From Halopseudomonas oceani (GTDB lineage: Bacteria > Pseudomonadota > Gammaproteobacteria > Pseudomonadales > Pseudomonadaceae): a stretch of 64,000 nt of DNA. The translations under genes were made by a program, and so were the position numbers. Of this stretch, positions 1 through 64,000 are shown one piece after another (the first letter of the stretch is position 1; every line of letters starts with the position of its first letter). A model generated the notes under the pieces. That model was not told the origin of the DNA, did not search any database, and was given only the letters and a program-made list of their open reading frames with translations. Location: NCBI RefSeq assembly GCF_002903165.1, contig NZ_PPSK01000008.1, positions 62,001 to 126,000 on the forward strand. The letters are read 5' to 3'.

Positions 1-166
1 CACTTGAAGGCTCGAGATCAGCGCTCAGGTGCGGCGCTGCAAGGTGTAATACCGTCATATCCAGGGCTAGTAACAGGGTGGGCAGCACCAGCACGGCGAG
101 GCCCAACCACTCGCGACGGCCAGCACGCGGATGGGCAGGGGAAGTTGAAGCGGGGGTGAATGGCAT
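1..166 (-). CDS. DHA2-type MFS multidrug efflux transporter, N-terminal fragment cut by the window edge
   Basis: Reading the minus strand from an ATG at 166 gives 55 codons that stay open to the window edge. An AGGAGG ribosome-binding site lies just upstream (about 169-175). The peptide has a short basic head, then a first membrane segment ending in [19 protein letters not shown]. This ALDMTVL..A.P.L..DL pattern is the TM1 signature of DHA2 drug:proton antiporters of the SmvA/QacA kind. Those have 14 membrane segments and about 500 residues, so roughly a tenth of the gene is visible. It is divergent from metG across a 178-bp gap. Substrate cannot be inferred. Confidence 0.8.
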
Positions 167-344
167 GGAGCCTCCTTGCAGCAGGACCTTATACGCCGGC
201 GCCAATCGTCTCAGCAAGGTACAGTTGCAACTGCAAATTACAATACAGCCCTTCTCGCAGGCGCTGCCAAGACTCCCTTCGCAGCGCCCCTTCTGCTATC
301 ATCCCAGCCCTTTCACGTTCAACCGCAAAGTATCCCAAACGCCC

Positions 345-2393
345 ATGTCCGATATCGCCGCGACTCGTCAGATCCTCGTTACCAGCGCCCTGCCCTATGC
401 CAACGGTTCCATCCACCTTGGGCACATGCTGGAGTACATTCAGACCGACATCTGGGTTCGTTTCCAGAAGCTGCGTGGCCATCAGGCCGTCTACGTCTGC
501 GCGGACGACGCCCACGGCTCTGCCATCATGCTGCGCGCCGAGAAGGAAGGCATCACCTCCGAGCAATTGATCGCCAACGTACATGCCGAGCATTCAGCAG
601 ACTTCGCGGACTTTCTGGTCAACTTTGACAATTTTTACTCCACCCATTCGGAGGAAAACCGCGAGCTGGCAGAGCTGATCTATAGCCGTCTGAACGCGGC
701 TGGCCACATCAGCACCCGCTCGGTGACCCAGTACTACGATCCGGAAAAGGGCATGTTCCTGGCCGACCGCTTCATCAAGGGCACCTGCCCCAAGTGCGCG
801 GCAGAGGACCAGTACGGTGACAACTGCGAGAAGTGCGGCGCAACCTACGAGCCAACCGAACTGAAAGACCCACGCTCGGCGATCTCCGGCGCAACCCCGG
901 TCCTGAAAGACTCCAAGCACTTCTTCTTCCGCCTGCAAGATTTCGCCGACATGCTCAAACAGTGGACCCGTAGCGGTGCCCTGCAGGACGCCGTCGCGAA
1001 CAAGATTGCCGAATGGCTGGATAGCGGCCTGCAGGAATGGGACATCAGCCGTGACGCGCCCTACTTTGGCTTCGAGATTCCAGGCGAGCCCGGCAAGTAC
1101 TTCTACGTCTGGCTGGATGCACCGATCGGTTACATGGCCAGTTTCAAGAACCTCTGCAGCCGTCGTCCCGAGCTGAGTTTTGACGCTTTCTGGAATGCAG
1201 ACTCCAACGCCGAGCTATACCACTTTATCGGCAAAGACATCGTCAACTTCCACACGCTGTTCTGGCCAGCGATGCTGGAAGGCGCAGGCTTCCGCAAGCC
1301 GACTGCGGTCAACGTACACGGCTACCTGACTGTCAACGGTCAGAAAATGTCCAAGTCGCGCGGCACCTTTATCAAGGCGCGCACCTATTTGGATCACCTG
1401 AACCCCGAATACCTGCGCTACTACTACGCCGCCAAGCTCGGTCGTGGCGTGGAAGACCTGGACCTGAACCTGGAAGACTTTGTACAGAAGGTCAACTCTG
1501 ATCTGGTCGGCAAGGTAGTCAACATCGCCAGCCGCTGCGCCGGCTTCATCCACAAGGGCAACGGCGGCGTGATGGTCGAGGGCAACCCGGCTCCGGAACT
1601 GAGCAGCGCCTTTATCGACGCAGCACCAAGCATCGCTGACGCGTACGAGAAGCGTGATTTCTCCCGCGCCATGCGCGAAATCATGGCGCTGGCCGACAAG
1701 GCTAACGCCTGGATTGCTGACAAGGCACCATGGGCATTGAACAAGCAGGAAGGCAAGCAGGATGAAGTCCAGGCCATCTGTGCACTGGGTATCAACCTGT
1801 TCCGCCAGCTGGTGGTTTTCCTCAAGCCGGTACTGCCAAATCTGGCGGCCGACGCAGAGGCCTTCCTGAACGTTGCACCGCTGCGCTGGGAAGATCACCA
1901 GACGCTGCTGACAAACCACCAGCTCAATGCCTTCAAGCCGCTGCTGGCCCGTATTGAACCGGCGAAAATCGACGCCATGATCGATGCGTCCAAGGAAGAT
2001 CTGGCCGCAGCCGAGAGCACCGCCCCGGCGGGTAACGGTGAGCTGGTCAAGGAACCGCTGGCCGAGGAAATCAACTTCGACGCCTTTGCCGCCGTTGACC
2101 TGCGCGTGGCGTTGATCGAGAAGTGCGAGTTCGTTGAAGGTGCCGACAAACTGCTTCGTCTGAGCCTCGATATCGGTGATGCCAAGCGCAATGTGTTCTC
2201 CGGTATCAAGAGCGCCTACCCGGACCCGAGCAAGCTCGAAGGCCGTCTGACCCTGTACGTTGCCAACCTGGCACCGCGCAAGATGAAGTTCGGTGTTTCT
2301 GAGGGCATGGTGCTGGCGGCAGGACCGGGCGGTGAAGAGATTTTCCTGCTCAGCCCGGATCAAGGCGCCAAGCCGGGCCAGCGGGTCAAGTAA
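345..2393 (+). CDS. metG: Methionyl-tRNA synthetase
   Basis: Charges tRNA-Met with methionine in the cytoplasm. The 682-residue product has the class I HIGH motif as HLGH at 24-27, a zinc knuckle with Cys148, Cys151, Cys161 and Cys164, and KMSKS at 334-338. The C-terminal OB-fold tRNA-binding extension (about 575-682) is typical of the long dimeric bacterial enzyme. The reading frame is open back to 78, but family N-termini begin close to the [12 protein letters not shown] strand, so the ATG at 345 (MSDIAATRQ) is preferred. It precedes the Rsx operon, as in other pseudomonads. Function is certain; the start is very likely. Confidence 0.97.
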
Positions 2394-2412
2394 GCAAAAG
2401 CGGAGCAATCAG

Positions 2413-2430
2413 CGGGCGGCCTGCCGCCCG
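2413..2430 (+). terminator. GC-rich hairpin after metG
   Basis: A 7-bp stem (CGGGCGG/CCGCCCG) with a CCTG loop lies 20 bases after the metG stop and before rsxA. No clear T-run follows, so it may only slow polymerase or stabilise the 3' end. Confidence 0.35.
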
Positions 2431-2498
2431 ATTAGCCTGGACCGACGAAGCAGCCTGCAGAGCTGCGCGCGACCGGTCCGTACATGGGGTTGGGTTAC

Positions 2499-3083
2499 AT
2501 GGCTGAATTTGCCCTCATTTTGGTCAGTACCATACTGGTCAACAACTTCGTCCTGGTGCAGTTCCTCGGACTGTGTCCGTTCATGGGTGTTTCCGGCAAG
2601 CTGGAAACCGCGATCGGCATGTCCGCTGCGACTACCTTCGTGCTGACGTTGGCTTCCATCCTCAGCTATCTGACCTTCCAGTACATTCTGGTGCCGCTGG
2701 ACCTGGAGTTTCTGCGCACCATTTCCTTCATCCTGGTCATCGCGGTCGTGGTGCAGTTCACGGAAATGGTCGTCCACAAGACCAGCCCGCTACTGTACCG
2801 GGTGCTGGGTATCTTCCTGCCGCTGATCACCACCAACTGCGCGGTACTGGGCGTCGCCCTGCTGAACACCAATCGCGCCGAACAGACCTTCATGAAATCT
2901 GCCACCTATGGCCTCGGCGCGGCTATCGGTTTCTCGCTGATTCTGATCCTGTTCGCCGGTCTGCGTGAACGCATCGCCATTGCCGACGTACCTACGCCAT
3001 TCCGCGGCGCCGCCATCGGCATGATCACGGCGGGTCTGATGTCGCTGGCGTTCATGGGCTTCACCGGCTTGATAAGGTTGTAA
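2499..3083 (+). CDS. rsxA: Rsx/Rnf electron transport complex subunit A
   Basis: Integral membrane subunit of the Rsx (Rnf) complex, which moves electrons between NADH and ferredoxin-like carriers; in gammaproteobacteria it is also linked to keeping SoxR reduced. The product is 194 residues with about six membrane helices and the family hallmark [20 protein letters not shown] near the N-terminus. RsxA and RsxE are homologous and carry the conserved membrane cysteines that bind an iron-sulfur cluster. A start five codons earlier (2484) is open, but homologues begin at the residue corresponding to 2499 (MAEFALIL). First gene of a tight six-gene operon; rsxB follows after 2 bases. Confidence 0.95.
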
Positions 3084-3085
3084 GC

Positions 3086-3667
3086 ATGTCGATGATCATT
3101 ACTGCCATTGTCGTCCTGCTGGGGCTGGCGCTGATTTTCGGTGCGGTGCTCGGCTTTGCCGCCGTCCGCTTCAAGGTCGACGGCGACCCCATCGTTGATC
3201 AGATCAACAACCTGCTGCCGCAAACCCAGTGCGGCCAATGCGGCCATCCGGGTTGCCGCCCCTACGCCGAAGGCATCGCCAACGGTGAACCGATCAACAA
3301 GTGCCCGCCCGGTGGCGAATCCACCATTCAGGCGCTGGCCGACCTGTTGGATGTCGAGGCGCTGCCGCTGGACTCCGAGCACGGCGAAGAAAAGCCACGC
3401 ATGGTTGCCTATATCCGCGAAGCCGAATGCATCGGCTGCACCAAGTGCATCCAGGCTTGCCCGGTCGATGCCATTCTTGGCGCTGCCAAACAGATGCACA
3501 CCGTCATTGTTGATGAGTGCACCGGCTGCGACCTTTGTGTAGAACCCTGCCCGGTTGACTGTATCGACATGCTGCCCCTGCCGACCACACCGCAGAACTG
3601 GAAGTGGGATTTTCCGCTACCCAGCTCAGCCCTGATTGCCACCGACGCCAGCCGAGGGGCCGCCTGA
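3086..3667 (+). CDS. rsxB: Rsx/Rnf electron transport complex subunit B (ferredoxin-like)
   Basis: Iron-sulfur subunit anchored by one N-terminal membrane helix (about residues 4-27). A four-cysteine cluster follows: Cys49, Cys52, Cys57 and Cys73. Then come two classical 4Fe-4S ferredoxin motifs, Cys115-118-121-125 and Cys145-148-151-155, each ending in CP. This is the complete RnfB cofactor set, and the 193-residue length is normal. The TGA stop overlaps the ATG of rsxC by one base, indicating translational coupling. Role in the complex is from family knowledge; the motifs are visible. Confidence 0.96.
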
Positions 3668-6036
3668 TGACCGCAGCCAGCCCTATCCGTATCTGGGACA
3701 TCCCCGGCGGCATCCATCCGGAAGAGAACAAGCTCCAGTCACTCAGCCACGGCATCGAAACCCTGCCGCTGCCAAAACAGCTGATCGTGCCATTGCAGCA
3801 GCACCTCGGCGCCCGCGCCGAGCCGTGCGTCGCCGTCGGCGATAAGGTGCTCAAGGGGCAGTTGATTGCCGAGGCCAGCGGGTTCGTCAGCTGTCCGCTG
3901 CATGCGCCAACGTCGGGTACGGTTACCGCCATTGGGCCTGCGCCTTACCCGCACGCCTCCGGCCTGGAAGAATGGGCCATCCGTATTGAGGCAGACGGTG
4001 AGGACCGCTGGTGCGAACTTGACCCGATCAGTGACTTCAGTGCACTGGAGCCGGCTGCTCTACTCGACATCATTCGCGCCGCCGGTATCAGCGGCCTTGG
4101 CGGCGCCGGTTTTCCCACCGCCGTCAAGCTCACTGCACGCCCCGAGCAGAAGATCCACACGCTGATCATCAACGGGACCGAGTGCGAGCCGTACATTACC
4201 GCTGACGACAGCGCCATGCGCTACCACGCGGAACAGATTGTCATTGGCATCGAGGTGCTGATGCACATCCTGCGGCCGGAGCAGGTGTTGATCGGCATTG
4301 AGGACAACAAGCCCGAAGCGATCGAGGCCATGCGTGCCGCCGTTGGCGCGCGGGCCATGCAGGTCATGGTGTTTCCGACCAAATACCCGTCCGGTGGCGA
4401 GAAACAGCTGATTCAGATTCTGACCGGCAAGGAAGTACCCAGTGGCGGTCTGCCAGCCGATCTTGGCATGGTTTGTCAGAACGTCGGCACCCTGCTGGCG
4501 ATCCACGACGCCGTGCTGCTGGGGCAGCCCTTGATCAAACGCATTACAACTGTGACCGGCGAGGCGCTTAGTCATCCAACCAACGTCGAAGCGCTGATCG
4601 GCACGCCGATACGGGACCTTCTGACCTTTGCCGGCTTGCAGCCCGAAAAGCTCTATCGACTGGTCATGGGTGGGCCGATGATGGGGTTTACCCTGCAAAG
4701 CTTGGACGCGCCCATCGTCAAGACCACCAACTGCCTGCTGGCCGGTAGCAAGGCAGAACTGCCGCCACCGCCCCCCGCCCAACCGTGCATCCGTTGTGGT
4801 CTATGCGCCGAGGCCTGCCCAGCCAGCCTGCTGCCGCAGCAGCTGCACTTCTTTGCCCTGGGCAAGGACTACGATCAACTCAAACGCCAGCACCTGTTTG
4901 ACTGCATCGAGTGCGGCGCGTGCTCCTACGTCTGCCCAAGCAGCATTCCTCTGGTGCAATACTACCGCGCGGCCAAGTCAGAGATTCGCGCACTCGACCT
5001 CCAGCAGCACAAGGCAGACCATTCCCGTCAACGTTTCGAGCACCGCCAGGAACGTCTGCAGCGCGAAGCCGAGCAGAAGGAACGCGACCGTATAGCCCGC
5101 GCCGAAAAAGCCGCGCACCTGAAAGCGGCGAAGGAAGCAGAGGCTGCCAAGCAGGCAGAAGGCGGCGCTGCGTCACCCTCCCCAGACGCGCCTGTGCCAA
5201 AGGCAGGTGGTCTGACACCGGAGCAGAAGCAGCTGAAGATCGCCGCGGCCACCGCGCAGATGGCGCTGAAAAAAGCTCAGAAGCAGCTCACCGCCAACCC
5301 GGATAACGCAGACCTGCAGGCGCAGATTCCGCAACTGGAACAGGCCGCACGTGACGCGCAGGAGGCCTTCGATAAGGCCCAGGGTGACGTCAGCAGCCAA
5401 CCGGCCGCTGCCGCGCCACAGGCAGCCGGTGAAGACGACGCCAAGAAACTTAAGATTGAAGCCGCCATGCTGCGCGCAGCGCTCAAAAAGGCCGAACGTG
5501 CGGCTGGCGATAGCCCCAGCGACGAGCAGCAAGCCGAAATTGCCAAATTGCGCGAGCAGGCGGAAGCTGCAGAGGCGCGCGTTCCGGCAGCTGCAACCGC
5601 AAAAAAACCGGTCGATGAAAAGCTGAAACAGGCCAAGCTGGATCTGGCGATGGCCCGCGCAGCTGCCAGGAAAACCGAACGCGCTCTGGCCGAGAACCCG
5701 GAGGATTCCGCTCTGCAGGCTCAGCTGGCAACTCAGCAACAGGCGCTCAGCGCAGCAGAAAAAGCTTTGCACGACGCAGAAAACAACAGCCCGATTCCAC
5801 CGCCGGACCGCCAACGGGTCGACAAAAAGCCGATTGACGAGCAGTTGCGCGAGCTGAAAACCAACCTGGCTACCACTAAGGCGGACTTCAAGCGCGCCGA
5901 GCGTGAGCTCAAAGAAGCTACCGAAGCGGGTACCGATACCGCAGCCGCCGAACAGGCGTTGGCTACTCGCCGCGCCGCGCTGGATGTCGCCGCCAAGGCG
6001 TTCGCCGACTACATGGCCAGCAAGGAGACCAACTGA
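3667..6036 (+). CDS. rsxC: Rsx/Rnf electron transport complex subunit C with long Ala-rich tail
   Basis: NADH-binding peripheral subunit. The 789-residue product has the RnfC N-terminal barrel, a glycine-rich nucleotide-binding stretch GLGGAGFPTAVK near residue 140, and two 4Fe-4S motifs (Cys374-377-380-384 and Cys413-416-419-423). From about residue 450 it becomes a low-complexity helical tail rich in Ala, Lys, Glu and Gln. I see four degenerate repeats in it, beginning near residues 519, 593, 650 and 723, each of the form LK..A...A..KAER followed by an acidic turn and a second helix. Enterobacterial RsxC has a comparable tail of variable length. Start and stop overlap neighbours by one base each. 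Confidence 0.95.
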   Translation: MTAASPIRIWDIPGGIHPEENKLQSLSHGIETLPLPKQLIVPLQQHLGARAEPCVAVGDKVLKGQLIAEASGFVSCPLHAPTSGTVTAIGPAPYPHASGLEEWAIRIEADGEDRWCELDPISDFSALEPAALLDIIRAAGISGLGGAGFPTAVKLTARPEQKIHTLIINGTECEPYITADDSAMRYHAEQIVIGIEVLMHILRPEQVLIGIEDNKPEAIEAMRAAVGARAMQVMVFPTKYPSGGEKQLIQILTGKEVPSGGLPADLGMVCQNVGTLLAIHDAVLLGQPLIKRITTVTGEALSHPTNVEALIGTPIRDLLTFAGLQPEKLYRLVMGGPMMGFTLQSLDAPIVKTTNCLLAGSKAELPPPPPAQPCIRCGLCAEACPASLLPQQLHFFALGKDYDQLKRQHLFDCIECGACSYVCPSSIPLVQYYRAAKSEIRALDLQQHKADHSRQRFEHRQERLQREAEQKERDRIARAEKAAHLKAAKEAEAAKQAEGGAASPSPDAPVPKAGGLTPEQKQLKIAAATAQMALKKAQKQLTANPDNADLQAQIPQLEQAARDAQEAFDKAQGDVSSQPAAAAPQAAGEDDAKKLKIEAAMLRAALKKAERAAGDSPSDEQQAEIAKLREQAEAAEARVPAAATAKKPVDEKLKQAKLDLAMARAAARKTERALAENPEDSALQAQLATQQQALSAAEKALHDAENNSPIPPPDRQRVDKKPIDEQLRELKTNLATTKADFKRAERELKEATEAGTDTAAAEQALATRRAALDVAAKAFADYMASKETN

Positions 6037-7103
6037 TGGCGCTGGTACGCATGACTTCACCGCACGCCAAGGGTAACAACCATACCCAGACCATCATGCT
6101 CTGGGTACTCGGTGCGACGCTGCCCGGCATCGCGGTGCTGACCTGGTTCTACGGTTTCGGCACGCTGATCAACATCGTCTACGCCAGCGTGGTCGCCCTG
6201 CTGGTCGAATCACTCATCCTGGCTATCCGCAAGCGCCCTATCGGCTTCTACCTGCGTGACGGCAGCGCCCTTGTCACCGCCTGGCTGCTGGCGTTGGCAC
6301 TACCTCCCTATGCGCCCTGGTGGCTGACGCTGATTGCGGTCAGCTTTGCCATCGTATTTGGCAAACAGCTGTATGGCGGCCTCGGGCAGAACCCGTTCAA
6401 TCCGGCGATGCTGGGCTACGTGGTGGTGCTGATCTCCTTTCCGGTGGAGATGACTAGCTGGCCAGCCTGGCGTGGCATTGAAGCGGTGATGCCTGACGTG
6501 CATGCGACCCTGGGCTTGCTCGACGGCCTGAGCCGTATTTTCCTGCCGGTCAGCAGTGAGATCGACGGCTGGACACTGGCCACCGCACTCGATGCGGTCA
6601 AGACCAACAACAGTTTGACCATGACCGAGTTGCAGGCAGCCAACCCGGCCTTTGGCCAATTTGCCGGTTACGGCTGGGAATGGGTCAACGTCGCCTACCT
6701 GCTCGGTGGCCTGGTACTGCTGTACAAGCGCATTTACAGCTGGCATGCCCCAGTTGGCATGCTGGCAGCGCTGGTAGTAATGAGCCTGCTGTTCTGGAAT
6801 GGCAGCGGTTCCGATTCCAACGGCTCGCCGCTGTTCCACCTGTTCAGCGGCGCGGCCATGCTCGGTGCCTTCTTCATCATTACCGACCCCGTGTCTGGTG
6901 CCACCAGCAAACAAGGTCGGCTGATTTTCGGTGCTGGCGTAGGGATCATGGTCTATGTGATCCGCGCCTGGGGTGGCTACCCCGACGCCGTGGCCTTCGC
7001 TGTGCTGCTGATGAATCTGGCGGCACCGACCATCGACTACTACAGCACGCCGCGCACCTATGGTCACCGCAAGGCCAAACGCGGCATGGGCAAGGTGGAC
7101 TGA
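6036..7103 (+). CDS. rsxD: Rsx/Rnf electron transport complex subunit D
   Basis: Polytopic membrane flavoprotein of the NqrB/RnfD family, 355 residues with about nine to ten hydrophobic segments. By alignment from memory with E. coli RsxD (covalent FMN on Thr187), the FMN-carrying threonine should be Thr183 in the TLATALDAV stretch. The second conserved family motif DPVSGATS lies at about 285-291 near the C-terminus. The ATG overlaps the rsxC stop (TGATG), and rsxG follows after 3 bases. Stoichiometric co-translation of the complex is likely. Confidence 0.95.
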   Translation: MALVRMTSPHAKGNNHTQTIMLWVLGATLPGIAVLTWFYGFGTLINIVYASVVALLVESLILAIRKRPIGFYLRDGSALVTAWLLALALPPYAPWWLTLIAVSFAIVFGKQLYGGLGQNPFNPAMLGYVVVLISFPVEMTSWPAWRGIEAVMPDVHATLGLLDGLSRIFLPVSSEIDGWTLATALDAVKTNNSLTMTELQAANPAFGQFAGYGWEWVNVAYLLGGLVLLYKRIYSWHAPVGMLAALVVMSLLFWNGSGSDSNGSPLFHLFSGAAMLGAFFIITDPVSGATSKQGRLIFGAGVGIMVYVIRAWGGYPDAVAFAVLLMNLAAPTIDYYSTPRTYGHRKAKRGMGKVD

Positions 7104-7106
7104 GCC

Positions 7107-7745
7107 ATGGAAAACCCGACTACCACCCGCAGCTCGATACTGCGTAACAGCCTGATTCTCGGTCTGTTCGCCATGGCTACCGTAGGTATGATCGCCATCA
7201 CCCAGCAAGGTACCGCAGAGCGTATCAGTGAAGCCCAGCGCCGGGTTCAGCTCAGCGCACTGAACGAGATCATTCCCCACGATCAGCACGACAACGATCT
7301 GCTGGCCGACAGTTTTACCATAGACGACCGCCAGTATCTGAGCCTGACTAGTACGCAAGACGCCTACCGAGCGCGCAATGACGGTGCTGTCAGCGCCGTG
7401 ATCCTGCCGGTGGTCGCGCCTGACGGCTACAGTGGCCGCATCGAGCTGCTGGTGGGAATCAACGCGGATGGCAGCATCGCTGGCGTGCGCAGCGTCAACC
7501 ACCGGGAAACGCCGGGCCTGGGCGACCGCATCGACACCACTAAGAGCCAGTGGGTTTTGGACTTCAACGGCAAGAGTCTAAGCATGCCGATACCTGAGCA
7601 ATGGGCGGTAAAAAAGGACGGCGGGCAGTTTGATCAGTTCGCCGGCGCGACTATTACCCCACGCGCGGTGGTCAAGGCGGTCTATCAGGCACTTAACTAT
7701 TTCGACGAACATCGAGCCAGCTTGCTGCAGCTCGGCGAGGAGTAA
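7107..7745 (+). CDS. rsxG: Rsx/Rnf electron transport complex subunit G
   Basis: FMN-binding subunit, 212 residues. One N-terminal membrane helix (about 14-32) anchors a periplasmic FMN_bind domain. The covalent FMN site is in FAGATITPRAVV, with Thr182 as the expected attachment residue; the usual Ser of SGAT is Ala here, a mild change that keeps the threonine. The TPGLGDRI loop at about 133-140 is also typical. Fifth gene of the operon. Confidence 0.95.
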   Translation: MENPTTTRSSILRNSLILGLFAMATVGMIAITQQGTAERISEAQRRVQLSALNEIIPHDQHDNDLLADSFTIDDRQYLSLTSTQDAYRARNDGAVSAVILPVVAPDGYSGRIELLVGINADGSIAGVRSVNHRETPGLGDRIDTTKSQWVLDFNGKSLSMPIPEQWAVKKDGGQFDQFAGATITPRAVVKAVYQALNYFDEHRASLLQLGEE

Positions 7746-7748
7746 TCC

Positions 7749-8465
7749 ATGGCGACCAAGACGCTCTCCGAGATCACCGCTGACGGCCTCTGGCACAATA
7801 ACCCAGGCCTGGTTCAGCTGCTCGGGCTTTGCCCGTTGCTGGGTGTCAGTAGCTCCGTGGTCAACGCACTTGGCCTCGGTCTCGCCACCATACTGGTGTT
7901 GACCGGTTCGAACCTTGCGGTATCGCTGATTCGCAGCGCAGTGACCGACGCCGTGCGCCTGCCCGCCTTCGTCATGATTATCGCCGCGCTCACCACCTGT
8001 ATCGAACTGCTGATGCAGGCCTTCACCTATGAGCTGTACCAGATCCTGGGCATTTTTATTCCGCTGATCGTCACCAACTGTGTGATTCTCGGTCGGGCCG
8101 ATGCTTTTGCGTCGAAGAACCCGCTACTGCCGTCGGCGGTCGACGGTTTCATGATGGGCTTGGGCTTTACCTTGGTGCTGATCGTGCTAGGTGGCCTGCG
8201 CGAACTGATCGGCCACGGCACGCTGTTTGCCGGCATGGACCTGCTGCTCGGCCCAATTGCCGCAGACTGGAAGCTGGTCGTATTCCCCAACTACAAGGAC
8301 GTGCTGTTCGTCATTCTTCCGCCGGGCGCCTTCCTGTTCATGGGGCTGCTGATCGCCCTCAAGAACCTGATCGACGCCAAGATCAAGGAGCGCGCGGCAG
8401 CACGCGAAGTCAAACCGGCAGCCGCTGGCAGCAAGCGGGTCCGTGTTACCGGCACCATCAGCTAA
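7749..8465 (+). CDS. rsxE: Rsx/Rnf electron transport complex subunit E
   Basis: Membrane subunit homologous to RsxA, 238 residues with about six helices. The core [21 protein letters not shown] mirrors the RsxA hallmark; the paired cysteines in RsxA and RsxE form the membrane iron-sulfur site. The C-terminal 25 residues are basic and probably cytoplasmic. Last gene of the rsxABCDGE block; nth follows 17 bases later, the arrangement found in E. coli and Pseudomonas. Confidence 0.95.
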
Positions 8466-8482
8466 GGTCAGCCAAGGCAACG

Positions 8483-9118
8483 ATGAACAAGGAAAAACGC
8501 TACGAAATCTTTCGCCGCCTGCGCGAAGACAATCCGCACCCTACCACCGAGCTGAACTTCACTTCGCCGTTCGAGTTGCTGGTCGCGGTAACCCTGTCAG
8601 CCCAGGCGACTGATGTCGGCGTCAACAAGGCCACCGCAAAGCTGTTCCCGGTTGCCAATACGCCCGAAGCCATTTACGCCCTTGGCGTAGACGGCCTCAG
8701 CGAGTACATCAAGACCATCGGCCTGTTCAACAGCAAGGCTCGCAACGTCATTGCCGCCTGCAAGATTCTGATCGAAGAACACGACAGCCAGGTGCCGGAA
8801 ACCCGCGAGGCACTCGAAGCCCTGCCCGGCGTCGGCCGCAAGACCGCCAACGTAGTGCTCAACACGGCCTTTGGTCAACCAACCATGGCGGTGGACACGC
8901 ATATTTTCCGGGTCAGCAACCGCACCGGCATTGCGCCCGGCAAAAACGTCCTTGAGGTCGAAAAGAAGCTGCTCAAACACGTCCCCAAGGAGTTTCTGGT
9001 CGATGCCCACCACTGGCTGATTCTGCACGGACGCTACGTCTGCAAGGCCAGAACGCCACAATGCGGCAGCTGTCGAATCGAAGATCTGTGCGACTACAAG
9101 CACAAGACATCTGACTGA
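8483..9118 (+). CDS. nth: Endonuclease III (DNA glycosylase/AP lyase)
   Basis: Removes oxidised pyrimidines from DNA and nicks the abasic site. The 211-residue protein aligns with E. coli Nth without gaps in the catalytic region. It has a helix-hairpin-helix LPGVGRKTANVVLN containing Lys120, catalytic Asp138 in AVDTHIFRVSNR, and the 4Fe-4S loop Cys187-X6-Cys-X2-Cys-X5-Cys. It is cotranscribed with rsxE or nearly so (17-bp gap), and a terminator follows at 9145. Confidence 0.98.
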   Translation: MNKEKRYEIFRRLREDNPHPTTELNFTSPFELLVAVTLSAQATDVGVNKATAKLFPVANTPEAIYALGVDGLSEYIKTIGLFNSKARNVIAACKILIEEHDSQVPETREALEALPGVGRKTANVVLNTAFGQPTMAVDTHIFRVSNRTGIAPGKNVLEVEKKLLKHVPKEFLVDAHHWLILHGRYVCKARTPQCGSCRIEDLCDYKHKTSD

Positions 9119-9144
9119 ACGCGGCGCGCGATCCGGCCTCCGCT

Positions 9145-9172
9145 AACGCAGTGAAAACACACTGCGTTTTTT
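9145..9172 (+). terminator. Intrinsic terminator after nth
   Basis: Nine-base perfect stem AACGCAGTG/CACTGCGTT, loop AAAACA, followed by a run of six T. It ends the metG/rsx/nth transcription block. Confidence 0.9.
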
Positions 9173-9262
9173 CGTCAAATTCAATTGAAAAAATCTATTT
9201 CCGCAAATCCGTATCTGCGTTTATAAGGTGCGCAAATGACATGTTCAGCGTGGAGTTGAGTC

Positions 9263-9442
9263 ATGAGCCAAGCCAAATCAGATATCGAACTGGACGACGA
9301 CGAATTCATCGAAGACGATGACACCCCCGATACCGACAGTGCGCCCATTTCCAAAAGTAGCCTGACCAAGCGTCGCTTGATCGACAACTATCTGGAAGAG
9401 CGCCGTCTGCAACGGGAACTCAGCGACTTTGATTTCGACTGA
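9263..9442 (+). CDS. Small acidic PA3496-family protein
   Basis: A 59-codon gene with a GGAG ribosome-binding site at about 9252. The N-terminal half is extremely acidic (runs of Asp and Glu); the C-terminal half is charged and helical with KSSLTKRRLIDNYLEERRL and ends in DFDFD. Its position directly after nth matches P. aeruginosa PA3496, annotated in Pseudomonas as a putative envelope-integrity protein. No membrane segment or signal peptide is present, so that label is weakly supported by the sequence. It sits between two terminators and is therefore its own transcription unit. Confidence 0.8.
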   Translation: MSQAKSDIELDDDEFIEDDDTPDTDSAPISKSSLTKRRLIDNYLEERRLQRELSDFDFD

Positions 9443-9453
9443 CGTCCATGGAG

Positions 9454-9478
9454 GCGCAGGCGCCGTCCTGCGCTTTTT
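9454..9478 (+). terminator. Intrinsic terminator after the small acidic gene
   Basis: Seven-base stem GCGCAGG/CCTGCGC, loop CGCCGT, then five T. Confidence 0.88.
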
Positions 9479-9602
9479 CTCCGCCAAAATCATCCTTTTC
9501 TATCAGCGCAATTAAACAAATTCGATTTATTAATTGATCAGGTCTGACTATCCTGACCACACTGACTAATGACTTTCATGACGTGTGTTTCGGGGTACTG
9601 CC

Positions 9603-9818
9603 ATGACCAAGACCATCACCTTCGCTTGCATGCACTTTTCCATCGCCTTCGGCGTGGTGTACCTGCTGACCGGCAGCGTCATGGTTGGTGGCGCAGTCGC
9701 GCTGATCGAGCCGGCCATCAATACCGTGGCATTCTATTTCCATGAGAAACTCTGGAACCGGCTGGAGCGCCGCCGACACGCCGACCAGAACCCTATGCTG
9801 TCTCCTTTTTCTGCTTGA
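9603..9818 (+). CDS. DUF2061-type small membrane protein
   Basis: A 71-residue protein with two hydrophobic stretches (about 3-22 and 24-42) followed by a basic tail. The core ALIEPAINTVAFYFHEKLW is the recognisable DUF2061 signature. Function of the family is unknown. The ATG at 9603 is chosen over one six codons earlier (9585) because GGGG lies at 9593-9597 and family proteins start near TKTITF. It is a single gene before the exported hydrolase. Confidence 0.8.
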   Translation: MTKTITFACMHFSIAFGVVYLLTGSVMVGGAVALIEPAINTVAFYFHEKLWNRLERRRHADQNPMLSPFSA

Positions 9819-9879
9819 TTCGGGCACACCAGCCGATAAATAAAAGGAACTTTGCAGACAAATTGAGGTTAAATCTCCA

Positions 9880-11205
9880 GTGTCCCTCAGGAAGAGAATC
9901 AGCTTGCGCCGGTTTACCAGAACGCTATCACTGCTCTCCGGTCTGCTCACATGCATGACCCTTTCCGCGCATGCCGCGCCTTACGACTATCCGGTTGCCA
10001 ACCCGTTCATGGCAACGGTTACCGGCACTCCCGAGCGATTGCGCGCACCGGTACCCGATGAAGTTGACGTACAACAAACCGACCTGCAGGTGCGAGTGCT
10101 CCCTGAGCGGCACCTGCCGCCTGCCCTGTCTCAGTACCGTGACCTCCATTACCGGGTTGCCTGGCACGATGGTCCAGCACCACTGATTTTCCTTATCGCC
10201 GGAACCGGTTCAGGCTACGACAGCACCCGTATGGACTATCTAAAGCGTCTGTTCTGGCAGGCAGGCATGCATGTCATCGTGCTTTCCTCCCCGTCCAACC
10301 ACGACTTTATTGCGGCTGCCTCGCGCAGCGGCCGGCCCGGCATCGCAGAAGACGATGCACGAGACCTGCATACGGCAATGAGCATGGCGTTGCAAAAGGC
10401 GCAGTCTGAATTGGGCTTCAAGGTCACCGGCTATCGCCTAGCCGGATTCAGTCTGGGGGCATTGCATGCAGCCTTCGTCGCTGAGCTCGATAGCCATCTG
10501 GGGCAATTCCACTTTGAACGGGTCCTGCTGCTGAACCCACCCGTTGACCTCTATGCCTCGGTCGGACGGATGGATGAATTGTCCTACACCCGGGTAGCCG
10601 GGGTGAGCGATAACGACAGTTTCTACGAGCACATCTTCCAGAAACTGTCTCGCCACTTTGCCAATCGTGGCAACGCCGATATTCAGACCAGCTTGTTCGA
10701 AGAAATCCAGAACTCGCCAGAGGTGCTGAACGACGCCGAACTGGCAATGCTGATCGGTGCGGTGTTTCGCTTCTCTGCTGCCGACATGAACTTCATGAGT
10801 GACCTGATCAATGGCGGCGGGCGTTACGCGCCAGCTGACGAAGACCTCAAGGTAAGCACCTCGCTGACGCCTTACCTGCGACGCGCCCTGTTCTGTGACT
10901 TCAGCTGCTACGTTGACACCGAGTTGTTGCCCAGTTGGCAGCGCCGCAACGCTGGCGGCACGCTTGAGCAGATGGCGGAACAAACCAGTCTCCACCATAT
11001 CCAGAGCTTTCTCAGGGACAACCCCAACATCGCTGCGGTAAGCAACGCAAGCGAACTGATTCTGACTCGTGACGACTACTACTTTCTCGCTGACACCTTC
11101 GGCGATCGTGCCTATCTGTACCCCACTGGAGGGCACGGCGGCAATCTGGACTACGAGCCGGTTGCCGAGCGTTATCTGCAATTTTTGGCGGGGGATGACC
11201 AGTGA
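9880..11205 (+). CDS. Exported alpha/beta-fold serine hydrolase
   Basis: A 441-residue protein starting at GTG 9880 (GAGG at 9865-9868). A basic N-terminus and hydrophobic segment end in SAHA|APYDY, a good Sec signal peptide, so the enzyme acts in the periplasm or at the outer membrane. The alpha/beta hydrolase nucleophile elbow is LAGFSLGALH with Ser191, an oxyanion-type strand LIFLIAGTGSG lies at about 102-112, and a C-terminal YPTGGHGGN holds a plausible catalytic His. The stop overlaps the next gene start as GTGA, so the hydrolase is translationally coupled to the MlaA-like protein. Substrate is unknown; a lipid or lipoprotein ester would fit the partner, as inference. Confidence 0.75.
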   Translation: MSLRKRISLRRFTRTLSLLSGLLTCMTLSAHAAPYDYPVANPFMATVTGTPERLRAPVPDEVDVQQTDLQVRVLPERHLPPALSQYRDLHYRVAWHDGPAPLIFLIAGTGSGYDSTRMDYLKRLFWQAGMHVIVLSSPSNHDFIAAASRSGRPGIAEDDARDLHTAMSMALQKAQSELGFKVTGYRLAGFSLGALHAAFVAELDSHLGQFHFERVLLLNPPVDLYASVGRMDELSYTRVAGVSDNDSFYEHIFQKLSRHFANRGNADIQTSLFEEIQNSPEVLNDAELAMLIGAVFRFSAADMNFMSDLINGGGRYAPADEDLKVSTSLTPYLRRALFCDFSCYVDTELLPSWQRRNAGGTLEQMAEQTSLHHIQSFLRDNPNIAAVSNASELILTRDDYYFLADTFGDRAYLYPTGGHGGNLDYEPVAERYLQFLAGDDQ

Positions 11206-11981
11206 TCAGACAGCTTATCAGTACCGCAACGCTGAGCATGACCCTGCTGGCGGGTGAGACCTTCGCACAGGAATTTGAATTGGGCGTACCAGCGTATCAG
11301 GACCCACTGCTGGAGCTGGATATCGACGCGCGCGAGAACCGTTATCAGTTTGAACGTTCCAGCCTGCGCGCCCTTAACGTACAGGATCCGATTGAGGGTC
11401 TGAACCGTCGCATCTATCGCTTCAACGCCCAGTTCGATCAGTATGTATATCTGCCGGTAGTGCGCACCTATGTGTGGGCCACGCCTTCCCCTGTGCGGAC
11501 AGGCGTATCTAACGTTTTCAATAACCTGCAGGACATACCTAATCTTGGAAACAGCTTGCTGCAGGGCAAGTTCAAGCGTAGCGGACAAACGACAGCTCGG
11601 CTGCTGTTCAACAGCATTTTCGGTCTGGCTGGCATCTTTGATGTAGCGCAGAAAATGGGCTTGCCGCAGCAGGATGAGGATTTCGGGCAAACACTCGGGG
11701 TGTGGGGGGTGCCGCCCGGACCGTACCTGGTTATCCCGTTCCTTGGCCCGTCCAGCCTGCGCGACGGGACTGGCCGCGCGGTTGACTGGGTCTTAGAAGA
11801 CTACGTTAACTACATGCACAACCGGGACCTGATGAATAACTACCAGGCCACCTGGGGGGTGTGGGCAATCGATCTACGCTACCAGACACCCTTCCGCTAC
11901 GGCGCATTGGACAGCCCGTTCGAGTATGACCAAGTGCGCTACCTGTATACCAAACTGCGGGAATTCGAGATCGACAACTAG
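11202..11981 (+). CDS. MlaA/VacJ-family outer-membrane lipid-asymmetry protein without lipobox
   Basis: A 259-residue MlaA-family protein; MlaA removes phospholipids from the outer leaflet of the outer membrane. Family features seen are [14 protein letters not shown] near residue 62, [17 protein letters not shown], and the [20 protein letters not shown] block. The N-terminus looks like a signal peptide ending ETFA|QEF, but there is no cysteine, so the lipobox of classical MlaA is missing and it should be a soluble or otherwise anchored exported protein. A second MlaA elsewhere in the genome is likely. GTG start overlaps the upstream stop; the 3' end overlaps the convergent ycgN by 4 bases. 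Confidence 0.88.
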
Positions 11982-12430
11982 CCAACGCGAAAGATAATGT
12001 GATCTTCCCAGTCTTCGTCAGGCACGCTGCCTTCGGCCAGCATCTGACCCGACTGGGAGATGCCGGCGGCGTGAACAGCGTTACGATCACCGCACACCAG
12101 ATGGTGCCACGGTGGCAAATCCTCCCTCTCGGCGACCAGGCGATAACCACAGCTGGGTGGCAACCAGGCGAAATCCTGTGCCTTGCCTGGGGTCAGCTGA
12201 ATGCAGTCAGGCACAAACTGCCGGCGATCGGGATAATCACTGCAGCGACAGGTCTTCAGATCCAGAAGCTTGCAGGCAATGCGGGTGTAGTAAATCGCCT
12301 GGGGCTCGTCTTCATCTTCCAGTTTCTGCAAACAACACAGACCACAGCCGTCACACAGCGACTCCCACTCGTCCTGATCCAGCTCATCCAGCGTTTTGCG
12401 TTTCCAGAAGGGTTCAACTCGCATCGCCAT
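11978..12430 (-). CDS. ycgN: YcgN-family cysteine-cluster protein (UPF0260)
   Basis: A 150-residue soluble protein with the family N-terminus [19 protein letters not shown] and further cysteines in CRCSDYPDR and PPSCGYRL, a CxxCxxxCC-type zinc or iron-sulfur cluster pattern. Biochemical role is unknown. GGAGG lies 8 bases upstream of the ATG at 12430. It is downstream of the glutaredoxin-like gene with a 3-base gap, forming a two-gene operon, and overlaps the convergent mlaA-like gene end by 4 bp. Confidence 0.9.
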
Positions 12431-12433
12431 GAC

Positions 12434-12685
12434 TCAGGCCTCCTCTCGCAAGCAGTCAGCCAGCCAGTCCATCAGAGTCGCCAGATCAAACGGCCAATCC
12501 AGTTCGGCGTCGGTATCAGCGCGTTGCAGCACGGGTATGCGCAGTTGGTAGCGCGCCATGAGTTCATCGCTGTCCGCAATATCAACCTGGCTGACCTGCA
12601 CGCTGGAGGCCAACGGCGCCAGCTCGGCAAGGGCTGCATCACAGAGGTGGCATCCGAGGGTGCCATAAAGACTGAGCTGGATCAT
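12434..12685 (-). CDS. Glutaredoxin-family protein (DUF836-like)
   Basis: An 83-residue thioredoxin-fold miniprotein: beta strand LSLYGT, active-site motif GCHLC, a helix, then IPVLQ with the expected cis-Pro. It probably reduces or handles a disulfide or thiol of a partner; adjacency to the cysteine-cluster protein YcgN hints at that partner but is inference. Divergent from dgt across 113 bp. Confidence 0.8.
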   Translation of the reverse strand: MIQLSLYGTLGCHLCDAALAELAPLASSVQVSQVDIADSDELMARYQLRIPVLQRADTDAELDWPFDLATLMDWLADCLREEA

Positions 12686-12798
12686 AGGTACGCGTCAAGA
12701 CTGGGAAAACGCGCATTCTACCTTGTTTGCCCCGGTCTGCCGACTTGGCAGCCTCCTGCGCATCCAACATACTCACTACATCGTCCCGGGAGAGCTCT

Positions 12799-14127
12799 AT
12801 GGATTGGGAAACACTGTTGTGCCGCGAGCGGCTGGGTAAGACCTTTACCAGCGATGAGGAACTGGGCCGCACGCCCTTTCACAAGGATCATGACCGCGTC
12901 ATTTTTTCCGGCGCCTTCCGCCGGCTGGGTAAGAAAACCCAGGTCCATCCGGTATCCAGTAACGACCACATCCACACCCGTCTGACCCATAGCCTGGAGG
13001 TTGGCTGCGTTGGCCGATCGCTGGGCATGCGAGTCGGCGAAATGCTGCGCGGGCAGTTGCCAGAATGGTGCCAGCCAGCCGATCTGGGTGTCATTGTTCA
13101 GGCTGCGTGCCTCGCCCACGATATAGGCAATCCACCGTACGGGCACTCCGGTGAAGACGCCATTCGCCACTGGTTCAGACAGGCAGCCGGGCGTGGCCTG
13201 CTTGACCCGCTAAGCGACGCCGAACGCAACGATTTTCTCCACTTCGAAGGCAATGCGCAGGGCTTTCGGGTCCTTACCCAAATTGAGTACCACCAGGCTG
13301 AAGGGGGGATGCGCCTGACCTACGCGACCCTCGGGGCCTATCTCAAATATCCCTGGACGGCTCGACATGCCGACACACTGGGTTATAAGAAGAACAAGTT
13401 TGGTTGCTACCAGGCCGAATACCCCCTGCTGAAGCAGATAGCCGAGAAGCTGGGGCTGCCCGCCCAGGATGACCAGCGCTTTAGTCGCCACCCACTGGTC
13501 TATCTGGTCGAGGCGGCGGACGATATCTGTTACGGGCTGATCGACCTGGAAGACGGACTGGAAATGGACCTGCTCGCCTACGCTGAAGTTGAGCGCGTGC
13601 TACTTGACCTGGTGGGCGACGACCTGCCTGAAACCTATCGACAGCTGGGGCCACAGGACTCTCAGCGCCGTCGCCTGGCGATTCTGCGCGGCAAAGCCAT
13701 CGAGCATCTGGTCAATGCCGCAGCCCAGGCCTTCATTGATCAACAGCCTGCCCTGCTCGCCGGTGAACTTGAAGGAGACCTGGTCGAGCACATGCATGGC
13801 GCCGCCCGACGCTGCGTGCTTGATGCCAAGCAAATGGCCCGCAAGCGGATTTTTCAGGACAAGCGCAAGACGCTGCACGAAATCGGCGCCTACAGCACAC
13901 TGGAAACCTTGCTCGATGCATTCTGTGGTGCGGTCAACGAGCTGCACGCCGGTCAGAATCTGAGCTTCAAACACCAGCGCATCCTGGACCTGTTGGGCCA
14001 TACCATCCCGCAAGCGGACTGGCCTCCCTACCGCAGCTATCTGCGCGTACTGGACTTTATTGCCGGTATGACCGACCTCTACGCAGCCGAAATGGCGGCG
14101 CAAATTCGAGGTATCAGTCGCAACTGA
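12799..14127 (+). CDS. dgt: Deoxyguanosinetriphosphate triphosphohydrolase-like protein
   Basis: HD-superfamily dNTPase, 442 residues, converting dNTPs to deoxynucleosides and triphosphate. The metal-binding motifs are visible: [10 protein letters not shown], then [17 protein letters not shown]. The C-terminal half carries the basic RQLGPQ..RR and AGMTDLYA stretches typical of the family. Start at 12799 (MDWETLLC) is supported by GGGAGAG about 7 bases upstream; the frame is open further up but homologues begin here. The last 14 bases overlap the convergent NIT-like gene. Confidence 0.92.
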
Positions 14128-14965
14128 GTGCGCGCGTCTCCAGCCGCGCTAGCAGAATGTCTACCAGCAGCAGCTGGGCGCTCAAGGCCTGGGTGGCCGT
14201 TTGGAAGTAGTCGATGGAACTGAAGCCCGGATCAGGCTGCTGTTCCAGTAGCTCACGGATTCGCTCCAGCAGGACGTCGAGCGAATCCTCCGCGGCTCGC
14301 ACTGGCTGACTGACCAGCCCCCGCAATTCTGGATCAGACGCCAGACGCGCCAGCGCCGCGTAACACATCTCACGGATTTGCGAACTCAAAGCTGCAAGCT
14401 GTGCTCGCCATACCTGCAGATTTTGTCGATTGGCGACTATGCCGGTACCAATAGCCCGGGACTGCCCGACCAGCTCGGTGTTGCGCAACAGCTCCAGCCA
14501 CAACCCTTCCGACTGCGGCGCGAGCCGGCCAAGGCAAACCAGATCGTAGCGGTCAGCGAGCGCCGCCACGGTCGCCAACAGGTTGCGAACCATTTCGTTA
14601 TGCGCGAGCAGCATTTGCTCGGGGTCGGCCTGGTCGTCACCCTCCTCCAGCTGGGCCCAGCACGCCAGTACCGCATGCCAGGTGCCGTACCAATGCAGCG
14701 TTGGCTGGTGCAAGCGACAGGTCTCCAGCAGCTGGTTCACTTGCTGATTTACCGACCAACGACGTGCCTCCAGACTGCCTTCGCCAGACAATACGCCATA
14801 CAGGAGCCCTCGGTGACGCTGGACCTGCTCGATCAACTGGCGCAACAGACGTATCTGTGAGACAGCAAGATGCAGTGCCGCACACCTCCTGCGTTGCTGC
14901 AGCCGTCGCATACCGAACCAGACGGCGAGCACCAGCACAACGATTGCTCCAAATACCGCTGCCAT
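14114..14965 (-). CDS. Membrane-anchored protein with NIT-like sensor region, function unknown
   Basis: A 283-residue protein. One N-terminal membrane helix (about 2-18) is followed by an all-helical region containing [18 protein letters not shown], which resembles the QxERG helix of nitrate/nitrite-sensing (NIT) domains. No output domain (kinase, GGDEF, methyl-accepting) follows, so if it senses it must act on a partner. The ATG at 14965 is preferred over an upstream in-frame start at 15055, because the latter lies inside gloA and 14965 has GGAGGGCAGGGG immediately upstream. It follows gloA by 37 bases. The NIT match is by eye. Confidence 0.6.
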
Positions 14966-15002
14966 CCCCTGCCCTCCATGACGGCATAGCAACTGCGCTA
15001 AA

Positions 15003-15389
15003 TCATGCCCCCGCAGACAATAGTTCGATTCGATATCCGTCGGGATCTTCAACAAACGCCAGTACCCGGGTTCCGTGTTTCATTGGCCCGGCCTCGCGCA
15101 CTACCTTCCCGCCTGCCTGTTTGATCTGTTCACAAGCAAGGTAGACGTCATGTACTTCGATCGCAATATGCCCGTAACCGGTGCCCAGGTCGTAGGCGGC
15201 GGTGTCCCAGTTCCAGGTCAGCTCAAGCGCCGTATGCTCGGCCTCATTGCCGTACCCGACGAATACGTTGGTGAAGCGCCCCTCAGGGTAGTCCTTGCGG
15301 CGCAGCAGGGTCATGCCAAGCACCTCGGTGTAAAAGGCGATGGACTTTTCGAGATCTCCGACCCGGAGCATGGTGTGCAGAATTCGCAT
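15003..15389 (-). CDS. gloA: Lactoylglutathione lyase (glyoxalase I)
   Basis: Detoxifies methylglyoxal as its glutathione hemithioacetal. The 128-residue VOC-fold protein has the metal ligands expected for the short nickel-type enzyme: His5 in ILHTMLRV, Glu in TALELTW, His in YGHIAIEV and Glu in YRIELL. Length and motifs match E. coli and Pseudomonas GloA. It lies upstream of the NIT-like gene on the same strand. Confidence 0.96.
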
Positions 15390-15454
15390 GATCGCTACCC
15401 TTGCGTGTCGATGCAGTCAAAGCTACCGGTTAAGCACTATCGCTAGCAATAGAT

Positions 15455-15492
15455 AAACGAAAACGCCCGGCGAAATCGCTTTCGCCGGGCGT
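15455..15492 (-). terminator. Intrinsic terminator after argG
   Basis: A 13-base stem (ACGCCCGGCGAAA with its complement) around a 4-base loop at 15463-15492, with a T-rich tract on the minus strand beyond it. It lies 25 bases after the argG stop. Confidence 0.88.
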
Positions 15493-15516
15493 CATTCAGA
15501 CACCTCGTAGCGCCGA

Positions 15517-16734
15517 TCAGAGCAGCTTGCGGCCCTTGCCAGCAGCAATGCGCATGCGCAGTGCGTTCAGCTTGATAAAGCCTGCCGCATCGGCCTGGTC
15601 GTAGGCACCGGCATCGTCTTCAAAGGTGGCGATATTGGCGTCAAACAGCGAGTCGTCAGACTTGCGACCGACCACGATGACGTTGCCCTTGTACAGCTTG
15701 AGGCGAACTACGCCGTTCACGTTCAGCTGGGACGCATCGATCATCTGTTGCAGCATGACGCGCTCCGGGCTCCACCAGAAACCGTTGTAGATCAGCTCAG
15801 CGTACTTCGGCATCAGGCTGTCTTTCAGGTGGGCAACTTCACGGTCCAGGGTGATGGACTCGATGGCGCGGTGACCTTTCAGCATGATGGTGCCGCCGGG
15901 GGTTTCGTAGCAGCCACGGGACTTCATGCCGACGAAGCGGTTTTCGACGATATCCAGACGACCAATACCATTGGCGCCGCCAACCTTGTTCAGGTAGGTC
16001 AGGACTTCAGCCGGGGTCATATCCTTGCCATCGATGGCGACGATGTCGCCGTTGCGGTAGCTCAGCTCAATATACGTGGCTTGGTCAGGTGCGTTCTCCG
16101 GAGAGACGGTCCAGCGCCACATGTCTTCTTCGTGCTCGGTCCAGGTGTCTTCCAGCACGCCACCTTCATAGGAGATGTGCAGCAGGTTGGCATCCATCGA
16201 GTAGGGAGACTTCTTCTTGCCGTGACGCTCAATCGGAATGCCGTGCTTCTCGGCGTAATCCATCAGTTTCTCGCGCGACAGCAGATCCCACTCGCGCCAG
16301 GGAGCAATCACCTTCACACCCGGTTTGAGCGCGTAAGCACCCAGTTCGAAACGCACCTGGTCATTACCCTTGCCAGTCGCGCCGTGGGAAATGGCATCAC
16401 CGCCGGTTTCGTTGGCGATCTCAATCAGGCGTTTGGCAATCAGCGGGCGAGCGATGGAGGTACCCAGCAGGTACTCACCTTCGTAAACAGTGTTGGCGCG
16501 GAACATCGGGAACACGAAGTCACGAACAAACTCTTCGCGCAGGTCGTCGATGTAGATTTCCTTGACGCCCATGGCCTGAGCCTTGGCGCGTGCAGGTTCT
16601 ACTTCCTCACCCTGACCTAGGTCGGCAGTGAAGGTGACCACTTCGCAGTTGTAGGTTTCCTGCAGCCACTTGAGAATGACCGAGGTATCCAGACCGCCGG
16701 AATAGGCCAGGACGACTTTGTTGACTTCTGCCAT
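15517..16734 (-). CDS. argG: Argininosuccinate synthase
   Basis: Condenses citrulline and aspartate with ATP in arginine biosynthesis. The 405-residue protein has the N-type PP-loop AYSGGLDTS (residues 10-18) and the family blocks [30 protein letters not shown] and [17 protein letters not shown]. The ATG at 16734 is preferred to an earlier in-frame start (16767) since AAGGGAG precedes it and homologues start at [14 protein letters not shown] terminator follows. motY lies upstream on the same strand. Confidence 0.98.
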
Positions 16735-16886
16735 TACGTGCTCCCTTAAGCAAGACTGAAACGCCACCCCGTGGGGAATCGGCGAAAGCCGCTATTCTAG
16801 CGCCAGAGTGGCAGGATTCACAGGGGAGAGACCCGCAACTTTAGGGTCTGATGCGGTTTCGATACGGTTGAATGGTAGGCTGTGCG

Positions 16887-17735
16887 TCAGTTGTGCTGCA
16901 GCCGCAACATGACCCGGCGATTAGTCGCGCGCCCTTCCTCAGTGCGGTTGCTCGCCAACGGATAGCTGTCGCCATGAAAACGCATGCTGAACAGGTTTTC
17001 ATCGACCCCCTGGGCCGTCAGATAGTCACGCACGGCAAGCGCCCGCTGACGAGATAGCTCGCGATTGTCCAGGCGGTTGCCCTGATTGTCTGAGTGCCCA
17101 TCTAGGATGATGCCGCTGAGGCTCTCATCGGCCTTAATGTACTGCAGGATGGCATCGAGTCTGGCTTTAGCGTCGGCACTCAGGTTACTCCCGCCCGAGC
17201 CAAAGCTGATGATACTTTGCGCCGCCTGCGCCGCGCTGATTGGCAGCAACTTGCTTATGCAGGACTGAAAGTCCCGTCTTGCCTGCTGATATCCGACACT
17301 GGAAACCACCACCCGAACCTGATCGCCCCCTACCTGGCTGCTGCGCATGATAGTCGGCTGCAAACCAGAAGCCAGCCCTGCCAGCATGCGGCCGGCCTGT
17401 TCATAAGGAGCCATCATCGTGTAGGTCCCGGCGCCGACCTGAATCTGCCCAATCGGTTGGGCGGCTGTACCGGGACGCCACGGCGGCGGATCGTTAAAGA
17501 CCTGTGCCGCACCGGGACGCATCGGACTGTCCCAAGCCTTGAGTTCGAATTCGGGGTGTTCGCCCGCCCGACGCACGAAGCTCGCCTCCCCGTAGCCCGC
17601 CACGGACTGACTCAAACGGCAGGCAAACTGATCCCCTTCAACCTGCCACTGCACGTCTTCCATGCGGGTCTGAAAGGTCATTGCCTGAGCGGACATTGAC
17701 AGTCCGACAAACATGACCAGAGGGGCTCGTGTCAC
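16887..17735 (-). CDS. motY: MotY-type sodium/flagellar stator OmpA-family protein
   Basis: A periplasmic T-ring protein of the polar flagellar motor that helps hold stators against peptidoglycan. The 282-residue product has a signal peptide ending SAQA|MTFQ, a MotY-specific N-terminal domain beginning TRMEDVQW, and a C-terminal OmpA-like peptidoglycan-binding domain with ILDGHSDNQGNRLDNRELSRQRA and RRVMLRL. Two GTG starts are possible; 17735 is preferred because GGAGAG lies 4 bases upstream, whereas 17759 would add residues ahead of the signal peptide. The argG-motY-pyrC-rnt order is as I recall in P. aeruginosa (PA3525-3528). Confidence 0.9.
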   Translation of the reverse strand: MTRAPLVMFVGLSMSAQAMTFQTRMEDVQWQVEGDQFACRLSQSVAGYGEASFVRRAGEHPEFELKAWDSPMRPGAAQVFNDPPPWRPGTAAQPIGQIQVGAGTYTMMAPYEQAGRMLAGLASGLQPTIMRSSQVGGDQVRVVVSSVGYQQARRDFQSCISKLLPISAAQAAQSIISFGSGGSNLSADAKARLDAILQYIKADESLSGIILDGHSDNQGNRLDNRELSRQRALAVRDYLTAQGVDENLFSMRFHGDSYPLASNRTEEGRATNRRVMLRLQHN

Positions 17736-17985
17736 TCGTCTCTCCAGATGTGCCGCCACCAGGTGGGCGAACGCTGACTTCTCTTGCCTGCTTCATCGGC
17801 GGCCAATCGGAAAACTTTATTCCCTGACAGAAAAAAGATGCATCTGATGGCGATCCGCAGCACTGCAACCTGCTGGCGGCGATGGACGTCCGCCAGCCAC
17901 GAATAGTCGGCAGTACCTGCGGAGTGTCAAAGCTGGGGCGATTGGGGTAGCATTGCGGCATCAAATCTGGACTGGAATCCCCCGC

Positions 17986-19020
17986 ATGACCGACCGCCTG
18001 ACGCTCATCCGCCCGGACGACTGGCACATTCACCTGCGCGACGGTGCCGTACTGCAGCACACCGTGCCAGATGCAGCGCGCTCCTTTGGTCGCGCCATCA
18101 TCATGCCCAACCTGGTGCCACCGGTTCGTGATGCCGCCGAGGCCGCCGGCTACCGCGAGCGTATCCTTGCCGCACGCCCTGCCGGGTCACACTTCGAGCC
18201 GCTGATGGTGCTGTATCTAACCGACCACACCTCTCCCGAGATTGTCCGTCAGGCGCACGCCAGTGGTCAGGTTGTCGCCGCCAAGCTGTATCCGGCTGGT
18301 GCGACCACCAACTCCCAGTCTGGCGTTACTGCACTCGAGAACATCTACCCTGCGCTGGAGGCAATGGCTGACGTTGGCATGCTGCTGCTGGTACACGGTG
18401 AGGTGACCCACGCCGAAGTCGACATCTTCGACCGTGAAAAGGCATTTATTGATCAGCAACTGGTTAAGGTAGTAGAGCGTTTCCCCGCCCTCAAGGTCGT
18501 GTTCGAGCACATTACCACCGGGGATGCCGTTGCCTTCGTTCAGGACGCCTCCGACAACGTGGGCGCTACGATCACCGCTCATCACCTGATGTTCAACCGC
18601 AATCACATGTTGGTTGGCGGCATTCGCCCGCACCTGTTCTGTCTACCGGTACTCAAGCGTCAGACTCACCAGCAAGCCCTGCGTGATGCCGTAGTTTCAG
18701 GCTCCAGCAAGTTCTTCCTTGGCACCGATTCGGCGCCGCACGCCCGCCACGCGAAGGAAGCCGCCTGCGGCTGCGCCGGCTGCTATACCGCCCACGCCGC
18801 AATTGAGTTGTACGCCGAAACCTTCGATGAACTTGGCGCACTGGACAAGCTGGAAGGTTTTGCCAGCCTCCACGGCCCGGACTTCTACGGTTTGCCACGC
18901 AACACCGATCGCATCACACTTGAGCGAGACAGCTGGACCGTCCCCGAGCAACTGCCCTTCGGCGATCAATGCATCGTTCCACTGCGTGCCGGCGAACAGA
19001 TTCGCTGGCGCCTGGTCTGA
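17986..19020 (+). CDS. pyrC: Dihydroorotase
   Basis: Cyclises carbamoyl-aspartate to dihydroorotate in pyrimidine biosynthesis. The 344-residue type II enzyme shows the zinc motif DWHIHLRDG, the substrate strand [10 protein letters not shown], the carbamylated-lysine segment [14 protein letters not shown], and [13 protein letters not shown]. Glycine-alanine-rich [17 protein letters not shown] is also typical. The ATG at 17986 fits homologues; an 11-codon longer reading is open but lacks support. rnt follows after 33 bases. Confidence 0.97.
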
Positions 19021-19053
19021 TCCTATCTACCCATCGACAGCAAGGGATATTTC

Positions 19054-19728
19054 GTGAGCGAGTTTGACTTTGATGGCGAAGAACAGGACGCCACGCCCAG
19101 CGGCAAGACCAAGTCACCGCTGGCCTACCGCTTTCGCGGCTTTCTACCGGTGGTCATTGACGTTGAAACCGGTGGTTTCAACGCCGCCACTGATGCGCTG
19201 CTGGAAATAGCGGCGACGACCATCAATATGGATGAAGACGGTCTGGTTTACCCGGATCACACCAGTTTCTTCCGAATTGAACCCTTTGAGGGTGCCAACA
19301 TCGAGCAAGCTGCGCTGGAGTTCACCGGCATCAAGCTCGATCACCCGCTGCGCCAGGCTGTCACTGAAGAACATGCGCTGACCGAGATCTTCAAGCAGAT
19401 CCGCAAGGCTGTGAAGTCAGCTGGCTGCAAACGGGCCGTGCTGGTCGGGCACAACGCGTTCTTCGACCTCGGCTTTCTCAACGCAGCAGTTGAGCGTACC
19501 CAGATCAAGCGTAACCCGTTTCATCCGTTTTCCTGTTTTGATACTGCCACCCTGGGCGGGCTGGCCTACGGTCAAACAGTGCTGGCAAAGGCCTGCAGCG
19601 CTGCCGGTATCGACTTTGACGGCCGCGAGGCCCATTCCGCACGCTACGACACCGAAAAGACCGCAGACCTGTTCTGTACCATCGTCAATCGCTGGCGAGA
19701 GATGGGCGGCTGGCCTCCCGTCGAGTAA
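19054..19728 (+). CDS. rnt: Ribonuclease T
   Basis: A 3'-5' exoribonuclease that matures tRNA and other stable RNA ends. The 224-residue protein starts at GTG 19054 with AAGGGA upstream. The DEDDh exonuclease residues are visible: [23 protein letters not shown], and [14 protein letters not shown]. An acidic N-terminal tail of about 20 residues precedes the fold. A strong terminator follows. Confidence 0.97.
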
Positions 19729-19743
19729 CTCCTTCCCACCTGA

Positions 19744-19775
19744 CAACCCGGCCCAATGGCCGGGTTGTTGCTTCT
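19744..19775 (+). terminator. Intrinsic terminator after rnt
   Basis: Ten-base stem CAACCCGGCC/GGCCGGGTTG around loop CAAT, followed by a T-rich stretch. Confidence 0.85.
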
Positions 19776-19948
19776 GTTGCAGGCTTGCCCGACCGCGACA
19801 CTGCGGTTATCGTCCTGATGAAACTGAATTCATCCACTACACTGCAAAAGGTAAACGTGTTCGGCCCTGAAGCGGGATCGGGCCTCCCACACTGGCTAGC
19901 TGTACGATGGCAGCAGCCACTGACAATCAGAAAAAGGAGCTATTTCAC

Positions 19949-20920
19949 ATGATGCGCAAATCCCTTGCCCTGCTGTTTTCGGCCACTATTGGGTATGCCT
20001 CTCTCAGCGCCACGCCCGCTGTCGCAGAGACCTTTGTCACCATCGGTACCGGTGGCCAGACAGGCGTCTACTACGTGGTAGGCCAGTCAGTTTGCCGCCT
20101 GCTCAATCGCAATTCTGCCGAACATGGCATTCGCTGCAACGCCCCGTCCAGCGGCGGCTCGGTCGCCAACGTCAACGCCATTCGTGGCGGTGAGATGAAC
20201 ATGGGCGTAGTGCAGTCAGACATCCAATACAAGGCCTATGAAGGCATCCAGAGCTTCGAGGCCGACGGCGCTTTCACCGACATGCGTGCGCTGTTCGCCC
20301 TGCACGGCGAGCCACTGACCATCGTTGCCCGCAACGATGCCAACATTGCTGGCGTCAAGGACCTCAAGGGCAAGCGCGTCAATATCGGCAACCCGGGTTC
20401 CGGTCAGCGTGACACCATGGACGTGGTGATGGAAGCCCTGGGCTGGACGGTGGATGACTTCGCGCTGGCCTCCGCGCTGGATGCGGCAGAGCAGGCCGCG
20501 GCCCTGGGCGACAACAACATCGATGCAATGGTCTACGTCGTTGGCCACCCGAATGGCTCGATCCAGGAAGCAACCACCACTGTTGATGCCAATCTGGTTT
20601 CCGTGTCCGGTCCCGAAATTGATCAGCTGATCAGCGAACGTCCTTACTACGCCAAGGCGATCATTCCCGGCGGCCTGTACCGTGGCAATGATGCGGACAC
20701 CGAAACCTTCGGGGTGCGTGCCACCCTAGTGGCTTCGACCGCCACTGACGCCGAAACCGTCTATCAGACAGTCAAGGCGGTATTCGAGAACTTCGACCGG
20801 TTCAAGCGCCTGCACCCCGCGTTTGCGACCCTCAAGGAAGAAGAGATGATCAAGGATGGCCTCTCTGCTCCGCTGCATGAAGGCGCAATCCGCTACTACA
20901 AAGAACGCGGCTGGATGTAA
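19949..20920 (+). CDS. TAXI-type TRAP transporter solute-binding protein
   Basis: Periplasmic receptor of a TRAP transporter, 323 residues. Signal peptide ends PAVA|ETFVTIGTGGQTGVYY; the GTGGxTGVYY start is the hallmark of the TAXI (TRAP-associated extracytoplasmic immunogenic) family. SGGSVANVNAIRGGEMNMG and KGKRVNIGNPGSGQR are further family blocks. AAGGAG sits 9 bases before the ATG at 19949. A strong hairpin separates it from the permease gene, so the receptor is probably made in excess. Ligand is unknown; some TAXI systems take up glutamate or alpha-ketoglutarate-type acids. Confidence 0.92.
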   Translation: MMRKSLALLFSATIGYASLSATPAVAETFVTIGTGGQTGVYYVVGQSVCRLLNRNSAEHGIRCNAPSSGGSVANVNAIRGGEMNMGVVQSDIQYKAYEGIQSFEADGAFTDMRALFALHGEPLTIVARNDANIAGVKDLKGKRVNIGNPGSGQRDTMDVVMEALGWTVDDFALASALDAAEQAAALGDNNIDAMVYVVGHPNGSIQEATTTVDANLVSVSGPEIDQLISERPYYAKAIIPGGLYRGNDADTETFGVRATLVASTATDAETVYQTVKAVFENFDRFKRLHPAFATLKEEEMIKDGLSAPLHEGAIRYYKERGWM

Positions 20921-20926
20921 CGCAAA

Positions 20927-20960
20927 ACGGGCCACCCTCAGGGGTGGCCCGTCTGCTTTC
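20927..20960 (+). terminator. Hairpin/partial terminator between TRAP receptor and permease genes
   Basis: Eleven-base perfect stem ACGGGCCACCC/GGGTGGCCCGT with loop TCAG, followed by CTGCTTTC, not a pure T-run. It lies 6 bases after the receptor stop and about 150 bases before the permease start, and likely attenuates transcription or protects the receptor mRNA. Confidence 0.7.
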
Positions 20961-21108
20961 AGCAACTCGATTACTTTGCTGCCGCCATTTCGGCAGCCTT
21001 GGACGAGCGTCCACAAGACCTCGTGCTTATCGCGGCGCCCACAGACACGCCGCGCAGGCAACCTGCTTGCCACAACACAATCAAAACGCAAAGGAGCAGC
21101 GCGCAGCC

Positions 21109-23691
21109 ATGAGCCAACCAAGCGACGCCAACGAACTCAACAGCGAACTTGAGGATCTGGTAGCAACCAGTGACACCGGTGCCCGAAAACCCACTGGTGC
21201 GGCCCGTAATTTGCTGATGAGTATTGCCGCCATCTGGTCGCTGTTTCAGCTTTGGATTGCCTCGCCACTGCCCTTTCTGGTCGGCTTTGGGGTTTTCAAC
21301 AGTACCGAGGCGCGCTCCATTCATTTGGCCTTTGCCGTGTTTCTCGGCTTCATGGCATATCCCGCGTTCAAACGCTCCCCCCGAGAATACATCCCGGTCG
21401 TCGACTGGATTCTGGCGCTGATTGCCGCCTTTTGTGCCGCGTATCTTTTTCTTTTTTACGCCGAGCTGGCAGAACGGCCCGGCAGACCGACAACCCAGGA
21501 CGTGATAGTCGCGGTGACCGGCCTGGTTCTGCTTTTGGAAGCCACCCGCCGGGCGCTCGGTCCACCGCTGATGATCGTCGCGCTGGTCTTTATCATCTAC
21601 TCGGTAGCCGGTCCCTATATGCCGGGCATCCTTGCCCACCGCGGGGTCAGTCTGGAAGCACTGACCAACCATCAGTGGCTTACCGCTCAGGGTGTATTTG
21701 GCATTGCCCTTGGCGTTTCCACCAGTTTCGTCTTTCTATTCGTTCTATTCGGTTCGCTACTGGATAAGGCCGGAGCCGGCAACTATTTCATCAAGGTTGC
21801 GTTCTCCCTGCTGGGTCATTACCGCGGCGGCCCGGCAAAAGCGGCTGTCGTCGCTTCCGGCATGACCGGCCTGATCTCCGGGTCGTCGATTGCCAACACC
21901 GTCACTACCGGCACGTTTACCATTCCGATGATGAAACGTGTGGGCTTCTCTGCCGAAAAGGCCGGCGCCGTCGAAGTGGCCTCCTCGGTCAACGGCCAGA
22001 TCATGCCACCGGTCATGGGCGCCGCGGCGTTCTTGATGGTCGAGTATGTCGGTATTTCCTATGTCGAGGTGATCAAACACGCCTTTTTGCCGGCGCTGAT
22101 TTCCTATATCGCGCTGATCTACATCGTGCACCTCGAAGCGGTCAAGGCTGGCATGCAGGGCCTGCAGAGCAGCAACCCGCCACGTCCGCTACTGCGCAAG
22201 ATCATCGGCTTCCTTACCGGCCTTCTGCTGTTGATGGCCCTCTCGTTCGCGGTCTATTACGGCCTTGGCTGGCTCAAGCCAGCATTAGGAGACGCCGCCA
22301 GCTGGGTGATCGCCGGCGCGCTGGCCGTTGTATACGTCGGGCTACTGAAGATCGGCTCGCGCTATCCCGAGCTGGAGCTGGATGACCCCAACTCCCCGGT
22401 CGTTCACCTGCCGCAGACCCGTCCCACCGTCATGTCCGGGCTGCATTTCATCCTCCCGGTGATCGTGCTGATCTGGTGTCTCATGGTTGAGCATCTTTCG
22501 CCAGGGCTGTCTGCCTTCTGGGCGACCATATTAATGATTGTCATCATGCTCACCCAGCGCCCCCTGATGGCAGCATTCCGTGGCGAAGGCAATACCGGCA
22601 GTGCGGTGCGTCAGGGGTTCGATGAGCTCTGGCAGGGCCTGGTAGCCGGTGCCCGCAATATGATCGGAATCGGCATTGCCACGGCAACCGCTGGCATTAT
22701 CGTCGGTGCAGTCTCCCAGACCGGGGTTGGGCTGGTACTGGCAGATCTGGTCGAAATTCTGTCGATGGGCAACCTGATGCTGATGTTGCTGCTGACCGCA
22801 GTACTCAGCCTGATTCTTGGCATGGGGCTGCCAACCACCGCCAACTACATCGTCGTTTCCGCCCTGTTGGCGCCGGTTATCGTTACGCTGGGCCAGGAAA
22901 GTGGACTGCTGGTCCCGCTGATCGCCGTGCACCTGTTCGTGTTCTACTTCGGCATTATGGCTGACGTTACCCCACCCGTCGGCCTTGCTTCCTTTGCCGC
23001 TGCCGCAGTGTCGGGCGGAGATCCCATCCGAACCGGGTTTCAGGCGTTCTATTACAGCCTGCGCACGGCGGCACTACCTTTTCTGTTCATCTTCAACACC
23101 GACCTACTGCTGATCGACGTGGACTGGCTGCATGGGATCATCATCTTCTGCGTTGCAACCGTCGCGATGCTTATTTTCGCCGCAGCCACCCAAGGCTGGC
23201 TGGTGGTGAAAAGCCGTTGGTACGAAAGCCTGTTGCTGCTGCTCGTTGCCTTTACCCTGTTCCGCCCTGGCTTCTGGATGGACATGGTGCACGATCCTTA
23301 TCGCTCCATTCCGCCAACCCAGCTGGAGCAATCCCTCGAGCGCCTGGACAAGGGCAGCAACCTGCGCATTCAGGTCTCAGGCCAAGACGACATCGGTCAG
23401 CCGCGCACCTTCTTTGTCCTCGTTCCGGTACCTGAAGGGGCTGACGGCGCTGAGCGGCTCGACAAGCTTGGCCTGATGCTGATGCAGGACGGTGATCGCA
23501 CCTTGGTTGACATGGTGACCTATGGCAGTCCGGCTGCAGAACTCGGCTTCGAGTTTGACCAGGAAATTGTCGAAATTCTTGCCCCGGTTGATCGCTGGGC
23601 CAAGGAGTGGATGTGGATTCCGGCAATAGGGGTATTTTTGCTGGTAATGGGCCTGCAATGGCGTCGGCGTCCTGCCGCCGCAAGCGCATAA
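21109..23691 (+). CDS. Fused TRAP transporter permease (small and large subunits)
   Basis: An 860-residue inner-membrane protein in which the DctQ-like small and DctM-like large TRAP subunits are one chain, the usual arrangement for TAXI systems. Membrane segments begin at about residue 35. The DctM-type core includes SGSSIANTVTTGTFTIPMMKR, MPPVMGAAAFLMVEY and GMGLPTTANYIVVSALLAP. The C-terminal ~170 residues after the last transport helices match the DUF3394-type extension (RWYESLLLLLVAFTLFRPG). AAGGAG precedes ATG 21109. Imports an unknown acid using an ion gradient together with the receptor upstream. Confidence 0.92.
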   Translation: MSQPSDANELNSELEDLVATSDTGARKPTGAARNLLMSIAAIWSLFQLWIASPLPFLVGFGVFNSTEARSIHLAFAVFLGFMAYPAFKRSPREYIPVVDWILALIAAFCAAYLFLFYAELAERPGRPTTQDVIVAVTGLVLLLEATRRALGPPLMIVALVFIIYSVAGPYMPGILAHRGVSLEALTNHQWLTAQGVFGIALGVSTSFVFLFVLFGSLLDKAGAGNYFIKVAFSLLGHYRGGPAKAAVVASGMTGLISGSSIANTVTTGTFTIPMMKRVGFSAEKAGAVEVASSVNGQIMPPVMGAAAFLMVEYVGISYVEVIKHAFLPALISYIALIYIVHLEAVKAGMQGLQSSNPPRPLLRKIIGFLTGLLLLMALSFAVYYGLGWLKPALGDAASWVIAGALAVVYVGLLKIGSRYPELELDDPNSPVVHLPQTRPTVMSGLHFILPVIVLIWCLMVEHLSPGLSAFWATILMIVIMLTQRPLMAAFRGEGNTGSAVRQGFDELWQGLVAGARNMIGIGIATATAGIIVGAVSQTGVGLVLADLVEILSMGNLMLMLLLTAVLSLILGMGLPTTANYIVVSALLAPVIVTLGQESGLLVPLIAVHLFVFYFGIMADVTPPVGLASFAAAAVSGGDPIRTGFQAFYYSLRTAALPFLFIFNTDLLLIDVDWLHGIIIFCVATVAMLIFAAATQGWLVVKSRWYESLLLLLVAFTLFRPGFWMDMVHDPYRSIPPTQLEQSLERLDKGSNLRIQVSGQDDIGQPRTFFVLVPVPEGADGAERLDKLGLMLMQDGDRTLVDMVTYGSPAAELGFEFDQEIVEILAPVDRWAKEWMWIPAIGVFLLVMGLQWRRRPAAASA

Positions 23692-23701
23692 GGGAGTGAC
23701 C

Positions 23702-24130
23702 ATGTACAACAAGATTCTGTTGCCTGTTGACCTGAACCACAAGCAATCCTGGGACAAGGCACTGCCCACCGCGCTGAACCTGTGTCAGACCTATCAGGCG
23801 TCGCTACATATCGTTACCGTGGTACCCGACTTCGGGATGCCACTGGTGGGCGGTTTCTTCCCCCGGGAGTACGCCGATCAGGCCAAGAAAACCATCAGCG
23901 ATGGTTTGAAAGCCTTCGTCGCCGAGCACGTCCCCAAGGGCGTCAAGGTGCAACGGATCGTCGCCGACGGCAAAGCCTATGAAGCAATCCTGCGGGTCGC
24001 ACGCAAGCTCGATGTCGATCTGATTGTCATGGCTTCGCACAAACGCAAGCGACTGGAAGACTACCTACTGGGCACCAACGCTTTGCGCGTTGTTCAGCAA
24101 TCCAAGCGGTCGGTAATGATCATTCGCTGA
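23702..24130 (+). CDS. Universal stress protein (UspA family)
   Basis: A 142-residue cytoplasmic Usp-fold protein: first strand YNKILLPVDLN and the ATP-binding C-terminal pattern MASHKRKRLEDYLLGTNALRVV. The ATG at 23702 is chosen over GTG 23696, which lies on the AGGGAG ribosome-binding site itself. It starts 10 bases after the TRAP permease stop, so it is cotranscribed; UspA genes accompany TRAP transporters elsewhere (TeaD in Halomonas regulates such a transporter). A regulatory role on this transporter is inference. Confidence 0.9.
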   Translation: MYNKILLPVDLNHKQSWDKALPTALNLCQTYQASLHIVTVVPDFGMPLVGGFFPREYADQAKKTISDGLKAFVAEHVPKGVKVQRIVADGKAYEAILRVARKLDVDLIVMASHKRKRLEDYLLGTNALRVVQQSKRSVMIIR

Positions 24131-24147
24131 GCATTGCCCCCGGCCGC

Positions 24148-24163
24148 TGGCATGTATTCTGCC
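24148..24163 (+). promoter_or_regulatory. Sigma-54-type promoter of the nitrate transporter gene
   Basis: TGGCATG-TATT-CTGCC has the -24 GG (24149-24150) and -12 GC (24161-24162) separated by exactly 10 bases, as required for RpoN promoters (consensus TGGCACG-N4-TTGCW). It predicts a start near 24174, in front of the leader. A GCAC..TTTGC NtrC-like site at about 24071-24088 inside the usp gene is possible but weak. Confidence 0.6.
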
Positions 24164-24187
24164 TGCCTTCCCGTTAGCAGTTGAAAG

Positions 24188-24256
24188 GGATGGCGTTATC
24201 CGACAAAGGCGTCGCTCCCAAGCCGAATCACTTTCGCGTATGGGGCGACGTTTTTT
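24188..24256 (+). promoter_or_regulatory. Attenuator leader of the nitrate transporter gene (hexaloop hairpin plus terminator)
   Basis: A small hairpin GGAT-GGCGTT-ATCC (24188-24201) with a six-base loop is followed by the box CGACAAAGGCGTC and then a terminator: stem CGTCGCTCC (24210-24218) with GGGGCGACG (24242-24250) and six T (24251-24256). The coding sequence starts 61 bases later. A terminator inside a leader preceded by a hexaloop hairpin is the architecture controlled by ANTAR antiterminators (NasR in Klebsiella, NasT in Azotobacter and Pseudomonas). Binding by NasT is inferred; no regulator gene is in the window. Confidence 0.65.
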
Positions 24257-24317
24257 ATGCGCCCAACTAACCAAATTTGTTGCAACCTGAGTCTGATAGC
24301 GCCTAAAGGAAGACTGA

Positions 24318-25529
24318 ATGAACACCAGTTTCTGGAAAGCTGGCCACACACCCACGCTGTTTTCCGCCTTTCTTTACTTCGATCTCAGCTTCATGGTCTG
24401 GTATCTGCTCGGCCCTCTGGCAGTGCAAATTGCCACCGATCTGCAGCTCAGCGCGCAACAACGGGGCATCATGGTTGCCACTCCGATTCTGGCGGGTGCG
24501 CTGCTTCGCTTGCTGCTGGGGTTTCTGGCGGATCGGCTATCGCCCAAAACCGCAGGCATCATTGGACAGATAATTGTCATTAGTTCGCTGCTGCTCGCGT
24601 GGCTACTCGGCGTAAGCAGCTACCAGCACACGTTGCTGCTCGGGCTGGGGCTCGGCTTTGCCGGCGCCTCGTTTGCGGTCGCTCTGCCGCTGGCGTCACA
24701 GTGGTATCCACCAGAACATCAGGGCAAGGCCATGGGCATTGCCGGCGCAGGCAATTCCGGTACTGTGCTGGCAGCTCTGTTTGCGCCCGGACTAGCCTAT
24801 CTGTTCGGCTGGCAGAACGTCTTCGGGCTGGCCCTCATTCCGCTTACCATCACCCTGCTTTTGTTTGTGCTGCTAGCACGTAATGCTCCCAGTCGCCCGA
24901 CACCCAAGGCGCTCAGCGATTACGCGCAAGCCCTGCAGGACGTAGACAGCTGGTGGTTCATGTTTTTCTACAGCATTACCTTCGGCGGCTTTATCGGTCT
25001 GGCCAGCGCCCTGCCCGGCTATTTCAGCGATCAATACGACCTCAACCCAGTCACCGCAGGCTACTATACCGCTGCCTGCGTCACGGCCGGCAGCTTGATG
25101 CGTCCGCTCGGCGGTGCGCTGGCTGATCGTATCGGTGGAATCCGCTCGCTGCTGATCATGTATGCGATTGCGTCGGCGTGCATCGCCGTTGTCGGTTTCA
25201 ACCTGTCGAGTTCCCTGGTAGCACTGGTGTTGTTTGTGATTGCCATGCTTGGCCTGGGTACCGGGAACGGCGCGGTATTTCAGCTGGTACCGCAGCGCTT
25301 CTTCGCCGAAATCGGTGTAATGACCGGACTGATCGGTATGGCTGGAGGAGTGGGTGGTTTTATCCTTGCCGCTGGTCTTGGCGCTATCAAGCAGCATACC
25401 GGCGATTACCAGTTCGGACTGTGGCTATTCGCGCTCCTTGCTTTGCTTGCCTTGGCAGGACTGTTGATCGTAAAGCGTCGCTGGCGCACCACCTGGGGCG
25501 CACCTGCCAACAGCGCCGCCCGAATCTGA
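24318..25529 (+). CDS. nasA: NarK/NasA-family nitrate transporter
   Basis: A 403-residue MFS protein of the nitrate/nitrite porter family with 12 hydrophobic segments. The nitrate-signature-like glycine stretches GIAGAGNSGTVLAALFAPG and GLGTGNGAVFQLVPQRF are present, as is the RLLLGFLADR loop after TM2/3. It imports nitrate across the inner membrane for assimilation. It is a single-gene unit behind a sigma-54-type promoter and leader terminator; the reductase genes follow from their own promoter. The symbol nasA is used differently among species (also for the reductase), so read it here as the transporter. Confidence 0.88.
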   Translation: MNTSFWKAGHTPTLFSAFLYFDLSFMVWYLLGPLAVQIATDLQLSAQQRGIMVATPILAGALLRLLLGFLADRLSPKTAGIIGQIIVISSLLLAWLLGVSSYQHTLLLGLGLGFAGASFAVALPLASQWYPPEHQGKAMGIAGAGNSGTVLAALFAPGLAYLFGWQNVFGLALIPLTITLLLFVLLARNAPSRPTPKALSDYAQALQDVDSWWFMFFYSITFGGFIGLASALPGYFSDQYDLNPVTAGYYTAACVTAGSLMRPLGGALADRIGGIRSLLIMYAIASACIAVVGFNLSSSLVALVLFVIAMLGLGTGNGAVFQLVPQRFFAEIGVMTGLIGMAGGVGGFILAAGLGAIKQHTGDYQFGLWLFALLALLALAGLLIVKRRWRTTWGAPANSAARI

Positions 25530-25568
25530 TTCCCTGAAACGCCTACTGAATCGCATGCGCCCTGTCGC

Positions 25569-25594
25569 GGTGCAGTACGCCGCATGCCGGTGCA
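25569..25594 (+). promoter_or_regulatory. Possible NtrC half-sites upstream of the nitrate reductase promoter
   Basis: Two direct GGTGCA half-sites (25569-25574 and 25589-25594) lie about 65-90 bases upstream of the -24 element, the usual distance for an NtrC enhancer. Neither has a well-matched inverted partner, so this is tentative. Confidence 0.3.
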
Positions 25595-25658
25595 TCAAAT
25601 CATGAGAATCAGTTCAAGTTCAAAGCATAACCCAATGAAAAATATAGATATGATCCTT

Positions 25659-25674
25659 TGGCACACTATCTGCT
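25659..25674 (+). promoter_or_regulatory. Sigma-54-type promoter of the nitrate reductase operon
   Basis: TGGCACA-CTAT-CTGCT: GG at 25660-25661 and GC at 25672-25673 with exactly 10 bases between; only the first T of TTGC deviates. It predicts a transcript start near 25685, just before the two leader hairpins. Confidence 0.7.
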
Positions 25675-25702
25675 TTGGGAATATCAGAGAGTAACTACAT
25701 AG

Positions 25703-25791
25703 CAGGCCACCTCGTCAGGTAGCCTGTCTCCTGCAAGAACAGGATCGGACAAAGGCGTCCCCACCGTGCAAACGGTTGGGACGCCTTTTTT
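25703..25791 (+). promoter_or_regulatory. Two-hairpin attenuator leader of the nitrate reductase operon
   Basis: Three structures in a row. Hairpin 1 (25703-25726) pairs CAGGC/GCCTG and ACCT/AGGT. Hairpin 2 (25729-25744) is TCCTG-CAAGAA-CAGGA with a six-base loop. The terminator (25751-25791) has an 11-base stem AAAGGCGTCCC/GGGACGCCTTT with a small inner stem and a T-rich tail. The box GACAAAGGCGTC is shared with the transporter leader. Two short hairpins followed by a terminator match the ANTAR-protein target described for nitrate and ethanolamine operons; induction by nitrate through NasT is inferred. Confidence 0.72.
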
Positions 25792-25823
25792 GTTTTTGCA
25801 GCGCAACACGGAGCGCAGGGGTG

Positions 25824-27116
25824 ATGCACAAACTGAAACTGGTACTGATTGGCAACGGCATGGCCGGCATCCGCACGCTGGAAGAGCTGCTCAAGCTGGC
25901 ACCCGATCTCTACGACATCACGGTATTCGGCGCAGAACCGCACCCTAACTACAACCGCATCATGCTGTCACCGGTACTGGCCGGCGAACAGGACTTTGAC
26001 GACATCGTGCTCAACGATCTGGACTGGTACCGCCGTCACGGGATCACGCTGCATCTGGGCAACCCGGTAGTGCGCATCGATCGCGCTGCACGCCGCGTCA
26101 TCGCCGCCGATGGCAGCAGCGCCGAGTACGACCGCCTGCTGCTGGCCACCGGCTCCAGCCCCTTTATCCTCCCGGTACCCGGCAACACTCTGGACGGTGT
26201 GATCGGCTACCGCGACATTGCCCACACCCAGGCTATGATGGATGCCGCTCAGACCCGCCACCACGCCGTGGTCATCGGTGGCGGCCTGCTCGGGCTTGAA
26301 GCCGCCAACGGCCTTGCCCAGCGCGGGATGCAAGTCACCGTGCTGCACGTTGGCAAGTGGCTGCTGGACCGACAACTCGACGCCACCGCCGGCGCCCTGC
26401 TGCAGCAGGCCCTTGAATCCCGCGGCATCCGGTTCGAGCTGCAGGCGCATACCGACCAACTACTGGGTGACAACAGCGGTCGAGTCCGCGCCGTGCGCTG
26501 CGAGGACGGTCGCGAGGTGCCGGCTGAACTGGTCGTGATGGCCGCAGGCATCCGCCCAAACATAAGTCTGGCAGCAGAGGCCGGACTGGCCTGCGAGCGC
26601 GGTATTCTGGTCGATGACACCCTGCAAACCTTTGATCCGCGCGTGTATGCCATTGGCGAATGCGCCAGTCACCGTGGCGTTGCCTACGGTCTGGTCGCAC
26701 CGCTATACGAACAAGCCAAGGTGTGCGCCAACCACCTGGCGATGCTGGGCTTCGGTCGCTACCTCGGCTCGGTAACCTCAACCAAGCTGAAAGTCACCGG
26801 TATCGACCTGTTTTCCGCTGGCGACTTCATGGGCGACTCGCACTGCGAGATCATCAGCCTGAGCAACCCCGTCGCCGGCAGCTACCGCAAGCTGGTTATT
26901 CGTAACAACCGCCTGATCGGCGCCTGCTTCTATGGCGACACCAGCGACAGCGCCTGGTACGTCGGGCTGGTACGTGAAGGCTACGACATCCGCGCTATTC
27001 GTCAGCTGCTGATGTTCGGCGAGGCCTTTGCCAGCCAGACGCAGCCAGACCATCAGCACGCAGCCAACGACGACAACGCCACACCGCTGTCACGCACAGC
27101 AGGAGCGACCCGATGA
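25824..27116 (+). CDS. FAD-dependent NAD(P)H oxidoreductase of nitrate assimilation (NirB N-terminal-half type)
   Basis: A 430-residue pyridine-nucleotide:disulfide-fold flavoprotein. FAD site LVLIGNGMAGIRTLEELL (about 6-23), second Rossmann HHAVVIGGGLLGLEAANGLA, and a C-terminal FAD strand DPRVYAIGECASHRG. It resembles the first half of NirB (large nitrite reductase) but ends before the 2Fe-2S and siroheme domains, so it cannot reduce nitrite alone. Most likely it passes electrons from NAD(P)H to the nitrate reductase encoded next. The ATG at 25824 follows GCAGGGG; an earlier frame start overlaps the terminator. The stop overlaps the next ATG (ATGA). Confidence 0.82.
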   Translation: MHKLKLVLIGNGMAGIRTLEELLKLAPDLYDITVFGAEPHPNYNRIMLSPVLAGEQDFDDIVLNDLDWYRRHGITLHLGNPVVRIDRAARRVIAADGSSAEYDRLLLATGSSPFILPVPGNTLDGVIGYRDIAHTQAMMDAAQTRHHAVVIGGGLLGLEAANGLAQRGMQVTVLHVGKWLLDRQLDATAGALLQQALESRGIRFELQAHTDQLLGDNSGRVRAVRCEDGREVPAELVVMAAGIRPNISLAAEAGLACERGILVDDTLQTFDPRVYAIGECASHRGVAYGLVAPLYEQAKVCANHLAMLGFGRYLGSVTSTKLKVTGIDLFSAGDFMGDSHCEIISLSNPVAGSYRKLVIRNNRLIGACFYGDTSDSAWYVGLVREGYDIRAIRQLLMFGEAFASQTQPDHQHAANDDNATPLSRTAGATR

Positions 27117-29809
27117 AACAGACTGCGTCTACCTGTTGTTACTGTGGCGTCGGCTGCGGCGTGTTGATCGATCACGACGGTGAGAAGATCCATACCGTCA
27201 GCGGCGATCCCGCGCATCCGGCCAATCTCGGTCGCCTGTGTAGCAAGGGCTCTACCCTGCACCTGACCGGTGATCTAGCGGCCCGCGCCCACTATCCCGA
27301 ACTGCGCCTCGGCAAATCGCTGGCGCGCGCCCGAGTTGACTGGGACGGTGCTCTGAGCCACGCCGCCGAGGTGTTTGCCCGTACCATCGACGAACACGGC
27401 CCCGACAGCGTCGCTTTCTATATCTCCGGCCAATTGCTGACCGAGGATTACTACAGCTTCAACAAGCTCGCCCGCACCCTGATCGGCACCAACAACATCG
27501 ACAGCAACTCACGGCTGTGCATGTCCAGCGCCGTCGTGGGCTACAAGCGCAGCCTCGGCGCTGACGCGCCCCCCTGTTCTTACACCGACATCGAGCAAAG
27601 CCAGTGCCTGCTGATCGCCGGCAGCAATATGGCCTGGGCGCACCCGGTATTGTTCCGCCGCCTGGAAGCCGCCAAGGCCGAGCAACCAGACAAGCGTATT
27701 ATCGTCATCGACCCGCGCCGCACCGACACCTGCGAGATCGCCGATCTGCACCTGGCGCTGCGCCCCGGCACCGACGTTGCCCTGTTCCACGGTCTGCTGC
27801 ATCTGCTGATTGAGCAGCGGCAGATCGACCATGCCTTTATCGCCGCTCATACCGACGGCTTTGAAGCGCTGCAAAGCCTGGTCGAGCGCTATACCCCGGC
27901 ACTGGTTGCGGCCGAGTGCGGCATCAGCGAGGCGGATCTTCATCTGGCCGCCAGCTGGATCGGCGATACGCAGAGCTTTCTCTCGCTCTGGTGCATGGGC
28001 CTGAACCAGTCGAGTGCCGGCAGCGCCAAGAACAACGCGCTGATCAACCTGCACCTGGCGACCGGTCAAATCGGCAAGGTCGGCAGCGGCCCGTTCTCGC
28101 TGACTGGCCAGCCGAACGCAATGGGTGGACGGGAAACCGGCAGCCTCTCCAACCTGCTGCCGGGGCACCGCGACGCTGCCAACCCGGAACACCGGCGCGA
28201 GGTCGCCATCTACTGGGGCGTAGACAACCTGCCGGAGCAACCGGGGCTGAGCGCGGTAGATCTGTTTGAAGCCGTGCGCGCCGGGCGCATCAAGGCGCTC
28301 TGGGTCGCCTGCACCAACCCGGCTCAATCCATGCCCAATCAGCAGTTGATCCACGAGGCGCTGGCCACCTGCCCCTTTGTCATCGTGCAGGAAGCCTTCA
28401 CCACGACCGAAACCTGCAGCTACGCCGACCTGCTGCTGCCTGCTGCCAGCTGGGGCGAGAAGGAAGGCACGGTCACCAACTCCGAACGCCGCATCAGCCA
28501 TGTCCGCCCGGCCATCGGTGCGCCCGGCGAGGCGCGGGCTGACTGGTCCATCGTCTGCGACTTCGCCCGCCGCCTGGAACGCCGGCTGCTGCCGGGCCGC
28601 CCCAGCCAGTTTGCCTTTTACTCCCCGGCCGAACTGTTCGATGAGTACAAGGGCCTGACCCGTGGCCGCGATCTGGACTACAGCGGTTTGAGTCACGCCC
28701 TGATTGACCGCCTCGGCCCCCAGCAATGGCCCTTTAACGCCTCCACCGAGCAGGGCACCGAACGCCTTTACACCGACGGCCGCTTCGCCACTGCCAATGG
28801 CCGCGCCCAGTTCATTGCCGAACACCTTACCGAGTTGAAAGAAACAACTGACAGCGACTACCCGCTGCTGCTCAACACCGGCCGCCTGCGTGACCAGTGG
28901 CACGGCATGAGCCGCACCGGCACCGCCGCGCAGCTGTTCGGCCATGTCGAGTTGGCACAGCTCGCGATGCACCCGGATGACCTCGCCGCCCGTGACCTGC
29001 AGGACGGTCAGCTGATCCGCGTCAGCAGCCGCCGCGGCGAGCTGGTCCTGCCGGTACTGGCTGAGCCTGCCCAGCGGCCGGGGCAGGTGTTTTTGCCCAT
29101 GCATTGGGGCGACCGTTTTCTCAAAGGCCTCGGCTGCAACGTTCTGACCCAGAACGGCTACGACCCACTGTCCAAGCAGCCCGAACTGAAGCAGAGCGGC
29201 GTACAAGTCACCCCGGTACAACTGCCGTGGGAGTCATTTCTGCTGATTGAGGGAGACGTCCAGCGGCACTTTGCCGCGCTGCGCCGACTCGGTGAACGCT
29301 TCGACTATCTCGGTATGGGGCTGATCGGCCGCGAGCGCCCGGCGCTGGTGATGCGCACCGCCGCAGCCACGGCACCCAGCGCAGCACTGCTGGCCGAGAT
29401 CGACAGCCTGTGCAGCCTGGATGACGCCAGCACCATGCGCTACGACGACCCAGCCAGCGGCGTCTCCAAGCGCATCCGACTCAGTGAGGGGCGCATCACC
29501 GCCCTGCGCCTGAGCGGCGAAACCCTCGCCCGCGACTGGCTGCGCAGCCTGTGGCAAAGCGCCGATACCGACGCCAGCCTGCACCGCTGGTTCCTTGCCC
29601 CGGTCAGTGCACCACCCGGCGCCGACGTCGGCCGCCCGGACAAAACCGTCTGCAACTGCATGAACGTCAGTGAAAGCCGCATTTGCGCGGGCATCGAACG
29701 CGGTATGCAGCTGGATCAATTGAAACAGGAATTCGGTTGCGGCACCCAGTGCGGGTCCTGTGTACCGGAAATCAAACGCATGATCAGCAACGCGGCCGTC
29801 CCGGCCTGA
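27113..29809 (+). CDS. Assimilatory nitrate reductase, molybdopterin catalytic subunit with C-terminal 2Fe-2S domain
   Basis: Reduces nitrate to nitrite in the cytoplasm; 898 residues. N-terminal 4Fe-4S site Cys8-X2-Cys11-X3-Cys15 and Cys43 (LGRLCSKG), then molybdopterin-guanine-dinucleotide domains with GTNNIDSNSRLCMSSAV, SGSNMAWAHPV-type and IDPRRTDTCE blocks, and GQPNAMGGRE. The C-terminal ~45 residues are a BFD-like 2Fe-2S domain: CNCMNVSES ... CGTQCGSCVPEI. This matches the long NasA type that receives electrons from a flavoprotein subunit. ATG 27113 has AGGAG upstream and overlaps the preceding stop by 4 bases. Confidence 0.93.
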   Translation: MKQTASTCCYCGVGCGVLIDHDGEKIHTVSGDPAHPANLGRLCSKGSTLHLTGDLAARAHYPELRLGKSLARARVDWDGALSHAAEVFARTIDEHGPDSVAFYISGQLLTEDYYSFNKLARTLIGTNNIDSNSRLCMSSAVVGYKRSLGADAPPCSYTDIEQSQCLLIAGSNMAWAHPVLFRRLEAAKAEQPDKRIIVIDPRRTDTCEIADLHLALRPGTDVALFHGLLHLLIEQRQIDHAFIAAHTDGFEALQSLVERYTPALVAAECGISEADLHLAASWIGDTQSFLSLWCMGLNQSSAGSAKNNALINLHLATGQIGKVGSGPFSLTGQPNAMGGRETGSLSNLLPGHRDAANPEHRREVAIYWGVDNLPEQPGLSAVDLFEAVRAGRIKALWVACTNPAQSMPNQQLIHEALATCPFVIVQEAFTTTETCSYADLLLPAASWGEKEGTVTNSERRISHVRPAIGAPGEARADWSIVCDFARRLERRLLPGRPSQFAFYSPAELFDEYKGLTRGRDLDYSGLSHALIDRLGPQQWPFNASTEQGTERLYTDGRFATANGRAQFIAEHLTELKETTDSDYPLLLNTGRLRDQWHGMSRTGTAAQLFGHVELAQLAMHPDDLAARDLQDGQLIRVSSRRGELVLPVLAEPAQRPGQVFLPMHWGDRFLKGLGCNVLTQNGYDPLSKQPELKQSGVQVTPVQLPWESFLLIEGDVQRHFAALRRLGERFDYLGMGLIGRERPALVMRTAAATAPSAALLAEIDSLCSLDDASTMRYDDPASGVSKRIRLSEGRITALRLSGETLARDWLRSLWQSADTDASLHRWFLAPVSAPPGADVGRPDKTVCNCMNVSESRICAGIERGMQLDQLKQEFGCGTQCGSCVPEIKRMISNAAVPA

Positions 29810-29823
29810 AACAGGAGAACCCC

Positions 29824-30570
29824 ATGCACAACGAACCTACTGTCTGGCTGGTTGGTGCAGGTCCCGGCGACCCGGAACTGCTGACCCTGAAAGCCGCGCG
29901 GCTGCTCGCGCAAGCGGAAATCGTGATGGTCGACGATCTGGTCAACCCGGAGATTCTGCAGCACTGCCCGCAGGCACGGATCATCAGCGTCGGCAAACGC
30001 GGCGGCTGCCGCTCTACCCCGCAGGCGTTCATCAACCGTCTCATGCTGCGCTATGGCCGTCAGGGCAAGCGTCTGGTGCGCCTCAAGGGCGGCGACCCGT
30101 GCATCTTTGGACGTGCTGGAGAAGAAGCGCATTGGCTGCGCGAGCGTGGTGTTGAGGCAGGCATCGTCAACGGCATCACCGCAGGGCTGGCCGGTGCCAC
30201 CCAATGCGATATCCCGCTGACCCTGCGCGGCGTCAGCCGCGGCGTAACACTGGTCACCGCCCATACCCGAGACGACAGCGAGCTGAACTGGCACGGTCTG
30301 GCCCAGGGCGGCACCACGCTGGTGGTGTATATGGGCGTCGCTCGGTTGCAGCAGATTCAGCAGGGGCTGTTGACCGGCGGGATGGCACCGGGCACGCCGG
30401 TTGCCATGATCGAGAACGCCAGCTCCCCCGCGCAGCGTCAGCAGGCCTGCCGGCTCGACGCCCTGTGCAGCGCAGCCGCCGCCTTTAAGCTGAAAAGCCC
30501 GGCGGTACTGGTGATTGGCGAGGTAGTAAACGCAGCTGCAGCAGAGCTGCCGAGTCAGCGTGCAGGTTAA
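29824..30570 (+). CDS. cobA: Uroporphyrinogen-III C-methyltransferase
   Basis: Makes precorrin-2, the branch intermediate toward siroheme and cobalamin, using two S-adenosylmethionine. The 248-residue protein is the methylase alone (no CysG dehydrogenase/chelatase part). Seen: VGAGPGDPELLTLKAAR, LKGGDPCIFGRAGEEA, GITAGLAGATQCDIPLTLRG and TLVVYMGV. CAGGAGAA precedes ATG 29824, 14 bases after the nitrate reductase stop, so it is the third gene of the nas operon. It would support siroheme supply for a nitrite or sulfite reductase encoded elsewhere. Confidence 0.93.
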   Translation: MHNEPTVWLVGAGPGDPELLTLKAARLLAQAEIVMVDDLVNPEILQHCPQARIISVGKRGGCRSTPQAFINRLMLRYGRQGKRLVRLKGGDPCIFGRAGEEAHWLRERGVEAGIVNGITAGLAGATQCDIPLTLRGVSRGVTLVTAHTRDDSELNWHGLAQGGTTLVVYMGVARLQQIQQGLLTGGMAPGTPVAMIENASSPAQRQQACRLDALCSAAAAFKLKSPAVLVIGEVVNAAAAELPSQRAG

Positions 30571-30573
30571 GCC

Positions 30574-30975
30574 TCAGGCCTTGGCGGGCTTGAGTGCGTC
30601 GAGCATGCGGCCCATCGCCGCGTGAATCGCGTTAACCGCTTTGAGCGGACGCACCATGACCTTGAAGTCGACGATTTTTCCTTCGTCATTCCACTGGATC
30701 ATGTCGATGCCGTTAATGGTGATGCCATCAATAACGGTCTGGAACTCCAGCACCGCGTTGTTGCCATCAACCAGCTCACGCAGATACTTGAAGTGCCCCG
30801 GCTCGTTCAGCGTCTTGAATGCCGCCGAGAGATACAGCGTAGTAATCGGCTTGCCGACCTGCGGGGTATGCACCACCGGCGAATGAAACACCACCTCGTC
30901 AGCCAGCAAATCCGCCAGCCCGCTCGGGTCCTGCGCCTTGACAACCTTGTGCCACCGCTCGATTACACTGCTCAT
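30574..30975 (-). CDS. SnoaL/NTF2-like protein
   Basis: A 133-residue cytoplasmic protein of the SnoaL-like NTF2 fold: helix IERWHKVVKAQD, LADEVVFHSPVV, and the strand pair NNAVLEFQTVIDG and IDMIQWNDEGKIVDFKVMVRPL. Members are polyketide cyclases, isomerases or ligand carriers; no specific activity can be assigned. It converges on cobA with a 3-base gap and follows the ABC transporter gene region without shared transcription. Confidence 0.75.
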   Translation of the reverse strand: MSSVIERWHKVVKAQDPSGLADLLADEVVFHSPVVHTPQVGKPITTLYLSAAFKTLNEPGHFKYLRELVDGNNAVLEFQTVIDGITINGIDMIQWNDEGKIVDFKVMVRPLKAVNAIHAAMGRMLDALKPAKA

Positions 30976-31056
30976 TGCTGCTCCTTGTTGTTATCCGCGT
31001 AAACCCCATTGTTCGCCGGTTTGGCGCGCGGCGGCAAGGGAGATTCAGCCGATGAA

Positions 31057-32853
31057 TCAGTCGTCTGTCGCCTCAATTCGCTCCCGCTGCTGATCCGCCC
31101 ACAGCCGCGCATACGCACCCTGCTGTGCCAGCAACTGCGCATGCGTGCCCTGCTCTACCACCCTGCCCTGATCAATCACCGCAATGTTGTCGGCGTGGAT
31201 GATGGTCGAGAGGCGGTGGGCGATAGCAAGCGTAGTACGGCGTTCGGCGACCCGATTGAGGGCGTCGAGGATGCGACGTTCGGCGTGGGTGTCGAGCGAT
31301 GCGGTGGCCTCGTCAAGAATGAGGATCGGTGGGTTCTTCAGCAACACACGGGCGATAGCGATGCGCTGTTTTTCGCCGCCGGAGAGCTTCAGGCCGCGCT
31401 CACCAACCGGGGTATCCAGTTTCTGCGGCAGGCTGCGGACGAAAGTATCCAGCTGTGCCAGTTCCAGTACCCGCCAGATATCTTCTTCACTCGCACCGGG
31501 GGCACCGTAGGCGACGTTGTAGCCAATGCTGGCGTTGAACAGCACGGTGTCCTGCGGCACCACGCCAATGGCGCGGCGCAGGCTGTCTTGGGTGACGCTG
31601 CGAATATCCTGGCCGTCGATGCTGATGCTGCCGCTGTCTACGTCGTAGAAACGGAACAGCAGCCGCGCCAGCGTTGATTTGCCCGCACCGCTCGCGCCGA
31701 CAATCGCGAGGGTCCGCCCAGCGGGAATCTCCAAGCTGATGCCCTGTAACACTTCTCGCCCCTGATCGTAGCGAAAATGTATGTCGTGAAAGCGAACCGA
31801 CGCACCCTGCAGTTGCAGCGTCTCGGCATTATCAGCGTCAACCACTTTCAGCGGCGCGCGTAGCAGTGTGAACAGGCGCTCGATATTGGTCAGTGCTTCG
31901 CGGATTTCGCGGTAGACGAAGCCAAGAAAGTTGAGCGGGACAAACAGCTGAATCATATAGGCGTTGATCATCACCAGCTCACCGACGGTCATGCTGCCGG
32001 CACTTACCTCACGCGCCGCCAGCACCATCATCAGGGTCACGGCCCCGGCGATGATCAACGCCTGCCCCGAGTTGAGCGCCACCAGCGACAGCCGATTTTT
32101 CATCCGCGCCGCTTCCCAGTCCTGCAGGTTGCGGTCGTACTCGCTGGCCTCAAACGCCTCGTTGCAGAAGTACTTGACCGTCTCGAAATTCAGCAAGCTA
32201 TCGATGGCGCGGGTGTTGGAGCGGTTATCCATCTGGTTGCTTTCACGCACGAAGCGGTTGCGCCACTCCGTGCACCAGATGGAAAAACTACCGTACAGCA
32301 GCACCGCGACCAGCACGGCCGCTGCGTAAACCGCACTGAAGTTGGCGAGCAAAATCACGCTAATCAGCCCGATCTCGATCAGGGTCGGCAGAATGTTGAA
32401 CACCATGAAACGCAGCAAAAAACTGATGCCGGAAGTACCACGTTCGATGTCCCGAGCCAGACCGCCGGTGCGCCGCGACAGATGAAAGCCAAGGTCGAGC
32501 CGATGCAGGTGCTCAAATACCTGCAGCGAGATTCGCCGCATCGCCCGCTCGGCGACCCGGGCAAAGACCGCATCGCGCAGTTCACCGAAAAAAACTGAGG
32601 AGAAACGCAGCACACCGTAGAACAGCAATAACGCCGCTGGCACCAGCACCAGCGCGTCTGCGGCGCTTTCAAAGTGATCGACGATCAACTTGAGCAACCA
32701 GGGCACCGCTACGCCGGCCAGCTTGGCAACCAGCATGCAGAGCATGGCTAGTGCGACTCGTCCGCGGTATTCACGCAGATACGGCAACAGATCGAAAATG
32801 ATACGCCAGTTGACCGGACCACCGGCGTACTGGCTGTCGGAGCGTGGGCGCAC
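31057..32853 (-). CDS. Atm1/HMT1-like ABC exporter (fused permease and ATPase)
   Basis: A 598-residue half-transporter: six membrane helices (about 25-300), then an ATPase domain with Walker A GASGAGKST, signature LSGGEKQR, Walker B LILDEATASLD and switch AIAHRLST. The membrane part has the Atm1/ABCB7-type segments NFETVKYFCNE and AYMIQLFVPLNFLG. Such proteins export glutathione conjugates or heavy-metal adducts and protect against metals. The longer frame begins with TTG 32907 inside a terminator hairpin, so GTG 32853 (GAGAG upstream, VRPRSDSQ) is proposed; this start is uncertain. Confidence 0.88.
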   Translation of the reverse strand: MRPRSDSQYAGGPVNWRIIFDLLPYLREYRGRVALAMLCMLVAKLAGVAVPWLLKLIVDHFESAADALVLVPAALLLFYGVLRFSSVFFGELRDAVFARVAERAMRRISLQVFEHLHRLDLGFHLSRRTGGLARDIERGTSGISFLLRFMVFNILPTLIEIGLISVILLANFSAVYAAAVLVAVLLYGSFSIWCTEWRNRFVRESNQMDNRSNTRAIDSLLNFETVKYFCNEAFEASEYDRNLQDWEAARMKNRLSLVALNSGQALIIAGAVTLMMVLAAREVSAGSMTVGELVMINAYMIQLFVPLNFLGFVYREIREALTNIERLFTLLRAPLKVVDADNAETLQLQGASVRFHDIHFRYDQGREVLQGISLEIPAGRTLAIVGASGAGKSTLARLLFRFYDVDSGSISIDGQDIRSVTQDSLRRAIGVVPQDTVLFNASIGYNVAYGAPGASEEDIWRVLELAQLDTFVRSLPQKLDTPVGERGLKLSGGEKQRIAIARVLLKNPPILILDEATASLDTHAERRILDALNRVAERRTTLAIAHRLSTIIHADNIAVIDQGRVVEQGTHAQLLAQQGAYARLWADQQRERIEATDD

Positions 32854-32884
32854 GGCAACTCTCGGCAGAAAAAGGAATGGCTGA

Positions 32885-32922
32885 AAACACAAAGGGCCTG
32901 AACGCAACCGCGTTCAGGCCCT
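32885..32922 (-). terminator. Intrinsic terminator after the permease gene
   Basis: A 13-base stem at 32893-32905/32910-32922 (AGGGCCTGAACGC and complement, loop AACC). On the minus strand a T-rich stretch follows. It lies 36 bases after the permease stop and separates it from the ABC exporter. Confidence 0.85.
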
Positions 32923-32957
32923 CGAAGTGTACCGCATGTACGGCGGCTGAGCTGCGC

Positions 32958-34307
32958 TCAGTCCTCGTGTGGAATCGGGTCCGGGTTACGGTCCCAGCCG
33001 ACCAGCAGCAGCGTGGTTGCGATACCGATCAACAGGCCGATCCACGGTTCGAAAAAGGCCAACGCCGCACCGATGAGCACGACTGCACCGCGGGACGTGT
33101 TGTTCTTCGGAATCGCCATGGCGATATAGGCACAGGCAAAGCCAGTCAGCACGAGGGTCAACGACAGCGCGATCCCCAGCAGCGGCTTGAGGCCAGTCAG
33201 CAACGGCAACAGAAAGAACAGAATCGGCAGCCCCATTAGATAATAGGAGGCCAAGCCGCTGTGCAGGCTGTCCATCGCTTCCTTGCCCTGCTTCCAGCGC
33301 TGCATGATGATCACGTGCACGCCCGTCCAGAGTGCGCCCTGGGTTGGGAAAAACGGCGCACTGATGCCCATCAGCGCGTTGCGAATCGCCAGCGAGATGT
33401 GTGAGCGCGTGGGGTTGATATCAATATGCTCGTCCTGACGACTTTGCAGCCCCTCACGAATCACTTCGTTACCGGTAACCAGGTCACCAAACAGAATCAC
33501 GTAAGTGATAAGCGCCAAAGGCATGCCTTGAATGAACATATCCATACTCGGCCAGCCAATAGCAAAGGGCGAGACCTTGGCCCAGGCGTCGCCAAGCGGG
33601 GGAATCAGAATGCCCCACTGAATATCGTAGGTCACCTCGCCAACCATCGGCCCGATGATGCCGGCCAGCACAAAGCCTGGCAGCAGGCCTAGCGCGCCGA
33701 GCAGAGCGAAGAAGCGATATTTCTCTTTCAACTTGGCCATCGGCAGGCTGAAGGCAAAGATCAGGCAGACCGCGCAGGCGATGGTCGTTGCCACTGGCTG
33801 CTGTAGCAGGAAACGGTCTGCGTCGTCGACCAGCACGCGCTTTAGCGCGGCAATGGCAGCGCCAAGAATGATCCCGGCTTTCAGTGTGTCTGGCAGCCAA
33901 AGCATGAACCGTTTGCCCAGACCGGTCACCCCCAACAGGAATAGCAACAGCGCAAAGTCCAGAGACAGCGCTGTCATTGCCTGAAAGCGCTCATCCGGGG
34001 TCTCGTAGCCTCCGAGCACAAAAGCCAGCACCAGCGGCAACGCCGGTGTAATCCAGCCCGGCGCATAGGGCTCGCCAAAAACGATGATGGACGAGGTAAT
34101 CAGAATCGAGTGAATCAGGGAGACAGCGACGGCCTCTTCGAAGCTCAGACCGAAGAAGCCGGTCATCAGCGGCACCAGTGAAAGGCCGGTTGCAGCGGCA
34201 ATCAGCAGACCTTGAAAGAACTCGGGCCAGCACAGCTTGGAGTGATAAAACGGCAAGCGAAAGGTAAACGGCCCCCAGCGCCAACCAGGTTGTTCAGGTT
34301 GCGACAT
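32958..34307 (-). CDS. Polytopic inner-membrane transporter of unassigned family
   Basis: A 449-residue membrane protein with about 11-12 hydrophobic segments, starting MSQPEQPGWRWGPFTFR. Features such as FFGLSFEEAVAVSLIHS, ITPALPLVLAFVLGGYE, LKAGIILGAAIAALKRV and a C-terminal pair of helices ending LLLVGWDRNPDP are visible. The layout recalls nucleobase/ascorbate (NCS2) or SulP carriers but I see no diagnostic motif. GGAG precedes ATG 34307; a start at 34349 is less likely. It has its own terminator and no functional neighbour, so substrate is unknown. Confidence 0.6.
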   Translation of the reverse strand: MSQPEQPGWRWGPFTFRLPFYHSKLCWPEFFQGLLIAAATGLSLVPLMTGFFGLSFEEAVAVSLIHSILITSSIIVFGEPYAPGWITPALPLVLAFVLGGYETPDERFQAMTALSLDFALLLFLLGVTGLGKRFMLWLPDTLKAGIILGAAIAALKRVLVDDADRFLLQQPVATTIACAVCLIFAFSLPMAKLKEKYRFFALLGALGLLPGFVLAGIIGPMVGEVTYDIQWGILIPPLGDAWAKVSPFAIGWPSMDMFIQGMPLALITYVILFGDLVTGNEVIREGLQSRQDEHIDINPTRSHISLAIRNALMGISAPFFPTQGALWTGVHVIIMQRWKQGKEAMDSLHSGLASYYLMGLPILFFLLPLLTGLKPLLGIALSLTLVLTGFACAYIAMAIPKNNTSRGAVVLIGAALAFFEPWIGLLIGIATTLLLVGWDRNPDPIPHED

Positions 34308-34490
34308 ACCCATCTCCATATTGTTGATTGTTCTTTTTATTACGCCCACCCGACGGGTGACCTGTCTGCATTATGCCAGCCAGAGCGGCTGCGGGGTGAC
34401 TAAGGAGTCACCATCACTGTTGTCGATGACGCGAAAGTGCCGCTGCTTATTTGATGATCGTTCATTGCGGCGTTGGCGAGCGCCCACCGC

Positions 34491-35270
34491 TCAATCCATG
34501 ATCTCGGTAAAGAACTGACGCATTGCCATGAACGAACGCTTGGCTACCACCGGGTTGTACTCAGCCTTGCCCGGCATCGCCGCGTAGGGATCGGTAAACG
34601 AATGCACCGCTCCACCGTAGCTGATCAATTGCCAGTCAACATTGCCCGCACGCATCTCTGCGGTGAAATCTGCTACCTGATCGTCCGGCACGAACGGGTC
34701 ATCTGCGCCATGCAACACCAGAACCGGCATGCGGATGGCCTTGGCATCGTTCGGATCGGGCGTATCCAGGTTGCCGTGGAAAGACACCACACCGCGAATA
34801 TCCGTACCCGAGCGTGCAAGTTCAAGCACCGTTCCGCCGCCAAAACAGAAGCCGATGGCCACAAGATTATCCGCATCCAGCGGAACTGCCCCCTGCTGCG
34901 CGCGCAACACATCCAGTGCGGCGTTGACCCGCGCTCGCATCATCGGACGATCGCTACGCACGGTTGTCGCCGCTGCGGCGGCCTCGTCTGCATTGGCTGG
35001 CCGAATGTCACGACCATACATGTCGGCAACAAAAACCACATAGTCGGAACCGGCGACTTCCACGGCCTTCTCTGCGGCGGCGTCGGTCACACCCATCCAG
35101 TTCGGCACCATCAGAACCCCAGGGCGGGGCGTGGTCACGGCATCATCAAACACCAGCAGCCCTTCATAGGGCTGGCCGTCGATTTCGTAGGCCACTGTCT
35201 GCACCGTCATATCCGCCTGCACCATACCGGCCAGACCGCTCAACACCAGCGTTGTCAGCGTTCGTTTCAT
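34491..35270 (-). CDS. Exported dienelactone hydrolase-family protein
   Basis: A 259-residue alpha/beta hydrolase with a signal peptide (MKRTLTTLVLSGLAGMVQA). The dienelactone hydrolase triad is visible: Cys in AIGFCFGGGTVLE, Asp in LVLHGADDPFVPDDQV, and His in YGGAVHSFTDP. The export signal suggests action on an external or periplasmic substrate, unlike the cytoplasmic catabolic enzyme; such paralogues are common and mostly uncharacterised. AGGAGG lies just before the ATG. Flanked on its 5' side by a repeat-bearing non-coding stretch. Confidence 0.85.
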   Translation of the reverse strand: MKRTLTTLVLSGLAGMVQADMTVQTVAYEIDGQPYEGLLVFDDAVTTPRPGVLMVPNWMGVTDAAAEKAVEVAGSDYVVFVADMYGRDIRPANADEAAAAATTVRSDRPMMRARVNAALDVLRAQQGAVPLDADNLVAIGFCFGGGTVLELARSGTDIRGVVSFHGNLDTPDPNDAKAIRMPVLVLHGADDPFVPDDQVADFTAEMRAGNVDWQLISYGGAVHSFTDPYAAMPGKAEYNPVVAKRSFMAMRQFFTEIMD

Positions 35271-35423
35271 TCATGCCTCCTGCGTCATTGGTATAACAAG
35301 GTAGCTCAGCATACTCCGCACGCAGACACAGAAAAGGTTCTTTGCGGATTATCAAGGTAAATTCGATAAGGGAGTTTCCAACGCAATAAACCGCATGCAC
35401 AGAGGATCGAGTGTGCACTGGGG

Positions 35424-35626
35424 TTCGTCCCGTTTACGCGGGCGAGTAGCACAGATTTATCGGGAAAAGGAGGCGCAGCATGTCTGAGGAGCGAAGCGAC
35501 GAGTTCTGCGCCTCCCCGATAAATCGAGCAACGCAGCGAACCCGAAGGGCCGCGTAGCCGGGTGCCCGGGGGGATCGCCAAGGGGGGCTGGGCAAGCAGC
35601 CCCCCTTGGCTCGCCGTGAAGGCGAA
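35424..35626. repeat. Composite dispersed repeat, copy 1
   Basis: About 200 bp in the gene-free stretch 35271-35757. From left: an end resembling TTCG..CC..TTTACG..GCGAGT; an imperfect inverted repeat 35455-35524 (ATTTATCGGG..GGAGGCGCAG against CTGCGCCTCC..GATAAAT); module A 35526-35566 (begins GAGCAACGCAGCGAACCCG); and module B with a perfect 14-bp hairpin 35577-35610 (loop GGCAAG) and the end CTCGCCGTGAAGGCGAA. The sequence recurs at 61909-62067 with module A inverted. Frames across it produce spurious peptides. Nothing else recognisable lies in 35271-35757 apart from the pntB terminator. Confidence 0.8.
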
Positions 35627-35704
35627 AGGCTGACTTAGCAACAGCGCATGGATAAGACAGAGAACCGAAGGAAGCGGTTATCCCCACAATCCGTGAACAA
35701 ACAC

Positions 35705-35736
35705 AAAAAAGCCCCTGTTCATGAGAACAGGGGCTT
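35705..35736 (-). terminator. Intrinsic terminator after pntB
   Basis: Twelve-base stem AAGCCCCTGTTC/GAACAGGGGCTT, loop ATGA; on the minus strand six T follow. It ends the pntAa-pntAb-pntB operon 22 bases past the stop. Confidence 0.93.
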
Positions 35737-35757
35737 TGCTTGCCGCAGAGGGGCCGA

Positions 35758-37185
35758 TTAACCGAGCGATTTAACCGCTTCGATCATCTGCACCATGACC
35801 TTCTGGGCATCGCCGTACACCATCGAGGTGTTGTCGAGGAAGAACAGCTCGTTCTCGACACCGGAGTAGCCCTTGCCTTGACCACGCTTGACCACATAGG
35901 CCTGACGCGCCTGATCGACATTCAAGATCGGCATACCGTAGATCGGGCTGGACTTGCGGGTACGTGCTGCCGGGTTGACCACGTCGTTGGCACCCAGAAC
36001 GATGGCGACATCGGCCTGTGCAAACTCTTCGTTGATGTCTTCCAGGTCATAAATGATGTCGTACGGTACGCCAGCCTCGGCCAACAGCACGTTCATATGA
36101 CCCGGCATACGACCGGCAACCGGGTGAATCGCGAAGCTGACTTCCACACCCTGCTTTTGCAGCAGTTTGACGAATTCGTACAGCTTGTGCTGCGCCTGAG
36201 CGACCGCCAGACCATAGCCCGGAACGATGACAACCTTGTTGGCGTAGAACATCGAGATCGCCGCATCGGATGCATCACACGACTTCATGGTGCCCTGAAT
36301 TTCGCCATCAGAGCCATCGTCCTCACCACCGAAGTCGCTGAAGATAATGTTGCTGACATGGCGGTTCATCGCCTTGGCCATCATCAGCGTCAACAGCGTA
36401 CCGGCAGAGCCGACTACGGTACCCGCGATGATCATCGCCGGGTTCTGCAGCACGAAACCCTCGAACGCAACCGCCAGGCCGGTAAAAGCGTTGTACAGCG
36501 AGATCACAACCGGCATATCCGCACCGCCGATTGGCGTAGTCAGCAGTACACCCAACGCCAGAGCAACGGCAAAGAACACCAGGATCAGCAGAACCGGAGT
36601 CTCTTCTGCGCCGACGATAGCCATCACGGTAACCACCGCACCGACGAACAGCGCAGCCCCCAGCAGCGAGGCGTTGACGTATTGATGCTTGGACAAACGC
36701 CAGGCCTTATTCATCCGGCCATCGAGCTTCGCCCATGCGATCAGCGAGCCAGACAGCGCAACCGCGCCGATCAGGCCGCCAAGAATCGCCAGTATGGTTA
36801 CCACGGGGCCATGGGCCAGCGCATTGCCCGACAGCAACTCAGTGGCAGCGATCGCAGCGGCAGCACCACCGCCCATGCCGTTATACAGCGCAACCATCTG
36901 CGGCATGTCGGTCATGGCGACGCGTTTGCCGCTGATCCACGCCCAACCAATACCCAGTGCCAGCGCGATAACCAGCAGGATCAGGTTGGTGGTCAGGTGC
37001 GGTTCGGCGCGTGCGCTGACATCAAAGCCGTACAGAAACGCGGCAGCAACGGCCAGCACCATACCACCACCGGCAACAACAATACCGGACCGAGCGGTAA
37101 CCGGGCTGGCCATGCGCTTGAGGCCATAAAGGAATAGAAATGCTGCGACAAAGTAGGCCGCGTCAATCAAAAAAGAACTGAACAT
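35758..37185 (-). CDS. pntB: NAD(P) transhydrogenase subunit beta
   Basis: Couples proton flow to hydride transfer from NADH to NADP. The 475-residue protein has about eight to nine membrane helices (1-260) and a C-terminal NADP(H) Rossmann domain with VIVPGYGLAVAQAQHKL and DVAIVLGANDVVNPAAR, the loop typical of the dIII domain. AAGGAG lies 9 bases upstream of the ATG. Third gene of the pntAa-pntAb-pntB operon, 7 bases after pntAb. Confidence 0.97.
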   Translation of the reverse strand: MFSSFLIDAAYFVAAFLFLYGLKRMASPVTARSGIVVAGGGMVLAVAAAFLYGFDVSARAEPHLTTNLILLVIALALGIGWAWISGKRVAMTDMPQMVALYNGMGGGAAAAIAATELLSGNALAHGPVVTILAILGGLIGAVALSGSLIAWAKLDGRMNKAWRLSKHQYVNASLLGAALFVGAVVTVMAIVGAEETPVLLILVFFAVALALGVLLTTPIGGADMPVVISLYNAFTGLAVAFEGFVLQNPAMIIAGTVVGSAGTLLTLMMAKAMNRHVSNIIFSDFGGEDDGSDGEIQGTMKSCDASDAAISMFYANKVVIVPGYGLAVAQAQHKLYEFVKLLQKQGVEVSFAIHPVAGRMPGHMNVLLAEAGVPYDIIYDLEDINEEFAQADVAIVLGANDVVNPAARTRKSSPIYGMPILNVDQARQAYVVKRGQGKGYSGVENELFFLDNTSMVYGDAQKVMVQMIEAVKSLG

Positions 37186-37192
37186 GGTCTAC

Positions 37193-37513
37193 TTACTCCT
37201 TGTCCGCACCGGATGCTTTGTTGGTCGGCTTGAACATTTCAAGCATGCGCTCGGTGACTACATAACCACCGGCAGCGTTACCCGCGCCCAGCAGAACACC
37301 AACAAAACCGATCACCTGCTCCAGCGTGGAACCGGCATTCAGCAGCGCCCACATCGCGCCAACAACCACGATACCGTGAATGAAGTTAGAGCCCGACATC
37401 AGCGGGGTGTGCAGAATGGCCGGAACGCGGCCGATGATTTCATAGCCGGTAAATGCGGCCAGCAAAAAGATATACAGGGCAACAAAGCCTGTAATGGTAG
37501 TTGTCATTTCCAT
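37193..37513 (-). CDS. pntAb: NAD(P) transhydrogenase subunit alpha part 2 (membrane)
   Basis: A 106-residue protein with three membrane helices (FVALYIFLLAAFTGYEIIG, SGSNFIHGIVVVGAMWALL and VIGFVGVLLGAGNAAGGYVV), equal to the C-terminal membrane part of single-chain PntA. GAGGA stands 7 bases before the ATG at 37513; longer frames run into pntAa and are not used. Splitting of the alpha subunit into Aa and Ab is common in Pseudomonas and alphaproteobacteria. Confidence 0.95.
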   Translation of the reverse strand: MEMTTTITGFVALYIFLLAAFTGYEIIGRVPAILHTPLMSGSNFIHGIVVVGAMWALLNAGSTLEQVIGFVGVLLGAGNAAGGYVVTERMLEMFKPTNKASGADKE

Positions 37514-37523
37514 CAAACCGTCC

Positions 37524-38648
37524 TCAGGCCAGCTGTTCGACAGCGGTGCGCGCTGCCTCATTGCGAATTTCACCGTCGTGGGTCAGTACCGAGCGAGCCA
37601 GCACCTCATCTTCCCAATCCAGCGACAGCTCGCCTTCCTTGACCATCAGGCCAACCAGAGCCAACAGGTTGCGGGAATAGAGTTCAGAGGCGTGCTCAGC
37701 CAGGTGACTGGCGATGTTCAGCGGCGCAACGATGGTCGCCGGACCGACTTCAACAGTATCGCCGGGCTGGGTCAGCGGCGTATTGCCACCACCTTCTGCG
37801 GCCAGATCAATGATCACCGAGCCGCTCTTCATGCCCATGATCTGCTCTTCGGTCAGAATCTTGGGGCTCGGCTTGCCCGGGATGGAGGCCGTGGTGATGA
37901 TGGCATCAGCTTGCTGCACATGACGTGTCAGCACATCATTGACCTGCTTCTGCTCTTCAGCAGTCAGCTCGCGGGCATAACCGCCCTCGCCTACTGCCGA
38001 TACGCCGGTATCGACGAACTTGCCGCCAACCGACTGCACCTGTTCGCGTACTTCAGGACGTACGTCGTAGCCTTCGATCATTGCACCAAGACGCTTGGCA
38101 GTCGCCAGTGCCTGCAGACCGGCGACACCGGCCCCCATGACCAGAATCTTGGCCGGACGCAGGGAACCCACAGCGGTGGTCATCATCGGCAGGATGCGAT
38201 GCAGGTGGGTACCCGCCATCAATGCCGCGTAGTAGCCAGCCAATGCGGCCTGAGACGATAGCGCATCCATTGCCTGAGCCCGGGTAATACGGGGAATCAG
38301 CTCCATCGCAAAACAGGTGATACGTTTGTCACGCAGCGCTTTTACGATTTCAGGCTCGCGTTGGGCGTAAATGAAGCAGCACAGGATGGAGCCTTCCGGC
38401 ATTTCCTGAATGTCTTCCAACGACGGGGCCTGCACTCGGAAGAACAGTCGGGTCTCGGCTGGTGCCGGCGCGACAGCGGCGCCCGCCTGAGTGAAATCGT
38501 TATCGGGAATTCGGGCCGCCAGACCGGCTCCGGGTTCAACGCAGGGCTCGATGCCGAGTTTCTGCAACTTGGCAACAACTGCGGGAACCAACGCCACACG
38601 CTTTTCGTGGCGCCGGGTCTCTTTTGCAACATACAAACTGATAGCCAT
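37524..38648 (-). CDS. pntAa: NAD(P) transhydrogenase subunit alpha part 1 (NAD-binding)
   Basis: The soluble NAD(H)-binding dI domain, 374 residues. Seen: VAKETRRHEKRVALVP, Rossmann motif ILVMGAGVAGLQALATAKRLGA, and the mobile-loop region with GYARELTAEEQ. CAGGAG lies upstream of the ATG at 38648 (MAISLYVAKE). First gene of the operon; pntAb starts 10 bases after its stop. Confidence 0.97.
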   Translation of the reverse strand: MAISLYVAKETRRHEKRVALVPAVVAKLQKLGIEPCVEPGAGLAARIPDNDFTQAGAAVAPAPAETRLFFRVQAPSLEDIQEMPEGSILCCFIYAQREPEIVKALRDKRITCFAMELIPRITRAQAMDALSSQAALAGYYAALMAGTHLHRILPMMTTAVGSLRPAKILVMGAGVAGLQALATAKRLGAMIEGYDVRPEVREQVQSVGGKFVDTGVSAVGEGGYARELTAEEQKQVNDVLTRHVQQADAIITTASIPGKPSPKILTEEQIMGMKSGSVIIDLAAEGGGNTPLTQPGDTVEVGPATIVAPLNIASHLAEHASELYSRNLLALVGLMVKEGELSLDWEDEVLARSVLTHDGEIRNEAARTAVEQLA

Positions 38649-38721
38649 GGTCACTCCTGGAAACAGAACGCGCGAAGGATACAACAACTTGCAACAGAAA
38701 GCGCATCACTTCCGAGACGAT

Positions 38722-39564
38722 TCAGGACTTTGTTCCAAGCATATTGATCGCGTCAAACTCCTGCTGAACCGCTTGCATCAGCCTTTGATTGTCGTGCTGC
38801 CAGGGATGAAAATCGTCACGATAAAAGTCACGATAGGCGCTCCAAAGCCCCGAAAAGAAGCCATTCCGCCCCCAAAGCCAGCGTATGCCTCGGTACCAGG
38901 TGCCCACATCACTGAGCCGACCGTCACGCTTCAACATGTGCCAGACGCCGCGGGTAACATCGCGCAGAAAGAAGAAGGTCGATAGCCGCATTGCCCTGCG
39001 TAGCTGCGCACGGTCTCCACACACTTGCATATATAGATCAAAGGCGACCGCCTTGTGTTCGGTCTCCTCCAGTGCGTGCCAACGCCACACCTGACGCATG
39101 GGTTCGATAGCCCCGTCAAACCAGCGCATTTCGCGCAACACCGCATCAGCCATGATCGCGGTGAAATGTTCCATTGCCACGGTATTTGCCAGACGGCGCT
39201 CTGGCGTGAAGTGTTTGTTGGCAAAGCGAATACGTTGACGAACGGGTTCCGTTAAAGCCTTGACGTCGTAACCCTGTTCTTCAAGCAGGCGGTTGTATTC
39301 GATGTGTTCACGGCTGTGATGCCCTTCCTGACCGATGAAGCCCTTGATCAGCTCACGCTGCCTCGGGTCTTCGACACGATCACGAAAGTAACGTACCGAA
39401 TCGATGAAAAAGCGCTCACCGTCCGGAAACAGGATCGACATTGAATTGAAGAAATGGCTCTTGAACGGGTCACCGCCGTGCCAGTGCTTTGGCAACGGGT
39501 TCGGCAACTCGAAGTCGATACGACGAGGATGGATAGCCAGGTCGTCTGGGGTTGCTGCGGTCAT
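38722..39564 (-). CDS. Metal-dependent hydrolase family protein (PF10118-like, di-iron helical fold)
   Basis: A 280-residue, mostly helical cytoplasmic protein. Metal-ligand patterns typical of this ferritin-like family are present: FIGQEGHHSREH, AMEHFTAIMAD and HALEETEHKAVAFD, supplying Glu and His pairs for two metal ions. Members are annotated as metal-dependent hydrolases but may be oxygen-activating di-iron enzymes; the reaction is unknown. Next to pntAa on the same strand but 73 bases upstream, so possibly an independent unit. Confidence 0.8.
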   Translation of the reverse strand: MTAATPDDLAIHPRRIDFELPNPLPKHWHGGDPFKSHFFNSMSILFPDGERFFIDSVRYFRDRVEDPRQRELIKGFIGQEGHHSREHIEYNRLLEEQGYDVKALTEPVRQRIRFANKHFTPERRLANTVAMEHFTAIMADAVLREMRWFDGAIEPMRQVWRWHALEETEHKAVAFDLYMQVCGDRAQLRRAMRLSTFFFLRDVTRGVWHMLKRDGRLSDVGTWYRGIRWLWGRNGFFSGLWSAYRDFYRDDFHPWQHDNQRLMQAVQQEFDAINMLGTKS

Positions 39565-39762
39565 GACTCACCTCTTAATGCGCTGCGCTGTTGTTATCTG
39601 TTTTGCGTGGACATTGATGTGATTAAGGCATCTTCGACCTATTCAGGAGAATTGACAATGCATATTTTCAACTGACCAGGACTGGCGACAGGCGGCTGAG
39701 CCACTACAGTTACCCGTAACAATCTGTTTCAACACCGATACCAATAACCATGGGGGAACGCT

Positions 39763-41175
39763 ATGAACGCGGTGATAGACGCTCTAAATACTGTCTTCTG
39801 GGGATACATCCTGATCTACGGCCTGCTGGCTGTGGGCGTGTTCTTTACCATCCGCCTGGGCGCGCTGCAATTTCTGCACTTTGGCGAAATGATTCGCTCG
39901 CTGCTGGGCTCGCGGGAAAGTGACAAGTCAGGTATTTCGCCCTTTCAGGCACTATGCACGAGCCTTGCTTCGCGTGTCGGTACCGGCAACATCGCCGGTG
40001 TGGCCGTCGCGCTGTATCTGGGCGGAGCTGGCGCTATCTTCTGGATGTGGATGGTTGCTTTGGTTGGCATGGCAACCGCCTATGCCGAGAGCACGCTGGC
40101 CCAGCTTTACAAGGTACGAGACGGCCAGGGCCAGTACCGCGGTGGCCCGGCCTTTTACCTGGCCAAGGGGCTAAAGGCGCCGTGGGCGGGGAGTATCTTT
40201 TCTATCTGCCTGATCATTTCATTTGGTTTGGTATTCAACGCCGTTCAGGCCAACTCCATAGCCGACGCCATGGAGGGTGCCTTTGGGTTCAACAAACTGG
40301 TTGTCGGTGTCGCCATTGCCGCAGTCGCCGGGCTGGTCATCTTCGGTGGCTTGCGATCGATTGCTCGCTTTGCCGAGTTTGTTGTTCCTTTTATGGCTGC
40401 GGCCTACGTACTGATGGCACTGGTGGTGCTGGCGATGAATTATTCCGAGGTGCCGGGGGTGCTGGCGACCATCGTCAAAAGCGCCTTTGGTCTGGAAGAA
40501 GCGGCCGGCGGCGTCGCTGGCTCGGTAACCGCCGCCATGCTCAATGGCATCAAGCGCGGCCTGTTTTCCAACGAAGCCGGGATGGGGTCCGCGCCTAATG
40601 TCGCAGCGACAGCCACACCTACGCCCCACCACCCCTCATCCCAGGGCTTTGTGCAGGCCACCGGGGTATTTATCGACACACTGGTGATCTGTACCGCTAC
40701 GGCGGTGATGATCCTGCTTTCAGGTGTACTTGAGCCGGGCAACGGCGTGACCGGTACCCAGCTGACCCAGCTCGCGCTGGAAACGCATATCGGTGATGCC
40801 GGTCGCTATTTCATCGCGTTCGCGATCCTGTTCTTCGCCTTCACCTCTATCGTCGCGAACTACTCGTATGCGGAAAACGCGATGGTCTATCTGGGGCTCG
40901 GCGGCAAGCTGGGTATGCTGTCGCTACGCTGCGCCGCATTGGCGATGGTCGTCTGGGGTGCCTATCAGGCGGTCGGCACGGTCTTCAATGCGGCCGATGC
41001 CTCAATGGGGCTGATGGCGACCATCAACCTGATTGGTATCGTGCTGCTGTCCGGCACCGTCGCCAAGCTGACCAAGGATTACCTTGCCCAGCGCAAGGAA
41101 GGCCTAGTGCCGCACTTCAAGGCAACAGATTATCCGGAACTGGAACACAAGATTGACCGGGACATCTGGTCGTAA
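39763..41175 (+). CDS. AGCS-family sodium:alanine/glycine symporter
   Basis: A 470-residue inner-membrane carrier with about 11 helices. The AGCS (SAF) family core is visible: SPFQALCTSLASRVGTGNIAG (only the start quoted here), GGPAFYLAKGLK, FGLVFNAVQANSIADA and GLFSNEAGMGSAPNVAA. It imports alanine or glycine with sodium. GGGGAA precedes the ATG. Monocistronic, ended by a large hairpin. Confidence 0.93.
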   Translation: MNAVIDALNTVFWGYILIYGLLAVGVFFTIRLGALQFLHFGEMIRSLLGSRESDKSGISPFQALCTSLASRVGTGNIAGVAVALYLGGAGAIFWMWMVALVGMATAYAESTLAQLYKVRDGQGQYRGGPAFYLAKGLKAPWAGSIFSICLIISFGLVFNAVQANSIADAMEGAFGFNKLVVGVAIAAVAGLVIFGGLRSIARFAEFVVPFMAAAYVLMALVVLAMNYSEVPGVLATIVKSAFGLEEAAGGVAGSVTAAMLNGIKRGLFSNEAGMGSAPNVAATATPTPHHPSSQGFVQATGVFIDTLVICTATAVMILLSGVLEPGNGVTGTQLTQLALETHIGDAGRYFIAFAILFFAFTSIVANYSYAENAMVYLGLGGKLGMLSLRCAALAMVVWGAYQAVGTVFNAADASMGLMATINLIGIVLLSGTVAKLTKDYLAQRKEGLVPHFKATDYPELEHKIDRDIWS

Positions 41176-41182
41176 CGACGTA

Positions 41183-41218
41183 CTGACCTGACCCGGGATG
41201 CCCCCCGGGTCAGGTCAG
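41183..41218. terminator. Long hairpin between the convergent symporter and SDR genes
   Basis: Perfect 15-base stem CTGACCTGACCCGGG and complement (41183-41197/41204-41218) with a 6-base loop. It lacks a T-run on either strand and its right arm covers the last bases of the SDR gene; a bidirectional end signal is likely. Confidence 0.6.
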
Positions 41219-42000
41219 CCCTTGATCTCCTGCAGCGAGTTACCGCCGTCCACTACCAGCATCTGGCCAGTCATGTAGCTACAACCCTCGCTGGCCAGAA
41301 ACAGCGCCACGCGCGCCACCTCGTCTGGCCGTCCCGGCCGTCCGATCGGCGTATGCCGCCCTGCTTCGAGTTCTGCAGGCAAACTCGATGGGGTGTGAAT
41401 CCAGCCGGGTGCAATGGCATTGACTGTAATCCCCTGCCCAGCCACTTCGTGGGCGATGGAACGGGTCAGCCCGACCATCGCTGACTTGGCAGCACTGTAC
41501 CCAGCCGTGCCCGGGAAGGTCACCAGCGGACCGGTCACCGAAGCAATATTGATCACCCGACCAAAACCGGCAGCCAGCATGTGCGTTAGCACCGGCTGAC
41601 TGACATGCACGCAGGTATTGAGGTTGAGGTCAATCTCGCGCTGCCAGTGCTCAAACGCCATACGGTGAAACAGGTCGCCAATCGGCGCTTCAATACCCGA
41701 TTGGGACATACCGGCATTGTTGACCAGCACATCGATCCGCCCGAATTGCTCGATAACCTGATCGACCAGCTCGGCGGCCTGCTCCGGGTGGGTCAGATCA
41801 GCCACCACCGCCAAGCTGCGCAACCGATCCGGGTCCAGTTCGTTCTGCCGCTGAAAAATGCGATTGGTCGTTGAGGTCAATACAACCGTTGCACCTGCGG
41901 CATGAAACATTCTTGCGATGGCGAAGCCGATACCGTCGGCACTGCCAGCGCCGGTGACCAGGGCCACGCGGCCCCGGAGATCCGTCATGTCGTGCGGCAT
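41215..42000 (-). CDS. Short-chain dehydrogenase/reductase
   Basis: A 261-residue classical SDR. NAD(P) motif TGAGSADGIGFAIA, NNAGMS, active-site Ser in NIASVTG and Tyr-x-x-x-Lys in YSAAKSAMVG. The insertion SADGIG between the glycines is the pattern seen in several NADH-preferring oxidoreductases. The ATG at 42000 overlaps the cysS stop (TGATG), so it is translated with cysS; a GTG three bases earlier and an ATG at 41988 are alternatives. Substrate unknown. Coupling to an aminoacyl-tRNA synthetase has no obvious metabolic reason. Confidence 0.88.
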   Translation of the reverse strand: MPHDMTDLRGRVALVTGAGSADGIGFAIARMFHAAGATVVLTSTTNRIFQRQNELDPDRLRSLAVVADLTHPEQAAELVDQVIEQFGRIDVLVNNAGMSQSGIEAPIGDLFHRMAFEHWQREIDLNLNTCVHVSQPVLTHMLAAGFGRVINIASVTGPLVTFPGTAGYSAAKSAMVGLTRSIAHEVAGQGITVNAIAPGWIHTPSSLPAELEAGRHTPIGRPGRPDEVARVALFLASEGCSYMTGQMLVVDGGNSLQEIKG

Positions 42001-43385
42001 CACTCAGCCAGCCGCCAAGTGGTACCACCCTTGCCGTCTTCAAGTACGACGCCCATGGCGGTCAACTGGTCGCGGATACGATCAGACTCCCCCCAGTTCT
42101 TGTCGGCACGGGCCTGCAGACGCGCTGCAATCAGCGCTTCAACCTCGGCGGCGTCAACCTTACCGGCAGCGCCAGCCTGCAGGAAGGCTTCAGGCTCCAG
42201 CTGCAGCAAGCCCAGCACTTCGGCCAACTGACGCAAACGTGCAGCCAAGGCGGCCGCCGCTTCCGCATCAGATTCTTTCAGGCGGTTGACCTCACGCACC
42301 ATTTCAAACAGTACTGCGCAGGCTTCCGGGGTATTGAAGTCGTCGTCCATCGACGCAGCAAAACGCTCAGCGAAGGCGTCACCACCGGCAGGCACCGCGT
42401 CGGGCAGGCCTTTGAGTGCGTTATAGAACCGCTCCAGTGCGCCCTTGGCTTCCTTGAGGTTGTCTTCGGAATAGTTGATGGCGCTGCGGTAGTGGCTGGA
42501 GACCAGCAGATAGCGAACCACCTCAGGATGATACTTTTCCAGCACCTCGCGAATGGTGAAAAAGTTGCCCAGACTCTTGGACATCTTCTCGCCGTCGACA
42601 CGCACCGCGCCCGCGTGCATCCAGGCGGCGGCGTACAGCTCGCCGGTCGCCGCTTCGCTCTGGGCGATTTCGTTCTCGTGGTGCGGGAACACCAGATCCG
42701 GGCCACCGCCGTGGATATCAAAGGTGTTGCCCAGGCAGCAGGTCGACATGACCGAGCATTCGATGTGCCAGCCCGGACGTCCTTCGCCCCAGGGCGAGCT
42801 CCAGCTCGGCTCACCCGGCTTGGCGGCTTTCCACAGAACAAAGTCGAGCGGGTCCTGCTTGGCTTCGTCTACCTCGATGCGCGCGCCGATCTTCAGGTCT
42901 TCGATCTTGCGGCGCGACAGCTTGCCGTAACCTTCGAACTTGCCAACGCGGTAATAAACGTCGCCATTACCCGGTGCGTAGGCATAGCCCTTGTCGATCA
43001 GCGTCTGAATCATGGCGAACATGCCGTCGATGTGCTGACTGGCGCGCGGCTCCTGATCCGGGCGCAGCACGTTCAGACGGGCTTCGTCTTCATGCATTGC
43101 TGCAATCATGCGCTCGGTCAGTTGCTGAAAGGTCTCACCGTTTTCATTTGCGCGCTTGATGATCTTGTCGTCGATATCCGTGATATTGCGCACGTAGGTG
43201 AGGTCATAGCCGCGGTGGCGAAACCAGCGCGCCACCACGTCAAACGCAACCATCACGCGCGCATGACCGATATGGCAGAAGTCATACACGGTCATACCGC
43301 AGACATACATGCGCACCTGATTGTCGACCAGCGGCTTGAATGGCTCCTTGGTCTTGGTCAGGGTGTTGTAGAGTGCGAGCGCCAT
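42000..43385 (-). CDS. cysS: Cysteinyl-tRNA synthetase
   Basis: Class I synthetase, 461 residues. HIGH motif at 38-41 (CHIGHAR), zinc-type Cys29 in [20 protein letters not shown], and KMSKS in [11 protein letters not shown]. The C-terminal helical domain carries the DALR-type VNRLKES helix. The ATG at 43385 overlaps the glnS stop (TGATG) and its own stop overlaps the SDR start, a chain of translational coupling. Confidence 0.98.
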
Positions 43386-45052
43386 CAGCCCCCCCAGGAG
43401 TCACGCAGGGTGACGGTGCGGTTGAAGACCATTGCATCGGGTCTGGAATCACGTGAATCGACGCAGAAGTAGCCCTCACGCTCGAACTGGAAACGGTCGT
43501 CCAGCGTGGCGTCAGCCAACGACGGCTCGGCACGGCAGCCCGTCAGGACCTGCAGGGAATCCGGATTGATATTGTCGAGGAAGGTGGTGCCCTCTTCGCC
43601 CTTGTCCGGATTTGCCGCGTTGAACAGCCGATCATACAAGCGCACTTCGCACTCAATGCTGCTGCTCGCAGGCACCCAGTGGATAACGCCTTTGACCTTG
43701 CGACCTTCCGGGTTCTTGCCGAGGGTATCCGGATCGTAGGTGCACAGCAGCTCGACGATGTTCCCGTCAGCATCTGTTACCGCTTCGTCAGCGCGAATCA
43801 CGTAGCTGCCACGCAGACGCACTTCGCCACCCGGCACCAGACGCTTGTAGCCCTTGGGCGGATCGACCATGTAGTCCTCACGGTCGATATAGATCTCGCG
43901 CTCGAACGGCAGCACGCGCTCGCCTATATCCTGTTTGGGATGACGCGGCAGACGCAGCTCTTCGGTCTGACCTTCGGGGTAGTTGGTGATGGTCACTTTC
44001 AGCGGCTTGAGCACGCACATGGCACGCGGCGCGTTGGCATCCAGGTCGTCACGAATACAGAACTCCAGAACGCCCATGTCGACCACGCCGTCAGAGCGGG
44101 TCACGCCAATGCGCTCGCAGAACTCGCGAATGGCTGCCGGCGTGTAGCCGCGGCGACGGAAGGCACTCAGGGTAGACATACGCGGGTCGTCCCAACCATC
44201 CACGTGCTTCTCGTCTACCAGTTGCTTGAGTTTGCGCTTGCTGGTGACAGTGTAGTTCAGGTTCAGGCGAGCAAATTCGTACTGGCGCGGATGTGCAGGC
44301 ACCGGCAGATTGTCCAGAAACCACTCGTACAGCGGGCGGTGATCTTCAAACTCCAGGGTGCAGATCGAGTGGGTAATGCCCTCGATGGCGTCGGACTGAC
44401 CATGGGTAAAGTCATAACTTGGATACACACACCACTTGTCACCGGTCTGGTGGTGATGGGCGTGGCGAATGCGATACAGAATCGGATCGCGCAGGTTCAT
44501 GTTCGGCGCGGCCATGTCGATTTTGGCGCGCAGTACCTTGGCGCCGTCAGCGAACTCGCCGGCGGTCATGCGCTGGAATTGATCCAGGTTTTCTTCAACG
44601 CTGCGCTCACGGAACGGGCTGTTCTTGCCCGGCTCGGTCAGATTACCGCGGTATTCACGCGCCTGCTCGGGCGTCAGCTCACAGACATAGGCCTTGCCAG
44701 CCTTGATCAGTTCGATGGCCCAGGCGTGCAGTTGATCGAAGTAATCGGAGGCATAGCGCACGTCGCCGCCCCACTGAAAGCCAAGCCATTCAACGTCGGT
44801 CTTGATCGCATCGATGTATTCCTGCTCTTCCTTGGCCGGGTTGGTGTCGTCAAAGCGCAGGTGGCAAACGCCGCCAAATTCCCTGGCCAGACCAAAGTTG
44901 AGACAGATCGACTTGGCGTGACCGATGTGCAGGTAACCGTTCGGCTCCGGCGGAAAGCGGGTAACGATGTTGCTGTGCTTGCCGCTGTCCAGATCAGCCT
45001 GGACGATCTGGCGCAGAAAGTGGCTTGGGGGCGTGGCGTCGGGTTTGTTCAT
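43385..45052 (-). CDS. glnS: Glutaminyl-tRNA synthetase
   Basis: Class I synthetase, 555 residues, attaching glutamine to tRNA-Gln. Motifs: [15 protein letters not shown] with HIGH at 42-45, LRFDDTNP, and the KMSKS-equivalent [11 protein letters not shown]. The two C-terminal anticodon-binding beta barrels (about 340-555) are full length. Its presence shows direct glutaminylation rather than only the transamidation route. Divergent from ppiB across 192 bp; first gene of glnS-cysS-SDR. Confidence 0.98.
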
Positions 45053-45244
45053 AAGGTCGGCAAAACTCGCTCAGGTGATGCGCTCGGCATCAGGGATTAC
45101 TCGGGAGCCGGACTATCGCAATAGTCGCGCTTCCCTAGGCCATCATGACCAAAACCCGTATCATACCCGAAACTCGCAGGTGCCTGAATGCAGCAATGCA
45201 GGCAGCATCACACCCAACCTGTTCGACTGCCCGAGGAATGCCCG

Positions 45245-45739
45245 ATGGTCAAACTGCACACCAACTATGGCGTTATCACCCTGGAACTGTTTGCCGACAA
45301 AGCGCCGGTGACTGTCGAGAACTTCAAGCAATATGTTCGCGATGGCCACTACGACGGCACTATTTTCCACCGCGTGATCAGCAACTTCATGATTCAGGGC
45401 GGCGGTTTTGAGCCCGGCATGCAGCAAAAAGACACCCGTGATCCGATCAAGAATGAAGCCGACAACAGCGTCGCCAACAAGGTCGGCACCGTCGCCATGG
45501 CCCGTACTCCGGACCCGCACTCCGCCAGCGCGCAGTTCTTCATCAACGTTGCCGACAACGATTTCCTGAACTTCTCCGCCCCCACCATGCACGGCTGGGG
45601 TTACGCGGTATTCGGTCAGGTTACCGATGGCATGGACGTGGTCGAGAAGATCAAGGCCGTGCGGACCACCTCCCGCGCCGGTCACCAGGATGTACCGGCC
45701 GAGGACGTGATCATCGAGCGCGCCGAACTGGTCGACTGA
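45245..45739 (+). CDS. ppiB: Peptidyl-prolyl cis-trans isomerase B (cyclophilin)
   Basis: Cytoplasmic cyclophilin, 164 residues. Catalytic-core segments [33 protein letters not shown] and [14 protein letters not shown] are typical of bacterial PpiB. No signal peptide. GAGGAA lies about 8 bases before ATG 45245; the longer open frame is non-homologous. lpxH starts 13 bases downstream, the conserved Pseudomonas order. Confidence 0.96.
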
Positions 45740-45752
45740 GATCAAGCCGCCG

Positions 45753-46478
45753 ATGCGTTATCTGTTTATTTCGGATCTGCATCTGGAAGCGCAACGCCCG
45801 GATATCACCCGGGCGTTTTTGCGTCTGCTCGAAACCCGCGCACCGCAGTTTGATGCACTGTACATTCTGGGCGACTTCTTCGAAGTCTGGCTGGGTGACG
45901 ACACCATCGACGAACTCGGTCGTGAGGTCGCTGCCGCCCTCGCCCGCCTGACCAAGCATGGCACCAAGGTATACCTGATGCACGGCAACCGGGACTTCCT
46001 GCTCGGTCGCCGTTTTTGCCGCGCGGCACGCTGCACCCTGCTCAGAGATCCCACCACTGTTGAGCTGAATGGCGAACGTGTGCTGCTGATGCACGGCGAC
46101 AGTCTGTGCACTGACGACCTGGGTTACATGCGCATGCGCCGCTGGCTGCGCAACCCGGCCAGTCGCTTCATACTGAGAAATCTACCGCAGAGCACCCGCC
46201 ACAAGCTGGGTCGTAAGCTACGCGACGAAAGCCAGGCGCGAACCCGTATGAAGTCCGCCGAGATCACTGACGTCAACCTCGGCGCAGTTGCCCACACAAT
46301 GCGCGCTAAAGGCGTGCACACACTAATCCACGGCCACACACACCGCCCAGCAATCCACGACCTAATGATCGACGGCCAGCCCGCGCAGCGCATTGTGCTC
46401 GGGGACTGGGACAAGGCCGGCTGGGCACTTGAGGTGGACGAGAACGGTAAGCGACTGGAGTCGTTTCCACTGTCGTAG
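45753..46478 (+). CDS. lpxH: UDP-2,3-diacylglucosamine diphosphatase
   Basis: Calcineurin-like enzyme of lipid A synthesis that cleaves UDP-diacylglucosamine to lipid X and UMP. The 241-residue product has Asp8 and His10 in FISDLHL, Asp41 in ILGDFFEVW, the [10 protein letters not shown] loop, [11 protein letters not shown] and the C-terminal [10 protein letters not shown], the full metal-binding set. Downstream of ppiB in the same unit. Confidence 0.97.
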
Positions 46479-46573
46479 ATACCGATACCCCCACGAAATA
46501 CCCCTCGGGCCATACCGGGCACAGCATGCTGTGTCCCTACGCAAAAATGCCCCACACACAACGAGCAGACAAT

Positions 46574-46607
46574 AAAAAACCCCGGCTCTCGCGAGTCCGG
46601 GGTTTTC
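46574..46607. terminator. Bidirectional terminator between lpxH and etfA
   Basis: Stem AAAACCCCGG/CCGGGGTTTT (46576-46585/46597-46606) with flanking A and T runs; works for lpxH on plus and etfA on minus. Confidence 0.85.
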
Positions 46608-46610
46608 TTG

Positions 46611-46637
46611 CAGCTTGCGGCTTGAAGCTTGCCGCTG
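46611..46637 (-). repeat. Short dispersed repeat, copy 1 (beside etfA)
   Basis: On the minus strand it reads GCAGCGGCAAGCTTCAAGCC then GCAAGCTG; nearly the same 26 bases occur on the plus strand at 50322-50347 after the ETF-QO gene. It is itself partly palindromic (GCGGCAAGCTT..AAGC..GC). Confidence 0.65.
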
Positions 46638-46653
46638 CCTCTAGGCCGTCGGC

Positions 46654-47598
46654 TTAGAGCTTACCTTCCAGCTCCGGTACCGCCTCGAACAGGTCGGCAA
46701 CCAGGCCGTAGTCGGCCACCTGGAAGATCGGCGCTTCTTCGTCCTTGTTGATCGCAACGATCACCTTGGAGTCTTTCATACCAGCCAGGTGCTGGATCGC
46801 GCCGGAGATACCGACCGCCACGTACAGCTGCGGTGCAACGATCTTGCCGGTCTGACCAACCTGCATGTCGTTCGGTACGAAGCCAGCGTCAACCGCGGCG
46901 CGCGAGGCACCCACAGCGGCGCCCAGCTTGTCGGCAACCTTGTACAGCATTTCGAAGTTGTCGCCGTTCTGCATGCCGCGACCACCGGAAATGACGATCT
47001 TGGCGCCTGCCAGCTCCGGACGGTCGGATTTGGCCAGCTCTTCACCGACAAAGCTGGAGATACCAGCGTCATGGGCAGAAGCAACCGCTTCAACCGCAGC
47101 GCTGCCGCCTTCGGCTGCAACCGCATCGAAACCGGTGGCACGAACGGTGATGACCTTGATCGCAGCGCTGGATTGTACGGTGGCAATCGCGTTACCCGCG
47201 TAGATCGGACGCTTGAAGGTGTCAGCGCTCTCAACGGCAATGATCTCGGAGATCTGATCAACGTCCAGCAGCGCAGCAACGCGCGGCAGGTAGTTTTTAC
47301 CGTTGGTGCTGGCCGGAGCCAGGATGTGGCTGTAAGTGGCCGGCGAGGTCCCTTGTGCCAGTTCAGCGATCAGCAGGGAAACGTTTTCCGGCAGCAGGTT
47401 CGCGTAGGCGGCGTTGTCAGCCAGCAGGACCTTGTTGACGCCAGCGACCTTGGCAGCAGCGTCAGCAACGGCAGCACAGCCTGCGCCGGCAACCAGAACA
47501 TCGATGTCGCCACCGATGGCCTGAGCGGCAGCAACGGTGTTCAGGGTAGCTGCGTTCAGCTCGGCGTTGTTGTGTTCAGCAATAACCAGAATGCTCAT
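46654..47598 (-). CDS. etfA: Electron transfer flavoprotein subunit alpha
   Basis: With EtfB it carries electrons from acyl-CoA and other dehydrogenases to ETF-quinone oxidoreductase. The 314-residue protein ends in the FAD-binding C-terminal domain: [57 protein letters not shown] and [19 protein letters not shown]. It starts 2 bases after etfB. Confidence 0.97.
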
Positions 47599-47600
47599 GT

Positions 47601-48350
47601 TCAGATCACCTTGGCTTCGTTCTTGAGTTTGTCGACCAGCTCGTCAACGCTCTTAACCTTGATGCCAGCGCTGCGGGCAGCCGGGGCTTCAACCTTCAGG
47701 GTGGTCACGGTCGATGCGGTGCTAACTCCCAGATCTTCCGGCTTGACGACTTCCAGCGGCTTCTTCTTGGCCTTCATGATGTTCGGCAGCGACGCGTAGC
47801 GCGGCTCGTTCAGACGCAGGTCAGTGGTAACGATGGCCGGCAGCTTCAGCGCAACGGTCTGCAGACCGCCGTCGATTTCGCGGGTGACCTTGACGCTGTC
47901 GCCGTCAACAGCCACTTCAGAGGCGAAAGTACCCTGAGCGTAGCCAGACAGTGCAGCCAGCATCTGGCCAGTCTGATTGTTGTCGGAGTCGATGGCCTGC
48001 TTGCCGAGGATGACCAGCTGCGGCTGCTCTTTATCGACAACGGCTTTCAGCGCCTTGGCGATGGCCAGCGAGTTCAGCTCGTCGGCGGACTCGACCAGAA
48101 CAGCGCGGTCAGCACCCAGTGCCAGGGCGGTACGCAGTTGTTCCTGGGCGGCGGTTGGGCCGACAGTGACAGCGACGATCTCGGTAGCAACGCCTTTTTC
48201 TTTCAGACGTACTGCTTCTTCCACGGCGATTTCGCAGAAGGGGTTCATCGACATTTTGACGTTGGCCAGGTCAACACCGGAGTTGTCCGCCTTGACGCGA
48301 ACCTTGACGTTGTAATCAACGACTCGCTTAACCGCTACAAGTACCTTCAT
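47601..48350 (-). CDS. etfB: Electron transfer flavoprotein subunit beta
   Basis: AMP-binding partner of EtfA, 249 residues. Seen: [34 protein letters not shown], and the ETF-beta signature region around [20 protein letters not shown]. The ATG at 48350 has GAGG 6 bases upstream; an extra five codons (48365) are open but not homologous. First gene of etfBA, divergent from the ETF-QO gene across 293 bp. Confidence 0.97.
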
Positions 48351-48540
48351 GATTGCCTCATTCAATGTGTAGCCAAAACTGGGCAGGCCATAATCGTGAC
48401 TATAATATGAAGATCGTTCACGTTCAGACCAAACAGAGCCCGCCGTTCAAAAGCTCTCTATCATGACTTTCCATGCACAGGCGGTCAATAGGAGCAATTC
48501 GACGAAAGGTCTAATAAACGACCAAAACGCCATCTTTGCG

Positions 48541-48569
48541 TTGGAGCACAAAAAACGGGCTGTTATACT
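48541..48569 (+). promoter_or_regulatory. Putative sigma-70 promoter of the ETF-QO gene
   Basis: TTGGAG (48541-48546), a 17-base spacer, and TATACT (48564-48569), about 75 bases before the start codon. The -10 box is good; the -35 is weak. Confidence 0.45.
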
Positions 48570-48643
48570 GCGCGGCTTAATCGATCATGGCAGATCAACA
48601 AAGAATCGATACATGTGACGGGCCTAGAGTTAGGAGAGAGATA

Positions 48644-50308
48644 GTGGAACGCGAATTCATGGAGTTTGACGTTGTCATCGTAGGTGCCGGCCCCTCTGGC
48701 CTGGCAGCTGCATGTCGAATCAAGAAACAGGCTGCTGAAGCCGGTCAGGAAATCAGCGTCTGTGTCGTAGAGAAAGGTTCCGAAGTCGGCGCCCACATTC
48801 TCTCCGGTGCCGTATTCGAGCCGCGCGCCCTGGAAGAACTGTTCCCCGATTGGAAAGAGCTTGGCGCTCCGCTGAACACCGCCGTCGTTCGCGATGACAT
48901 CTATATGCTCACCAGCGAAGAGAAGGCAACCAAGCTGCCTGACATGCTCGTTCCCAAGACCATGCACAACCATGGCAACTATATTATCTCCCTCGGCAAC
49001 CTGTGCCGCTGGCTGGCCGAACAGGCCGAAGGCCTGGGCGTAGAGGTATATCCGGGCTTTGCTGCCCAGGAAGCCCTGATCGATGAGAACGGCGTTGTTC
49101 GCGGCATCCTGACCGGCGACCTGGGCGTTGACCGTGAAGGCAACCCGAAAGACGGGTTCTACACCCCCGGCATGGAACTGCGCGCCAAGTACACCCTGTT
49201 CGCAGAAGGCTGCCGCGGCCACATCGGCAAGCAACTGATCAAGCGTTTCAACCTGGATTCCGAAGCCGACGCCCAGCATTACGGTATCGGCATCAAGGAA
49301 ATCTGGGACATCGATCCGGCCAAGCACCAGCAAGGTCTGGTTGTGCATACCGCCGGCTGGCCGCTGGACATCGTCGGTACCGAAAACACCGGTGGTTCCT
49401 TCCTGTATCACCTGGAAAACAACCAGGTAGTCGTTGGCCTGATCATCGATCTGTCCTACTCGAACCCGCACCTGTCGCCGTTCGACGAATTCCAGCGCTA
49501 CAAGCATCACCCGGTCATCAAGCAGTACCTGGAAGGCGGCAAGCGCGTTGCCTACGGTGCACGCGCCATCTGCAAGGGCGGCATCAACTCGCTGCCGAAG
49601 ATGGTCTTCCCGGGCGGTGCTCTGATCGGTTGTGACCTCGGGACCCTGAACTTCGCCAAGATCAAGGGCAGCCACACTGCCATGAAATCGGGCATGCTGG
49701 CGGCTGACGCTATCGTCGAGGCCCTGCAGGCTGGCCGCGAAGGCGGTGACGAGCTGACCAACTATGTTGATAGCTTCAAGTCCAGCTGGCTGTACGAAGA
49801 GCTGTTCGCAGCGCGTAACTTCGGCCCGGCAATCCACAAGTTCGGCCCGCTGTTCGGTGGTGCGTTCAACTACATCGATCAGAACTGGTTCGGTGGCAAG
49901 ATTCCGGTCACCCTGCACGACACCAAGCCGGATTACGCCTGCCTGAAGAAAGCCTCCGAAGCGACCAAGATCGACTATCCGAAGCCGGATGGCGTACTGA
50001 GCTTCGACAAGCTATCTTCGGTCTTCATGTCCAACACCAACCATGAAGAAGACCAGCCGATCCACCTGACGCTGAAAGACCCGAGCATTCCGCTGGAGAA
50101 AAACCTGCCCCTGTACGACGAGCCCGCGCAGCGTTACTGCCCAGCTGGCGTCTACGAAGTCGTCAACAACGATGACGGCAGCAAGCGCTTCCAGATCAAC
50201 GCGCAGAACTGCGTGCACTGCAAGACGTGCGACATCAAGGATCCAGCGCAAAACATCAACTGGATCGCGCCGGAAGGCACGGGTGGCCCGAACTACCCGA
50301 ACATGTAA
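48644..50308 (+). CDS. Electron transfer flavoprotein-ubiquinone oxidoreductase
   Basis: Inner-membrane-associated FAD/4Fe-4S enzyme that passes ETF electrons to quinone; 554 residues. FAD site VVIVGAGPSGLAAACR at the N-terminus, EKGSEVGAHILSG, ELRAKYTLFAEGCRG, and a C-terminal ferredoxin site RYCPAGVYEV ... NCVHCKTCDIKDP. The start is placed at GTG 48644 (VEREFMEFD), which has TAGGAG about 8 bases upstream and matches the N-terminus of Pseudomonas homologues; an ATG at 48587 gives 19 unrelated residues. Encoded divergently from its electron donor etfBA. Confidence 0.96.
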   Translation: MEREFMEFDVVIVGAGPSGLAAACRIKKQAAEAGQEISVCVVEKGSEVGAHILSGAVFEPRALEELFPDWKELGAPLNTAVVRDDIYMLTSEEKATKLPDMLVPKTMHNHGNYIISLGNLCRWLAEQAEGLGVEVYPGFAAQEALIDENGVVRGILTGDLGVDREGNPKDGFYTPGMELRAKYTLFAEGCRGHIGKQLIKRFNLDSEADAQHYGIGIKEIWDIDPAKHQQGLVVHTAGWPLDIVGTENTGGSFLYHLENNQVVVGLIIDLSYSNPHLSPFDEFQRYKHHPVIKQYLEGGKRVAYGARAICKGGINSLPKMVFPGGALIGCDLGTLNFAKIKGSHTAMKSGMLAADAIVEALQAGREGGDELTNYVDSFKSSWLYEELFAARNFGPAIHKFGPLFGGAFNYIDQNWFGGKIPVTLHDTKPDYACLKKASEATKIDYPKPDGVLSFDKLSSVFMSNTNHEEDQPIHLTLKDPSIPLEKNLPLYDEPAQRYCPAGVYEVVNNDDGSKRFQINAQNCVHCKTCDIKDPAQNINWIAPEGTGGPNYPNM

Positions 50309-50321
50309 CGCGCAAGCGCTA

Positions 50322-50347
50322 CAGCGGCAAGCATCAAGGCCGCAAGC
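50322..50347 (+). repeat. Short dispersed repeat, copy 2 (after ETF-QO)
   Basis: CAGCGGCAAGCATCAAGGCC then GCAAGC, matching the inverted copy at 46611-46637 with about two differences. Both abut terminators at the outer ends of the etf genes. Confidence 0.65.
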
Positions 50348-50380
50348 AACAAAAAACCGGCCGTTGGCCGGTTTTTTGTT
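50348..50380. terminator. Bidirectional terminator after ETF-QO
   Basis: AAAAAACCGGCC (50351-50362), loop GTT, GGCCGGTTTTTT; serves the ETF-QO gene and the convergent transglutaminase gene. Confidence 0.93.
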
Positions 50381-50423
50381 ATCTGACAGAGCCAGACAAG
50401 ACATCAAAATCGGTGGTTGCGCG

Positions 50424-51341
50424 TCAGACCAGATCTCTCACCTGTCCCTGCGTACCTTCCTGTTGCGGCAATACATCCACCGCCACACTGAGCGTGTGGT
50501 CTCCCCCACCGGTCATCACGCCCTTGAGCGGCGTCACATCGGCGAAGTCCCTACCCCAGCCAAGAATGATGTAGCGCTCATCCGGCACGCAGCCATTGGT
50601 AGGGTCCAACTCTAGCCAGCCCCAGCCAGGCACAAATACTGCGAGCCAGGCGTGGGTCGCATCGGCACCCAGCAACTTTTGCTGGCCCGGCGGTGGCAGT
50701 GTCTCCATATACCCGCTGACATACCTCGCAGACAGCCCCATTGAACGCAGGCAGCCGATCCCCAGATGCGCAAAGTCCTGACAAACCCCGCGTTTGCTGG
50801 CCAGCACGTCATGCAGCGGAGTAGCTAGCGTGGTGAACTCCGGATCATAGGTAAACTCAGAGAAAATACGCTGATTGAGATCCAGCACTGCATCAACCAG
50901 GTTGCGCCCTGGCGTAAAACTGCCGCGCGCATAATCGGCCAACCCCGGACTCTGGAAAATAAACGGCGAGCTAAGCGCATACAAACGCGCATCAAGCGTA
51001 TCGCGATTGGTCTGGCGCGGGTCATAGCGCAATTCGTCGACCGCCTGTTCCCAGCTGATGTTCGAGAAAATATCAGCGCTCGCGCGGGGACGCGTCACGA
51101 TCTCGCTGGTAACACTGACATCCAGACTCTCGTGCAGCGACTCGATCGAAAAGTAGACCACCCGGTTACCGAAAAAATCGGTGCGCTCACGCATGCGATC
51201 AGGTATCGGGGTGATTACCAGTTGGGTGTTGCTGCAATCCTGCCAAGGCAACACCCGCGGCAGGATGCGCGCTTCGTTGTGACTCAGGGTCACCGCGCCG
51301 CTGTACTGGTAATGCGTGGTATGGCGCAAAAGGTATCTCAA
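50424..51341 (-). CDS. Transglutaminase-like protein of the ATP-grasp/alpha-E island
   Basis: A 305-residue protein without a signal peptide: N-terminal beta domain (RHTTHYQYSGAVTLSHNEAR, about 1-80), helical linker, then a transglutaminase/protease fold with Cys187 (GVCQDFAHLG), His230 (DATHAWLAVFVPG) and Asp246 (LDPTNG). The triad is intact, so it is probably an active cysteine peptidase or amidotransferase. It is the last gene of the minus-strand operon, 15 bases after the fused ATP-grasp/alpha-E gene. In comparative-genomic work on amidoligases this family is predicted to cut or transfer the peptides made by the neighbouring ATP-grasp enzymes. Confidence 0.88.
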   Translation of the reverse strand: MRYLLRHTTHYQYSGAVTLSHNEARILPRVLPWQDCSNTQLVITPIPDRMRERTDFFGNRVVYFSIESLHESLDVSVTSEIVTRPRASADIFSNISWEQAVDELRYDPRQTNRDTLDARLYALSSPFIFQSPGLADYARGSFTPGRNLVDAVLDLNQRIFSEFTYDPEFTTLATPLHDVLASKRGVCQDFAHLGIGCLRSMGLSARYVSGYMETLPPPGQQKLLGADATHAWLAVFVPGWGWLELDPTNGCVPDERYIILGWGRDFADVTPLKGVMTGGGDHTLSVAVDVLPQQEGTQGQVRDLV

Positions 51342-51356
51342 TGTAGAGACCTCGAT

Positions 51357-53945
51357 TCAGGGCTGGCCAGTGTAGTGCATGCTGACCAGTTGGCGGGGAG
51401 CTTCAACATGACTGAAGTGACTATGCGACAGTGCGTTGGACAGCTCGGACATCGGCTCGATCAGTTGATCCAGCAGATTACTCAAGGCCTCCCGTGCAGC
51501 GGGCGAGCCTTCCAGATCAGTCAGGGTTTCAATGTCGACCAAATGCAGGCAGCTGGTGGCCTGAATGATCAACCGCTGCTCCAGATTACGATAGGGTGAA
51601 CTACCCGGTGACGGCAGCTTGGCTATTTGTCGCCCCAAGCGCTTGAGCATGTAGCCCACCGAACGCGGGTTGGTCTCATCGAACAGCAGCAGATCGAGAA
51701 TCGCCAGCGGATGCAGCTGCGAGCGGTAGCGGCGACGATATACCGTTAGGTTGTCCGTGGTTGCCAGCACCACCTCCCACAGCGGAATACCAGGCTCATC
51801 AGCATCCAGCAGAGCGAGCTTCAGCAGTTCCAGCGAGCCCAGCGTACGCTCGATGAAGCGGCCAATATCAAGGAAGCGCCAGCCGTAGTGATGCGGCATG
51901 GTTTCGTTGCAAAGACCAAAAAACGCCGCCAGATCGAGCACCATGGCTTCGAGGTGGCGCTGCCCTACCACCACGCCACGGGCGCGCGACATGCTGTTAA
52001 AGTGCTGCCGCAAGCTGTTGATCGCGCGCCAGGTATCATCACCCAGATGATCGCGAACCGCTCGACTGTTACGCACGAAGTTGCCAAAAATGACCGGCAA
52101 CCCTTCGGGCAGGTCGTCGGAGAACAACTGCAGCAAACGATCCCGGGTCACGATGTACTCGCGCGGGAATCGGCTATTGTTCGGCACATTCTCCTCGGTA
52201 AAGGCGTCCGGCTCCAACGCGACATCCAGCGCCCGCAGTAGGTCTGGCATCAACTGTGAACCGGTTTCCTGCCGGTCATCCTGCAGCAGACGCGCCAGCG
52301 CCTCGCGCAACAAGCGTCCGCGGGTATCCAAACGCTCACCATACCGCCCCATCCAGAACAAGCTTTCCGCCACGCGGCACGGCAGGTCCTTGCCGTCGCG
52401 CGTGACGACAATCGGACCAAGCGCCTGACGCAGCAGGCTGATGTGCGGTTGTGGCACCGGCGCCGTCACCCAGACATCCTTCACCAGCCGGCTTTTCATC
52501 AGAGGTGCGCCGGGTTCGCCGACCCAGGCCAGACCACCGGGCATTACCCGATAATTACGCTCATTGACCGGCTTGGTAAGATCATCCGGCTCGACCAGAC
52601 TGAAGAACCGCAGCGTTGCGCTCTGACGCTCAAACGTTTTGCTCTGCGGATTGAAACCAGGCACCACCGCAGGTGAGAGATGCCGCTGCGCGGTGAACAG
52701 ATACGGCTGGCGATCCATGCTGACACGAAGATCCCTCAGCGCTTCCAGTCCCATCTGATCGGCACGATAGACCCGTCCCGGTTTGCTGATGTCACGCAGC
52801 ACCCAGCCATCCAGCTCGGCACGCACCTGCGCCAACGCAGCAGGTTCGCCGCACCAGAGCGTTTCCCGGCATGGCAGCAGCAACTCTTCCCCCAGCAGCT
52901 CGCGGCACAGACTCGGCAGAAAGGCCAGTAATCCAGGATGCTCCAGCACACCGGCACCCAACGCGTTGGCAATATGCACGTTGCCGCAGCGCGCGGCCTG
53001 CAACAGACCGGGAACCCCGAGCAACGAGTCAGGACGCAACTCCAGAGGGTCACACCAGGGATCATTGATCTGCCGCAGAATGACATCCACCTGCTTCAAG
53101 CCACCGAGCGTGCGCATGGAAACCTGGCCATCGCGGACCACCAGGTCATCCCCTTCGACCAGCGAAAAGTTCATGTAGTTGGCCAGCCAGGCGTGCTCGA
53201 AATACCCCGGGCTGCCTGGCCCCGGCGACAGCAATACAATATTCGCTTGTTCTCGTTGGGTGCTGGCCAGGCTGGATAGGCAGCGATGCTGAGCCTGCAG
53301 AAAACCCGCCAACCGCTTGATCGGTGCATCGCGATACAGGCTCGGCAGCGCACGGGCAAGCGTAATCCGGTTTTCCAGCGCGTAACCGGCCCCAGCAGGC
53401 GACTGGGTCCAGTCAGCCAACACCTGCCAGCCGCCACTGCTGTCCCGGATGATGTCGGTGCCGTGGAAGATCAGCAGCGGGCGCTCAACCTGCGGTGGGT
53501 CATCGGCCGCCGAGAACAGAAACCCGGGGTGGGTGTAGATCAACTCGGGGGGCAAGAGGCCTTCACTGATGATTCGCCGGGCACCATAGAGGTCGTCAAG
53601 AATATGCTCCAGCAGACGACTGCGTTGTTTCAGCCCAGCCTCCAGCACATCCCATTCCTGAGTGGGAATGACCCAGGGCACGCAATCGAGTTGCCAGGAC
53701 CGCAACTGACCCGGATCGTCCTCGTAAGGATTGAAGGTGACGCCATTTTCATGCAGCAGGTTCTGCGCTTCTTCCGAGCGAGCAGCCAGCACGTCGGGGC
53801 CGAGCTGGACAATATCATCCAGCACGCCTTGCCAGTGAGCGCGCGGCTGCTGGTTGTCGCTCAGCAACTCGTCATGTCCGTCATGCCCTGGATAGTCCCC
53901 GAGAATGGCATTGACTGCGGGGTCCAGATTGGCGAGGTGTTGCAT
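51357..53945 (-). CDS. Fused circularly permuted ATP-grasp and alpha-E domain protein
   Basis: An 862-residue two-domain protein. Residues 1 to about 510 are a circularly permuted type 2 ATP-grasp domain (GVTFNPYEDD, YALENRITLARALPSLY, LLSPGPGSPGYFEHAWLA, SLVEGDDLVV, ALGAGVLEHPGLLAFLP). Residues about 520-855 form an alpha-E helical domain beginning RVAESLFWMGRYGERLDTRGRLL. The same two parts occur as separate genes at 57527 and 58988. It probably ligates an amino group to a carboxylate using ATP; substrates unknown. No signal peptide. Lies 54 bases after the 1105-residue transglutaminase gene. Confidence 0.9.
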   Translation of the reverse strand: MQHLANLDPAVNAILGDYPGHDGHDELLSDNQQPRAHWQGVLDDIVQLGPDVLAARSEEAQNLLHENGVTFNPYEDDPGQLRSWQLDCVPWVIPTQEWDVLEAGLKQRSRLLEHILDDLYGARRIISEGLLPPELIYTHPGFLFSAADDPPQVERPLLIFHGTDIIRDSSGGWQVLADWTQSPAGAGYALENRITLARALPSLYRDAPIKRLAGFLQAQHRCLSSLASTQREQANIVLLSPGPGSPGYFEHAWLANYMNFSLVEGDDLVVRDGQVSMRTLGGLKQVDVILRQINDPWCDPLELRPDSLLGVPGLLQAARCGNVHIANALGAGVLEHPGLLAFLPSLCRELLGEELLLPCRETLWCGEPAALAQVRAELDGWVLRDISKPGRVYRADQMGLEALRDLRVSMDRQPYLFTAQRHLSPAVVPGFNPQSKTFERQSATLRFFSLVEPDDLTKPVNERNYRVMPGGLAWVGEPGAPLMKSRLVKDVWVTAPVPQPHISLLRQALGPIVVTRDGKDLPCRVAESLFWMGRYGERLDTRGRLLREALARLLQDDRQETGSQLMPDLLRALDVALEPDAFTEENVPNNSRFPREYIVTRDRLLQLFSDDLPEGLPVIFGNFVRNSRAVRDHLGDDTWRAINSLRQHFNSMSRARGVVVGQRHLEAMVLDLAAFFGLCNETMPHHYGWRFLDIGRFIERTLGSLELLKLALLDADEPGIPLWEVVLATTDNLTVYRRRYRSQLHPLAILDLLLFDETNPRSVGYMLKRLGRQIAKLPSPGSSPYRNLEQRLIIQATSCLHLVDIETLTDLEGSPAAREALSNLLDQLIEPMSELSNALSHSHFSHVEAPRQLVSMHYTGQP

Positions 53946-53999
53946 GGAGCGGTTCCTGGTTCAGGCTGAGGTCAGCCGAGTGTGCTGGGTGACTGACGA

Positions 54000-56900
54000 T
54001 TATAAACCAGAGCTGCCAACGACAGCGCGGCGCAAATCCAGGGTGTGCGGATACTCCTGACCCGGCGCCTGCCGCACCTCCCCTGCCTTGCCCTGACTAT
54101 GACCATAGCTCCAGAACCGCGCCATGCGCCGCGCCTCAGCCTCATTGGCGTTAACCGGGAAATGCTCGTAATTGCGGCCAGCCGGATGCACCACATGGTA
54201 GGTGCAGCCTCCAACCGAGCGGCCGTTCCAGTTGTCGATCAAGTCAAACACCAGCGGCGCCTGGACACTGATCATCGGATGCAGCGCGGACGGTGGCTGC
54301 CAGGCGCGGTAACGCACCGCGGCTACCAGTTCGCCCGGCACGCCGGTTGCCTGCAGTGGCACCTTGAAGCCGTTGCAGGTCAGCTGATAGCGAGCCGGAT
54401 TGAAGTCATGCACCTTGACCTCCAGCCGTTCGACCGAGGAATCCACATAACGGGCGGTGCCACCACCGGCAACCTCCTCCCCCAGCACGTGCCAGGGTTC
54501 AATCGCCTGGCGCAGCTCGATGCGGGTATCTCCGTATTGGACCTCACCCGCATGCGGGAAGCGGAACTCCAGAAACGGCGCGAACCACTCGTCACGGAAA
54601 TCGAACCCGTGGGCACGCAGGTCGCGCAATACATCGCACAGATCACGCCACAGATAATGCGGCATCATCCATTTGTCATGCAGCGCTGTGCCCCAACGCG
54701 CCAGCGGCTGGCGGTAAGGCTCGGCATAAAAGCGGGCGACCAGCGCTCGAATCAGCAACTGCTGCATCAGACTCATGCGCGCATGCGGCGGCATTTCAAA
54801 CCCGCGCAACTCCAGCAGCCCGAGCCGGCCGGTCGCGCTGTCGGGCGAATACAGCTTGTCGACACAGAATTCGGCGCGGTGGGTGTTGCCGGTAATATCG
54901 GTCAGCAGGTTGCGCACCAGGCGGTCAACCAGCCAGGGCTGCGGTACCTCGCCGGACGGCATCTGCGCCAGCGCAATCTCCAGTTCATACAGCGCCTCAT
55001 GCCGGGCTTCGTCAATCCGTGGTGCCTGACTGGTCGGGCCGATAAACATGCCGGAAAACAGGTAAGACAGGCTCGGATGGTGCTGCCAGAAGGTCAGCAT
55101 GCTCGCCAGCAGGTCCGGCCGGCGCAGGAAAGGTGACTCGGCAGGCGTGCGACCACCGAGGGTAACGTGGTTACCGCCCCCGGTGCCGGTGTGGCGGCCA
55201 TCGAGCATGAACTTCTCGGTACCGAGCCGCGTCAGTCGTGCTTCCTCGTAGAGAGTCTCGGTATTGCGCACCAGCTCAGGCCAGCCGGCCGCGGGCATGA
55301 TGTTCACCTCAATCACCCCTGGGTCCGGAGTGATCATGAATTTCTCGATGCGGTTATCCGATGGGGGGGCGTAGCCTTCGATGCAGACCGGCAGATTCAG
55401 CTCGGCGGCGGTGTGTTCAACAGAAGCCAGCAGCTCCAGGTAGGACTCCAGCCGAGCCAGTGGCGGCATGAAGACAAACAGCTTGCCGTCACGCGGCTCA
55501 ATGCACAGCGCGGTGCCGATAACGCCGCAGTCGATCAGCTCCGGCCGCTGTTCCTGCCAGTCCTGTCCGGCTGCAACGTGGTGAAGCGAACCCTCCCCGT
55601 CGGCGTACATTGCACTGTAGCGGCTGGCCACTTCGCCATGCAGATCTGCCAGCGGCGCCTGCTCCTCGAACAGTGACGTCGGCTGCGGCTCCTCGCGGCG
55701 GGCGATCGGCAGCGCCGACAGCGGCAACCGCAGGCCCATCGGTGAATCGCCGGGCACCAGATAGAGCTGCTCGCGACGCAACGGCCAACTGCCGCTGAGC
55801 CAGCCGCCCTGCGTCGCCGCCAATGGCAGCGTGTAGCCGACCGGCGCATCCAGGCCGCGCTCCAGCAACCGCGCAAGGCGCAGACGGTTGTCATCGTCCT
55901 TGAGGTCTTCGCCGCGCAAATCGACGTCAATCGGTTGCGTGCGCTCCAGCCAGAGGTAATAGTAGGCATCCTCGAAACAGGGGATCAGATGCGAGTCCGA
56001 GACGCCAAGGCGCCGTGTCAGCGCCTGCGCAAACTGCAGCGCCTTGGCATCGTCCACGCCGTAGTCCCGATCCATGTCGGCCAGCCAGCGGTCGTCCTGC
56101 CACATGGGCTTACCGTCGCGGCGCCAGTAACACGCCAGCGCCCATCGCGGCAGTGGCTCACCCGGATACCATTTTCCCTGTTGATAATGAATAAGCGACT
56201 GGGGCGCAAAATGCGGGCGCAGACGCCGTAGCAAGGTCTCGGAAAGCCCTCTTTTGGTTGGCCCCTGGGCAGCAATGGTCCATTCTGGTGCATCCATATC
56301 ATCAATGGAGACAAAGGTTGGCTCGCCGCCCATGGTCAAACGTACGTCCAGCGCCTGCAACTGCGCATCTACCTGTTCACCCAGCGCGAGAATCTCTGCC
56401 CACTGATCTTCAGTGTACGGTTTGGTTACACGGGGATCTTCGTGCACCCTGGTGACGCTCATATCGAAGGAAAACGTCACCTCGCAGGGCTCGGTTGCAC
56501 CGCTAATGGGCGCGGCGCTGGCAGGCTCTGCCGTGGCGGCCAGCGGCAGATGCCCTTCGCCAGCCAACAGGCCCGAGGTTGGATCCAGCCCGATCCAGCC
56601 TGCTCCAGGCACAAACACCTCGGTCCAGGCGTGCAGGTCTGTGAAATCGGTTTCGGTACCGGACGGACCGTCAAGCGCCTTGACGTCGGCCGTCAGTTGA
56701 ATCAGATAGCCTGAAACAAAGCGCGCTGCCAGCCCCAGATGACGGCAGATATGCACCAGCAGCCAGGCCGAGTCACGGCACGAACCGCTGCCCAGCGTGA
56801 GTGTCTGTTCCGGGGTCTGTACGCCGGGTTCCATCCGGATCATGTACTGAATTTCATTGGCCAGACGCTGATTCAGCGAGACCAGGAAATCCGTAATCGA

Positions 56901-57317
56901 GCGTTCTTCACGGTCAACCTTGCCGATCCAGCCAGCCAGTTTCGGGCCCGCTTTTGGCGTTTCCAGATAGGGCGCCAGCTCTTTTTTCAGCTCGTCCCTG
57001 TAGTCGAAAGGGAACTGCTCGGCGTATTCCTCGACAAAAAAATCAAAGGGATTGATCACCGTCATCGGTGCGATCAGCTCCACCTCAATAGAGAGGCTGG
57101 TCATCTTTTCAGGAAACACAAGGCGCGCCACATGGTTGCCGAACGGGTCCTGCTGCCAGTTGATGAAGTACTCACCTCCGCTAACCTTGAGGCTGTAGGC
57201 ATCAACTGGCGTGCGGCAGTGCGGTGCGGGACGCAAGCGGATGAGATGGGGCGCAACCGAAATCGGCTTGTCGAACTCGTAGTGGGTTTCATGCCGGAGT
57301 GCAACGCGAATAGTCAT
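54000..57317 (-). CDS. Large transglutaminase-DUF2126 protein
   Basis: A 1105-residue protein, first gene of the minus-strand operon. Residues 1-250 are a transglutaminase unit like the gene at 50424, with Cys180 (GSGSCRDSAWLL), His229 (DLHAWTEVFVPG) and Asp245 (LDPTSG). From about 320 on it is the DUF2126 region: RLTMGGEPTFVSIDDMDAPE, HYQQGKWYPGEPLPRWAL, ICIEPRDGKLFVFMPP-type and GGGNHVTLGG blocks, which resemble a COOH-NH2-ligase/glutamine-synthetase-like fold by published prediction. It may therefore both build and cut amide bonds. No signal peptide. Divergent from the ATP-grasp gene at 57527. Confidence 0.9.
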   Translation of the reverse strand: MTIRVALRHETHYEFDKPISVAPHLIRLRPAPHCRTPVDAYSLKVSGGEYFINWQQDPFGNHVARLVFPEKMTSLSIEVELIAPMTVINPFDFFVEEYAEQFPFDYRDELKKELAPYLETPKAGPKLAGWIGKVDREERSITDFLVSLNQRLANEIQYMIRMEPGVQTPEQTLTLGSGSCRDSAWLLVHICRHLGLAARFVSGYLIQLTADVKALDGPSGTETDFTDLHAWTEVFVPGAGWIGLDPTSGLLAGEGHLPLAATAEPASAAPISGATEPCEVTFSFDMSVTRVHEDPRVTKPYTEDQWAEILALGEQVDAQLQALDVRLTMGGEPTFVSIDDMDAPEWTIAAQGPTKRGLSETLLRRLRPHFAPQSLIHYQQGKWYPGEPLPRWALACYWRRDGKPMWQDDRWLADMDRDYGVDDAKALQFAQALTRRLGVSDSHLIPCFEDAYYYLWLERTQPIDVDLRGEDLKDDDNRLRLARLLERGLDAPVGYTLPLAATQGGWLSGSWPLRREQLYLVPGDSPMGLRLPLSALPIARREEPQPTSLFEEQAPLADLHGEVASRYSAMYADGEGSLHHVAAGQDWQEQRPELIDCGVIGTALCIEPRDGKLFVFMPPLARLESYLELLASVEHTAAELNLPVCIEGYAPPSDNRIEKFMITPDPGVIEVNIMPAAGWPELVRNTETLYEEARLTRLGTEKFMLDGRHTGTGGGNHVTLGGRTPAESPFLRRPDLLASMLTFWQHHPSLSYLFSGMFIGPTSQAPRIDEARHEALYELEIALAQMPSGEVPQPWLVDRLVRNLLTDITGNTHRAEFCVDKLYSPDSATGRLGLLELRGFEMPPHARMSLMQQLLIRALVARFYAEPYRQPLARWGTALHDKWMMPHYLWRDLCDVLRDLRAHGFDFRDEWFAPFLEFRFPHAGEVQYGDTRIELRQAIEPWHVLGEEVAGGGTARYVDSSVERLEVKVHDFNPARYQLTCNGFKVPLQATGVPGELVAAVRYRAWQPPSALHPMISVQAPLVFDLIDNWNGRSVGGCTYHVVHPAGRNYEHFPVNANEAEARRMARFWSYGHSQGKAGEVRQAPGQEYPHTLDLRRAVVGSSGL

Positions 57318-57526
57318 GTTCCGTTATCCCATCAATGTATGCGGTCAATTCATCCAGCCGATCAACGAAGCAATGGCTGTGCCAATCGGCGAGCGTCCTA
57401 TTTTGTTAACACGGTTGGGTGACAATTATTCGAGTGCACCCAGCGCCTCATGCCCTGATCCGGTGCATCTGGTATGGCAATTGCAAGTTGCAGAGTATCC
57501 CTTCCCCTGGCGGACAGAGTAGCTGA
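57318..57526. promoter_or_regulatory. Shared divergent control region of the ATP-grasp island
   Basis: A 209-bp gap between two diverging start codons serves both operons, so common regulation is likely. I could not find a convincing sigma-70 or sigma-54 promoter pair or a clear operator palindrome in it. Confidence 0.5.
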
Positions 57527-58984
57527 ATGAGCAAAGTAAACTGGGACGATTACACATCCGAAGGCTTCTACGATGAACTGATAAAGGCACCAGGGCAGCC
57601 GCGACCGGAGGCGGAACTGCTGTGCCAATACCTCGCCAACCTCGATGCCCGCGAGCTGAGCGAACACAAGACGGCGGCCGAAGTTGCCATCCAGCTGATG
57701 GGCATCACCTTCACTGTCTACACCGAAGGCAACATGATCGACCGGGCCTGGCCCTTCGACATCGTGCCGCGCATCATCCCGCTGGCCGAATGGCAAAAGA
57801 CCGACGCCGGACTCAAGCAGCGGGTACAGGCGCTCAACATGTTTATCGACGACCTTTACCACGACCAGAAGATCGTCAGGGACGGCGTGGTGCCGCGCGA
57901 AGTGCTGGCCCAGTCGGTCAACTTCCGTCCGCAGTGCGTCGGCATCTCCACGCCGCATAACGTCTGGGCACATATCTGCGGCTCGGACCTGGTGCGCGAC
58001 AAGGACGGCACCCTCTACGTGCTGGAAGACAACTTGCGTGTGCCGTCTGGTGTGTCGTACATGCTCGAGAACCGCAACGTCACCAAGCGCGTGATGCCCG
58101 ACCTGTTCGCCACCGGCCAGATTCAGCCGGTCGACGACTACACCGCGCAGTTGTACGACATGCTCGCGTCACTCTCGCCCCGTCCCGGCGACGACCCGTG
58201 CATCGTCATTCTGACCCCCGGCATATACAACTCCGCCTACTACGAGCACTCCTACCTTGCCCAGCAGATGGGCGTGCAGCTGGTTGAGGGCACGGATCTA
58301 GTGGTTGGCGACGACGACTGCGTCTACATGCGCCGCATCGACGGGCTGGCCCGGGTCGACGTGATCTACCGCCGGGTCGACGACATGTTCATCGACCCCG
58401 AGGTGTTCAACCCCGAGTCCATGCTCGGCGTGCACGGCCTGATGCGCGCCTGGCGCAAGGGCAACGTGGCACTGGCCAATGCGCCGGGCGCCGGCGTGGC
58501 CGATGACAAGGTGATCTACGCCTTCGTGCCCAAGATCATCGAGTACTACCTCGGCGAGCAGCCGCTGCTGCCGAATGTACCCAGCTACCTGTGCATGTTC
58601 GAGGACGACCGCAAATACGTGCTCGACAACCTCGACAAGCTGGTGGTCAAGCCCGCCAACGAGTCCGGCGGCTACGGCATGCTGATCGGCCCGCACGCCA
58701 GCAAGAAGGAACGCGAGACCTTTGCCGAGCTGATCAAGGCAGACCCGCGCAACTACATGGCGCAGCCAACCCTCAGTCTTTCGACCTCGCCGACCCTGTG
58801 CGGCAACAACCAGATGGAGCCACGTCACGTCGACCTGCGGCCGTTCATCCTGTCCGGGGAGTCTACCTGGGTTACCACCGGCGGCCTGACCCGGGTCGCA
58901 CTTACCAAGGGATCGCTGGTCGTCAACTCCTCTCAGGGCGGCGGCAGCAAGGACACCTGGATCGTAGACCTGGCGGGGAACTGA
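57527..58984 (+). CDS. Stand-alone circularly permuted type 2 ATP-grasp protein
   Basis: A 485-residue protein equal to the first domain of the fused gene: GITFTVYTEGN, LRVPSGVSYMLENRNVTKRV, ILTPGIYNSAYYEHSYLAQQ, QLVEGTDLVVGDD, ANAPGAGVADDKVIYAFVP and the C-terminal VVKPANESGGYGMLIGP ATP-binding loop. It is expected to form an amide or peptide bond with ATP hydrolysis in the cytoplasm; substrates are unknown. Followed after 3 bases by the alpha-E gene, its predicted partner. Full-length family proteins are 470-490 residues. Confidence 0.92.
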   Translation: MSKVNWDDYTSEGFYDELIKAPGQPRPEAELLCQYLANLDARELSEHKTAAEVAIQLMGITFTVYTEGNMIDRAWPFDIVPRIIPLAEWQKTDAGLKQRVQALNMFIDDLYHDQKIVRDGVVPREVLAQSVNFRPQCVGISTPHNVWAHICGSDLVRDKDGTLYVLEDNLRVPSGVSYMLENRNVTKRVMPDLFATGQIQPVDDYTAQLYDMLASLSPRPGDDPCIVILTPGIYNSAYYEHSYLAQQMGVQLVEGTDLVVGDDDCVYMRRIDGLARVDVIYRRVDDMFIDPEVFNPESMLGVHGLMRAWRKGNVALANAPGAGVADDKVIYAFVPKIIEYYLGEQPLLPNVPSYLCMFEDDRKYVLDNLDKLVVKPANESGGYGMLIGPHASKKERETFAELIKADPRNYMAQPTLSLSTSPTLCGNNQMEPRHVDLRPFILSGESTWVTTGGLTRVALTKGSLVVNSSQGGGSKDTWIVDLAGN

Positions 58985-58987
58985 CCA

Positions 58988-59956
58988 ATGCTTTCACGAG
59001 TTGCCGAAAACGTTTACTGGATGGCCCGCTATCTGGAGCGCGCCGAAGATACCGCTCGCCTGCTGAGTGTGAACAGCCACCTGTTGCTGGACCTGCCGCG
59101 CGCAACCAAGCTCGGCTGGTCCGAAATCATCGCCATTACCGGCAATGACGAATTGTTCGACGAGTTCTACCCCACCCGTGACGAAGCCAGCGTGCTGTCG
59201 TTCATGTGTGGCGACCGTCGCTACCCCGGCTCGATCCTCAGCTCGCTGGCCGCCGCGCGGGAGAACCTGCGCACCACCCGCGACGTCATCCCGCGGGAGA
59301 TTTGGGAAGAGGTCAACCAGCTGTACCTGAGCGTTAAGGAGCAGGTTGGCTCAGGTATCACTCCGCGCCGGCGCGATGCATTTTTGGGCCGGGTGATCCG
59401 CAGCTGTCAGACCGTCAATGGTCTCATTGAAGGTACGCTCAGCTATACGCCGGTGCGCTCCTTTCTGATCGTCGGACGACAGCTCGAACGGGCAGATATG
59501 ACCACCCGCATCATTGATGTGCGCTCGGCCAATCTGCTGCCGCGCAGCGCAGAAGACCTCAAGCCCTTCGAGACCTTGCAGTGGATGAGTGTGCTCAAGT
59601 CACTGACTGGCTACCAGATGTACCGCCAGCATGTACGCCTGCGTATCCGCGGGCCGGACGTGCTCAGTTTTCTGCTGCAGGACCAGCTATTCCCGCGCAG
59701 CGTCGCCTGCTGCATGGACCGTCTGGCAGAAGCGCTGCAAGGTTTGCCACGTCATGAACTGGCACTGAAGGAAGTCGAAACCTGCCGGCAGGACCTGAGC
59801 AAGCCGGACGTAACGCTGCTGGCTGCAGAACCGGATCAGTTGCACGCCTTTGTCGATGAAATCCAGATCGATTTCGACGACCTGCACGCGGCAATCAGCC
59901 AGACCTACTTTGCCCAGCAGGAACTCAATCAGAGCCAGAGTCAGAGCGCGAGCTGA
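58988..59956 (+). CDS. Stand-alone alpha-E domain protein
   Basis: A 322-residue all-helical protein starting MLSRVAENVYWMARYLERAE, the alpha-E (DUF403) signature. Further blocks are NLRTTRDVIPREIWEEVNQL, DMTTRIIDVRSANLL and FLLQDQLFPRSVACCMDRL. The family always accompanies ATP-grasp and transglutaminase genes but its own chemistry is unknown. Ends in a QSQSQSAS tail. No Anbu proteasome-type peptidase gene follows, though such a gene often completes this cassette elsewhere. Confidence 0.92.
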   Translation: MLSRVAENVYWMARYLERAEDTARLLSVNSHLLLDLPRATKLGWSEIIAITGNDELFDEFYPTRDEASVLSFMCGDRRYPGSILSSLAAARENLRTTRDVIPREIWEEVNQLYLSVKEQVGSGITPRRRDAFLGRVIRSCQTVNGLIEGTLSYTPVRSFLIVGRQLERADMTTRIIDVRSANLLPRSAEDLKPFETLQWMSVLKSLTGYQMYRQHVRLRIRGPDVLSFLLQDQLFPRSVACCMDRLAEALQGLPRHELALKEVETCRQDLSKPDVTLLAAEPDQLHAFVDEIQIDFDDLHAAISQTYFAQQELNQSQSQSAS

Positions 59957-60004
59957 GGCCCCCCGCTGCCGAGAGCTCAACACCTCGGCGGCGGGACACC
60001 TCAA

Positions 60005-60382
60005 TCAGGCAGCTACGATCGGGATCAGGCGCGGGCGGGTCGGATTGGACGGCAGCGGGGGCAAGCCGTGAGCGGCTCTGGCGCGCTGACAGTCCGGGCT
60101 GTCCAGCCCGTTTTCACCGTGAAATGGGAAGTCACGGCAAGGACTCGGGCGCTTCTCGTAGATACTGCAGCGAACGCCCTCACCGACCGTTCCCATCAGA
60201 CCCACACAACGCGGCTGGGGCTGATTGGTGCCCTGCATGCAGGCACGGTACGGTGTTATCTGTTCAGTAAGCTGGGTGGGTACGTCACCCCCTGGGGCAC
60301 TGTCAGTTTCTCCCCAGTAAAAAGACACCCTGAATGTGGCGCAACAGGCACCGCAGTTCAGACAGGGCGAATGGTCGCTCAT
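60005..60382 (-). CDS. YkgJ-family cysteine-cluster protein
   Basis: A 125-residue protein with [19 protein letters not shown] at the N-terminus and [20 protein letters not shown], the CxxCxxCC...C...C pattern of YkgJ proteins, thought to bind zinc or an iron-sulfur cluster. Function unknown. The ATG at 60382 ([15 protein letters not shown] upstream) is preferred to an in-frame start at 60445, whose added residues are non-homologous. Its 3' end converges on the alpha-E gene (48-bp gap). Confidence 0.83.
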
Positions 60383-60587
60383 TTCATCGCAATCCTCATG
60401 CTGCTCCGGAGCGCGTTTTTTACTCCGCGCCGCGTCGCCGCACAAGAGCCCGGAGACAGCGCCCCGAACTTTATTTTGTAACCACCATCACGACGCTGGA
60501 TGGCAGACCATTTGGCCGCCGCAGCGCTTTCTGCTTCGCCGCCGGACAGGCTACTATCGACGGCTCACGAACAAGACGGATAGATCC

Positions 60588-61805
60588 ATGGCAAACAGCA
60601 ACTGCATCGCCGGCGTTGACCTAGAACGGCTCTCGCGCATCGGCACTCACCTGCAATCGGCCTATATTGACGCAGGCAAGCTGCCCGGCGCTCTGACTCT
60701 GGTGGCGCGCCGTGGCCAGGTTGTCTATTGCGAAGCACAAGGGCTGAGAGACGTAGAGCGCGGCCTGCCGGTCGAGCGCGATACGCTGTTCCGCATCTAC
60801 TCGATGACCAAGCCGGTCACCTCTGTTGCCCTGATGCAGCTGTACGAACAAGGTCGCTTTCTGCTGGATGACCCGGTCCACAAGTACATCCCCAGCTGGA
60901 GCAACCTGCGCGTCTACAAGACCGGCAGCCATCCGCACATTCTGACCACGCCCTGCGAGCGCCCCATGACCATCCGTGACCTGCTGACCCACCAGTCCGG
61001 TCTGACCTATGGCTTCATGAATCGCACCAACGTCGACGCCGCCTACCGGGCGCTCAAACTCGATGGCGGCCCCGGCCTGACCCTCGACCGTCTGATCGAC
61101 GAACTGTCACGACTGCCGCTTGAGTTCTCGCCCGGCACCGCCTGGAACTACTCGGTGGCGACAGACGTCTGCGGTTATCTGGTGCAAGTACTGTCGGGCT
61201 TGAGCCTGGACGACTACTTCAAGCGCCATATCTTCGATCCTCTGGAGATGACCGACACCTTCTTCACCGTCCCGGCCGACCGCATCCCGCGCTTCGCCGC
61301 CTGTTATCAGTTCCAGCCCGGTGGCAGCTTCAGTCTGCAGGACGATCCGCAGGACTCCAGTTTCACCAAAGCCCACGGCTTTCTCTCCGGCGGCGGCGGT
61401 CTGGTCTCGACCATCGACGACTACTACCGCTTTGCCCAGGCACTGGCCAACGGTGGTGAACTGAACGGCGCCCGCATCATCGGCCGCAAGACGCTCGAGT
61501 TCATGCGCATGAACCACCTGCCCGGCAACCAGGACCTGCCTGGGGTATCCGTCGGCTCCTTCAGCGAAACACCCTACGACGGCAGCGGCTTCGGCCTCGG
61601 CTTCTCGGTCAAGATCGACGTCGCCAAGTCGCAGACCAACGGCTCCATCGGCGAATACGGCTGGGGCGGCATGGCCAGCACCAACTTCTTCGTCGACCCG
61701 GTTGAGGATCTGTTGATGGTGTTTATGACCCAGCTGATTCCGTCGTCGAGTTATCCGGTAAGGCAGGAGTTGCGGGCGATCATCAATGGCGCGTTGGTGG
61801 ATTGA
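60588..61805 (+). CDS. Serine hydrolase of the beta-lactamase/EstB family
   Basis: A 405-residue class C beta-lactamase-fold protein without a signal peptide. The nucleophile motif is Ser72-Met-Thr-Lys75 in [16 protein letters not shown]; the second motif is Tyr-Ser-Val in AWNYSVATD (as in esterases such as EstB), and [12 protein letters not shown] replaces the KTG box. These traits fit an esterase, transacylase or D-amino-acid peptidase rather than an antibiotic-degrading enzyme. The start at 60588 (MANSNCIAG) has no strong ribosome-binding site; upstream in-frame sequence overlaps ykgJ on the other strand. Confidence 0.88.
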
Positions 61806-61908
61806 GGTTTGCAGGCTGCTTTGCCGTATGGCACCGGCGCCGCTGGATAGTCTCAACCCATTGCAGTTCGTCGTTAAGGCCGATTGCCAAGCCGGCAGGT
61901 GATTCGTT

Positions 61909-62067
61909 TTCGCCTTTACGGCGAGTCAGGGGAAATACTTGCCCATTTTCCCTAACGACCCCTATGGCACCCCGGCTGCGCGGCCCTTCGGGTTCGCTGC
62001 GTTGCTCGGGGGGATTGCTAAGGGGGGCCGGGCAAGCGGTCCCCCTTGGCTCGCCGGCAAAGGCGAA
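61909..62067. repeat. Composite dispersed repeat, copy 2
   Basis: A 159-bp element in the gene-free stretch 61806-62177. The ends are imperfect inverted repeats (TTCGCCTTTACGGCGAGTCA at 61909 against CTCGCCGGCAAAGGCGAA ending 62067). It contains module A (61966-62007), inverted relative to the copy at 35526-35566 with about two differences, and module B with a 14-bp hairpin 62017-62050 (loop GGCAAG). The stem differs from copy 1 by paired changes that keep pairing. Nothing else is recognisable in this gap. Confidence 0.8.
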
Positions 62068-62177
62068 ATAGTGACGTCCAGAGCGCACATTAAAGAGCCC
62101 AACACACCGTATCCAATCCGTCACCCAATCGTCACACTCCCCTGCCACCATCGGGCTATCCCACGCCCGAGTGCATC

Positions 62178-63224
62178 ATGAGCGACGCGCAACACCTGAT
62201 CCAACGTCACCTCCCAGAGCACACCCAGCTCGAAGCCTTGTTGCATCAGGCGGCACGTCATCTGCGCGTTACCACCCCACTCAAGGTGCCTGTCAACGGT
62301 CTGGATATCCCAATCCGGGTGATTGAACTCGGCAGCCGCTCACCGCAGGCGCCGGTTATCGGCTTTTTTGGGGGCGTACACGGCGTTGAACGGATCGGCA
62401 CGCAGGTGCTCATTTCCTGGCTACACAGTCTGGTCAACCGGCTGGACTGGGACGATCAGCTGCGCGAGCAGCTTGAGCGCGTGCGGCTGCTGTTCATGCC
62501 GATGATCAACCCCGGCGGGATCTGGCATCACCGGCGCAGCAACCTCAATGGGGTGGATTTGATGCGTAACGCGCCAGTGGATGCGATGGGGCCGGTACCC
62601 TGGCTGGTAAGCGGGCATCGCATCAGCCGGCGTCTGCCGTGGTATCGCGGCAAGCTGGGCGCCCCGATGGAAGCCGAGTCGGCGGCGGTGGTCAGCGTCG
62701 TGCAGCAACGGCTGCTGTCAGCCCCCTTCGCAATGAGTGTCGACTGCCACAGCGGCTTCGGTCGCCGCGACCGGCTCTGGTGCAGTTACGCACGCAGCCA
62801 CAAGCCGATTGAGAATATCGCCGAGGTGCTCAGCCTCAAGCAGCTGTTCGAGCAGACCTATCCGCACCACCACCCGTATATCATCGAGCCGCAGTCGATC
62901 AACTACACCACCCACGGCGACCTCTGGGACTACCTCTACGACCACGGTCTGGAACACCACCCGCAAAACCTGTTCCTGCCCTTTACCCTGGAAATGGGCT
63001 CCTGGCTGTGGGTGCGCAAGAATCCGCGACAGATGTTCGACTACTTCGGCTATTTCAACCCGGTCATCAGCCATCGCAAGCGCCGGGTCCTGCGCCAGCA
63101 TCTGCCACTATTCGAGTTTCTTACCAACGCCACCCGCTGCTGGCAAAACTGGATTCCAGCTGCTCGGAACCGCGATCTGCTCACCCGGCAGGCAATCGAC
63201 CTGTGGTTTGTCGACAAGCCTTAA
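62178..63224 (+). CDS. M14-family zinc carboxypeptidase-like protein
   Basis: A 348-residue M14-fold metallopeptidase. Zinc ligands are His68 and Glu71 (GGVHGVERIG) and the later His in VDCHSGFG; the catalytic Glu is likely in FTLEMGSW. PMINPGGIWHHRRSNLNGVDLMRN supplies the substrate-binding Asn/Arg typical of the family. No signal peptide, so it acts in the cytoplasm, perhaps trimming an amide or gamma-glutamyl-type bond; other M14 enzymes deacylate small molecules. It lies 74 bases before the phosphatase gene on the same strand. Confidence 0.87.
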   Translation: MSDAQHLIQRHLPEHTQLEALLHQAARHLRVTTPLKVPVNGLDIPIRVIELGSRSPQAPVIGFFGGVHGVERIGTQVLISWLHSLVNRLDWDDQLREQLERVRLLFMPMINPGGIWHHRRSNLNGVDLMRNAPVDAMGPVPWLVSGHRISRRLPWYRGKLGAPMEAESAAVVSVVQQRLLSAPFAMSVDCHSGFGRRDRLWCSYARSHKPIENIAEVLSLKQLFEQTYPHHHPYIIEPQSINYTTHGDLWDYLYDHGLEHHPQNLFLPFTLEMGSWLWVRKNPRQMFDYFGYFNPVISHRKRRVLRQHLPLFEFLTNATRCWQNWIPAARNRDLLTRQAIDLWFVDKP

Positions 63225-63297
63225 CCATCCCGTCGTCAGCCTGTCACACCACACTGCCACCCTTCTGCCCCAGCCCAAACATCATCAGGAGCAGGAA

Positions 63298-64000
63298 ATG
63301 AGCGGACTCAACCGGCGTGATTTTCTTCGTGCATCAGCGCTCGCTGTCGGCACCATCGTGGTATCCAGCGGCCTTCAAGGCTGCCTTTCCAGCAGTTCTT
63401 CAGACGACGCTGCTCGCGAGCTGAGCTTCAATCACGGCGTAGCCAGCGGGGACCCGCTCGCTGACCGCGTCATCATCTGGACCCGTGTGACTCCGCTCGA
63501 TGGCCGCAGCGCCGACATCAGTGTCGGCTGGGAAATAGCGACTGACGCGGCATTCACCGACCTGGTTCACAGCGGCACAGCAACCACCGGCGCTGCGCGG
63601 GATTACACCCTGAAGGTCGATGCGCAGAACCTGTTGCCAGGTACCACCTACTACTACCGGTTTAAGGCCGCAGAGGTAATCTCACCGGTCGGCCGAATGA
63701 AAACCCTGCCGGCAGGCAGCATCGATCAGGTGCGCTTCGCGGTGATGTCCTGTTCCAACTACCCGGCGGGTTACTTTCACGTCTACGCAGCCGCTGCGGC
63801 GGAAGCGGATGTCGACGCGGTCATTCACCTGGGTGACTACATCTACGAATACGGCAATGGTGGATACGCCACCCAAGACGCGGCAGCGCTTGGCCGCCTG
63901 TTGCCCGAAAACAATGCCGGCGAGCTTCTTTCGCTGACCGACTACCGCCGCCGCTATGCGCTGTATCGCACCGACACCGACCTGCAGTCGCTGCACGCAG
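63298..64000 (+). CDS. Tat-exported PhoD-type alkaline phosphatase, N-terminal part
   Basis: The frame is open from ATG 63298 (AGGAG upstream) through the window end: 234 codons visible of a protein that in the family is about 500-700 residues. The N-terminus has a twin-arginine signal NRRDFLRASA (Arg6-Arg7) and a cysteine at 29 in GLQGCLSSS, so it may be a Tat lipoprotein. The PhoD N-terminal domain follows (FNHGVASGDPLADRVIIWTRV), then the metal-binding start HLGDYIYEYG. It would release phosphate from phosphodiesters or monoesters outside the cytoplasm. Confidence 0.9.
   Translation, partial: MSGLNRRDFLRASALAVGTIVVSSGLQGCLSSSSSDDAARELSFNHGVASGDPLADRVIIWTRVTPLDGRSADISVGWEIATDAAFTDLVHSGTATTGAARDYTLKVDAQNLLPGTTYYYRFKAAEVISPVGRMKTLPAGSIDQVRFAVMSCSNYPAGYFHVYAAAAAEADVDAVIHLGDYIYEYGNGGYATQDAAALGRLLPENNAGELLSLTDYRRRYALYRTDTDLQSLHA

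Follow-up and report, generated by a model that had tools for sequence, protein, structure and literature searches.

The question raised by this locus is whether an island in which an ATP-grasp and an alpha-E domain occur together twice, once fused and once as separate genes, encodes two working ligases or a single ligase and a related helper. In the window, i.e., the whole stretch of 64,000 nucleotides of Halopseudomonas oceani analyzed here, open reading frame calling confirmed the five genes, the two diverging operons, and the control region of 209 bp lying between them (57318..57526), as proposed in a first-pass annotation, and the Pfam matches, all of which were above the curated cut-offs, bore out the fused and split forms of the domain pair. 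The first gene of the minus-strand operon encodes a TG-DUF2126 protein of 1105 aa (54000..57317), consisting of a transglutaminase-like N-terminal half (Bact_transglu_N and Transglut_core; 56580..57302) and a DUF2126 domain (54030..56492). It is followed by the gene of the fused protein (862 aa; 51357..53945), composed of a circularly permuted ATP-grasp domain (CP_ATPgrasp; 52521..53678) predicted to be non-catalytic and an alpha-E domain in which both ER motifs are retained (51414..52385), and lastly by that of a small transglutaminase-like protein, TG (Bact_transglu_N and Transglut_core; 50424..51341). The plus-strand operon carries separate genes for a putative ATP-grasp ligase (CP_ATPgrasp, 485 aa; 57527..58984) and an alpha-E protein (322 aa; 58988..59956), and the two alpha-E copies of the island are the only ones in this genome.

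The CP_ATPgrasp, Alpha-E, and transglutaminase domains are thus adjacent in the window, and the earlier assignment to predicted amidoligase families is supported by the Pfam domains, including DUF2126, which is described in Pfam as a putative amidoligase and had been missed. The island belongs to a widespread and already known family of predicted amidoligase systems. ATP-grasp/alpha-E/transglutaminase systems of this kind, DUF2126 included, were reportedly described by Iyer, Abhiman, Burroughs and Aravind in 2009; the island shares with them the domain families and the operon logic (a ligase, an alpha-E protein, and a transglutaminase-like peptidase), but it differs in that one of the pairs is fused and lacks the catalytic signatures, and in that the spacer carries two sigma54 sites.

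The signature residues of the split ATP-grasp are intact in the window; they were kept, including the ExN motif, the glycine loop (GGYG), D326, K328, and D436, in all the 104 split rows of the first set of homologs, as well as in the 13 split rows from twenty further stretches. The fused protein of the window carries none of the ExN, glycine loop, DDK, HxD, and NSSQGGG signatures. The Mg2+ motif ExN kept its N169 in none of the 116 fused rows and its E167 in two: in the first set, N169, D326, K328, and D436 were each lost from all 109 fused rows and E167 from 107, while N169 was absent from the seven fused rows of the further stretches. The glycine loop was kept in 0/109 fused rows, with no common replacement. 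Overall, all or nearly all the split copies have ExN, the glycine loop, HxD, and NSSQGGG, whereas all or nearly all the fused ones lack them, and an alignment-free motif search, in which the window and one more locus are counted twice, gave the same contrast. The signature counts cover split rows longer than 430 aa and, in the first set, fused rows longer than 780 aa, and the rows are not independent, some genomes being present in both sample collections.

The model of the fused protein shows the fold of the CP ATP-grasp ligases (3n6x, glutathione/homoglutathione synthetase, GspS, YgiC, Cp1B), and resembles 3n6x in particular (TMt 0.84); none of these proteins is known to carry an alpha-E domain. 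Those fold matches that are characterized ligases couple carboxylates with amines. The split ligase aligns with PDB entry 3n6x, which was the sole match when the split alignment was used as a profile against the PDB, over residues 17–480, whereas the fused copy does so over residues 51–423 only. The split copy also shows the D...ExN motif of these ligases (D154, E167, and N169, resembling D318, E330, and N332 of E. coli Gss), of which the fused copy lacks the ExN part, along with the glycine loop. Since hhalign gave no alignment between the split profile and the single E. coli Gss sequence, the correspondence of the D...ExN and KP...G elements to Gss is one of motifs only. In the structurally related ligase Cp1B, the replacement of R139, D141, E163, or N165 by alanine abolished or significantly attenuated the activity (PMC12568646, available in part), and the split-type ATP-grasp of the Yersinia Anbu operon was found to release phosphate from ATP (PMC6376114, of which extracts were available). 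The alpha-E domain gave no sequence match in the PDB, and no fold match with E < 0.6 was attributable to it.

The fused copy has lost residues needed for the work of the enzyme, which points to a helper and not to a second enzyme, and we conclude that the fused ATP-grasp is probably a pseudo-ligase which has kept a ligase-like fold. Since K375 is retained in 83/109 of the fused copies, and N318, E240, and D476 in 109/109, nucleotide binding or some other chemistry is possible. The description of the island as holding two complete modules therefore applies to the domain content of the fused protein, but not to its ATP-grasp part, where the loss of ATP-binding residues that had been named beforehand as a refutation of the proposed two-ligase pathway was indeed found. 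In a literature search with subscription papers mostly outside its reach, inactivity of the fused ATP-grasp was stated nowhere, no mention of DUF2126 or COG4196 was found, and PF09899 occurred in one paper; the available parts of the papers found assign no substrate or product to DUF2126/alpha-E systems.

The two transglutaminase-like enzymes had been described as peptidase-like with intact Cys-His-Asp triads, and this description stands: both triads are intact in the window, and they are invariant in 136/136 rows of the small TG and 153/153 rows of the large TG-DUF2126 protein, some genomes being counted twice. When the AlphaFold model of the latter protein (mean pLDDT 79.7) was analyzed with Foldseek, the DUF2126 domain gave weak matches with glutamine synthetase-like structures (8fbp_V, E 0.061, prob 0.82; 5zli_A, E 0.10; 8fbp_H, E 0.17), and a PDB sequence search with this part gave only matches with E values of at least 0.15, to unrelated proteins. 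On this weak resemblance, DUF2126 may tentatively be regarded as another ligase, similar in type to glutamine synthetase. GCS2 (PF04107) was dropped as a comparison for DUF2126, having given one weak match in 19 genomes.

The spacer holds two divergent sigma54-type promoters, which the first-pass annotation had overlooked. A -24/-12 type element, TGGCACAGCCATTGCT (57369..57384, minus strand), is located 51 bp ahead of the start codon of the minus operon, and another, TGGTATGGCAATTGCA (57470..57485, plus strand), 41 bp ahead of that of the plus operon. Both sites are present in 20/20 of the spacers analyzed in the genus, including that of the window, and they form the best-conserved blocks there, with mean identities to the window's own elements of 93% (minus) and 97% (plus) vs. 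49% in the rest of the spacer; a block at the start of the split gene reached 83%. This start was unplaced in two of the 20 spacers, for which a fixed length was used, and was not found at one locus of the genus lying at a contig end. In the order sample, sites with at most one mismatch occur upstream of 24/46 split ATP-grasp and 18/61 DUF2126 genes (0.3 and 0.4, respectively, in shuffles), and none were detected upstream of 53 fused, 46 alpha-E, and 57 TG genes; the signal thus stands ahead of both operons and hardly ever ahead of internal genes. On the other hand, many relatives lack a recognizable site, at least two mismatches being present in 22/46 and 43/61 of these upstream regions, respectively. 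Among the named loci, a site with at most one mismatch was found upstream of 19/37 split ATP-grasp and 18/78 DUF2126 genes. Upstream regions shorter than 150 bases were dropped, as were those containing N in the named loci.

In the genome of the strain itself, the strict sigma54 pattern occurs 20 times, as compared with once for the reversed control, and four of the eight sites inspected precede urtA, glnA, a cytosine permease gene, and nirB. A tentative NtrC-like dyad, TGCCCTGATCCGGTGCA (57451..57467), with two mismatches out of 12, lies between the two elements. Its identity in the genus amounts to 39%, which is below the 49% of the remaining spacer, and up to two mismatches were found in 4/20 spacers of the genus (window included) and in 5/10 divergent spacers of the order set (the window and four others). 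Because the dyad is so poorly conserved, the sequence alone does not reveal the activator.

Induction by nitrogen limitation or dependence on NtrC is documented in homologs from Burkholderia and Pseudomonas only, the literature search having yielded neither expression nor biochemical results for this strain. In B. cenocepacia H111, the genes I35_5080–5083, which form one NtrC- and sigma54-dependent cluster, showed log2 changes of -8.2, -9.4, -9.4, and -6.0 in an ntrC mutant (PMC5491218, available in part). As in the island, they encode an ATP-grasp (DUF404/407), an alpha-E (DUF403), a transglutaminase, and a large transglutaminase-like protein, but only these four genes are listed, and the available part of the paper names no fused ATP-grasp/alpha-E protein. 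In P. putida, PP_2686, 2687, and 2688 are listed as responding to nitrogen stress with upregulation in every strain; of three columns, the first, the heading of which is not given in the part available, shows values of 12.6, 11.0, and 14.7 for them (PMC7801951). Other data count against this picture: PP_2685 (Anbu) was nearly unchanged in the same column (1.12), although a value of 11.1 is given in PMC3325844; two of four P. putida promoters used as sensors, including that of PP_2685, were nitrogen-agnostic; and the Caulobacter gene hvyA, an NtrC-bound and perhaps related transglutaminase homolog, went up, not down, without ntrC, according to the accessible part of PMC10274813.

The Anbu operon of P. 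putida (PP_2685–2688, encoding ATP-grasp, alpha-E, transglutaminase, and Anbu) has the same split ATP-grasp and alpha-E families as the island; the two also resemble each other in the sigma54 signal, which, in the alpha-E set, was found on 16/20 split ATP-grasp genes, and in the nitrogen-limitation induction reported for the P. putida homologs. The island differs in that neither a transglutaminase nor an Anbu gene follows its alpha-E gene, and no Anbu was found in this genome (0 at E 1e-20). When the Yersinia proteins were co-expressed, Anbu did not interact specifically with the remaining proteins of the operon, and it showed no peptidase activity, as reported in the available part of PMC6376114.

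The two halves of the island are closely associated in the genus, where the 22/37 genomes with DUF2126 are also those with alpha-E, and all five genes are present together at 44/61 loci of the order, the window being counted. Within the genus, the shared occurrence and the two sigma54 sites in each spacer analyzed support joint inheritance and joint control. Outside it, independent inheritance, which had also been named as a refutation, is observed in part: genomes of the same family carry the two halves at separate loci, and split-only genomes are common, although many of both halves still have a sigma54-like site upstream. As regards whether the fused form exists without the split one, 53/53 loci with the fused gene in the order sample were from genomes with a separate alpha-E gene, and the ATP-grasp partner was seen in 51. 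Among 80 named loci, 29 carry the fused gene with no split pair within reach, a count concerning the neighborhood of the locus only, and the named Pseudomonas loci lack a split pair within 10 kb. Where whole genomes were checked, the fused protein was not seen in the absence of an active-type split ligase. At the phylum level, 398 genomes were sampled; DUF2126 was identified in 120 of them and alpha-E in 212.

The reading which we favor, and which we hold to be rather likely, is that of an amide-ligase/peptidase system for nitrogen starvation, comprising a single active ATP-grasp ligase and a pseudo-ligase as its partner. The two back-to-back -24/-12 promoters would turn both operons on together, the activator being most likely phosphorylated NtrC, judging from the homologs. 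The split ATP-grasp would be a working carboxylate-amine ligase and alpha-E its helical partner, the two Cys-His-Asp enzymes would hydrolyse or transfer the amide product, and DUF2126 would probably act as the second, glutamine-synthetase-like ligase. Since the fused protein lacks the Mg2+ and phosphate-binding signatures and keeps the fold, it is most likely a non-catalytic partner, which might bind substrate or nucleotide, or serve as a scaffold between the DUF2126-TG enzyme and the active ligase. As products, small conjugates of amines or peptides that are formed or recycled during nitrogen stress would be the likeliest. A bolder version, put forward tentatively, makes the pseudo-ligase obligate: the fused dead ATP-grasp/alpha-E might recruit or meter substrate between the active ligase, DUF2126-TG, and a set of peptidases able to replace one another (Anbu, TG, Zn-ribbon metallopeptidase), an amide conjugate being made or recycled upon ammonium exhaustion. 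In practical terms, ligase assays are worthwhile for the split ATP-grasp, with its partners named and nitrogen starvation acting via sigma54 as the inducing condition to be tried; the fused protein is probably no ligase, and if purified as "the ligase" it would probably show nothing.

The model of the first-pass annotation, in which two non-identical and active ATP-grasp ligases form a two-step pathway, one elongating and the other attaching or trimming, is consistent with the recognizable CP ATP-grasp domain in both proteins and with the presence of K475, D476, and W478 in 107 to 109 of the fused copies, in addition to K375 in 83/109. It is nevertheless very unlikely, given the almost complete loss of ExN, the glycine loop, HxD, and NSSQGGG from these copies, and the effects of alanine at ExN on Cp1B (PMC12568646, in its available part). 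That the fused ATP-grasp might be no pseudo-enzyme but catalytic, with a changed chemistry (e.g., another nucleotide, metal arrangement, or phosphotransfer), would fit the persistence of this form across phyla, with D290, N318, E240, D476, and W478 in 109/109 rows and R171 replaced by Q in 105/109, as well as the position of the fused and split forms on opposite sides of one fully supported branch. We consider this improbable, as no common replacement for the glycine loop was found and the fused rows look more diverged (median identity 43% vs. 55%), a comparison biased by the thinning of the rows at different cut-offs (65% and 80%).

The role of the system can also be read differently. The polyamine gamma-glutamylation pathway provides a model for nitrogen scavenging, in which an acyl or gamma-glutamyl group is added to environmental amines or peptides and the nitrogen is then removed. 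The sigma54 signal shared with urtA, glnA, the cytosine permease gene, and nirB, the coupling of carboxylates to amines by the characterized fold-match ligases, and the term peptidylpolyamine synthetases used for YgiC and YjfC (PMC12568646, available in part) all point this way, but the conserved partners recorded so far are ligases and peptidases, with no transporter or dehydrogenase among the annotated clusters (most being unannotated), and scavenging seems rather unlikely. A further reading is pupylation-like tagging, where proteins would receive a peptide or small modifier through ligation and lose it to the peptidases, so that nitrogen is recycled in starvation; protein tagging has already been proposed for the Anbu operon (PMC6376114, seen in extracts). 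In its favor, the ligases cluster with several peptidases (TG, Anbu, Zn-ribbon metallopeptidase) at the loci of relatives, the homologs are under nitrogen control, and DUF2126 is weakly glutamine-synthetase-like; on the other hand, no small modifier was evident among the 25 clusters listed (ORFs of at least 30 aa within 4 kb, most of them unannotated), of which only the metallopeptidase, Anbu, and the frames opposite them span distant loci, and the failure to find Anbu in this genome also makes tagging unlikely. The Zn-ribbon metallopeptidase gave no match in this genome, in a search where the control was also silent, nor did a relative's protein when the window was searched with it by tblastn. 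The only proteasome-family match in the genome is HslV, which adjoins HslU.

The domain assignments of the first-pass annotation were borne out by a domain search, and an ORF check recovered its five genes at the same positions. The minus strand carries a transglutaminase-DUF2126 gene (TG-DUF2126, 54000..57317), a fused gene encoding ATP-grasp and alpha-E in one protein (51357..53945) and a gene encoding a transglutaminase-like protein (TG, 50424..51341), and the plus strand carries separate, or split, ATP-grasp (57527..58984) and alpha-E (58988..59956) genes. Since the gaps are short (15 bp between TG and the fused gene, 54 bp between the fused gene and TG-DUF2126, and 3 bp between the split genes), the genes form two divergent operons around a 209-bp spacer (57318-57526). 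The domain search identified an ETF-ubiquinone oxidoreductase (ETF-QO) and a beta-lactamase-fold hydrolase in the flanks. Among the named relatives listed, the top identity of the TG-DUF2126 protein was 87%, with Halopseudomonas pachastrellae. Judged by the genes it contains, the locus is an ordinary and intact representative of a known, broad family. The fused and TG reading frames share a 4-bp overlap in L073, L076, L123 and other loci of relatives, which suggests translational coupling.

The two ATP-grasp forms differ in their conserved residues. The split protein aligned nearly end to end with the structure 3n6x, keeping VVKPANESGGYG, RHVDLRPF and NSSQGGGSKDTW, while the alignment of the fused protein was confined to residues 51-423. 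In the order-level sample (53 fused and 45 split rows), 56 of the 204 columns conserved in the split form, including E167, N169, D326, K328, D436 and N467, were kept by at most 10% of the fused rows. With distant phyla added, N169, D326, K328, GGYG and D436 were each kept in 0/109 fused rows and E167 in 2/109, as against 104/104 split rows in each case. Twenty further stretches, yielding 7 fused and 13 split rows, left the result unchanged; in all the fused rows pooled, N169 was kept in 0/116 and E167 in 2/116. An alignment-free motif search, used as a cross-check on 138 split and 137 fused sequences, detected the EDN-hydrophobic-R (135/138), GGYG (138/138), HxDLRP (133/138) and NSSQGGG (138/138) motifs in the split form and none of them in the fused form (0/137 each); the weaker DDK motif was present in 138/138 and 5/137, respectively. 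Other residues are retained in the fused rows: R99, E240, D290, N318, D476 and W478 in 109/109, R438 in 108/109, D154 in 103/109 and K375 in 83/109, which suggests selection on the fold and possibly on some of the pocket.

Modelled with AlphaFold (mean pLDDT 85.2), the fused protein matched 3n6x best (E 8.5e-28, TMt 0.84), followed by glutathione and homoglutathione synthetases, related effectors, YgiC, YjfC, Gss and trypanothione synthetase; Cp1B (9cjn) was also matched. All 34 matches at E <=0.001 have the same ligase fold, and no credible structural match was obtained for the alpha-E part. Since the model matches ligase folds, the loss would be one of catalytic residues within a retained fold: to judge from the alignments and the predicted structure, the fused copy is a protein whose catalytic residues are gone and whose fold is kept. 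The E. coli Gss sequence contains R316, D318, E330, N332 and the KPIAGRCG loop, which we take to be Mg2+/ATP-binding. Alanine at R139, D141, E163 or N165 of Cp1B is reported to have abolished or significantly attenuated activity (PMC12568646), and in Yersinia the split-type enzyme encoded in an Anbu operon is reported to release phosphate from ATP (PMC6376114). As to the origin of the fused form, a single branch separates all the fused rows from the others both in the ATP-grasp domain tree (110 rows, built by a quick method; SH-aLRT 100) and in the alpha-E tree (108 rows, support 100/100), a pattern that fits one old fusion followed by divergence rather than a duplication that arose recently in this strain. 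Of the alpha-E ER motifs, R14, E17, R18, E167 and R168 were kept in 95 to 100% of the 117 fused rows, and D170 and E107 were not kept.

The two-step pathway with two complete ligase modules proposed in the first-pass annotation is made unlikely by the absence of catalytic signatures from the fused copy. We propose to replace it with a system in which the split copy would be the single active ATP-grasp ligase, the fused copy its pseudo-ligase partner, and DUF2126 a candidate second ligase. Two features appear to be new: a fused copy that sequence comparisons predict to be a conserved pseudo-ligase, accompanied by an active split partner in every whole genome examined, and a conserved pair of sigma54 sites preceding both operons; the accessible parts of the literature searched contained no prior statement of either.

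DUF2126 was identified in 89 of the 293 genomes of the order sample and alpha-E in 153; at least two alpha-E copies were present in all 89 DUF2126 genomes versus 16 of the 64 carrying alpha-E without DUF2126. The loci compared (n=61) comprise the window and 60 fetched of the 88 other DUF2126 loci. All five genes lie within about 20 kb in 44 of them (window included), while nine have no split pair nearby, two have no fused and TG genes, and six carry DUF2126-TG alone. The usual run is DUF2126, fused, TG (exceptions: L100 and L107), and the split pair lies upstream, downstream or divergent. L072 has the DUF2126, fused and TG genes on one strand and, diverging from them on the opposite strand, genes for ATP-grasp, alpha-E, TG and Anbu, as if two ancestral operons stood side by side. 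All nine genomes whose locus has no split pair nearby carry a separate alpha-E elsewhere, and its ATP-grasp gene was seen in seven. In the phylum sample, at least two alpha-E copies were present in 111/120 DUF2126 genomes versus 12/92 others (counted by eye). Five of the nine exceptions were examined (G326, G349, G483, G536 and G608; G338, G367, G378 and G429 were left out), and the split pair can occur without the fused gene, since each of the five has the pair and no fused gene within the stretches fetched. As to whether the fused copy ever occurs alone, no case was thus shown among the whole genomes examined, and only the reverse was seen. In the best 80 loci of the named-record matches listed, 29 have a fused gene with no split pair in reach, a count covering the locus stretches only; fused genes occur there in Planctomycetaceae, Singulisphaera, Nitrospirota, Geminisphaera, Opitutae, Lacinutrix, Bryobacterales, Desulfuromonadales and Desulforhopalus.

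Within the genus, 22 of 37 genomes carry DUF2126 and exactly the same 22 carry alpha-E, in two copies in 21 and in one copy in a single incomplete (81%) genome. Around the split alpha-E gene, inspected in 20 genomes with the window among them, ETF-QO was seen as a flank in 17 and the hydrolase in 18, some stretches being too short to reach the flank position; the unit therefore mostly occupies a single chromosomal site and is either there as a whole block or missing. A gene combining a Zn-ribbon and Peptidase_Mx (PF10005 + PF15887) is located near system genes in 17 loci and directly follows alpha-E in 16 of these 20 genomes (e.g. L277-L295; L155:6203 onwards). It is absent beside alpha-E in the window (59957-60335) and three other genus genomes, where it was either lost or never there. 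Anbu was identified in 64/293 order genomes: 20/89 with DUF2126, 42/64 with alpha-E but not DUF2126, and two without alpha-E (raw counts, kinship ignored). It was not found in the window's own genome, where the one proteasome-family protein is HslV. The association of different peptidases with the same ligase pair therefore favours a make-and-trim chemistry. At L149:9494-12325, in a genome without a DUF2126 match, a split ATP-grasp/alpha-E pair and the metallopeptidase occur with an opposite-strand Anbu. In the TG-DUF2126 model (mean pLDDT 79.7), the first part matches transglutaminases. Apart from these, the 50 matches listed contain nothing but glutamine synthetases, which score weakly (E 0.061 to 0.17), two axonemal chains, a putative protease and a chain from an ankyrin complex; DUF2126 itself is a putative ligase.

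A scan of the 4.16-Mb genome for the strict sigma54 pattern gave 20 sites versus one for the reversed control, and one of the 20 lies in the spacer on the minus strand (57369-57384); a second element with one mismatch (57470-57485, plus strand) faces the split ATP-grasp gene. Of eight genomic sites inspected, four lie upstream of urtA, glnA, a cytosine permease gene and nirB, two precede genes with weak sulfonate-type binding-protein scores only, one precedes a histidine kinase gene and one an ORF without an NCBIfam match. Four nearly identical sigma54-like sites also occur on one strand within about 500 bp of this genome (G000:C12:11092-11593), a candidate repeated promoter or repeat element. 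At <=1 mismatch, sites were detected in the order set upstream of 24/46 split ATP-grasp (shuffles 0.3) and 18/61 DUF2126 genes (shuffles 0.4), and of 0/53 fused, 0/46 alpha-E and 0/57 TG genes. The named set gave 19/37 split ATP-grasp, 18/78 DUF2126, 0/54 fused, 0/39 alpha-E, 0/16 Anbu and 1/65 TG genes, and 20 alpha-E-centred loci, many of Anbu type, gave 16/20 split ATP-grasp, 1/20 alpha-E, 0/15 TG and 0/2 fused genes. Both sites are present at <=1 mismatch in 20/20 genus spacers (the window's included), with mean identities to the window of 93% and 97% versus 49% for the rest of the spacer. In the wider sets, therefore, recognisable sites precede about half of the split ATP-grasp genes and between a quarter and a third of the DUF2126 genes, and in the genus both sites are present; where DUF2126 is co-directional with the split pair, its transcription may start at the promoter of that pair. 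Apart from these sites, a short GTGACA-like block (57419-57424) is seen again at about the same position in many of the genus spacers.

A dyad at 57451-57467 agrees with the NtrC consensus at 10 of 12 positions. Such sites occur in 5/10 divergent spacers of the order set and in only 4/20 genus spacers, and the dyad's identity across the genus (39%) is below the spacer average; because of this poor conservation, the case for NtrC as activator rests on homologues. By analogy, the probable regulation of the locus has precedent in relatives. In published studies, B. cenocepacia I35_5080-5083 are about 64- to 680-fold down in an ntrC mutant (log2 -6.0 to -9.4; PMC5491218), P. putida PP_2686-2688 are among the genes listed as upregulated when nitrogen is limiting (PMC7801951; for PP2686 and 2687 also PMC3325844), and PP_2688 and PP_2685 are up on nitrate (log2 3.99 and 4.44), the PP_2685 promoter alone giving no response as a sensor (PMC8050072). 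Anbu is likewise reported to be up in nitrogen-limited P. putida (PMC5666114), and the island domains have been linked to urea-metabolism domains in marine metagenomes (PMC3597751).
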